Source: Bacteroides sp. (lineage in GTDB: Bacteria > Bacteroidota > Bacteroidia > Bacteroidales > Muribaculaceae). From it: DNA of 35,899 nucleotides. The stretch's first letter is position 1. Each line of letters begins with the position of its first letter. The position numbers were made by a program, and so were the translations under genes. Positions 1 through 35,899 of the stretch are shown here, in pieces. The stretch is from the NCBI GenBank assembly GCA_014801235.1, contig JAAVEM010000027.1:11569-47467 (forward strand), in the 5' to 3' direction. A model generated the notes under the pieces. It was not told the origin of the DNA, did no database searches, and worked only from the letters and a program-made list of their open reading frames with translations.

Positions 1-1269
1 CGCAAAGACCACTTTCACCTCGGCTTCATATACCGCGACATGGCTCACATGTTCAATATCGTCAACGACGACGCCAACGAGTTGCAGTATGCAAGAAAAG
101 CCTATGACTGTTTCCGCCACACGGGCGATTCGGTTCTGATCAAGTGGGGAGCGCTCGACTACGGCAGGGCACTCAGCATAAGCAAAAAGACCCTGCAACA
201 AGGCAGAGAGCTTCTTGACAGCCTCATAGCCGCAGCCTCCACCAACGACCCGCTCGACTTGATGCTTCGCGCCGATGCGCGCCGCATCAACATCGGAGCC
301 CAGTTTCTGGTGATATTCACCAAGGGTGGCAAACGCCCTGAAAAGTTTGATTTCGTGGAACTGGAAAGGCGCTTCATGGACGATATTCCCGACGATTTTT
401 TCCGAAAAGACACCCCCAATGACGGACTTCCCTCCGACTATTATTCCATAACCCCCTTAAGCTCAGGTGCAATCATGAGGCTTATCGCCGAGCCTTATTG
501 CCGTGAAATACACCGCAGGCTCAACAATCTCTATCTCGACTGCTACCACCGTGAATACGCCGTTATGGACAGCGCGTTTCAAGCGCCCGAAACCTATCTC
601 GACAACGGAGCCGGCTACTCATTGGCAGTCGCCGACGAATATCTTACCCAACGCCACAGCCTTCTGATTGAAAAAGAGAAAAACGCCAGGCAAAGGCTCA
701 CACTCACCCTGTGGGTCATCGTGCTGCTGTCGCTTATAGCCATCGCCACCTATATTATTTTCAAGATTCGCAACAGAAAGCGGCAGGACCGCATGATCGC
801 CGAGGCTTCCGAACTGCGTTCGATGCTGAAAAGTAAGGATCAGAGCCTTAACGGCTTGCAGGATTATATCGATGAACTCTATGGCGAAAAGTTCAACATG
901 GTGGAGGAACTTTGTGACATGTTCATCCTTCCGTCCAAGCATCCGTCGGAGCAAAAACGCATCTATGACACCGTGCGTTCCATAGTCGACGGATTCAAAA
1001 TGGAGGGCGACCGCATCTCGGAGATTGAAAACTTCGTAAACAAATACAAAGACAATGTAGCCACCGATTTCAAAGAGGATTTCCCCGGTTTGCCACAACG
1101 CGACTACATCCTCTTTCTCTATTCAGCTGCCGGATTCTCCCGCCAGGCTATAAGCTACCTAATGGGCGACAACGTGGACGTGGTGTCTAATCGCAAGACC
1201 CGACTCAAGAAGCGCTTCATCGCATTTGACGGCGCCAACCGCAACCGCTACATCGACGCCCTGAAATAA
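1..1269 (+). CDS. Membrane-anchored TPR/HTH-type regulator, 5'-truncated by window edge
   Basis: The reading frame is open from base 1, so the ATG at 40 is probably internal. The full-length paralogue at 3457-5109 (-) aligns from its residue ~134 (RRDHY against RKDHF here), so about 133 N-terminal residues lie outside the window. Visible parts are a helical TPR-like region, one transmembrane segment (LTLWVIVLLSLIAIATY), a basic stop-transfer stretch, a coiled-coil-like linker, and a conserved C-terminal block ending in GFSRQAISYLMG...NRKTRLKKRF. That block resembles the helix-turn-helix of LuxR-like effector domains. Inferred role: a sensor with the TPR part outside the cytoplasm and a DNA-binding tail inside. 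The ligand and targets are unknown. It reads toward the small secreted-protein genes at 2246 and 2779. Confidence 0.75.
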   Translation, partial: RKDHFHLGFIYRDMAHMFNIVNDDANELQYARKAYDCFRHTGDSVLIKWGALDYGRALSISKKTLQQGRELLDSLIAAASTNDPLDLMLRADARRINIGAQFLVIFTKGGKRPEKFDFVELERRFMDDIPDDFFRKDTPNDGLPSDYYSITPLSSGAIMRLIAEPYCREIHRRLNNLYLDCYHREYAVMDSAFQAPETYLDNGAGYSLAVADEYLTQRHSLLIEKEKNARQRLTLTLWVIVLLSLIAIATYIIFKIRNRKRQDRMIAEASELRSMLKSKDQSLNGLQDYIDELYGEKFNMVEELCDMFILPSKHPSEQKRIYDTVRSIVDGFKMEGDRISEIENFVNKYKDNVATDFKEDFPGLPQRDYILFLYSAAGFSRQAISYLMGDNVDVVSNRKTRLKKRFIAFDGANRNRYIDALK

Positions 1270-1405
1270 GCGATTTCGACGGCATTTCCCGGCGTTGATA
1301 GCGAAAATCGCCGTGATGATAGCGATTATTAAGCCGCCCGTCGACAATCGGCTGATAATACCTCATTTATAGATATTGCATGATAGTCCTAAAACCGAGA
1401 AAAAC

Positions 1406-1436
1406 TTGGTTTTGCACTGTGTTTGCCATAACTTTG
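1406..1436 (+). promoter_or_regulatory. Bacteroidetes-type promoter before a possible small transcript
   Basis: A TTGG (-33-like) at 1406 and TAACTTTG (-7-like) at 1429-1436 are separated by 19 nt, matching the Bacteroidetes sigma-ABfr consensus. Transcription would start near 1444. The first annotated gene downstream is 800 nt away, beyond a strong terminator at 1560-1592, so this promoter appears to serve its own ~150-nt transcript. Confidence 0.6.
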
Positions 1437-1459
1437 CCATATAGATTGATAACTAATCC

Positions 1460-1540
1460 ATGTCCTACGCACATATGAAATACCCCATTAGGTTACGTAT
1501 GACAAAAGATTTTTTTGACTCTGGAATTTACTTTTATTAA
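1460..1540 (+). CDS. Candidate 26-residue small ORF (or a non-coding small RNA)
   Basis: ATG at 1460 opens a 26-codon frame ending in TAA at 1538-1540; an in-frame ATG at 1475 would give 21 residues. The peptide is basic and aromatic (it contains MKYPIRLRMTKDFF). It sits between a good promoter (1406-1436) and a good terminator (1560-1592), so transcription is likely. Translation is not shown. The same ~150-nt RNA could be a regulatory RNA. I recognise no family. It follows the regulator gene by ~190 nt. Confidence 0.3.
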   Translation: MSYAHMKYPIRLRMTKDFFDSGIYFY

Positions 1541-1559
1541 GCATTTATACACAAGTGAG

Positions 1560-1592
1560 AATCCCGGCTTGAGAAAGTCGGGATTTTTATTT
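1560..1592 (+). terminator. Rho-independent terminator of the small transcript
   Basis: AATCCCGGCTT and AAGTCGGGATT form an 11-bp stem with one G-U pair. It is capped by a GAGA tetraloop and followed by TTTATTT. It lies ~20 nt after the candidate small ORF stop. Confidence 0.8.
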
Positions 1593-2100
1593 CCCACCGC
1601 TTTCGCCACCGCATGAGGATGCGCCAAAATCCACAAACGAGAACCCCAAAACACAACCATAAATGTAGTGACATGGCGCGCCATGTCACCAAACGCCCGC
1701 CCCAATGATGCCATACCAATAAACCCAAACCCAAGCCTTTACAGGCTTGCCTTATGGATAGCCGGGTACGGCGAAGGAAATGAGCCGTGCCCGGAAAATC
1801 GCACCACAACCCACTCGCACGCTGAAAGAGTGCCCCATAAAACACACCCACCATTCGCCCCTGCCACATTGATTCAGGGGGCGCTCTTTACAGAGCGCAA
1901 TCTACCGGCAAACCGTCAACCGGGCAGAATTCGCTCCGCTCACTCTACCCGGCTATTCGTATGGCAAGCCTTTCAGGCTTGTCCCGCAAAGTCGCCGTAG
2001 GGGACTCTTCCAACGATCTTGAATAAGTCCCGGGGGTACGACCGCAATGACACACCGGCTTGCACCGCAGAGTTATACGCAAATTTCAACCCGTTATAAC
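1593..2100. repeat. Non-coding mosaic of palindromic repeats
   Basis: This 500-nt stretch holds no credible gene but is dense in hairpins. A perfect 22-bp palindrome lies at 1668-1689 (core ACATGGCGCGCCATGT). Others are CAAGCCT-TTAC-AGGCTTG (1732-1749), CCGGGTACGGC with GCCGTGCCCGG (1762-1794), GCGCTC-TTTACA-GAGCGC (1881-1898) and CAAGCCT-TTC-AGGCTTG (1965-1981). The 22-bp element and its flank (AATGTAGTGACATGG) recur in related form at 34.38, 34.75-34.88 and 35.79-35.82 kb, so it belongs to a dispersed family. ORFs called here (1537-1869, 1668-2000) run across the palindromes and have no protein-like features. Confidence 0.6.
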
Positions 2101-2187
2101 AATTAGGTTCTCGCCTCCAGACTAAATCACTATACCAATGACACTTACCTCAGGCAAATAGTAACTTTTAATCCGAAAAAGAAATGA

Positions 2188-2215
2188 TTGCTATGAAAAA
2201 GTATCACTAACTTCG
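2188..2215 (+). promoter_or_regulatory. Promoter of the 2246 lipoprotein gene
   Basis: TTG at 2188 and TAACTTCG at 2208-2215 with a 17-nt spacer. The predicted start is ~24 nt before the ATG at 2246, the short 5' UTR usual in this window. Confidence 0.5.
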
Positions 2216-2245
2216 CAAAAGTTCAAACTATATAAACTAACATCT

Positions 2246-2731
2246 ATGACACGAAAATTTTTCATCTCTGCAAGCGTGGCAATCTTCATGCTGTGTTCAT
2301 GTAGTTCGCAAGAACAAACTCAGGAACATGATCCTGAATATTACATCCCTACTCGAACGGAACTGGTCGAAAACAACACTTACATCGAACTACCCGGTCC
2401 ATCGTTGAAAAAGAACATTCTAATTGACTCCCTCACCGTAGAAGAAACGATATATGACAACAAACTGCGAGCTGCGTTGTATCGCTTTTACAAACATGTG
2501 AAACTTGAGGACGGATACTTCAAATGCGATTTAAAATCGGGTGAAGAAATCAATATCTCTCAGGAGCTCTTTGAAAGATTTATTAAAAATCATGTTGACG
2601 GGTTCAATAAATGGATTGACGAGGTTCATTCACAAGGGAGAAAAGCACGAGTAGAGGATATAACCGAAGAATATCTTGAATGCTTGTTAGATAAGCGAGT
2701 ATATGTCCGCGGCGAAGGCGTAGAAGTATAA
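2246..2731 (+). CDS. Small putative lipoprotein, unknown function
   Basis: 161 residues. It starts with a basic, hydrophobic signal peptide ending in MLCSC, a plausible lipoprotein signal; Cys is followed by SSQEQ and an acidic stretch typical of exported Bacteroidetes lipoproteins. The mature part is charged and mainly helical, with no motif I recognise. Codon use is AT-richer than in the housekeeping genes of the window. It is followed after 47 nt by another small secreted-protein gene, so the two may be co-transcribed from the 2188-2215 promoter. Their position between two paralogous membrane regulators suggests, but does not show, that they are regulatory targets. Confidence 0.65.
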   Translation: MTRKFFISASVAIFMLCSCSSQEQTQEHDPEYYIPTRTELVENNTYIELPGPSLKKNILIDSLTVEETIYDNKLRAALYRFYKHVKLEDGYFKCDLKSGEEINISQELFERFIKNHVDGFNKWIDEVHSQGRKARVEDITEEYLECLLDKRVYVRGEGVEV

Positions 2732-2778
2732 CGTGGCGTACGATTCAAAATTATCAAACCAATCAACTCAACTATATA

Positions 2779-3141
2779 ATGAATTCTAAGCGCATTTTTC
2801 TTATCCCGGTACTTTTATTTCTCAGTCTTGTTTTTTCCAGCTTCGACAACGCCACTTATCCTGATACTTATCGAGCAATCGCATTATTGAAACAACTGAA
2901 TGGTGAATGGAATTTCCAAGCATGGAGGAGAATAATAATGGTAGTTGGCAATGGATTAGAGGATAGTGAGGCTCAATTTTACCTGTATTGCTTAAATACT
3001 GATGAGTCCATGAGTGGTAAACTGAAATACAACGAAACCATGGAAAAACCATTTGAAAATAGCTTGGGAGGGACTTGGAGATTCAACGTCTCAACATCCG
3101 GTCAAGACTCCGGACTCATAGGAGCAGTGTATGATGATTAA
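2779..3141 (+). CDS. Small secreted protein, unknown function
   Basis: 120 residues with an N-terminal signal peptide (IFLIPVLLFLSLVFS) that lacks a lipobox Cys. The mature region has Trp and Tyr residues (LNGEWNFQAW, GGTWRFNV) and alternating polar/hydrophobic patterns suggesting a small beta-rich fold. No family recognised. Base composition is AT-rich like its neighbour at 2246, with which it probably forms an operon. A hairpin at 3166-3206 follows the stop. Confidence 0.55.
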   Translation: MNSKRIFLIPVLLFLSLVFSSFDNATYPDTYRAIALLKQLNGEWNFQAWRRIIMVVGNGLEDSEAQFYLYCLNTDESMSGKLKYNETMEKPFENSLGGTWRFNVSTSGQDSGLIGAVYDD

Positions 3142-3165
3142 CTAATTTGAACACTGCCTAATGCA

Positions 3166-3206
3166 CTCTGCAAAGCCTCCGTTCCAAAAGGACACTCTTT
3201 GCAGAG
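3166..3206 (+). terminator. Stem-loop after the small secreted-protein genes
   Basis: CTCTGCAAAG and CTTTGCAGAG form a perfect 10-bp stem around a loop with a further small helix. No clear T-tract follows (GGGGAA), so termination is uncertain. It may instead be part of the palindromic repeats. Confidence 0.35.
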
Positions 3207-3226
3207 GGGAATATGACGAATAAAGT

Positions 3227-3385
3227 AAGGGGACTTTACACTATTTAAAGCCCCCTTACAGGGAGCAATCTCCACCTCAATACTTTAGCCACGGGACGAT
3301 GCCACCTGACGGCGACATCGCCCCGTGGCTAATATTAATGCCCCCTACGGGGACTACAACATATTCAAATATCTCCAATGTTTTT
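3227..3385. repeat. Dispersed hairpin-rich repeat, second copy near 35.1 kb
   Basis: The gene-free interval 3142-3456 contains this element, which recurs at 35071-35235. Shared blocks are an imperfect stem of GGGG-A-CTTTA with TAAAG-CCCC, the string TTACAGGGAGCAA, a block GGGACGATGCCACCTGACGG, and CCCCCTACGGGGAC. In this copy, TAGCCACGGGACGATG and CATCGCCCCGTGGCTA form a 16-bp stem with one mismatch (3286-3331). No ORF of note. Confidence 0.7.
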
Positions 3386-3456
3386 TCATCCTCCCCCTCC
3401 CCCCTCTATTCACAAAGGAGGTAGGACAGTCTTATTCCCTCACGGAAAGGGGAATG

Positions 3457-5109
3457 TTATCTGATTGCGTTGGAGTAAAGGTCTCGGTAAGCGCCGCTGA
3501 ACGAAGCAATGCGCTTCTTCAGGCGGGACTTGCGATTGGAAATCGATTCTACCGGATCGTCCATCAAGAAAGCAATCGCCTGGCGGGAGAATCCGGCGGC
3601 GAGGTAAACGAAAAGGGAATAGTCTCGCTCGGGTAGTCCCGGAAAATCACTGCGAAATTTAGCGACAACATTGTCCTTGTATTTATTTACATGCTCCTCG
3701 ATCTCGGCATGGCGATTGCCATTCATCTTGAAGCTGTCTACGATGGATCGCACGTTTTCATAGATGCGCTTCTGCTCGGAAGTGTGTTTCGACGGCAGGA
3801 TGAACATATCGCACATCTGCTCAAGCATATCAAATTTTTCGCTATAAAGCGAATCCACACATTTCTGCATGCCGCTGACATCCCCCTCCTTCACCCTCAA
3901 AAGGGCTCGCAGTCCTGAAGCCTCCTCAATAAACTTCTTGCGCATGCGCCGACTATGAAGCCACACAATCAATCCGGCAACAGCAACAACGGCAAATACA
4001 ACTGAAACTGTCAAAATTCGCTTTCTTCTTGTCTCTTGCACTGTTTTTTCCAATTCCCGGCGCGACTGCTCTTCCAACCAGACGCGAGATTGATCGGACT
4101 TACCCATTTCCTCTACCTTATCATAGTGCTTATAGTAATCAGGATATCGAAACACAGAGTCGAGCACGGCATACTCACGGTGATACAGATCAAGATTCAA
4201 TTCATTAAGACGCCGATGCATCTCTGAGGCATAAGGTTGCGTCACGACGGCAAGGACAAAGCCGGGCGTAAAGGGATTCTCCAATATAAGGTTATCTTTC
4301 TCCGTCCTGAAAAAAGAATCAGGAAGAGATTCAATACATGCCCTTCGCACATACTCATAATTATCTATTGTTATATTAAGCCTACTGAACATCATGTGTT
4401 TAAACAAGATTCCGAGTTTTATGCTCCCGGCATCGGCACGCAGCATCATGTCAAGAGCGTCGTCAGAATCGGCGCTTGCCGTAAGACTGTCAAGCAGGGC
4501 GATGCCGCAATTATGCATCTTGTCATCACTCGACCTGCCCAGAGCCCTGCCATAATCAAGGGCGGCAAATTTCACAAGCAGCGAATCGCCTACGCTACGG
4601 AATGACTCATACTCCTTTCGCGCATAAAAACACTCGGAATCGGTCCATTTCAGTTCATTAAAAAGATAAGCAAATTCCCGATAAATCATGCCGAGCCAAT
4701 AATGATCCCTCCTCTTTGCCGCAGATTTTTCAGCCGCCGCAAGTCTATCGAGCTCTCTGCCATACTCGCCGTTGCGGAAGTTTATGCGGGCGGCATAATA
4801 ATCGGCTTTCATCCTCTCCTCCGATCCTACTGGATAGAATGACGAAGCTATTCCGATAGCCGAATCGGATTCAGGCGTAATGTAATTACGGTCCTGAGCC
4901 ACGGTGAACAGCAGCGCATGGCGAGCGCGCTCCGCCTCGGTCATAGGCTGCGTGCCGGTTTCAGTCAGCAGAGCGAGAGCCGAATCGGGGCAGCAGTCAA
5001 TAAGCTGTTGCGCCCTGTCCATCTCCATGCCGGCGGCGCTGCGTCTGTGACACGAAACGAAGGCAACCGTCATCACACAAAAAATCAAACCCGCGATAGT
5101 GTACTTCAT
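3457..5109 (-). CDS. Lipoprotein-type TPR sensor with TM segment and HTH-like C-terminus
   Basis: 550 residues, the full-length paralogue of the gene at 1-1269. It begins with a signal peptide ending in FVSC (Cys20), a possible lipobox. A TPR-like helical region follows (~30-330), then a coiled-coil linker, one transmembrane helix (~365-384), a second coiled coil (~395-425), and a C-terminal domain (~430-550). The C-terminal domain contains DMFILPSKH and GFSRQAIAFLMDD...NRKSRLKKR, resembling a LuxR-like helix-turn-helix. Predicted topology: TPR part in the periplasm and DNA-binding part in the cytoplasm. Comparable TPR/TM/HTH proteins are common in Bacteroidetes, mostly uncharacterised. It is transcribed toward the small secreted genes. 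The only promoter element seen is a weak CAAAACTA (reverse of TAGTTTTG) at 5126. Confidence 0.75.
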   Translation of the reverse strand: MKYTIAGLIFCVMTVAFVSCHRRSAAGMEMDRAQQLIDCCPDSALALLTETGTQPMTEAERARHALLFTVAQDRNYITPESDSAIGIASSFYPVGSEERMKADYYAARINFRNGEYGRELDRLAAAEKSAAKRRDHYWLGMIYREFAYLFNELKWTDSECFYARKEYESFRSVGDSLLVKFAALDYGRALGRSSDDKMHNCGIALLDSLTASADSDDALDMMLRADAGSIKLGILFKHMMFSRLNITIDNYEYVRRACIESLPDSFFRTEKDNLILENPFTPGFVLAVVTQPYASEMHRRLNELNLDLYHREYAVLDSVFRYPDYYKHYDKVEEMGKSDQSRVWLEEQSRRELEKTVQETRRKRILTVSVVFAVVAVAGLIVWLHSRRMRKKFIEEASGLRALLRVKEGDVSGMQKCVDSLYSEKFDMLEQMCDMFILPSKHTSEQKRIYENVRSIVDSFKMNGNRHAEIEEHVNKYKDNVVAKFRSDFPGLPERDYSLFVYLAAGFSRQAIAFLMDDPVESISNRKSRLKKRIASFSGAYRDLYSNAIR

Positions 5110-5273
5110 GAATTAATCCCATTTACAAAACTACAAATTTAAGCCTTCCCGTTGAAAAACCGACAAACTAACCCCGATTAAAACTTATAACTCGACTTCT
5201 ACAAGAAACTAATTTCCACAATCTTATCCACGCCTCATTCAAAAAAACTTATAACACCCCCATTGAGACGCAA

Positions 5274-5315
5274 AATAAAAAAAGCGCGGGCTCCTCCAAC
5301 GGGGAGCGCCACGCT
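5274..5315 (-). terminator. Terminator of the ilv operon
   Basis: On the minus strand AGCGTGGCGCTCC pairs with GGAGCCCGCGCT (one wobble, one bulge), followed by CTTTTTTTATTTTG. It lies ~28 nt after the ilvC stop. Confidence 0.8.
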
Positions 5316-5342
5316 TGTCGGTTTCTACAAATCGGCAGGAGA

Positions 5343-6386
5343 TTAGTTGTTCTCAGGACGAAGCTTGCGAACAGTAACAGCAGTCTGCCACATTTCGCTC
5401 TCGCGAAGAGCTTTAAGCTCCTCTTCGAGCTTCTCGCGGTAGTCGGGCTTAGAGTTGCTGTCGATAGAGATCTGAGCCTCGTTGCCACACTTAACGCTTG
5501 CATAGAGTTTCTCAACCACAGGCTTGATAGCGTCGTGGAACGGACCCATCCAGTCGAGAGCGCCGCGCTGAGCGGTGGTAGAGCAGTTGGCATACATCCA
5601 GTCCATACCATTCTTTGCAAAGAGCGGCATCAGTGACTGAGTGAGCTCCTCAACAGTTTCGTTGAACGCCTCGGAGGGAGTGTGGCCGTTTTCACGGAGC
5701 ACTTCATACTGAGCGAGGAGAAGACCCTGGATTGCTCCCATGAGTGAACCGCGCTCGCCGGTGAGGTCGGAAGTAGCTTCGCGCTTGAAAGTTGTTTCAA
5801 AAAGATAGCCCGAGCCAACGCCGATACCAAGGGCGATGGTGCGCTCAAGAGCTCGACCGGTATAGTCCTGCTCAACGGCATAAGATGAGTTCAAGCCGCG
5901 TCCTTCAAGGAACATGGTGCGCAGCGATGTGCCTGATCCCTTGGGAGCCACCATGATAACATCGACATCCTTCGGAGGAACCACGCCGGTGCGGTCGCTC
6001 CAGGTGATGGCAAATCCGTGAGAGAAATAAAGAGCCTTTCCGGGAGTGAGATACTGCTTGATGGTGGGCCACACCGACATTACAGCCGCGTCAGAAAGAA
6101 GACACATGATGATAGTGCCGCGCTCGCAAGCCTCCTCGATGCTGAAAAGGGTTTCACCCGGTTTCCAACCGTCGGCTACAGCCTTGTCATAGGTTTTGCC
6201 CTGACGCTGTCCTACAATCACATTAAAACCATTGTCGCGGAGGTTCATGCTCTGACCGGGACCCTGAACGCCATAACCGATAACGGCGATGGTCTCGTCC
6301 TTGAGCACTTCTCTCGCCTTTTCCAAGGGGAACTCTTCGCGGATGATCACTGTTTCCTCAACTCCGCCAAAATTCATTTTTGCCAT
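5343..6386 (-). CDS. ilvC: Ketol-acid reductoisomerase
   Basis: Converts 2-acetolactate or 2-aceto-2-hydroxybutyrate to the dihydroxy acids of valine and isoleucine synthesis, using NAD(P)H and Mg2+. The sequence shows the Rossmann motif (AVIGYGVQGPGQ), the cofactor loop (VGQRQGKTYDKA), the Mg-binding helix (SDLTGERGSLMGA) and the C-terminal knotted domain. Length is 347 residues from MAKMNFGG, the usual class I size. I chose the ATG at 6386: the ORF-track start at 6419 would add 11 residues with no homology and overlap the upstream thioesterase stop. It is the last gene of the ilv operon, 19 nt after the thioesterase gene, and is followed by a strong terminator. Confidence 0.95.
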   Translation of the reverse strand: MAKMNFGGVEETVIIREEFPLEKAREVLKDETIAVIGYGVQGPGQSMNLRDNGFNVIVGQRQGKTYDKAVADGWKPGETLFSIEEACERGTIIMCLLSDAAVMSVWPTIKQYLTPGKALYFSHGFAITWSDRTGVVPPKDVDVIMVAPKGSGTSLRTMFLEGRGLNSSYAVEQDYTGRALERTIALGIGVGSGYLFETTFKREATSDLTGERGSLMGAIQGLLLAQYEVLRENGHTPSEAFNETVEELTQSLMPLFAKNGMDWMYANCSTTAQRGALDWMGPFHDAIKPVVEKLYASVKCGNEAQISIDSNSKPDYREKLEEELKALRESEMWQTAVTVRKLRPENN

Positions 6387-6405
6387 AGTTCTGCTAATTT
6401 TATTA

Positions 6406-7155
6406 TTAATTATTGTCAATAAATATTATACGAGCTTTTGAAAGGATTTCCTCGCCGCGAGATATGTAGCACTGGCAGGCTCCGGTGCCGTCATCCTGAC
6501 GCGCCACGACCACTTCGTCGCCATAACGCGCCTCGTGCATGAAAGCGATGTCGAAACGCTTCACCTCGTGACGGTCGTAAAAGTCAAGATTCCACTCATT
6601 AAGCAGCAGCTCGACATAACGCACCGTGTTGACGTGGCGGTTGAAATCGCAGTCGCAATAACGGAACCGATAAGGGGCACCGCACTCTATCGGGGAATCG
6701 GCGCGAAGATTCACGCGCGGAAACCGGTCGACAGGACAGCGCTTGTCGGAGATAACGTCGCGCATCGACTCAAGCAACGAAAGGTCGCCGCTCTGACGTT
6801 TTTTCACATCAATTCCCATCCACACCGACGAGACGTAGCCAAGCACTTCATCGCCCGACTTGATTTCAAAATTGCGCTGAGAGAAATGACGGTTCACGTC
6901 TTCGACCCAGGTGGTGAGCGAATAAGGCTCGTTCACCGCAGGCCAGCGGTTCATTTCGACCGACACGCGCGACAGAACCCACGCAAGCCCCTCGCGGCTG
7001 AGACGGGCGAAGCCCACGTCAAGATGATTGGCATGGAACGTAGCCACCTCAATCACTCTTGTCACAAGCAAGGGCAGGGGCATCTTAGCCTCGGGATTGC
7101 ACTCGCCCGCCGTCAGAAGATAATCGACCTTATATTCTTTTATGCGCTCACTCAT
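6406..7155 (-). CDS. Acyl-ACP thioesterase (FatA/FatB family)
   Basis: 249 residues with two hot-dog domains. The N-terminal half carries TRVIEVATFHANHLDVGF and SREGLAWVLSR; the C-terminal half carries FRYCDCDFNRHVNTVRY, the second hot-dog helix with the Asn/His motif used in catalysis in the plant enzymes. The family hydrolyses acyl-ACP to free fatty acids in the cytoplasm. A B. thetaiotaomicron member of this family and size has a solved structure (from memory, PDB 2ESS). The start overlaps the ilvN stop by four bases (ATGA), implying translational coupling. Finding it inside the ilv operon is odd for a lipid enzyme; a role in branched-chain acyl metabolism is possible but not shown. Confidence 0.85.
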   Translation of the reverse strand: MSERIKEYKVDYLLTAGECNPEAKMPLPLLVTRVIEVATFHANHLDVGFARLSREGLAWVLSRVSVEMNRWPAVNEPYSLTTWVEDVNRHFSQRNFEIKSGDEVLGYVSSVWMGIDVKKRQSGDLSLLESMRDVISDKRCPVDRFPRVNLRADSPIECGAPYRFRYCDCDFNRHVNTVRYVELLLNEWNLDFYDRHEVKRFDIAFMHEARYGDEVVVARQDDGTGACQCYISRGEEILSKARIIFIDNN

Positions 7156-7700
7156 AAGGTGTTGTTTTTACGCATATTCTGTTCGGTGAGATATATCGAC
7201 AGGTGCTCTTTGGTGTCCTTTGTGACAGCCACCCTGCCCGAGCGGACAAACTGGAGGATGTCATACTTCTGCAACTCCTGAAAGAGCGCCTCGGTCTCCT
7301 CGGTGTGACCCGTCTTCTCAATCACCACATACTCGCGGGTTATTTCAAGAATGCGCGCGTTGTGATTGCGAATAATCTCCTCGACGTTCTTGTCGTCAAG
7401 CAGCTGCCGTGTGGGGACTTTATAGAGAGCCACCTCCTGATAGACGATCTCCTCGTCAGTATAAAGGTATGCCTTCAAGACATCTATGCGTTTCTCAATC
7501 TGCTGCACGACGCGCTCCATCATGGGGCGGTTGCTGTAGCAGGTGATGATAAACTTGTGGATTCCTTCAATCGATGAAGGGCTCACCGACAGGCTCTCGA
7601 TGTTAAGACAGCGCCGGGTGAATATAATCGATATCTGGTTAAGCAGTCCCACCTGGTTCTCAGAGAATACTGCCACCGTAAACAATTGCTCATCCATCAT
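7152..7700 (-). CDS. ilvN: Acetolactate synthase small (regulatory) subunit
   Basis: 182 residues with an N-terminal ACT domain (FTVAVFSENQVGLLNQISIIF, then RCLNIESLSVSPS) that binds valine, and the C-terminal domain typical of IlvN/IlvH (EVALYKVPTR, ITREYVVIEKTG). It activates the catalytic subunit and gives feedback inhibition by branched-chain amino acids. Two ATG codons in tandem (7700 and 7697) could start it. It lies 11 nt after the ilvB stop and overlaps the thioesterase gene by four bases. Confidence 0.93.
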   Translation of the reverse strand: MMDEQLFTVAVFSENQVGLLNQISIIFTRRCLNIESLSVSPSSIEGIHKFIITCYSNRPMMERVVQQIEKRIDVLKAYLYTDEEIVYQEVALYKVPTRQLLDDKNVEEIIRNHNARILEITREYVVIEKTGHTEETEALFQELQKYDILQFVRSGRVAVTKDTKEHLSIYLTEQNMRKNNTL

Positions 7701-7711
7701 TGATCAGGGAT

Positions 7712-9424
7712 TTAGGATTTGTAAAATTCAGTTGGGTTAAGCATGATGGTGTCGACATTTCCACCGGCAGGTATCATGGGGAAAATCATGTCGGTCTCAT
7801 CGATGTTGACATTGAGCAGATAGGACGCATTATGCTCCAGCATGCGGCTGATGGCGCCGTCGAGCTGTTCGCGCGTCTCCACATTCTCAGCTTTTATTCC
7901 ATAAGCTCCTGCGAGAGCCACAAAATCGGGGTTGATGAGCGGTGTCTGTGAAAAACGGTCGTTGAAGAAAAGCGACTGCCACTGACGCACATTGCCGAGG
8001 AAGTTATTGTTGAGCAGGATTATCTTGACATCGGTTCCATATTCGAGAATCGTGCCGAGTTCCTGGATTGTCATCTGCAACCCGCCGTCGCCGACAAAGA
8101 GACACACCGTGCGTCCCGGCTCACCCATCTTGGCGCCGATCGCAGCCGGGAGTCCGAAGCCCATAGTTCCGAGTCCGCCTGAAGTGACCATCGACTTGGG
8201 CTTGGTGTAGCGGAAATAGCGGGCGGAGAACATCTGGTTCTGTCCCACGTCGGTCACCACGATAGCGTCATGACCGGTAGCCTCCGAAACTTTGTTCACG
8301 ACTTCGCCCATGGTCATTCTGCCCGATTCGGGATAAACTTCCCGCTTCACCACCTTTTCAAACTCGACCTCATCGGGACGGTCAAACGTCTTGAGCCACT
8401 CGGTGTGCTTGGCGCTCTTCACTTTTTCAAGAAGACGCTGAAGCACGCTCCGCGCGTCGCCATGAACACCCACCGTGACAGGGATATTCTTGTTAAGCTC
8501 CGAGGAGTCGATATCGATGTGGATGATTTTCGCGTCGGGGGCATAGGTCTTGACGTTGCCGGTCACGCGGTCGTCAAATCTCATTCCGACGGCAATCAGC
8601 AGGTCAGCCTTATTGGTGTTGATATTAGGACTGATATTGCCGTGCATGCCGAGCATACCTTTATAAAGAGGATGGTCGGAAGGCATGGTGGAGAGTCCGA
8701 GCAGAGTCGCCGCCACGGGAATGTCGGCAGTCTCGGCGAGCTTGGCAAGCTCCTTCTCGGCATTTGCGATCATCACGCCGTGGCCCGACAGAATCATGGG
8801 GCGCTCGGCGGCGTTTATAAGTTCGGCAGCTTTGTCGATAGCCGCTTCGTCTATTTCAGGCACAGGCTGATAGGAGCGTATGTACTCACATTTCTTGTGG
8901 GAGAATTCAGTCAGCCCCACCTGCGCGTCCTTGGTGAAGTCGAGCACCACCGGACCGGGGCGCCCGCTCGACGCGATGTAAAACGCGCGAGCCACTGCCC
9001 ATGACACATCCTCGGCGCGGCGTATCTGGTAGCTCCACTTTGTCAACGGCTGAGTCACGCCGACCACATCGGTCTCCTGAAACGCGTCAAAACCGAGAAA
9101 CGGCGTAGCCACCTGTCCGGTGATAACCACCATCGGGGTGCTGTCCATCAGTGCGTCGCCAATACCGGTTATGACATTGGTAGCGGCGGGTCCTGAGGTC
9201 ACAATCACCACTCCGGGACGTCCGGTGACACGCGCATAGCCTTGAGCGGCGTGAGTGGCGCCCTGCTCATGGCGCACCAGAATGTGGCGCAGGCGATCCT
9301 GATAATCATATAGTTTGTCGTAGACCGGCATTATCGAGCCGCCCGGATAGCCGAAAACGAGATTCACATCCTCGGCGATCAGAGCCTGCATCAATGCGTC
9401 AGCCCCTGAAATCATTTCACTCAT
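7712..9424 (-). CDS. ilvB: Acetolactate synthase large (catalytic) subunit
   Basis: 570 residues. Condenses pyruvate with pyruvate or 2-oxobutyrate using thiamine diphosphate and FAD, the committed step of valine and isoleucine synthesis. Visible signatures: the N-terminal TPP domain with the catalytic Glu53 in RHEQGATHAAQGYAR; the central FAD-binding domain (LLGLSTMPSDHPLYKGMLGMHG); and the C-terminal TPP/Mg motif GDGGLQMTIQEL...LLNNN. Full length for the family. It follows ilvD by 29 nt and precedes ilvN by 11 nt. Confidence 0.95.
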   Translation of the reverse strand: MSEMISGADALMQALIAEDVNLVFGYPGGSIMPVYDKLYDYQDRLRHILVRHEQGATHAAQGYARVTGRPGVVIVTSGPAATNVITGIGDALMDSTPMVVITGQVATPFLGFDAFQETDVVGVTQPLTKWSYQIRRAEDVSWAVARAFYIASSGRPGPVVLDFTKDAQVGLTEFSHKKCEYIRSYQPVPEIDEAAIDKAAELINAAERPMILSGHGVMIANAEKELAKLAETADIPVAATLLGLSTMPSDHPLYKGMLGMHGNISPNINTNKADLLIAVGMRFDDRVTGNVKTYAPDAKIIHIDIDSSELNKNIPVTVGVHGDARSVLQRLLEKVKSAKHTEWLKTFDRPDEVEFEKVVKREVYPESGRMTMGEVVNKVSEATGHDAIVVTDVGQNQMFSARYFRYTKPKSMVTSGGLGTMGFGLPAAIGAKMGEPGRTVCLFVGDGGLQMTIQELGTILEYGTDVKIILLNNNFLGNVRQWQSLFFNDRFSQTPLINPDFVALAGAYGIKAENVETREQLDGAISRMLEHNASYLLNVNIDETDMIFPMIPAGGNVDTIMLNPTEFYKS

Positions 9425-9453
9425 ATATCTTTATTCTTTAAAAAGACAGATTT

Positions 9454-11280
9454 TTACAACTCTCTCACACCGCCCTTGTCGGCAGAGGTCACCATTGCGG
9501 CATAAGCTCTCAACGCTTTCGACACTTTGCGGTCGCGGTCAGCGGGGGTAAAAGCGTCCTTGCCGCGAGCCTCCTCCATGTGACGACGTGTTTCAAGCTC
9601 CTCGTCGGAGAGATGGACGTTGATAGAACGCGCCGGTATGTCGATCTCGATTATATCGCCATTGCGAATCAGCCCTATGTTTCCTCCGGCTGCCGCTTCA
9701 GGTGATATATGCCCGATGGAGAGTCCCGATGTTCCGCCTGAAAAACGTCCGTCGGTGATGAGCGCGCACTCTTTGCCCAGATGTTTCGACTTGATGTAGC
9801 TCGTTGGGTAGAGCATCTCCTGCATACCCGGTCCCCCCTTGGGACCCTCGTAAGTGATGACTACGATATCGCCGCTCACCACCTTGTCGCGCAAAATGCC
9901 GTCGACGGCGGCTTCCTGAGAGGTAAACACCTTTGCCGGTCCGCGGAAACGGAAAATGCTTTCATCCACACCCGCCGTTTTCACCACGCATCCGTCAAGA
10001 GCGATATTGCCTTTCAACACGGCAAGTCCGCCGTCCTTCACATAGGCATGGTCGAAATCGCGGATGCAACCTTTCTCACGGTCGGCATCGAGTTTGTCAT
10101 AATAATTGGACTGGCTTCCGAGTTTTAGATTGCGTTCGTTGCAAGGGGCGCTGAGCCACAGGCGGCGAGCCTCCTCGCCGAAGTTCTCTCCTTCGATGGC
10201 ATACTTGTCAATAGCCTCGCCGAGGGTCATGCGGTCCACGCGCTTCACGGCGGTATCGATAATGCCATGATCGGCAAGCTGCTTCATGATCGATAGGATG
10301 CCGCCCGCGCGATTCACGTCCTGAATGTGGAAATGGGAGTTGGGAGCGACTTTACACAACACGGGGGTGACGCGCGACAATCTGTCGATGTCAGCCATGG
10401 TGAAGTCGGCTCCGGCTTCGTTTGCCACGGCAAGTAAATGGAGCACGGTGTTGGTCGAGCCTCCCATGGCGATGTCAAGCGTCATGGCGTTGAGCATAGC
10501 CTGGCGGGTGGCGATATTGCGGGGCAGAACGCTCTCGTCGCCGTCGTTATAGTAAGCGAAAGTATTCTCCACAATCTGACGCGCAGCCTTGCGGAAAAGC
10601 TCCTTGCGGTTGGCGTGAGTGGCAAGGATGGTTCCGTTGCCGGGGAGCGCGAGTCCTATAGCCTCGTTAAGGGAGTTCATAGAATTGGCGGTAAACATGC
10701 CTGAGCATGAGCCGCAGGTGGGGCACCCTTTCTGTTCAAGCAGCTTCACCTTGTCATCGCTCACGGAGGTGTCGGCGCTCTCTATCATGATATCGATAAG
10801 GTCGACAAACTTTCCGTCGACTTCGCCTGCCTCCATCGGACCGCCCGACACGAATATAGTGGGGATATTGAGTCGCATCGCAGCCATGAGCATTCCCGGG
10901 GTCACCTTGTCGCAGTTGGAGATGCACACCATGGCATCAGCCTTGTGGGCGTTGACCATGTATTCGACCGAGTCGGCGATAAGATCGCGCGAAGGCAACG
11001 AATAGAGCATGCCGTCGTGTCCCATGGCGATTCCGTCGTCGATAGCGATGGTGTTGAATTCGGCGGCAAAACATCCGAGACTCTCTATCTCCTCTTTAAC
11101 TATCTGACCTATCTCGTGAAGATGAGTGTGACCCGGCACAAACTGAGTGAACGAGTTCACCACAGCGATAATCGGTTTGCCAAACTGAGATTCTTTCATT
11201 CCATTGGCGCGCCACAGCGCTCTTGCGCCAGCCATGCGACGTCCGTCTGTACTTTCGGAGCTCCTTAATTTCATGCTCAT
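9454..11280 (-). CDS. ilvD: Dihydroxy-acid dehydratase
   Basis: 608 residues. Iron-sulfur enzyme that dehydrates dihydroxy acids to the 2-oxoacids of valine and isoleucine. Cluster-binding motifs CDKVTPGM (Cys123) and [17 protein letters not shown] (Cys186-192) are present, as are the C-terminal motifs [14 protein letters not shown] and [15 protein letters not shown]. Length matches the E. coli-type enzyme. First structural gene of the operon; its start follows a 195-nt leader carrying an attenuator (features at 11317-11514). An ATG at 11274 (MKLRSS) is an alternative start. Confidence 0.95.
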
Positions 11281-11316
11281 TATAATTGCATTTTTATTTA
11301 TATCATATTAACTGAA

Positions 11317-11351
11317 ATGCCTCCCGGCTCGCTTTTGCGACGGAGAGGCAT
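11317..11351 (-). terminator. Attenuator terminator hairpin of the ilv leader
   Basis: On the minus strand ATGCCTC pairs with GAGGCAT, continued inward by CCG/CGG and CGC-AAAA-GCG. The hairpin is followed by TTCAGTTAAT, a moderate rather than strong U-rich tail. A competing stem can form between CGAGGAGGGG (11394-11385, end of the leader peptide) and CCTCTCCGTCG (11348-11338, the 5' arm of the terminator). This is the arrangement expected of a transcription attenuator. Confidence 0.6.
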
Positions 11352-11374
11352 CGTGTATCGGAATATCATGAACG

Positions 11375-11449
11375 CTAACAATCACCCCTCCTCGATTCAA
11401 GAACGGTAATGACGACAGAAATTAGAGATAGCGACAAAGCGTCAGACAT
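11375..11449 (-). CDS. ilv operon leader peptide (24 residues, Leu/Ile/Val-rich)
   Basis: ATG at 11449, stop TAG at 11377-11375. The core reads LSLSLISVVITVL: nine of 13 consecutive residues are Leu, Ile or Val. It starts ~27 nt after the predicted transcription start and is too short for the ORF track. Its last codons contain CGAGGAGGGG, which can pair with the 5' arm of the downstream terminator. Inference: when branched-chain aminoacyl-tRNAs are scarce, a ribosome stalls on these codons, the antiterminator forms and ilvD-B-N-thioesterase-C are transcribed. When they are plentiful the ribosome reaches the stop codon, masks that arm and the terminator forms. Confidence 0.75.
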   Translation of the reverse strand: MSDALSLSLISVVITVLESRRGDC

Positions 11450-11482
11450 ATATTGTACCTTTCAGTTTTTTGTTTGTGACTG

Positions 11483-11514
11483 CAAATTTATAGCATTTTG
11501 CAATAAAACCCAAA
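11483..11514 (-). promoter_or_regulatory. Promoter of the ilv operon
   Basis: On the minus strand TTTG (11514-11511), 20-nt spacer, TAAATTTG (11490-11483). A near-perfect Bacteroidetes promoter. The start near 11476 gives a ~195-nt leader, whereas the other promoters seen in the window give 5' UTRs of about 15-35 nt. Confidence 0.75.
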
Positions 11515-11572
11515 TTATTTGATAATTATTTTCAATGCAGGGTCAGTAATTCATCCCTACATCACGCCTGAG

Positions 11573-12529
11573 CTATTGCAGCTTTATGTCTTTTATGTCA
11601 ATCAGGTGGTGGATTATGGCAAATATGGCAAGCCCCGACTGGGAATGTATCTGCAATTTCGAAGCTATGTTGCGGCGGTGGGTAGTGACCGTGTTGATCG
11701 AGAGACAGAGCTCGTCGGCAATCTCCTTATTGGACTTTCCTTTTGCCACACAAACGATTACCTCCTTCTCCCTCTCGCTGAGAGATTCGGGCGACTTCCC
11801 GAGGTCAACGCTTTTTTCATGAACCGCCGGAACAGCGCTCGCCTTGGCGACTATGTTCTGCTCAAGTTTTTTCACCGCCGGCACGAGCAGCTTGTTTTCG
11901 ACCATACAGTGGGACACGAGATCAGCCTGGCAATTGATGATGTCATAGAGCACCGAGTTGAGCGTGTAGTTGTCTTTCTGCCGGTAATGCCTGATTATGA
12001 TGTCCTTGAGCTCGTTAAGGCGGTCGCCCATGTCAGTGTGGGTCGCTGAATACTCTTCGATGCTGAAATCAGTGTTGCGATTTCCGGCTATAAGTTGCGA
12101 AATATACCCGAAAAGGGTTTCATTCTCATACTCCATGTGACGGCGCACCTCAATCACATAGTCGTCAAAATACTTTATCATGAGAAACGCCACGTCGTCG
12201 ATGCTCGAATTGTTGACGGCGTCGATAAGCTTGCGCCTTATCAACGGGAGATTAAAGTCAAGGAAATAGCTGTGGGCCTTTTTCAGGTATCCCATCAATG
12301 AATCGGGCGACACTTCATAGGAAGCCGCCGCTTTTGAGCAAACAAGATTTGCCACGGCGAGAAACGTAGGACAGTCTATGTCGTTTTCCTCACAAACCTC
12401 GGCTATTGTGCTGTCGCCGAAACCAAAAGGCACTGAAAAACGGCTTATCACGAGAAGCAATAAGTTGTTATCGTCGATTGCGTCACGCAATCGATCAGTA
12501 GAGCGGTATTCCGCCATCTTCTTACCCAT
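11573..12529 (-). CDS. RIC/hemerythrin-like di-iron domain fused to LuxR HTH regulator
   Basis: 318 residues. Residues ~30-60 (FSVPFGFGDSTIAEVCEE) resemble the ScdA N-terminal domain of RIC/YtfE proteins but lack its paired Cys. Residues ~80-225 form a hemerythrin-like helical bundle with candidate iron ligands His86, His131 and Glu135 (HMEYE), His164 (THTDMG), His207 and Glu211 (SHCMVE). Residues ~249-310 are a LuxR-type HTH (LSEREKEVIVCVAKGKSNKEIA, SINTVTTHRRNI). RIC proteins repair iron-sulfur clusters after nitrosative stress; here the fold is inferred to act as an iron, NO or O2 sensor controlling the HTH. It has its own promoter (12559-12589). The ilvD promoter begins ~59 nt beyond its stop. 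ilvD encodes an Fe-S enzyme, but no functional link is shown. Confidence 0.75.
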   Translation of the reverse strand: MGKKMAEYRSTDRLRDAIDDNNLLLLVISRFSVPFGFGDSTIAEVCEENDIDCPTFLAVANLVCSKAAASYEVSPDSLMGYLKKAHSYFLDFNLPLIRRKLIDAVNNSSIDDVAFLMIKYFDDYVIEVRRHMEYENETLFGYISQLIAGNRNTDFSIEEYSATHTDMGDRLNELKDIIIRHYRQKDNYTLNSVLYDIINCQADLVSHCMVENKLLVPAVKKLEQNIVAKASAVPAVHEKSVDLGKSPESLSEREKEVIVCVAKGKSNKEIADELCLSINTVTTHRRNIASKLQIHSQSGLAIFAIIHHLIDIKDIKLQ

Positions 12530-12558
12530 ATATCAGCAGAAAAAGTAATCTATTTTGG

Positions 12559-12589
12559 CAAAGTTACTGATAAATCCGCCACCAGGCAA
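12559..12589 (-). promoter_or_regulatory. Promoter of the RIC-LuxR gene
   Basis: Minus strand: TTG (12589-12587), 20-nt spacer, TAACTTTG (12566-12559), consensus -7 element. Predicted start ~22 nt before the ATG at 12529. Confidence 0.65.
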
Positions 12590-12711
12590 TACTCAAATCT
12601 GGTGATTTGCGCCACTTCCATGACGCATCAAGCGATCCAATCGCCCTAAAAAGCGTCGGCGTTTACCGTTGCTGTCCTGTAGGGCTGCGGTATCCCGGGT
12701 GGCAAACACAC

Positions 12712-12750
12712 AAAAAGCATGGCACCCGGAAATGACGGGAACCATGCTTT
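12712..12750 (-). terminator. Terminator of the FKBP operon
   Basis: AAAGCATGG and CCATGCTTT with inner CCCG/CGGG form a long stem (12714-12750). On the minus strand it is followed by TTTTTG. It lies ~29 nt after the 12779 stop codon. Confidence 0.75.
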
Positions 12751-12778
12751 CGTGTGCGTATTGCGGAATTATTTCCGC

Positions 12779-13654
12779 TTATTTCTTGGCGGGATTGATG
12801 TCGGCGATTTCAACGTCAAAGATAAGCATCTGGTTGGGACCGATACCTGCCTGCGGCATTCCGTTCACGCCATAAGCGAGGTCGCCGGGGATATAGAGCA
12901 CATACTTAGCGCCCTTGTTCATCATCTTAAGACCTTCGCCAAATCCGGGAACAACGCGACGCGGGCTGAAATTGCGGGCTTCACCCTTGCTGTCGTCAAA
13001 CACTGTTCCGTCGGCAAGCGAGCCTTTGTAGATAACTGCCGCCATGTCCTCGTCCTTGATAGCGTCGCCTGAACCCTGGGCAATCACCTTATAGGCGAGT
13101 CCGCTCGGAGTAACCTGAACCGAGGGATCCGCCTTGCGGATGGAGTCGATATAAGCTACACCCGCCTCACGGTTTGCCACTGCGTCGGGGGCATTGTTGC
13201 GCTCAGCCTCCTTGCGCTCAGCCGCACGCTTCTGTGCCTGCTCCATCATCTGGTTGAGCACCGCCTGCTGCATCGAGATGTCGCCGACCGAGTCAGAGAG
13301 GATAGCTTTCTTGAACTGTTTCATGAACATGTCGCGATCGATGCTCACGCCCATTTCAGTATAAAAATACTGGAACTGCTGAGCGAGACGCGCGCCCTGA
13401 GCCAATCCTTGCTGGAATGACATGTCGGAAGTGTCGGCGAGAACCGCTGTCGACACTCCGCGTAGAAACGCATCCTTATCCATCTCAGGCATGTGATTGA
13501 TTTCCTGTGCAAACTGGCTTCCTACAACTACACCAAAAAGGTCAGAAATCGAGTCGTTTGCAGCCTTGTCAGCATCCGCTGCGCCTGAGTTTCCACATGC
13601 TGTGGTGGAAAGGAGCATGGCTCCAACGCCGAATGCAAGTAATAAATTCTTCAT
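12779..13654 (-). CDS. FKBP-type peptidyl-prolyl isomerase, lipoprotein (Mip/FkpA-like)
   Basis: 291 residues. Signal peptide with lipobox STTAC (Cys20), then a helical dimerisation region of the FKBP N-terminal type (~35-150), then a C-terminal FKBP domain (~180-285) with YKGSLADGTVFDDS, VVPGFGEGLKMMNKGAKYVLYIP and GPNQMLIFDVEI. The family catalyses cis-trans isomerisation of prolyl bonds and acts as a chaperone; the lipobox places it on an envelope membrane. It follows the cytoplasmic-type FKBP gene by 10 nt and ends before a terminator at 12712-12750, so the two isomerases form an operon. Confidence 0.88.
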   Translation of the reverse strand: MKNLLLAFGVGAMLLSTTACGNSGAADADKAANDSISDLFGVVVGSQFAQEINHMPEMDKDAFLRGVSTAVLADTSDMSFQQGLAQGARLAQQFQYFYTEMGVSIDRDMFMKQFKKAILSDSVGDISMQQAVLNQMMEQAQKRAAERKEAERNNAPDAVANREAGVAYIDSIRKADPSVQVTPSGLAYKVIAQGSGDAIKDEDMAAVIYKGSLADGTVFDDSKGEARNFSPRRVVPGFGEGLKMMNKGAKYVLYIPGDLAYGVNGMPQAGIGPNQMLIFDVEIADINPAKK

Positions 13655-13664
13655 TTTTTATTGA

Positions 13665-14285
13665 TTAATTTACTTTAATTAGTTCAACATCAAAAATAAG
13701 GGTCGAGTTAGGACCGATCACATTTCCGGCTCCGTTAGGACCGTAGGCAAGATTTGACGGAATGAAAAGACGCCATTTAGCTCCTTCTTTCATCATCTGG
13801 AGAGCCTCAACCCAACCGGGAATAACCTGAGTGACACCGAAAGTAGCGGGTTCGCCACGCTCAACCGAGCTGTCAAAGACGGTGCCGTCAATCAGCTTGC
13901 CGGTGTAGTGAACAGTCACGCGGTCAGTTGCAACAGGCTGCTTGCCGGTTCCCTCGACAAGCACCTCATACTGAAGACCCGACGGAGTTGTCTTGACCTC
14001 GGCGCGCTTGCCGTTTTCATCAAGGAACTGCTTTCCGGCGGCTTCGTTCACCTCGCCCATCTTTGCGGCGGCGGCGCGCTGTTCAGCCTCGAGGGCTTCG
14101 AAAAAGTTCTTGATTTCAAGCTTTGCTTCGTCATAGGTCATCTTGGGAGCCGCATTGTCAAACACGGCAGCCACACCATCGGCGAAATCTTTGATGTTAA
14201 GGGTTTTGATTCCCGAGCTACGGAAATTATTTCCCATGCTCAATCCCAGAGCATAGCTTATGCGATCTAATTTTTCTGATTCCAT
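13665..14285 (-). CDS. FKBP-type peptidyl-prolyl isomerase (FklB-like)
   Basis: 206 residues, no signal peptide, so likely cytoplasmic. It has an N-terminal FKBP_N helical region (LDRISYALGLSMGNNFRSSG) and a C-terminal FKBP domain with VHYTGKLIDGTVFDSS, VIPGWVEALQMMKEGAKW and GPNSTLIFDVELI. Length equals that of E. coli FklB. First gene of a two-gene isomerase operon with a well-formed promoter at 14319-14349. Confidence 0.88.
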   Translation of the reverse strand: MESEKLDRISYALGLSMGNNFRSSGIKTLNIKDFADGVAAVFDNAAPKMTYDEAKLEIKNFFEALEAEQRAAAAKMGEVNEAAGKQFLDENGKRAEVKTTPSGLQYEVLVEGTGKQPVATDRVTVHYTGKLIDGTVFDSSVERGEPATFGVTQVIPGWVEALQMMKEGAKWRLFIPSNLAYGPNGAGNVIGPNSTLIFDVELIKVN

Positions 14286-14318
14286 AATCTTAAAATTTTG
14301 GTTATGTTTAATATGTTA

Positions 14319-14349
14319 CAAATTTATGCAGAATATTTGGATTGTCCAA
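14319..14349 (-). promoter_or_regulatory. Promoter of the FKBP operon
   Basis: Minus strand: TTG (14349-14347), 20-nt spacer, TAAATTTG (14326-14319). Predicted start ~27 nt before the ATG at 14285. Just upstream, CGTTAAGAA (14366-14374) and TTCTTAACG (14399-14407) form a 9-bp inverted repeat, which could be an operator or the end of the HD-gene transcript. Confidence 0.65.
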
Positions 14350-14433
14350 GTCATAACCCCTCAGGCGTTAAGAAAGTTTCAACTTGACCGCCTAAACCTT
14401 CTTAACGATTCACAAAATCATTTAATCCGAGGC

Positions 14434-15000
14434 TTATACCTGTAGCGAGGATGTGTCGCCAAAGAGTTTGTAAAGCTCATCAAAACGCTCAAGCGAGTCG
14501 CCGCCATAGCGCGCTATCGAATTGCGAACACGGGTGAAGGGCTTTTTCTCCATCGATCCGCTCTTGGAATAAAATTTGTCGGCATAGCAAATGAGTTTTT
14601 CAAGCATCGTCACCGGACAATAGTCCTCGACGGGAAGGTCAAGATCCTGCATCAATATATCCTCCTTGGTGATTCCGGTGCCGGTGTGGCGCTCGGCGAC
14701 ACGTGCCCAAGCCTCGGGAGCGCCTTCGCGTCTCAGAAGCTTTCCGCCGATAACGCCGTGGCGCATATAGGATGCCGCGCCGTGGCAGTGGATGCCCGGA
14801 GCGTTCGTGCCGAAAATACCGACGTCATGAAGCATAGCCGCCCCCTCCACGTCAAGAGGGTCAAGACCGATAGCCCTCGTCAGATTTATGGCGAGGGCTA
14901 AGTCAGCAACCTGACGGGCATGCTTCATGTAGATGGCACGAAGCTCGTTATCGTCAGGATAATACTTGTCTATGATGGCTTGAAAATCAGTGTTAGCCAT
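14434..15000 (-). CDS. HD-domain phosphohydrolase
   Basis: 188 residues from the ATG at 15000; the ORF track starts one codon earlier at a TTG. The HD fold is shown by a His in KHARQVADLALAI, the HD doublet in MLHDVGIF, HCHGAASYMRHG and a later Asp in LICYADKFYSK. The family hydrolyses phosphoester bonds, often of nucleotides, using a bound metal; the substrate cannot be told. Its ATG shares one base with the ilvE stop codon (TGATG), so the two genes are translationally coupled. Confidence 0.8.
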   Translation of the reverse strand: MANTDFQAIIDKYYPDDNELRAIYMKHARQVADLALAINLTRAIGLDPLDVEGAAMLHDVGIFGTNAPGIHCHGAASYMRHGVIGGKLLRREGAPEAWARVAERHTGTGITKEDILMQDLDLPVEDYCPVTMLEKLICYADKFYSKSGSMEKKPFTRVRNSIARYGGDSLERFDELYKLFGDTSSLQV

Positions 15001-16022
15001 CAATCGATAATTGTGTTCCAGTTGTGGATATCTTCCTCTTCGCCAAGCTGGATGCCGCGAAGCTTGTTGTAGAGAGCCGTCACGATGGGACCCGGCTTGC
15101 CGTCGTTGCTGACCACATACTTCACGCCGGTGTCGATATCGTCGATTTCAGCCACGGGCGAAGCCACCGCCGCTGTTCCACACGCAGCAGCCTCCTGAAT
15201 TTCAGCAAGTTCTTCAAGCGGAATGTGGCGCTGTTCAACCTCTATGCCCATGTCGCGGGCGAGCTGCATAAGGCTGTTGTTGGTGATCGAAGGGAGAATC
15301 GATTCAGAAGCCGGAGTGATGTACTTGCCGTCCTTAATGGCAAAGAAGTTGGCAGGACCGCACTCGTCGATATACTTCTTCTCTTTCGGGTCAAGATAGA
15401 GCACGGCTGAATAGCCCAAGGCGTGAGCCCGCTCGCCGGCATCGAGACTTGCGGCATAGTTTCCGCCCACTTTCCAGCGTCCGGTTCCTTTAGGAGCCAC
15501 TCGGTCAAATTCGCGCATTATGCATATATTGGTGGGCTTGAATCCTTCCTTGAAATAGGGTCCCACTGGAGTCACGAGAATAAGGAACAGGTATTCCGAC
15601 GCGGGTTTAACCCCGACCTGAGCCGACATACCGATTTCAAGCGGGCGAATGTAGAGCGACGCGCCGCTGCCGTAGGGGGGAACAAAACGCTCGTTCAGCT
15701 TCACCACCTTCTTCACCATTTCAGTAAAAAGCTCCACAGGCACGGGCGCCATCATGATGCCTTTAGCCGACTCGATGATGCGCTTTGCGTTTTCTTCGAG
15801 GCGGAACACTCTCACCTTTCCGTCTTTTCCGCGGAAAGCCTTGAGACCTTCGAAAATTTCCTGACCGTAGTGAAGCGAAGTCGCTGCGATGTGCATAGTA
15901 ACGGTTTCAGACGACGACACTTCGATTTCGCCCCATTTTCCGTTGCGGTAATAGCAACGCACATTATAATCGGTGGGGATATAGCCGAATGACAGATTGC
16001 CCCAGTCTAACTCATTATTCAT
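15000..16022 (-). CDS. ilvE: Branched-chain amino acid aminotransferase
   Basis: 340 residues, fold-type IV PLP enzyme of the BCAT2-like group. The Schiff-base Lys lies in GTGRWKVGGNYAAS. Other family marks are SLHYGQEIFEGLKAF, GSGASLYIRPL, DECGPANFFAI and the C-terminal EAAACGTAAVASPV with GPIVTALYNKL. It interconverts Val, Ile and Leu with their 2-oxoacids, using 2-oxoglutarate/glutamate, completing the pathway begun by the ilv operon 4 kb away. It has its own promoter (16051-16080) and no leader peptide was seen, so the attenuator would not control it. Confidence 0.95.
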   Translation of the reverse strand: MNNELDWGNLSFGYIPTDYNVRCYYRNGKWGEIEVSSSETVTMHIAATSLHYGQEIFEGLKAFRGKDGKVRVFRLEENAKRIIESAKGIMMAPVPVELFTEMVKKVVKLNERFVPPYGSGASLYIRPLEIGMSAQVGVKPASEYLFLILVTPVGPYFKEGFKPTNICIMREFDRVAPKGTGRWKVGGNYAASLDAGERAHALGYSAVLYLDPKEKKYIDECGPANFFAIKDGKYITPASESILPSITNNSLMQLARDMGIEVEQRHIPLEELAEIQEAAACGTAAVASPVAEIDDIDTGVKYVVSNDGKPGPIVTALYNKLRGIQLGEEEDIHNWNTIID

Positions 16023-16050
16023 TTTGATTGTGATTTTATTCTTAACACTG

Positions 16051-16080
16051 CGAATTTACTTATAATTCCCCAATTTTCAA
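16051..16080 (-). promoter_or_regulatory. Promoter of ilvE-HD operon
   Basis: Minus strand: TTG (16080-16078), 19-nt spacer, TAAATTCG (16058-16051). Predicted start ~22 nt before ilvE. Confidence 0.55.
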
Positions 16081-16132
16081 AAATATTTTCTGCCAGCCCG
16101 TAACGGGTATGTGCAAAAAGACACCCTGAGAT

Positions 16133-16162
16133 AAAAAAGCGGAGCGCTCAAGAACGCTCCGC
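16133..16162 (-). terminator. Terminator of the outer-membrane protein operon
   Basis: GCGGAGCG pairs with CGCTCCGC; on the minus strand it is followed by TTTTTT. It is 35 nt after the stop at 16197. Confidence 0.8.
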
Positions 16163-16196
16163 AATATTGTCAATCAGTGTCGTCGAGTTCAGGATA

Positions 16197-17642
16197 TCAT
16201 GCTTTTTTCTTCGCCTTGCTGCCAAACGTGATGTTCAAACCGAAGTTGACCGACGCATTCAAGTTGCCCACAGGAACAAACTGGGGAGTCACCTTGAATA
16301 TCTGGAAATCGGAGCCGAGGAAGAGGTTCACGCCCTTGGGATGGAAATTGAGAATCCAGCCGAATGATGAACCGAATGAAGAAAGAGCATAGTTGACCGA
16401 CGCGTCAAACCATCCCACCGGAGTTACATTAGCCGAGAGACGAGCCTCGGTCCATGAATAGTGTCCGTTGATGCGCTGAGTGAACAGCAAGCCGCCTTTG
16501 ACCATGCGGGCATAAGGAATGGTGTACATACCGCCCAAGGTGATGGTGGCACCTATGCCCGACACTCTCGAGCCAACCTTGCCTTCACGATGAAATTCCA
16601 CGCTTTCCTCAAACTGGTCGCCAAGGTCGTCAAGCTGCTGGTTAAGTTTTTTATCCTCATAGTCAGGGTCGTCCTTGTCAAGAGCCACGTCATGGAATCC
16701 TTCAAAAGTCCATGATGCCTTGGAAGTCTTCGCATGATGATTGTTGGACCATGACATAAAAGCCAAGTCGGTAACTGCCGCCGAAAGTTCAAGATCGGGG
16801 AGCAGCTGATAGGTGGCTCCGAGATCAAGTCCCATTCCGAAGCCGCTTAGTCCGAACTTGTCATAATCCACATTATCCCAGTCAATGAGAGTGGCTTCGC
16901 TGGGATTGTCAGCCTTGCCTGATTCACCCTTGGTGGGCACTTTAAGACCGGAACCGGCTGCAATATTGAGCTCGCCGTCGGCTTTCACCTCCCAGATTTC
17001 GTTGCTCAGCGTCACGTCCATATTGCTGATGCGAGCATTGACATTGCCCACGCCGAGGAGCACCTTCAACTTTGCTCCGGCACGCAGCTTCTCATCGATT
17101 TGACGCGAATGTCCGAATCCCATCTCAACGATTTCCGACGCCTCGATGCCGAGATTTTTGAAATTATAGTGAGTGTCCTCCTTAGTCTGACCGAGCTTCA
17201 TGAAAGTGAACAGATCCTTAGGCAGCGACAGGCTCATTGATTGGCGCGAGCTCAACGTGAAAGTGTTGTATCCCCCCATTCCGCGGAATCCGAATGAAAG
17301 AATCATCAGGTCAAGATTCTCGTTGATGTGGTTCATTCCCTTTAACTTGCCGAGGAATTTGCCCGATTTCACGTCAGGGCTCATGAAAGTGGTGAGCTCC
17401 CCGTTTTTGGTGGGATACAGGAATGTGCTTAAGCCCACATTGGAGTTTACGGTCACATTCAGGTTGCCGAGCCCGGGAAACGCCACATAGCTGCGTTCAG
17501 GCGCGAACGCCGGGTTTATCATGTGGCGGTAAGTGTAGCCTTCAAGGAAATATCCTGTGCGCAAAGCGTTCTGAGCCGACAGTGTCGTCATGCCGGCAAC
17601 GCCGATAACAACTGCTGATATAAAGGCTTTAATATATTTCAT
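16197..17642 (-). CDS. Outer-membrane beta-barrel protein, DUF5723-like
   Basis: 481 residues with a signal peptide (cleavage after TTLSAQ). The mature N-terminus contains MINPAFAPERSYVAFPGLGNLNV, a pattern I associate with DUF5723 proteins of Bacteroidetes. The rest alternates short amphipathic strands and loops (LGATYQLLPDLELSAAV, MGLDLGA) and ends in FGLNITFGS, consistent with an outer-membrane barrel. The basic KKKA tail is unusual for a barrel end. Function unknown. It follows the lipoprotein gene by 25 nt and probably shares its promoter, so the two may work together at the outer membrane. Confidence 0.6.
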   Translation of the reverse strand: MKYIKAFISAVVIGVAGMTTLSAQNALRTGYFLEGYTYRHMINPAFAPERSYVAFPGLGNLNVTVNSNVGLSTFLYPTKNGELTTFMSPDVKSGKFLGKLKGMNHINENLDLMILSFGFRGMGGYNTFTLSSRQSMSLSLPKDLFTFMKLGQTKEDTHYNFKNLGIEASEIVEMGFGHSRQIDEKLRAGAKLKVLLGVGNVNARISNMDVTLSNEIWEVKADGELNIAAGSGLKVPTKGESGKADNPSEATLIDWDNVDYDKFGLSGFGMGLDLGATYQLLPDLELSAAVTDLAFMSWSNNHHAKTSKASWTFEGFHDVALDKDDPDYEDKKLNQQLDDLGDQFEESVEFHREGKVGSRVSGIGATITLGGMYTIPYARMVKGGLLFTQRINGHYSWTEARLSANVTPVGWFDASVNYALSSFGSSFGWILNFHPKGVNLFLGSDFQIFKVTPQFVPVGNLNASVNFGLNITFGSKAKKKA

Positions 17643-17667
17643 AGCTGATAATTACTTTAGTTGGTGA

Positions 17668-19425
17668 TTAATTGAGATCTATTGTCACTCCCCCTTTGAT
17701 AGTTAAAGAGATGTTGGTGAATTTCATGCTCTGCTGATCATTGAGAGTAGCGCCTGATGTGGGCGATGTGGCATGAAACAGATACTCTATGCCGTCGAGT
17801 CCGTCAAGATTCTTGCCTATGCCTTTCAGCTCTATTGTAAGTTTTGACGTGGCGGGACTGGCGATTGTTCCGCCGCCTATCTCACCGTCGATGTTTACTT
17901 CGACCGTGGCAGAATAGCCTTGCTTGAAGATGGGTGTCACCTCAGGCTTAAGCACCAACGGAATAGTATTTTCAGCTTCAAGGTTGATGACTACCGTGTT
18001 GAAATTGTAGTCCTTGAGGTCCTCGTCCCAACCGTCGTCACTGTCGGAATAGGTGAATCTCAGTTCAGGTCCGAAAGATAGCGGAGCCACCACCTCGTTG
18101 TCGATTTCAAATTCATAGCTCCTGCCAAGTTCAAACACGGCGGGCTGCTGCGCCACTGCGGCGTTGCACTCTATGCGAATCTCGTCGGGAATGACGCGAA
18201 TCACGTTTGACAGTTCGGGAACCACCACGTTTGTCCAGCCGCTGATGCCACCGAGACGCGAAACACATATCTTATTGACACCTGGATTTACCACTATGCG
18301 GTTGTCACCGCCGATTGTCACCGTGCTTCCGCTCACAGGGGCGTTCTCGACATAGCCTGTAAGAGTAGCGTCAACGTCGACAACCACGTTTGAAGTATTG
18401 TTTATCGTCAAGAAGATGCACGGATTGTTTATGTCGAGCACACTATCGTCGCCGCGAAGGAAATCAGGAATATCGGTGATGGCAAACTCGATATTGTCGA
18501 TGTTTATGTCGGGGTTGACAATACCGGTTGCGCTGACAATCTTTGCCGATGAAATTGTCGACTCGGTCACGATTTCAAGCTTAGGCGCTGTGCCGCCAAC
18601 AATGCCTGAAGCGTCGATAGAAAGAGTTCCGGTGGTCTTGATAGGCGCGATGAAATGGAAATTATGGTTTGCGTCAAGACCCTGGGAGCCCAAAACGATT
18701 CTGGATATCTTCACCGGCAAAGTGAATCCTGCGGCAGAAACCGCTTTATCGGCAGTAAACACTATCGAATGGTTATCGCGCACTTCACAGTAATCGGCAG
18801 CTGTCGCAAGCTCAACGGTGAAAGCGGGGTCGAAATCTATCGTAAAGCCACTTTCTATCACCAGATCGCCATTATAATTAGTGGCGAGGAAGCTCAAGCC
18901 GAAATAAAGGCTGATGTCGGTGGTAACCTCCGAGATGCTGACTATAGCCGGATCTATATTATCTTCCGAAAGATTCACGGAGTTGTCAAATGGAGGAAGC
19001 CCGCGGTCCCATTCAGAATCAGCGGCATTGTCGCCGATAATCACTTTAAGTTTTCCTCCCGGAACCTGTATGTCCGAAGGTATTACCGGAAAATTCACTT
19101 CGTCGACATAGCGGTTGCCGTTCAACTGGCTGAGGTTCACCTCATCAATCTTAAAAGTGGAAGAAGTGGGGTCGCCCGCCACTCTCAGCGCGTAATCCCC
19201 GTTAGCGTCAGGCTTTATTGAAGAATCATCGTCAAGATCAAGAATTTTCGCCAGTGTGTAGTTTGAAGTGCTGCTTGACGGAATGGTGAGCATATTTCCT
19301 CCCACTCCAACAGTCATGTCAATATCTTTATCAAGATCATAATCATCGTCGACACAACCTTGAACAACACCTCCAAGCAACAATAACGAGCCCCACACGG
19401 CACCTCTGCAAAATAATTTATTCAT
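17668..19425 (-). CDS. Large surface or periplasmic lipoprotein, unknown function
   Basis: 585 residues. Signal peptide with lipobox VVQGC (Cys24), followed by an acidic patch (VDDDYDLDKDIDM) like the export signals seen after the lipidated Cys in surface lipoproteins of Bacteroidetes. The remainder is rich in beta-strand patterns and poor in Cys, with several Ig-like repeats suggested by alternating VxVxV segments. No family recognised. Its partner gene (16197-17642) encodes a predicted outer-membrane barrel 25 nt downstream. Confidence 0.6.
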   Translation of the reverse strand: MNKLFCRGAVWGSLLLLGGVVQGCVDDDYDLDKDIDMTVGVGGNMLTIPSSSTSNYTLAKILDLDDDSSIKPDANGDYALRVAGDPTSSTFKIDEVNLSQLNGNRYVDEVNFPVIPSDIQVPGGKLKVIIGDNAADSEWDRGLPPFDNSVNLSEDNIDPAIVSISEVTTDISLYFGLSFLATNYNGDLVIESGFTIDFDPAFTVELATAADYCEVRDNHSIVFTADKAVSAAGFTLPVKISRIVLGSQGLDANHNFHFIAPIKTTGTLSIDASGIVGGTAPKLEIVTESTISSAKIVSATGIVNPDINIDNIEFAITDIPDFLRGDDSVLDINNPCIFLTINNTSNVVVDVDATLTGYVENAPVSGSTVTIGGDNRIVVNPGVNKICVSRLGGISGWTNVVVPELSNVIRVIPDEIRIECNAAVAQQPAVFELGRSYEFEIDNEVVAPLSFGPELRFTYSDSDDGWDEDLKDYNFNTVVINLEAENTIPLVLKPEVTPIFKQGYSATVEVNIDGEIGGGTIASPATSKLTIELKGIGKNLDGLDGIEYLFHATSPTSGATLNDQQSMKFTNISLTIKGGVTIDLN

Positions 19426-19457
19426 AGATGTGGTTTATAATTTAAGTGTTTCGCTCG

Positions 19458-19465
19458 CAAAGGTA
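19458..19465 (-). promoter_or_regulatory. -7 element before the lipoprotein gene
   Basis: Minus strand TACCTTTG matches TAnnTTTG. No clear -33 element at the usual distance. Predicted start ~25 nt before the ATG at 19425. Confidence 0.45.
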
Positions 19466-19548
19466 TAAAAAAATTTAATAAAAGTATATTACGCTTAAGG
19501 AAATAATTAATAATTCGTAAATTTACACCTCAAAAACAATACACATTC

Positions 19549-20553
19549 ATGAAATATCTGTCAAAAATACTAATATTCGGCTTAATAGCTTCAATCTTTG
19601 CCTCATGCGACAACGTGAAACCGTTTCGCTCTCTGCAAGGTATGGTGTGGAACACAATGTATCACATCACCTATTCATCCAATGTCCCCCTCGACGACTC
19701 AATCCAATTAGTGATGAGGCAGGTGGAGCAATCGCTTTCAGTGTTCAACGACTCCTCGATAGTGAGCCGCATAAATCGCGGAGATTCAATCGAGGTAGAC
19801 TCGCTGTTTGAAAAAGTGTTTGTCGAATCCCAACGCATAAATCTCCTGAGCAACGGAGCGTTCGACCCGACAGTGGGACCGCTCGTGGAATTATGGGGTT
19901 TCGGGAAAAACAAAGATGTGCCGACCACCCCCGACGCCGCCACGATCGACTCGGTAAGAGAATCGGTGGGCATCATGGAATGCTCGGTCGACAACGGGAT
20001 TGTGACCAAGAAATCAGCCGACACAAGATTCAATTTCAGCGCCATCGCCAAGGGATATGGCTGCGACATGATTGCCGACATGATGCGACGCAACGGAGTA
20101 AAGAGCTACATGGTGGAGATTGGCGGCGAAATCGCCCTAAACGGCAAGAGCCCCCACGGGGGAATGTGGCGCATAATGGTTGACGCACCCATCGAAGACA
20201 ACGACTCGATAATCCACGAACAGATGGCGGTCATCGAAGTCGATTCATGCGGCATAGCCACCTCGGGCAATTACCGAAACTACCACATTGTTGACGGCAA
20301 CGTGATGGGACACTCCATCGACCCGTTCACGGGACGCCCGGCTATAACCACTATTCTTTCGGCAACGGTCATCGCTCCGCAGTGTGTCACCGCCGACGCG
20401 CTCGCCACCGCCTGCATGATCATGCCGCTCTGCGACGCAGTGGCGATGATTGAGAAAATCCCCGGGGCATCGGCTCTGTTCGTGACTGCCGACACCGACA
20501 ACAAGTGGGCGCTCCACACCACTTCACGCTTCCCCAAGATATTAAAAAATTAG
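19549..20553 (+). CDS. apbE: FAD:protein FMN transferase, lipoprotein
   Basis: 334 residues. Lipobox FASC (Cys20) anchors it to an envelope membrane. The family attaches FMN covalently to Thr/Ser of exported or membrane flavoproteins such as Nqr and Rnf subunits, using Mg2+. Visible motifs are FNDSSIVSRIN, GAFDPTVGPLVELWGFG, FNFSAIAKGYGCDMIA, MVEIGGEIALNG, HSIDPFTGRPA and the metal-site region TADALATACM. No flavoprotein target gene is in the window. It is divergent from the lipoprotein gene at 19425, with a 123-nt shared upstream region. Confidence 0.92.
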   Translation: MKYLSKILIFGLIASIFASCDNVKPFRSLQGMVWNTMYHITYSSNVPLDDSIQLVMRQVEQSLSVFNDSSIVSRINRGDSIEVDSLFEKVFVESQRINLLSNGAFDPTVGPLVELWGFGKNKDVPTTPDAATIDSVRESVGIMECSVDNGIVTKKSADTRFNFSAIAKGYGCDMIADMMRRNGVKSYMVEIGGEIALNGKSPHGGMWRIMVDAPIEDNDSIIHEQMAVIEVDSCGIATSGNYRNYHIVDGNVMGHSIDPFTGRPAITTILSATVIAPQCVTADALATACMIMPLCDAVAMIEKIPGASALFVTADTDNKWALHTTSRFPKILKN

Positions 20554-20585
20554 CCCGATCGGTCTTTTGCGACCAACCGGGCTAA
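20541..20585 (-). terminator. Terminator between apbE and pgi
   Basis: TTAGCCCG pairs with CGGGCTAA and inner GGTC with GACC (20550-20585). On the minus strand it is followed by ATTTTTTAAT, serving pgi. On the plus strand the tail is weak, so it may also slow apbE transcription but less clearly. Confidence 0.75.
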
Positions 20586-20613
20586 CCCTTAGCCTGTTTT
20601 CAAAGGCTGTTTC

Positions 20614-21963
20614 TTATTTCAATTTTGCCTGAATTTCCTTGGTTGCCTCCTCGTAGCCGGGCTTTTCAAGAAGAGCGAACATATTCTTCTTGTAAGCTTC
20701 GACGCCGGGCTGATTAAACGGATTCACGTCAAGGATGTAGCCTGAGATACCGCAAGCGAGCTCAAAGAAGTAGATGAGCTGACCGAGATACTCCTCGTTC
20801 AATTCAGGAAGAGTGATGCGGATATTGGGCACGCCGCCGTCAACGTGAGCGATGCGGGTTCCGAGTTCAGCCATCTTGTTGACCTCATCCACTCTCTTGC
20901 CGGCGATATAATTAAGTCCGTCAAGGTTAGCTTCATCCTGAGGAATTTCAACTTTATGCTTAGGAGCCTCAACCGAGATAACGGTTTCAAAGATTGTGCG
21001 CTCGCCATCCTGAATCCACTGACCCATTGAGTGAAGGTCGGTCGAGAAGTCGACAGCCGCAGGGAAAATGCCCTTCTTGTCCTTACCCTCGCTCTCGCCA
21101 TAAAGCTGTTTCCACCATTCGCCGAAGTAATGGAGCTTGGGATGGTAGTTCACGAGAATTTCAGTCTTCTTGCCTGCGCGGTAAAGAAGGTTGCGGGTTG
21201 CGGCATATAGCTCGCAGATGTTGTCGTCGCTCGCAGTGAGGGTGTCATGCTGCATGTCGAGAGCGCCCTTCACAAGCTGCTTGATGTCAAAGCCGGCAAC
21301 AGCGATAGGAAGAAGACCCACTGGAGTCAGCACTGAGAAACGTCCGCCCACATTGTCGTCGATGACGAAAGTCTTGTAGCCCTCCTCGGTGGCAAGTTGG
21401 CGTAGAGCGCCCTTCTTGGCGTCGGTGATGGCGACGATGCGCTTGCAAGCCTCAGCCTTGCCGAGCTGGCGCTCAAGCTGCTCCTTGAGAAGGCGGAAAG
21501 CGATAGCGGGCTCGGTAGTGGTTCCTGACTTGGAAATCACGATGATACCGAATTTCTTATCCTTGAGGAAGTTTTGCAATTCCGAAAGATAGTCTTCGCC
21601 AATATTCTGACCGGCAAAAAGAATTTTGGGAGCTCCGGGCTGAACCGGCTTATAATATTCAAATGAGTCGCTCAACGCCTCGATGACAGCCTTAGCTCCG
21701 AGATAAGAACCGCCGATGCCGATCGAGATAACATAGTCGCAGGTGTTGCGCAAGTCATTTGCCACTGCGATAATTTCGTCAAGGTCATGCATGGGAGTGC
21801 GTTCGGGAAGATCGAGCCAGCCGAGAAAATCATTTCCGGCGCCTGTTCCTGATTTAAGTTTTTCAAGAGCCGGAACGGCTGCTGACTGCTCAAGAGCATG
21901 AACATCATCCAGCGAAATCACAGAGAGAGCTGAATTGATGTCTACTTGAATTTTTTTCTTCAT
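20614..21963 (-). CDS. pgi: Glucose-6-phosphate isomerase
   Basis: 449 residues, the short bacterial form. Interconverts glucose 6-phosphate and fructose 6-phosphate in glycolysis. Visible: [20 protein letters not shown] (phosphate-binding), [33 protein letters not shown] (the PGI signature), the substrate region [17 protein letters not shown], and [16 protein letters not shown] near the C-terminus with its active Lys. It follows gpsA by 43 nt at the end of a lysS-gpsA-pgi operon and is followed by a terminator. Confidence 0.95.
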
Positions 21964-22006
21964 ATCTAAGTTTTTTAGTGATTGTATGGTATTATTTTGC
22001 TATTGG

Positions 22007-23008
22007 TTATTCAAACTCGTTGCTCATCCGCTCGATTGTGCGGGCTATCGGGCACTTGCAGTAAAGAGTGTCATACACGCTGTCAAGAATGGGCATTCTC
22101 ACCCGGTACTTCTCGTTTATTTCGTGCATGCACTTTGTGCCGTAGTAGCCCTCGGCTACCATCTCCATCTCCATCATAGCTCTTTTGACCGATATGCCTC
22201 TGCCTATCATGGTGCCGAAATTATGGTTGCGCGAAAAGCGCGAATAAGAGGTCACAAGCAGGTCTCCGAGATACACCGAGTCGCTTATGCACCTTTGACC
22301 CGGCACCACAGCGCCGATGAAGCGCGCCATCTCGCGGATGGAGTTGGATATCAGAATCGCCTGATAATTGTCGCCGCCCTTGAATCCGTGAACCATTCCC
22401 GACGCGATCGCATAGACATTTTTAAGCACTCCGGCATATTCTATTCCGCGCACGTCGGTCGACAACAGCGTCTTCATCTTCTTGCCGTTAAGCAAGTCGG
22501 CAAACCGGCGGGCGTTCTCTATATCCTGACACGCCACGGTCAGATAGCTCAGTCGCCCGAGAGCTACCTCCTCGGCATGACAGGGACCCGACACGACGAT
22601 AACATTATCGGCTTTCACATTCCACTTCATTTCGAGATAATCGCTGATAAGCTCGTTTTCATCAGGAATGATGCCCTTCGTGGCGACAACCACCGTCTTG
22701 CCCGAAATATCGGTGTCAAGTTTGGCGAGATGATCTTTAAAATAAGGCGACGGCATCGCCATCAACAGAGTGTCGGCTTGGCGGCAAGCCTCGTTGATGT
22801 CGCTGTAGAAGCGTATGCGGTCAATGGGAAATTCCACATCCGAGAGATAAGCGGGGTTATGCCCGAGACGCTTGAATTCTTCAATTCGGTCGTCACGGCG
22901 CATATACCAGATTATCTCGCTGCAATTGTACAGGAGAATCTTGGCAAGGGCGGTTGCCCATGAGCCGCCGCCCATTACAGCTATTTTTCTTCCACCGCAG
23001 CTATCCAT
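22007..23008 (-). CDS. gpsA: NAD(P)-dependent glycerol-3-phosphate dehydrogenase
   Basis: 333 residues. Reduces dihydroxyacetone phosphate to sn-glycerol 3-phosphate for phospholipid synthesis. Nucleotide-binding motif [17 protein letters not shown] at the N-terminus; [14 protein letters not shown] and the active-site Lys region [16 protein letters not shown], then [17 protein letters not shown]. The start at 23008 lies 28 nt inside the lysS 3' end; later ATG codons would cut into the Rossmann motif, so the overlap is real. This implies coupled translation with lysS. Confidence 0.93.
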
Positions 23009-24714
23009 GCCTTTATATCTTCCTGTGTGGGATTTTTAAGTTCAAGTTTAAATTTCTTGTTCAAACCGCAAAGGTCCTGGAAAAGTTTTCCGGGGTTAGC
23101 GCCGGCAAGCTGCGCCACGGTCATGAAGCCCGCCTTCTGCAGCGGAGCCACCCATTCCTCAGGCACGCCGATTGCAGTGTAAGCCTCAGCCTTGTCTCGC
23201 TGCTGAACCTTCTCAGGACGCATCTGCGGGAAGAGAAGCACCTCCTGGATGGTGGTCTGACCGGTCATGAGCATGACAAGACGGTCCATTCCGATACCCA
23301 TTCCCGATGTGGGGGGCATTCCATATTCAAGAGCGCGGATGAAGTCCTTGTCGATAATCATAGCCTCGTCGTCGCCCTTCTCGGCAAGACGCATCTGCTC
23401 AACAAAGCGCTCATACTGGTCGATGGGGTCGTTAAGCTCAGAGTAAGCGTTGGCAAGCTCTTTTCCGTTCACCATTAGCTCAAAACGCTCGGTCAGCTCG
23501 GGATTGTTGCGGTGACGCTTGGTCAAAGGCGACATCTCGATAGGATAGTCAATGATGAAAGTGGGCTGGATGTAATTGCCCTCACACTTTTCACCGAATA
23601 TCTCATCGATAAGCTTGCCCTTACCCATTGTCTCGTCGACCTCGATTCCAAGACCGGTTGCCACTTCGCGAAGCTGGGTCTCGTCCATGCCTGTGATGTC
23701 GATGCCGGTGTGCTCCTTGATAGCGTCGATCATAGTGATGCGCTTGAACGGAGCCTTGAAGCTGATGGTATTGTCGCCGACCTTGACCTCGGTGGTGCCG
23801 TTCACTTCAAGACAGATGCGCTCAAGCATCTTCTCGGTGAAATCCATCATCCAGTTATAGTCCTTGTAGGAAACATAGATTTCCATGCAGGTAAATTCAG
23901 GATTGTGGGTGCGGTCCATACCCTCGTTGCGGAAGTTCTTAGAGAACTCATAGACACCCTCGAAACCACCCACGATAAGACGCTTCAGATAAAGCTCGTC
24001 GGCGATGCGCAGATAAAGCGGAATGTCGAGCGCGTTATGATGGGTGATGAACGGGCGCGCCGCAGCTCCTCCCGGTATTGACTGAAGGATAGGGGTCTCC
24101 ACCTCCATGTAGCCATGCTCGTTGAAATAATTGCGCATGGAATTGAACACCTTGGTGCGCTTGATAAAGATGTCCTTCACCTTGTCGTTGACCACAAGGT
24201 CGACGTAGCGGCGACGGTAGCGGAGCTCCGGATCATCAAAAGCGTCATAGGTCACACCGTCCTTAACCTTCACGATGGGAAGCGGACGCAGCGACTTGCC
24301 GAGAACGGTGAGTTCCTCGGCATGCACGGAAATTTCGCCTGTCTGGGTGCGGAACACATATCCTTTAACCCCCACGAAATCTCCTATATCAAGCAGTTTC
24401 TTGAACACGACGTTGTATAAATCCTTATTTTCACCGGGACAAAGTTCGTCACGGCTTATATACACCTGGATGCGTCCGCATGAATCCTGAAGCTCCATGA
24501 ATGAAGCCTTGCCCATGATGCGGCGGCTCATGATTCTGCCCGCCACACACACCTGGCGGCGCGGAGCGTCGTCACTGAAATTCTCTTTAATTTCGGTGGT
24601 ATGGGCGTCTACCGGATAAAGGGCGGCAGGATAAGGATCAATGCCCATTTTGCGCATTTCGTCGAGACTGCCTCGACGCACTATCTCTTGTTCACTTAGT
24701 TCAAGTAGGTTCAT
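22981..24714 (-). CDS. lysS: Lysyl-tRNA synthetase, class II
   Basis: 577 residues. OB-fold anticodon-binding domain (~55-140), class II motif 2 ([20 protein letters not shown]) and motif 3 ([26 protein letters not shown]). After motif 3 it carries ~70 extra residues (from about [12 protein letters not shown]) with a helix-hairpin-helix-like run ([20 protein letters not shown]); bacterial LysS is usually ~500 residues. From memory such an extension occurs in other Bacteroidetes LysS. First gene of lysS-gpsA-pgi; a -7 element sits at 24742-24749. Confidence 0.95.
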
Positions 24715-24741
24715 ATCTATCGCAATTTATCAAAATCTTCG

Positions 24742-24749
24742 CAAATGTA
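24742..24749 (-). promoter_or_regulatory. -7 element before lysS
   Basis: Minus strand TACATTTG, ~27 nt upstream of the lysS ATG. No convincing -33 element. Confidence 0.4.
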
Positions 24750-24847
24750 CAATTTTTAAGCCACTTTTCCATTATTTCTGCCCTCAAAACGCCTAAAAAT
24801 CATGGAAAAATAAGCGCCTCGCCGCGGGAAAACGACTCTCCCGCCGT

Positions 24848-24884
24848 AAAAAATCATCCCCGAAGCGCTATCGCCTCGGGGATG
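24848..24884 (-). terminator. Terminator of the yqeY-serS operon
   Basis: CATCCCCGA and TCGGGGATG flank an inner GCG/CGC stem (24855-24884). On the minus strand it is followed by ATTTTTTAC. It is ~47 nt after the serS stop. Confidence 0.8.
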
Positions 24885-24930
24885 AAACTTATTCCACACC
24901 CACTGAAAAGCGGGTTAACACTGCTATTTA

Positions 24931-26202
24931 TCAGTCGATAATATCAAATCCGGTGTACTTGCGGAGCACTTCGGGCACTACGATTCCCTTGTCGGTCTGA
25001 TAATTCTCGAGGATAGCCGCCATGATGCGCGGAAGCGCGAGAGCCGAGCCGTTGAGAGTGTGACACAAGCGGGTCTTCTTGTCTTCTCCGCGGTAACGGC
25101 ACTTAAGGCGGTTTGCCTGATAGGTCTCAAAATTAGACACCGACGAAACTTCGAGCCAACGCTCCTGCGCTGCCGAATAAACCTCGAAGTCAAATGTGAT
25201 TGCCGAGGTGAACGACATGTCACCGCCGCAAAGACGCAGGATGTGCCAGGGCAATCCGAGTTTTTCAAGCAGACCCTGGACATGGTCCTTCATCTCTTCA
25301 AGAGCGGCATAGGAATTTTCGGGCTTCTCGATGCGCACGATTTCCACCTTGTCAAACTGATGCAGACGGTTGAGACCGCGCACGTCCTTGCCATAGCTTC
25401 CTGCCTCGCGGCGGAAACAAGCCGAGTAAGCGCAGTTTTTCACCGGAAGCTGCGAGTCGTTTAGAATCACGTCGCGGTAAATATTGGTGACGGGAACCTC
25501 GGCTGTGGGAATGAGATAGAGGTTGTCTTCGTTCACATAGTACATCTGACCCTCTTTGTCGGGAAGCTGACCTGTGCCGTAGCCCGATGCTTCGTTGACA
25601 ACATAGGGGGGCTGTATTTCAATATAGCCGGCTTTGCCTGCCTCATCGAGGAAGAACTGGATAAGAGCGCGCTGCAAGCGGGCGCCTTTTCCTATATAAA
25701 CCGGGAAACCGGCTCCGGTGATCTTAACGCCCAGGTCAAAGTCTATGATATTGTATTTCTTTGCAAGATCCCAGTGAGGGAGAGCGTTTTCAGGAAGCGC
25801 GGGCATCGGTCCGCCGGTCTTTTCAACCACATTGTCGGCAGCTGTTTTCCCTTCGGGAACCATCTGGCACGGCACATTAGGAATGGTGAGCAGAATGTTG
25901 CGTATCTCGGTTTCCGTGCGCGCAACTTCGTCGGCTATCGCCTTTTGTTCCTCTTTCAGCGCGGCAACGGTAGCCTTGATTTTCTCAGCTCCCTCTTTGT
26001 CGCCCTCTTTCATCAATTTGCCTATAGAAGCGGCGAGTTTATTCAGTTCCGCCGCCTTAGTATCGCTTGACAGCTGAGCCTGGCGGCGTTTTGTGTCAAG
26101 GTCAAGAATCTGTTCAATCGCTTCCTTGCCGTCGAAACCTTTGACAGCAAGACGCTCAACTATGTGTTGAGGATTTTCTTTGATTTGTTGTATTGTAAGC
26201 AT
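24931..26202 (-). CDS. serS: Seryl-tRNA synthetase
   Basis: 423 residues. N-terminal antiparallel coiled-coil arm (~25-105) that contacts tRNA-Ser, then the class II core with motif 2 (FRREAGSYGKDVRGLNRLHQF) and motif 3 (GSALALPRIMAAILENYQ). Full length for the family. It lies 10 nt after yqeY, with which it forms an operon, and ends before a strong terminator. Confidence 0.95.
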   Translation of the reverse strand: MLTIQQIKENPQHIVERLAVKGFDGKEAIEQILDLDTKRRQAQLSSDTKAAELNKLAASIGKLMKEGDKEGAEKIKATVAALKEEQKAIADEVARTETEIRNILLTIPNVPCQMVPEGKTAADNVVEKTGGPMPALPENALPHWDLAKKYNIIDFDLGVKITGAGFPVYIGKGARLQRALIQFFLDEAGKAGYIEIQPPYVVNEASGYGTGQLPDKEGQMYYVNEDNLYLIPTAEVPVTNIYRDVILNDSQLPVKNCAYSACFRREAGSYGKDVRGLNRLHQFDKVEIVRIEKPENSYAALEEMKDHVQGLLEKLGLPWHILRLCGGDMSFTSAITFDFEVYSAAQERWLEVSSVSNFETYQANRLKCRYRGEDKKTRLCHTLNGSALALPRIMAAILENYQTDKGIVVPEVLRKYTGFDIID

Positions 26203-26212
26203 CTTTTCCTAC

Positions 26213-26662
26213 TTATGCTAATAATTCTTTAACTTTTGCAGAAATAGCCTTCCCCTCGGCGCGTCCGGCAAGCTCCTTGGAAGCCACGCCCATCACTTTG
26301 CCCATCTCCTTTGCCGAAGTGGCTCCAACGCGGGCAATGATGGCTTTAAGCTCGGCGGTAAGCTCCTCCTCGGTCAACTGCTTGGGAAGATACTCCTCGA
26401 TGATAGCAGCCTGGGCAAGCTCTTCGGCGGCAAGCTCAGGACGGTTCTGTCCCTCATAAATCTGGGCGCTCTCCTTGCGCTGCTTCACCATCTTCACGAG
26501 AATCTTTGTCGCTGTGTCGTTGCTGAGATTGCCGTCAGCTCCGGGAGCTGTCTTAGCCTCAAGAAACTCTTTTTTCACACCTCTTAAAGTGTCAAGACGC
26601 ACACGGTCTTTGGCAAGCATTGCCGATTTGATATCGGCGCTGATCTGGTCAAACAATTCCAT
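26213..26662 (-). CDS. GatB/YqeY domain protein
   Basis: 149 residues, entirely the YqeY-type fold: an N-terminal helical part (SADIKSAMLAKDRVRLDTLRGVKKEF) and a C-terminal helical tail domain (GATSAKEMGKVMGVASKELAGRAEGKAISAKVKELL). The tail resembles the tRNA-binding C-terminus of GatB. The family is widespread and linked to tRNA metabolism, with no firm activity. The pairing with serS, 10 nt downstream, fits a translation role. Confidence 0.88.
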   Translation of the reverse strand: MELFDQISADIKSAMLAKDRVRLDTLRGVKKEFLEAKTAPGADGNLSNDTATKILVKMVKQRKESAQIYEGQNRPELAAEELAQAAIIEEYLPKQLTEEELTAELKAIIARVGATSAKEMGKVMGVASKELAGRAEGKAISAKVKELLA

Positions 26663-26683
26663 TGTTTTGTCATTTATTTTCTG

Positions 26684-26775
26684 CGAAATTACAAATAATT
26701 ATGCAAATTAACTGACAATCGTCCCAAAAATGCGCCATTAAAATGCGCCCACATGGACTGAATTTGTTAAATTTG
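26684..26775. promoter_or_regulatory. Divergent promoter region between yqeY (-) and aroK (+)
   Basis: Minus strand TAATTTCG at 26691-26684 (~22 nt before yqeY) and plus strand TAAATTTG at 26768-26775 (~26 nt before aroK). Both match the -7 consensus well enough; the -33 elements are unclear. Confidence 0.4.
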
Positions 26776-26800
26776 CATCTCTTAGACAATTTTGACGGCT

Positions 26801-27337
26801 ATGCGACCAATTTTTCTTATAGGATATATGGGGTGCGGCAAATCTACTCTGGGCCGCACCGTCAGCGCCATGACCGGAATACAATTCATCGACCTCGACT
26901 CATATATCGAGGGGCGGTTCCGCATGACGGTCAGCGCCTTATTCGCCGAAAGAGGAGAAGACGGATTCCGTGACATCGAGCGTGCCATGCTCCATGAAGT
27001 GGGCGAATTTGAGAATGTGCTCGTGGCGTGCGGAGGAGGAACTCCCTGCTTCTTCGACAACATGGAATGGATGAACGCCCACGGCACCACCGTGTTTCTC
27101 GACACTTCGATCGACAAGCTGTTCGCCCGATTGAAGCGGGGAAAACACAAACGCCCCCTCATCGCCGATAAAAACGACGACGAACTGCTCGAATTCATAA
27201 ACCGAGCGTTGGAAGGGAGAATGGCTCACTATTCTAAGGCTGCTGAAGTGTTCAAGTCCGACATGCTCGACAATGAAGCCGAGAAATCCCACACAGCGCA
27301 GCGATTTATTGACCAATTCAATATCACCCCGGTATGA
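26801..27337 (+). CDS. aroK: Shikimate kinase
   Basis: 178 residues from the ATG at 26801; the ORF track begins three codons earlier at a TTG. Phosphorylates shikimate with ATP in aromatic amino acid synthesis. Walker A GYMGCGKST, substrate Asp pair in FIDLDSYIE, Arg in GFRDIER, the GGG loop in VACGGGTPCF, and the lid Arg in HKRPLIAD. Its stop overlaps the start of the next gene (ATGA at 27334). Confidence 0.93.
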   Translation: MRPIFLIGYMGCGKSTLGRTVSAMTGIQFIDLDSYIEGRFRMTVSALFAERGEDGFRDIERAMLHEVGEFENVLVACGGGTPCFFDNMEWMNAHGTTVFLDTSIDKLFARLKRGKHKRPLIADKNDDELLEFINRALEGRMAHYSKAAEVFKSDMLDNEAEKSHTAQRFIDQFNITPV

Positions 27338-28509
27338 ACGACCCCGTTATGACGCCTCAGCCCCAGCCGGTCGAGGTGGCTGAAAAAAATAAGAAACTTG
27401 TCATTGGACTACCCGCATCGCTTTCGCCCTCTGAACGCCGCTTTCCTCTCACCCCCGAAGCGGTGGCGATTATGATTGATAACGGCTACCGTGTGAAGCT
27501 CGAAGAAAACGCCGGAGCTTCAATACAGTACACCGATATGCAGTACATGAAAGCCGGAGCCGAAGTCGTGTCGCGCAAAGAGGCTTTCGCCTGCGACATC
27601 GTCATCTATATTCCCGCCATAACCACCGCCGAAATAAGCATGATGAAACGAAACGCCGTTCTGATGTCGCTCTTTCATGCAGGCAAAAACGCTCAGGACA
27701 CATTCAAGGCGCTTATTAAACGCAACATCGTGTATATCGCAATCGACCTGATTTGCGATGCCGACGGCAACGCTCCGTTTGCCGACATTCTTGCCGAAGT
27801 CGACGGTAGAGCCACGATAGCTCTCGGCTCGGCGATGCTCATAGGTCCCGACTTCGGAAAGGGGATTCTGCTTGGAGGAGTGTCGGGAATCGTACCATGC
27901 GAAGTCACCATCATCGGTTCGGGAATAGCGGCGTGCGCGGCGGCTTCGTCAGCTATCGGCATCGGAGCCACGGTCAGAATGTTTGACAACGACATCTACC
28001 GCTTAAGACGCGCGCGGCAAATCGCAGGACCGGGACTCATCACATCGGCGCTCCACCCCAAAGTGCTTGGCGGCGCCCTGCGCAGCGCCGACATTGTAGC
28101 CGTGACCCCCACGGCAAACCGTTGCGTGATAGAAGCCGAGGATGTCAACATTATGAAGTCGGGAGTGATAATCATGGACCTCACCGGCGACGAATCCCTC
28201 ACCTTCCCGTCGCTTCCGCAGATACCCATATCTACCGGAGTGCCGCCCAAGCCCGCCAAGGGGGGAAGAGTGTGTTTCACCTCTATCGGAAACGCCGTGC
28301 CGCGAACTGCGGCGATGGCGCTCAGCAACACTTTCATCGCCACTCTCGACGAGATCATGCGCTGTGACGGCATAACCAACTGCCTGAGAATGCACGGCGG
28401 CATTCAGAAAGCTGTAATCACTTTCTTCGGCAAGCTCGTGAATCACCGTGCCGCGCGCGAAGCCGACATGCGCGCCATTGACATCCACATTCTTCTAAAC
28501 TGCTCTTGA
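27334..28509 (+). CDS. Alanine dehydrogenase/transhydrogenase-alpha-like protein, divergent active site
   Basis: 391 residues with the AlaDH/PNT N-terminal domain (PASLSPSERRFPLTPEAVAIM) and an NAD-binding Rossmann domain (VTIIGSGIAACAAASSAIG, then the Asp in RMFDND). The family includes alanine dehydrogenase and the NAD-binding subunit of transhydrogenase. Compared with my recollection of the M. tuberculosis enzyme, the Arg (ERRFPLTP), His (LFHAG) and late Asp (IIMDLTGD) are kept. The catalytic Lys of KVKEP is not: the same stretch reads DIVIYIPAI. The activity is therefore uncertain. Coupled to aroK by a 4-nt overlap and followed 3 nt later by rnhA. Confidence 0.6.
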   Translation: MNDPVMTPQPQPVEVAEKNKKLVIGLPASLSPSERRFPLTPEAVAIMIDNGYRVKLEENAGASIQYTDMQYMKAGAEVVSRKEAFACDIVIYIPAITTAEISMMKRNAVLMSLFHAGKNAQDTFKALIKRNIVYIAIDLICDADGNAPFADILAEVDGRATIALGSAMLIGPDFGKGILLGGVSGIVPCEVTIIGSGIAACAAASSAIGIGATVRMFDNDIYRLRRARQIAGPGLITSALHPKVLGGALRSADIVAVTPTANRCVIEAEDVNIMKSGVIIMDLTGDESLTFPSLPQIPISTGVPPKPAKGGRVCFTSIGNAVPRTAAMALSNTFIATLDEIMRCDGITNCLRMHGGIQKAVITFFGKLVNHRAAREADMRAIDIHILLNCS

Positions 28510-28512
28510 AAC

Positions 28513-29154
28513 ATGGCTCACAGAAAATTTTACGTCGTTTGGGTTGGACATAGCCCCGGCATATATGATAGCTGGGAGGAGTGCAAGGCTCAGGTGGAGA
28601 ATTTTCCCGGAGCGCGCTTCAAGTCATTTGCCTCTCAGGACGAGGCGACCGCTGCATACCGCGGCGATCCCGCCGACGAGATGTATGCCCTCCGGGCTAT
28701 AGCCTCGCGTTCAAAACAGGTTGTGAACTATTCGATGTTTCCCGAAATAAGAACCGACGCCATCGCAGTCGACGCCGCTTGCGCCGGAAATCCCGGGAAG
28801 ATGGAGTATCGGGGCGTGGAAGTGGCGACGGGCAATGAAATTTTCCATCTTGGTCCGCTTGACGACGGAACTAACAACGTGGGCGAATTTCTGGCGCTGG
28901 TCCATGCGCTGGCGCTGTGCAAGAAAAACGGCGACACCTCGACACCGATTTATTCCGACAGCCGCACCGCGCAGTCATGGGTGAAAAGAAGAAAAGCCAA
29001 GACAAGCCTGGCTCCCACTCCGCGAAATGCGAAAATATTTGAACTTATACAACGCGCCGAATACTGGCTTGCCAATAACACCCCCGTCAATCCCATCCTT
29101 AAGTGGGACACTGAGTCGTGGGGAGAAATTCCCGCCGATTTCGGGCGAAAGTGA
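28513..29154 (+). CDS. rnhA: Ribonuclease H with viroplasmin-type N-terminal domain
   Basis: 213 residues. The N-terminal ~45 residues (KFYVVWVGHSPGIYDSWEECK, then FKSFASQDEA) form the small hybrid-binding domain found in eukaryotic RNase H1 and caulimovirus viroplasmin. The C-terminal RNase H domain (~75-205) has three of the acidic residues: Asp in AVDAACAGN, Glu in NNVGEFLAL and Asp in IYSDSRTAQ. It degrades RNA in RNA-DNA hybrids. It ends 15 nt from the converging korC gene; no terminator seen between them. Confidence 0.92.
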   Translation: MAHRKFYVVWVGHSPGIYDSWEECKAQVENFPGARFKSFASQDEATAAYRGDPADEMYALRAIASRSKQVVNYSMFPEIRTDAIAVDAACAGNPGKMEYRGVEVATGNEIFHLGPLDDGTNNVGEFLALVHALALCKKNGDTSTPIYSDSRTAQSWVKRRKAKTSLAPTPRNAKIFELIQRAEYWLANNTPVNPILKWDTESWGEIPADFGRK

Positions 29155-29169
29155 ATAAACGCCCCTGTA

Positions 29170-29712
29170 TCAGTCGGGCTTCACGAGCGCCATGCCGCGT
29201 TCAATCGCAGCCTCATTCAAGGCTATCAAATGGTGGTGGCGTTCGGGAAGGGTCTTCTTAAGCCCTTTGATCACCGCTTCCATCGGCACGAGTTCCTTTA
29301 TGCCGAGCAATGCGCCGAGCACAACCATGTTATAGGTTTTTGAATTGCCCATTCCAAATGTTGCCTCCATCGCATTCACTTCATGAATCTTAATATCGGA
29401 GCGCTCGGGACGGCGATGAATGCCATAGGAATCATAGATGAGCGTGCCGCCGGGCTTCACGTGTGACTCAAACTTGTCAAGGCTCTGCTGATTGAGCGCC
29501 ACGACTGTATCATAGCTGTCAAGCACCGGAGAGCTGATGGGAGAATCGCTGAGAATCACAGTGACGTTGGCGGTTCCTCCACGCTGTTCAGGTCCATAAG
29601 CCGGCATCCAGGTCACCTCAAGCCCGTCCATAAGAGCCGCATATGCAAGAATTTTGCCCATTGAGAGCACACCCTGTCCGCCGAATCCGGCTATAACGAT
29701 TTCCTCTTTCAT
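29170..29712 (-). CDS. korC: 2-oxoacid:ferredoxin oxidoreductase, gamma subunit
   Basis: 180 residues. GFGGQGVLSMGKILAYAA and YGPEQRGGTANVTVILSD are the marks of the POR/KOR/VOR gamma domain. Part of an enzyme that oxidatively decarboxylates 2-oxoacids to acyl-CoA with reduction of ferredoxin, or runs in reverse in anaerobes. Last gene of a D-A-B-C operon; its start overlaps korB by four bases (ATGA). The symbol follows KOR order; a branched-chain (VOR) specificity is equally possible. Confidence 0.8.
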   Translation of the reverse strand: MKEEIVIAGFGGQGVLSMGKILAYAALMDGLEVTWMPAYGPEQRGGTANVTVILSDSPISSPVLDSYDTVVALNQQSLDKFESHVKPGGTLIYDSYGIHRRPERSDIKIHEVNAMEATFGMGNSKTYNMVVLGALLGIKELVPMEAVIKGLKKTLPERHHHLIALNEAAIERGMALVKPD

Positions 29713-30479
29713 TCTTCTGTGGTGTTTTTTATATCCCCGAGCGGATATTTGACAAACATATTTTCAACCATCCACTTGTTGGCATCGGCAGGCGACATCT
29801 TCCATCCCGAAGCGCACGTGCTCACGACTTCCACTACCGACGTCCCTAGCCCCTTCATCGAATTAAGAAACGCCTTCTTAATCGCATTCTTGGTTTTTCT
29901 AACGCACGCCGGATTGTGGACCGCCTGGCGGGTCACATAACAGGTTCCGTCGAGTTCGGCGAATATGTTGCTTATCTTGAGGGGAAATCCGTTAAGGTCA
30001 ACACGACGTCCGTAAGGGGTGGTACTGGTCTTCATTCCCTCGAGAGTAGTGGGAGCCATCTGTCCTCCGGTCATGCCATATATACCGTTATTGATGAAAA
30101 TAATGGCTATGTTCTCGCCTCGGTTTGCGGCGTGGATAGACTCGCAGGTGCCTATGGCGGCAAGGTCGCCGTCGCCTTGATAAGTGAACACCATCAGGTC
30201 GGGACGCAAGCGCTTGACAGCGGTGGCAATCGCGGGAGCGCGTCCGTGAGCTGCCTCTATCCAGTCGACATCCACATATCGGTAGGCAAACACAGCGCAG
30301 CCCACAGGAGCAATGCCCACAGTTTTGTCTTCAAGCCCAAGCTCTTCAACCACTTCGGCAATCAGCTTGTGAACCACTCCGTGGCTGCAACCGGGACAAT
30401 AGTGCATCGTCTCGTCGGTAAGCAACTTCGGGCGTGAATAAACTTTATTCTCAGGTTTTACTATTTCGTTGATATCCAT
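29709..30479 (-). CDS. korB: 2-oxoacid:ferredoxin oxidoreductase, beta (TPP) subunit
   Basis: 256 residues. CPGCSHGVVHKLIAE at the N-terminus and the thiamine diphosphate/Mg motif GDGDLAAIGTCE...NNGIYGMTGGQ are characteristic of the beta subunit. Begins 18 nt after korA. Confidence 0.85.
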   Translation of the reverse strand: MDINEIVKPENKVYSRPKLLTDETMHYCPGCSHGVVHKLIAEVVEELGLEDKTVGIAPVGCAVFAYRYVDVDWIEAAHGRAPAIATAVKRLRPDLMVFTYQGDGDLAAIGTCESIHAANRGENIAIIFINNGIYGMTGGQMAPTTLEGMKTSTTPYGRRVDLNGFPLKISNIFAELDGTCYVTRQAVHNPACVRKTKNAIKKAFLNSMKGLGTSVVEVVSTCASGWKMSPADANKWMVENMFVKYPLGDIKNTTEE

Positions 30480-30497
30480 TGTGACAAAACCTAAATG

Positions 30498-31586
30498 TTA
30501 AGAATTAGCCTCGGGAAACCTGTCGAAGAATGCGTCAAGCACTTCCTGAGGATTTGGAACGATTCCTCCGAGTCGTCCGAAGTGGTAAACCGGGACTCTG
30601 TCATGACACGCCAGCCTCACGTCTTCAATCATCTGACCGGCGTTCAGTTCCACCACAAGGATGCCTTTAACGTGGGAAGAGATGCGTTCAATCTCGGCGG
30701 ACGGGAAAGGCCACAAAGTGATCGGTCTTAAAATTCCGAGTTTGACACCCCGTGAGCGCGCCACTTCGACGGCTTTCTGACATATACGGGCTATAGAGCC
30801 GAATGCCACCAATAGATAGTCGGCATCCTCGATGTCATAGGTCTGGAATCTCACTTCGTTCTCCTCTATGACACGATATTTTTCCTGAAGACGGTCATTT
30901 ATAACCTCCATTGCGGCAGGTTCGAGTTCAAGTGTGGTCACTATATTCCTGTCGCGGAACGACGGCTTGCCGGTGACAGCCCAGGGACATTGACGCGCCA
31001 CTTCCTCGTTGGTGCGTCGCGCGCGCTGCGGCGGAAGCACCACCTTTTCCATCATCTGACCAACGATTCCGTCGGCGAGGATTATCGCGGGAGTGCGGTA
31101 TTTAAACGCCAGGTCAAATCCCAGGAAAACGAAATCAGCCATCTCCTGCACCGAAGAGGGGGCAAGAGTTATCAAGCGGTAGTCGCCGTGACCGCCACCC
31201 TTCGTAGCCTGAAAATAATCGGCTTGCGAAGGCTGTATGGTGCCAAGACCGGGACCGCCTCTCATGACATTAATTATAAGCGCCGGCAGTTCGGCAGCCG
31301 CAATATAGCTTATCCCCTCCTGCTTAAGGCTCACGCCCGGCGAAGAAGAGGAGGTGAACACGGCTTTACCGCAAGAGGCGCCTCCGTAGACCATGTTGAT
31401 GGCGGCGACTTCGCTTTCTGCCTGGAGCACCACCATTCCGGTAGTTTCCCAAGGCATTTGCTCCTCAAGAGTTTCAAGCACTTCGCTCTGAGGCGTGATC
31501 GGATAACCGAAATATCCGTCGGCTCCATATCTTATGGCTGCATGGGCTATCGCCTCATTGCCTTTCATCAGTCTTGTTTCTTCCAT
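30498..31586 (-). CDS. korA: 2-oxoacid:ferredoxin oxidoreductase, alpha subunit (KOR/VOR type)
   Basis: 362 residues. The N-terminal pyrimidine-binding domain has MKGNEAIAHAAIRYGADGYF and GYPITPQSEVLETL; then the SSSPGVSLKQEG loop and the C-terminal domain (PFPSAEIERI, VVELNAGQMIEDVRL). In Bacteroidales this gene is often labelled VorB (branched 2-oxoacids) or KorA (2-oxoglutarate); the sequence does not settle which. It follows the ferredoxin subunit by 23 nt. Confidence 0.85.
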   Translation of the reverse strand: MEETRLMKGNEAIAHAAIRYGADGYFGYPITPQSEVLETLEEQMPWETTGMVVLQAESEVAAINMVYGGASCGKAVFTSSSSPGVSLKQEGISYIAAAELPALIINVMRGGPGLGTIQPSQADYFQATKGGGHGDYRLITLAPSSVQEMADFVFLGFDLAFKYRTPAIILADGIVGQMMEKVVLPPQRARRTNEEVARQCPWAVTGKPSFRDRNIVTTLELEPAAMEVINDRLQEKYRVIEENEVRFQTYDIEDADYLLVAFGSIARICQKAVEVARSRGVKLGILRPITLWPFPSAEIERISSHVKGILVVELNAGQMIEDVRLACHDRVPVYHFGRLGGIVPNPQEVLDAFFDRFPEANS

Positions 31587-31609
31587 CTTTTTTTGCTCTT
31601 GATTGCCGC

Positions 31610-31840
31610 CTAACGTTCCACCTTTCGATACACCTCAATACAACCGTCGGGACACACAATGGCACAACTGGCACATCCAATACAGGCATCAGCATTCAAC
31701 ATATAGGCATAATGGTAACCGCGATTATTAACTTCATTGGGCTGGAGAGCAAGCACATCGGCAGGACAAGCTACGACACACAAGTCGCAACCTTTACATC
31801 TCTCCTCGTCGACAACTACTGCGCCTTGTATTTTTGACAT
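31610..31840 (-). CDS. korD: 2-oxoacid:ferredoxin oxidoreductase, ferredoxin-like delta subunit
   Basis: 76 residues with two 4Fe-4S binding motifs: CKGCDLCVVACP and CIGCASCAIVCP. It carries electrons between the oxidoreductase core and external ferredoxin. First gene of the operon; a -7 element (TATATTTG) lies at 31879-31886. Confidence 0.88.
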   Translation of the reverse strand: MSKIQGAVVVDEERCKGCDLCVVACPADVLALQPNEVNNRGYHYAYMLNADACIGCASCAIVCPDGCIEVYRKVER

Positions 31841-31878
31841 TGTTATATTTTTTGAATGTGTTGTGGAAAACTCCGAGA

Positions 31879-31886
31879 CAAATATA
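31879..31886 (-). promoter_or_regulatory. -7 element before korDABC
   Basis: Minus strand TATATTTG, ~39 nt before the korD ATG. No clear -33 element. Confidence 0.4.
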
Positions 31887-31934
31887 CGGAAAAAATGTTA
31901 TTAAACATAACTTTTTACAAGTAGTTAACTTATT

Positions 31935-31965
31935 GCACACAAGCACAAACAATGTGCTTGTGTGC
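31935..31965. other. Perfect 13-bp stem-loop
   Basis: GCACACAAGCACA and TGTGCTTGTGTGC with an AACAA loop. It lies between the terminator of the type IX gene and the korD promoter and has no T-tract, so it may be an operator or a backup terminator. Confidence 0.5.
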
Positions 31966-32008
31966 CGTAGCGCCCTGACTTGCCAAGCTCTATGAGCAAT
32001 ATAAAGCC

Positions 32009-32040
32009 GTCAGGCTCCCCGCCGAAACGGGAAGCCTGAC
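32009..32040 (-). terminator. Terminator of the type IX-like secreted protein gene
   Basis: Minus strand GTCAGGCTTCCCG pairs with CGGGGAGCCTGAC (one wobble), loop TTTCGG, followed by the weakly U-rich GGCTTTATATT. It is 23 nt after the stop at 32063. Confidence 0.65.
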
Positions 32041-32062
32041 TATATCTGAGCTTCAAGACACG

Positions 32063-33946
32063 CTAATTTATGATGATTTTTACAGGCGCTTGCGACGAGC
32101 CGGTCGACAGCAGATAGCACCCGGCGGGCAACGAGCCTACAGCATAGGAAGAGGCGCGGTGTTTTATCTCGCGCAGCTTCTGCCCGGCAAGATTATAGAG
32201 AGCGATACCGTCAACCTCCGCCCCGAGCCTTATGACTCCGCCCGAATAGGAAGCCGTGACGTCACGATTGAAAACATCGCTATCAATGATTGCGGTTGAA
32301 AGTATATTCACGCGATAAACACCCATTCCACCGTTTCCCGCATACATCACGAGCCGCCCTCCTCCGGTCGACACCGTGGCTCGGCTATAAGACTCGTCGG
32401 GGATATAGAGAACCTGACACGACTGATAGCGGTTGGTGGACAATCCTGTGTCTCCTCCAAGCAGCCACACTTTTTTATGATTCGAGAAATCGTCGGTGAC
32501 CGACGGAGTGGACACGATCTGCACCCCGGTGCCGCGCGTGGCGTCTATCCCTTGACCGTAGGCAAGAAATTGCATATCCTCCACCTTGAAAGTCGACACG
32601 CCCGCCGGCATAGGGAAAGTTTTGGTGACCATGCTTTCGCAATTGCCGAAATGCCCTATGACTTCGCAGGAACTCCCGGCAACGAATCGATACAGCATAG
32701 GAGAGATCCACGGATCGGAGGTCTGCGCCGGAGCGGAATGGAAATAGAAGCAGTCATTACCCACCGGAGTGATGTGGCTGTAAAATTCATCGATGTTGAA
32801 CTGGCTCTCCGCCGCGTCAAGCGATTTCACATAATCGACATAGGAAACACTCTTCTCTGCCTTAGAGCCGCTGACCGACCAACGCCACACGGGCATCTTG
32901 CCGCCACCTTGAATATTTACCTTCAATGCTCCTCCATGGGAATAATCCACGCCATACATTTTGAAATTCCCGCTCTTTATGCTCCCCTCTACCGTGAGGT
33001 CAAGAGGACGCGCCGACGAACGGTCATCCGAGCGGTCATCCTCCATCTGGAAAACAAGTGTCGGGGTCACGCTTTCCGTGTCTACCGAAACATTGTCAAG
33101 ATTCAGCGTGTAGAGATTTATCTGTGTCACATATCTCTTCTCGCTCTGATTGCAGATAGTGAAAAAATATGGAGTGCCGTCGTCATCGGTTTTTATCCAG
33201 TTCATGGCATAGGTTAGCATCCAGTTGCCCGATTCAAAACCATTCACAGGGTCAGGAGCGCGCACCCACAGCATCGGCAGCTCCTCGCCGGTGAGCAAGT
33301 CATATCTGACGAGCCACAGACGCGTCTGGTCAGTTTTCCAGCCCGAAATATATCCCGAGCTTCCGCGGGCAATGTAAGCTATGTCGTTTTTCACCACCAT
33401 GCTCTGATTGGGCGTGAAAACATCAGCCGATATGTCATTCTGGTTATCGTGGGGATAGTCGATCATCTTCGCCACCCTGTTGCCGGTATTGACCGAGCGG
33501 AACCACACCGACTTCAACTGCATGGTCTTTCCTACGCCCAGCTCCACTTCATCAAAGGCAGTAGCGTCTTCAAGCGGCTCATAGGGCTCCACCTCCTTCT
33601 CACCGTAGGTCACTGTGCGATCCATCCCATAATAATAAGTGCCGTTCTCAAATATGCGCCAATAATAAGTGCCGTTGACACGATTGGATTTATTCATTGA
33701 GATAGTTGTAGGATAGGACTTCGGAGTCTTATACCCAAATCCGTCAATGACACTGAAATCAGAGTATTTCGATAATTCTACCACAACTTTAACACCGGTC
33801 GTTCCCTCTCGCAACGTGAATTCGGCATTTCCATCGCTTGTGACAGTCGACGTTGCATTTCTAACGGACAATTCGACTTCGGCATAAGCAATCATGCCGT
33901 TAATACATACAAAGGCTATCGCTGCCAATAATCTTTTTAATTTCAT
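32063..33946 (-). CDS. Secreted protein with type IX-like C-terminal sorting domain
   Basis: 627 residues with a signal peptide (KLKRLLAAIAFVCINGMIAYAE). The middle consists of repeated beta-rich blade-like blocks (WLVRYDLLTGEELP, VWLLGGDTGLS, LVMYAGNGGMGVYRVN) suggesting a beta-propeller. The last ~75 residues (IALYNLAGQKLREIK, LPAGCYLLS, KIIIN) match the pattern of type IX secretion sorting domains of Bacteroidetes. Inferred to be exported through the outer membrane and surface-attached or released. The ligand is unknown. The upstream region is a tandemly duplicated promoter (33951-34074). Confidence 0.7.
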   Translation of the reverse strand: MKLKRLLAAIAFVCINGMIAYAEVELSVRNATSTVTSDGNAEFTLREGTTGVKVVVELSKYSDFSVIDGFGYKTPKSYPTTISMNKSNRVNGTYYWRIFENGTYYYGMDRTVTYGEKEVEPYEPLEDATAFDEVELGVGKTMQLKSVWFRSVNTGNRVAKMIDYPHDNQNDISADVFTPNQSMVVKNDIAYIARGSSGYISGWKTDQTRLWLVRYDLLTGEELPMLWVRAPDPVNGFESGNWMLTYAMNWIKTDDDGTPYFFTICNQSEKRYVTQINLYTLNLDNVSVDTESVTPTLVFQMEDDRSDDRSSARPLDLTVEGSIKSGNFKMYGVDYSHGGALKVNIQGGGKMPVWRWSVSGSKAEKSVSYVDYVKSLDAAESQFNIDEFYSHITPVGNDCFYFHSAPAQTSDPWISPMLYRFVAGSSCEVIGHFGNCESMVTKTFPMPAGVSTFKVEDMQFLAYGQGIDATRGTGVQIVSTPSVTDDFSNHKKVWLLGGDTGLSTNRYQSCQVLYIPDESYSRATVSTGGGRLVMYAGNGGMGVYRVNILSTAIIDSDVFNRDVTASYSGGVIRLGAEVDGIALYNLAGQKLREIKHRASSYAVGSLPAGCYLLSTGSSQAPVKIIIN

Positions 33947-33950
33947 AGGA

Positions 33951-34074
33951 AAAACTATTATGATATTAGAAAAGGCAATAAGACAAAAACGTCTAATTAC
34001 ACCAACTCAGTCAAAATATTATGATATCCCGAAGAGCTGATGTGGCAAAAGTATCTAATTATATCAATCCATCC
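33951..34074 (-). promoter_or_regulatory. Tandemly duplicated promoter region of the type IX-like gene
   Basis: Two adjacent 62-bp imperfect copies (33951-34012 and 34013-34074) share TATTATGATAT, a CAAAA core and TCTAATTA. Both carry, on the minus strand, a TTTTG -33-like element exactly 20 nt from a -7-like element. The distal copy has TACTTTTG, which fits the consensus; the proximal one has CGTTTTTG, which lacks the TA and looks decayed. Confidence 0.5.
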
Positions 34075-34154
34075 AAAACATTGCCACACTAATTTTCAAA
34101 AAAATTAACCATATTCCTAAAATTGGATTTTTCTTCAAAAAATCTCACCCAAAA

Positions 34155-34186
34155 TTTGGATAATACGAAAAAACATCATAACTTTG
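34155..34186 (+). promoter_or_regulatory. Promoter of tRNA-Asp
   Basis: TTTG at 34155-34158, 20-nt spacer, TAACTTTG at 34179-34186. Near-perfect consensus; transcription would start near 34193, ~36 nt before the tRNA. Confidence 0.75.
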
Positions 34187-34228
34187 CACTCGCAAAACAG
34201 GAGAGACTGTTTCAAGAAAATAAAAAAT

Positions 34229-34302
34229 GGTGCGTTAGTTCAGTTGGTTAGAATACATGCCTGTCACGCATGGGGTCACGGGTTCGAGTCCCGTACGCAC
34301 CG
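34229..34302 (+). tRNA. tRNA-Asp (anticodon GTC)
   Basis: A 74-nt cloverleaf: acceptor GGTGCGT/ACGCACC with discriminator G, anticodon stem CATGC/GCATG around the loop CTGTCAC (anticodon GTC), and T arm ACGGG-TTCGAGT-CCCGT. The CCA end is not encoded. It has its own promoter and terminator. The ORF called at 34257-34637 starts inside this tRNA and is not a gene. Confidence 0.97.
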
Positions 34303-34315
34303 CTGAGGAGAGAGG

Positions 34316-34361
34316 AACTCGGATAATTGCAAAGCCAAGCTTTCATTATCCGAGTTTTTTT
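34316..34361 (+). terminator. Terminator of tRNA-Asp
   Basis: AACTCGGATAAT pairs with ATTATCCGAGTT, with an inner AAAGC/GCTTT stem, followed by a run of T. Confidence 0.9.
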
Positions 34362-34376
34362 GTATATACTCCCTCA

Positions 34377-34424
34377 CCACCCCTACACCAACGTAGGAAC
34401 ATCGCACACGAAGTCAAATTGCCC
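34377..34424. repeat. Degenerate copy of the ACATCGC palindromic repeat
   Basis: ACCAACGTAGGAACATCGC followed by GAAGTCAAATTGCC aligns with the repeat units at 34.75-34.88 kb and 35.79-35.83 kb (AATGCAGGGACATCGC, GATGTC, ATTGCC). It opens the ~1.5-kb gene-free repeat zone that runs to the window end. Confidence 0.5.
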
Positions 34425-34616
34425 GACACCGACACCCACACCCACACCGACACCCACACCGACACCCACACTGACACCCACACCGACATCGACACCGAAC
34501 ACGCTACCGACGAACTCCTCCCCAGCGACATCGGACACGCTTTCGACGAATCCCTCCCCAGCGACATCGGACACGCTTTCGACGGATTCCTCCCCGCCGA
34601 CATCGGAGATGTCGAG
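34425..34616. repeat. Nested 12-bp/36-bp tandem array
   Basis: The first part is a (GACACCGACACC / GACACCCACACC) 12-bp array. It grades into four ~36-bp units at 34482, 34518, 34554 and 34590 (GACATCGGACACGCTTTCGA with CTCCCCAGC). Because 36 is a multiple of 3, several frames stay open and give low-complexity TPTPTP or VGVGVG peptides; none has a proper start, so I read this as non-coding. Confidence 0.75.
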
Positions 34617-34958
34617 ATATGCGAAACCCCACGCTGACAAATCAGCGTGGGGCAAAAACATCCAATCACAACCCCCAACATCGGAGATGTTGAATAAAGC
34701 AGAGACATCGCAAACTCCCGTCAACGCACAACATTCATCCGCACTCCAATGTAGGGACATCGCAAACTCACGTCACCACACAACATTCAATCCGCACTCC
34801 AATGTAGGGACATCGCAAACTCACGTCACCGCGCAACATTCAATCCGCACTCCAATGCAGGGACATCGCGCGCGATGTCCGATTGCCGCCGGAGACATGT
34901 CAGCCTCCTGACAACGCCCCATGAACATCCCATCACCTTGATCGGTACCCTTGCTATA
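34590..34958. repeat. Long direct repeat, copy 1
   Basis: Matches 35638-35899 closely, apart from different numbers of the internal 52/53-bp units. The last 77 bp (34882-34958) are identical to 35823-35899. It contains the hairpins CGACATC-GGA-GATGTCG, CCCCACGCTGA-CAAA-TCAGCGTGGGG (34627-34652) and CAACATC-GGA-GATGTTG. Confidence 0.85.
34702..34880. repeat. 52/53-bp tandem repeats ending in a 20-bp palindrome
   Basis: Units begin CAACATTCAATCCGCACTCC at 34729, 34781 and 34834, preceded by a partial unit. Each contains AATGTAGGGACATCGC. The last unit ends in the perfect palindrome GGACATCGCGCGCGATGTCC (34861-34880). Confidence 0.8.
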
Positions 34959-35070
34959 TCTCTCCCCGGGCATCCCGTCGCCGTAGGCGGCGTTCATGTT
35001 AGACCCGGGGCGGAGTCCTCGGAGAGGGCGACGTCCCGGGGAATACGCAAAGCACAGCAGAGTTCCCCGT

Positions 35071-35899: not shown

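Follow-up and report, generated by a model that had tools for sequence, protein, structure and literature searches.

A candidate leader-peptide attenuator upstream of the ilvD operon in a Muribaculaceae genome, with counterparts across Bacteroidales

Leader-peptide attenuation is established for enterobacterial ilv operons (ilvGMEDA and ilvBN). The locus described here raises the question of whether a gut bacterium of another phylum controls its branched-chain amino acid (BCAA) synthesis genes in the same way. The window, meaning the whole stretch of 35,899 nucleotides that was analysed, comes from a Muribaculaceae-type genome whose nearest named relative, judged by IlvD, is Heminiphilus faecis (86% identity); its own assembly is 59% complete. 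On the minus strand of the window, ilvD, ilvB, ilvN, an acyl-ACP thioesterase gene and ilvC form a tight operon (Table 1). The thioesterase gene sits between ilvN and ilvC, and the ORFs overlap. Immediately upstream of the ilv promoter, a gene at 11573-12529 (minus strand) encodes a fusion of a hemerythrin-like domain with a LuxR-type DNA-binding domain; its product resembles iron-sulfur repair (RIC/YtfE) proteins, and the neighbouring IlvD belongs to an Fe-S enzyme family. A branched-chain aminotransferase gene (ilvE_II) lies nearby at 15000-16022 (minus strand), and its upstream region is without a BCAA-rich leader ORF.

Table 1. Operon genes and predicted leader elements, in window coordinates
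Feature	Positions	Strand	Basis
ilvD, dihydroxy-acid dehydratase, first gene of the operon	9454..11280	-	NCBIfam NF009103 / TIGR00110
ilvB, acetolactate synthase large subunit	7712..9424	-	TIGR00118
ilvN, acetolactate synthase small subunit	7152..7700	-	TIGR00119
Acyl-ACP thioesterase	6406..7155	-	PF01643 + PF20791
ilvC, ketol-acid reductoisomerase	5343..6419	-	TIGR00465
-7 promoter box TAAATTTGC, Bacteroidota sigma-ABfr-type	11482..11490	-	motif match; kept in closest relatives
Leader peptide ORF MSDALSLSLISVVITVLESRRGDC, 24 codons	11375..11449	-	same length in L083, L084
Probable control codons GTC GTC ATT (Val-Val-Ile)	11408..11416	-	site of peak L/I/V frequency, 65 leaders
Segment 1, 5' part of leader ORF, can pair with segment 2 (protector/pause hairpin)	11424..11449	-	MFE fold
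Segment 2, antiterminator 5' arm CGAGGAGGGGT	11384..11394	-	duplex with segment 3
Segment 3, antiterminator 3' arm and terminator 5' arm GATGCCTCTCCGTCG	11338..11352	-	
Segment 4, terminator 3' arm CGGGAGGCATT, then weak U-tract TCAGTTAAT	11316..11326	-	

Placed from the -7 box, transcription would start at about 11475-11480 and give a 5' untranslated region of about 195 nt, the length that the first-pass annotation had assigned to the ilvD leader. That annotation had also described shorter untranslated regions elsewhere, and at three further sites in the window (12558, 19457 and 24741, all on the minus strand) a -7 box does stand 27 to 32 nt before its gene. Bacteroidota ribosomes are independent of Shine-Dalgarno pairing. 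The 24-codon ORF that had been proposed within the leader is present, with Leu, Ile or Val (L/I/V) at 9 of the 13 positions of its core, LSLSLISVVITVL, as claimed. The VVIT(V/I)L core of the peptide is common to L083 and L084, and the core DNA GTCGTCATTACC is unchanged in these two and in the 86%-identical L085; beyond the core, a comparison of close relatives showed no conservation of the peptide.

Next to the ORF stand the two mutually exclusive stems that had been claimed, one between segments 2 and 3 and the other between segments 3 and 4. The motif CGAGGAGGGG, said to lie at the end of the peptide, starts at 11394, at the end of codon S18, and continues through R-R-G ahead of the stop codon; its stated partner CCTCTCCGTCG was found at 11348-11338, within the terminator hairpin's 5' arm. 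This hairpin, GATGCCTCTCCGTCG-CAAAAGCGAGC-CGGGAGGCATT at 11352-11316 (minus strand), has 37 nt, a small internal stem and a folding energy of -21.2 kcal/mol. The pairing of segment 2 with its own segment 3 is better than with swapped partners. Across the leader as a whole, the folding energy is mildly low (z = -1.67, single sequence), and because of this value the case for an attenuator rests on comparison and not on one fold. Chance could also supply such an ORF, since an ATG ORF with at least 9 L/I/V in 13 residues arose in 5/1500 dinucleotide shuffles of the 220-nt region, and one locus is not overwhelming against that rate. Given the shuffles and the whole-leader z value, the single locus is suggestive, not proof.

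To set the locus among its relatives, we collected ilvD upstream regions from 80 loci of GTDB genomes and from about 110 sites across 297 genomes of the window's family, with ilvD start positions set by tblastn. Leaders were selected for an ORF in which at least 8 of 13 residues are L/I/V and for a hairpin with T's behind it, 5 to 90 nt past the stop codon; three leader ORFs were shifted by hand to start at the proximal ATG. This yielded 65 non-identical Bacteroidales ilvD leaders in which an L/I/V-rich ORF precedes a terminator-type hairpin, drawn from the window's genus, Bacteroides, Phocaeicola, Tannerella, Alistipes, Odoribacter, Marinifilum, Prolixibacteraceae and others. One record titled Neisseria gonorrhoeae strain DSM 9188 (L080) holds an IlvD 68% identical to that of the window, and its label may merit checking.

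Because the selection made no use of the antiterminator, its pairing was open to an independent test in these leaders. The duplex between the leader end and the terminator 5' arm averaged -19.0 kcal/mol within a locus, -14.9 kcal/mol when the leader end came from another locus and -12.1 kcal/mol when it was shuffled; the mean z of the own duplex was -2.8, and the own partner stood above the middle of the swapped ranking in 56 of the 65 leaders. In the window's genus (g1), segments 2, 3 and 4 have changed together: segments 3, 2 and 4 read CCTCTCC, AGGAGGGG and GGGAGGC in the window, GCTCCCG, CGGGAGC and CGGGGGC in L106, and AGCTCCCGG, CCGGGAGC and CGGGGGCT in L113, so that L106 and L113 have kept the pairing with each of the three segments different from that of the window. 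Between segments 1 and 2, pairing is visible in aggregate (own -15.8 against swapped -13.0 kcal/mol; median rank 8 of 64); in the window's own leader it is not above shuffle (z -0.1). Thus, the check on relatives that had been proposed for a conserved leader ORF and stems found both, with antiterminator arms that change jointly. The recurrence of matched pairing in 65 leaders from many genera refutes the view that the ORF and stems of the window are accidental, to which we attach almost no weight.

We then considered where the ORF lies relative to the stems. Counted back from the antiterminator core, the L/I/V codon fraction is 0.83 to 0.88 at codons -8 to -6 and drops toward the core, to 0.52 at -4, 0.16 at -2 and 0.12 at -1; the median distance of the leader stop codon beyond the start of the core is 6 nt (65 leaders). 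In the window, GTC GTC ATT, which belongs to the GTCGTCATTACC block, stands 5 to 7 codons ahead of the antiterminator arm. This phasing fits the classical model, in which the antiterminator arm would be free while a ribosome is stalled and would be covered by one that terminates.

What the sequences themselves show is a leader ORF, mutually exclusive stems that have changed jointly in relatives, and control codons at a set spacing; from these we infer the following course for the start of transcription, leader translation, stalling, termination and the response to amino acids. RNA polymerase would start near 11478, and a ribosome would begin the leader peptide. When charged Val, Ile or Leu tRNA is short, the ribosome would stall around GTC GTC ATT, leaving segment 2 free to pair with segment 3 as the antiterminator, and transcription would run on into ilvD. 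When BCAAs are plentiful, the ribosome would reach the stop codon and cover segment 2; segment 3 would then pair with segment 4, and transcription would end near 11310. We also folded stepwise the RNA that a ribosome would leave free, with a footprint assumed to reach 13 nt beyond the first A-site base. With the A-site on any codon from L8 to I13, folding gives the antiterminator as long as segment 4 does not yet exist (-18 to -21 kcal/mol), and with the A-site on the stop codon the terminator alone can form (-21.8 kcal/mol). With segment 4 present, the terminator is more stable than the antiterminator whatever the ribosome state; the choice between the two must therefore be kinetic, as in classical attenuators. 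Taken together, the 65 leaders, the co-changing arms and the fixed distance of the control codons support the attenuator reading of the ilv operon that the annotation had put forward. We place at about 0.88 the probability that a ribosome-mediated transcription attenuator couples BCAA supply to expression of ilvDBN, the thioesterase gene and ilvC. The switch would most likely turn the ilv genes down when Val, Ile and Leu are plentiful.

The U-tract had been named as the weak point of the model, and ATTTCAGTTAAT is indeed modest, with a score of 3.7. Mean scores were 3.9 for related Muribaculaceae leaders and 5.4 for other Bacteroidales leaders, and three terminator-like hairpins elsewhere in the window scored 4.4 to 5.7. 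A generic promoter and terminator scan of the window listed no terminator at the ilvD leader, because the T-run is short. The weak tail CAGTTAA (window 11305-11316, minus strand) is common to several Muribaculaceae leaders (L081, L084, L086, L100 and L105). Owing to this weakness in the window's lineage, we considered whether the same leader switch operates with a different output, the hairpin of segments 3 and 4 mainly limiting translation of ilvD or permitting Rho-dependent termination. Weak tails resembling that of the window in most related Muribaculaceae leaders, set against T-runs in other Bacteroidales, are consistent with this, as is the placement of the hairpin just 23 to 40 nt from the ilvD ATG in many leaders. 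However, in the window the ilvD start codon lies outside the hairpin, 35 nt beyond its end, and orthologous leaders elsewhere end in clear T-runs, which makes termination the likely ancestral output. We therefore regard such an output as unlikely. Termination could be incomplete or could depend on assistance, or the element might act on ilvD translation as well.

The attenuator is patchy within the family. Of the ilvD leaders in the window's genus, 12 of 13 have it, as do 9 of 11 in genus g6; by the same criteria it is present in 0 of 17 leaders in g7 and 0 of 17 in g9. L115 (g6) and L102 (g11) also carry it on inspection. Two g7 leaders that we inspected (L087 and L096) have a promoter-like box close to ilvD. 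Several genera of the family keep ilvD without the attenuator, a point that weighs against the attenuator reading. An ilvD match was present in only 149 of the 297 genomes of the family (93 of 204 among those of good quality), and loss of BCAA synthesis seems to be common there.

An L/I/V-rich ORF could instead encode a small hydrophobic membrane protein with no relation to the stems, since membrane segments look similarly rich in these residues. Other amino-acid operons, which we surveyed in 60 genomes of Bacteroidales, bear on this. The layout of peptide plus terminator hairpin recurs before hisG, where 24 of 30 loci (L221-L250) had at least 4 His in 8 residues; examples are L226, MNNTLHHHHHHCNSSR, and L243, from the window's genus, MTSRLNQHHHHHFLQH. 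Before trpE (L251-L277), 19 of 27 full-length loci had at least 3 Trp in 8 residues, as in L265, MTNRTWWWWISDSRFP. For leuA (L191-L218), a good part of the loci had a Leu/Ile-rich leader peptide, and L218, from the window's genus, carries MNTTLLSLSLTSGLTLSK and a strong U-tract. Terminator hairpins follow each of the three types of peptide. Such a match between residue and operon lends the attenuation mechanism strong, independent support. These His and Trp runs, the phasing of the L/I/V positions to the antiterminator arm and the lack of conservation outside the core make a membrane protein very improbable.

The long, structured leader could also suggest a metabolite-binding riboswitch or a T-box element controlling ilvD. 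An Rfam search matched no family to the leader of the window or to those of 11 relatives, its only hit in the window being a tRNA elsewhere. What is conserved among the leaders is codons and complementary arms, with no aptamer-like block, and we give a riboswitch or T-box hardly any credence. The lack of an Rfam match probably reflects leaders that conserve their logic rather than their sequence.

How does this leader compare with known systems? Like the enterobacterial ilv attenuators, it joins a peptide rich in the regulated residues to a mutually exclusive antiterminator and terminator ahead of a BCAA biosynthetic operon. It differs from them in its phylum, its Bacteroidota-type promoter, its Shine-Dalgarno-independent ribosomes and the absence of a matching Rfam leader family, and also in its Val-Val-Ile core close to segment 2 and its weak U-tract. 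Two comparative surveys of attenuation, Vitreschak 2004 and Lopatovskaya 2010, may cover Bacteroidetes; among the papers that we searched, we found none that describes a Bacteroidales ilv attenuator. The Corynebacterium ilvBNC attenuator or uORF (PMC10272879, PMC11857589) is likewise the leader of a BCAA operon, with a uORF or alternative hairpins ahead of the ilv genes, but that system is actinobacterial and controls ilvBNC, whereas the window's operon begins with ilvD. The ilv leader peptides of Staphylococcus aureus and Listeria (PMC5794164, PMC5864092) likewise place an attenuator on BCAA synthesis genes including ilvD, but they belong to Firmicutes and are combined with the repressor CodY. 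In Flavobacterium psychrophilum, of the same phylum as the window but of the family Flavobacteriaceae, control of amino-acid operons by leader-peptide attenuation has been predicted on "strong clues" (PMC9723704), in a passage that does not name the ilv operon. In Bacteroides thetaiotaomicron, short ORFs "reminiscent of leader peptides" have been described (PMC7366714), and amino-acid attenuators have been ascribed mainly to gamma-proteobacteria (PMC3766115).

As read from sequence, the proposed mechanism is classical ribosome-mediated attenuation, and the ilv leader is well supported by comparison; the point of interest is its wide occurrence in a phylum where attenuation is barely documented. 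We hold it an even bet that ribosome-mediated attenuation is general and ancestral for Bacteroidales amino-acid operons (ilv, leu, his and trp), perhaps independently of the proteobacterial systems. If this is true, it would imply tight coupling of transcription and translation on such leaders, in a phylum whose ribosomes do not rely on Shine-Dalgarno pairing. These results suggest that leader-peptide attenuators are a routine form of control in Bacteroidales, whose leaders would serve as reporters of amino-acid supply in gut bacteria and would allow the coupling of ribosome and RNA polymerase to be tested in Bacteroidota.
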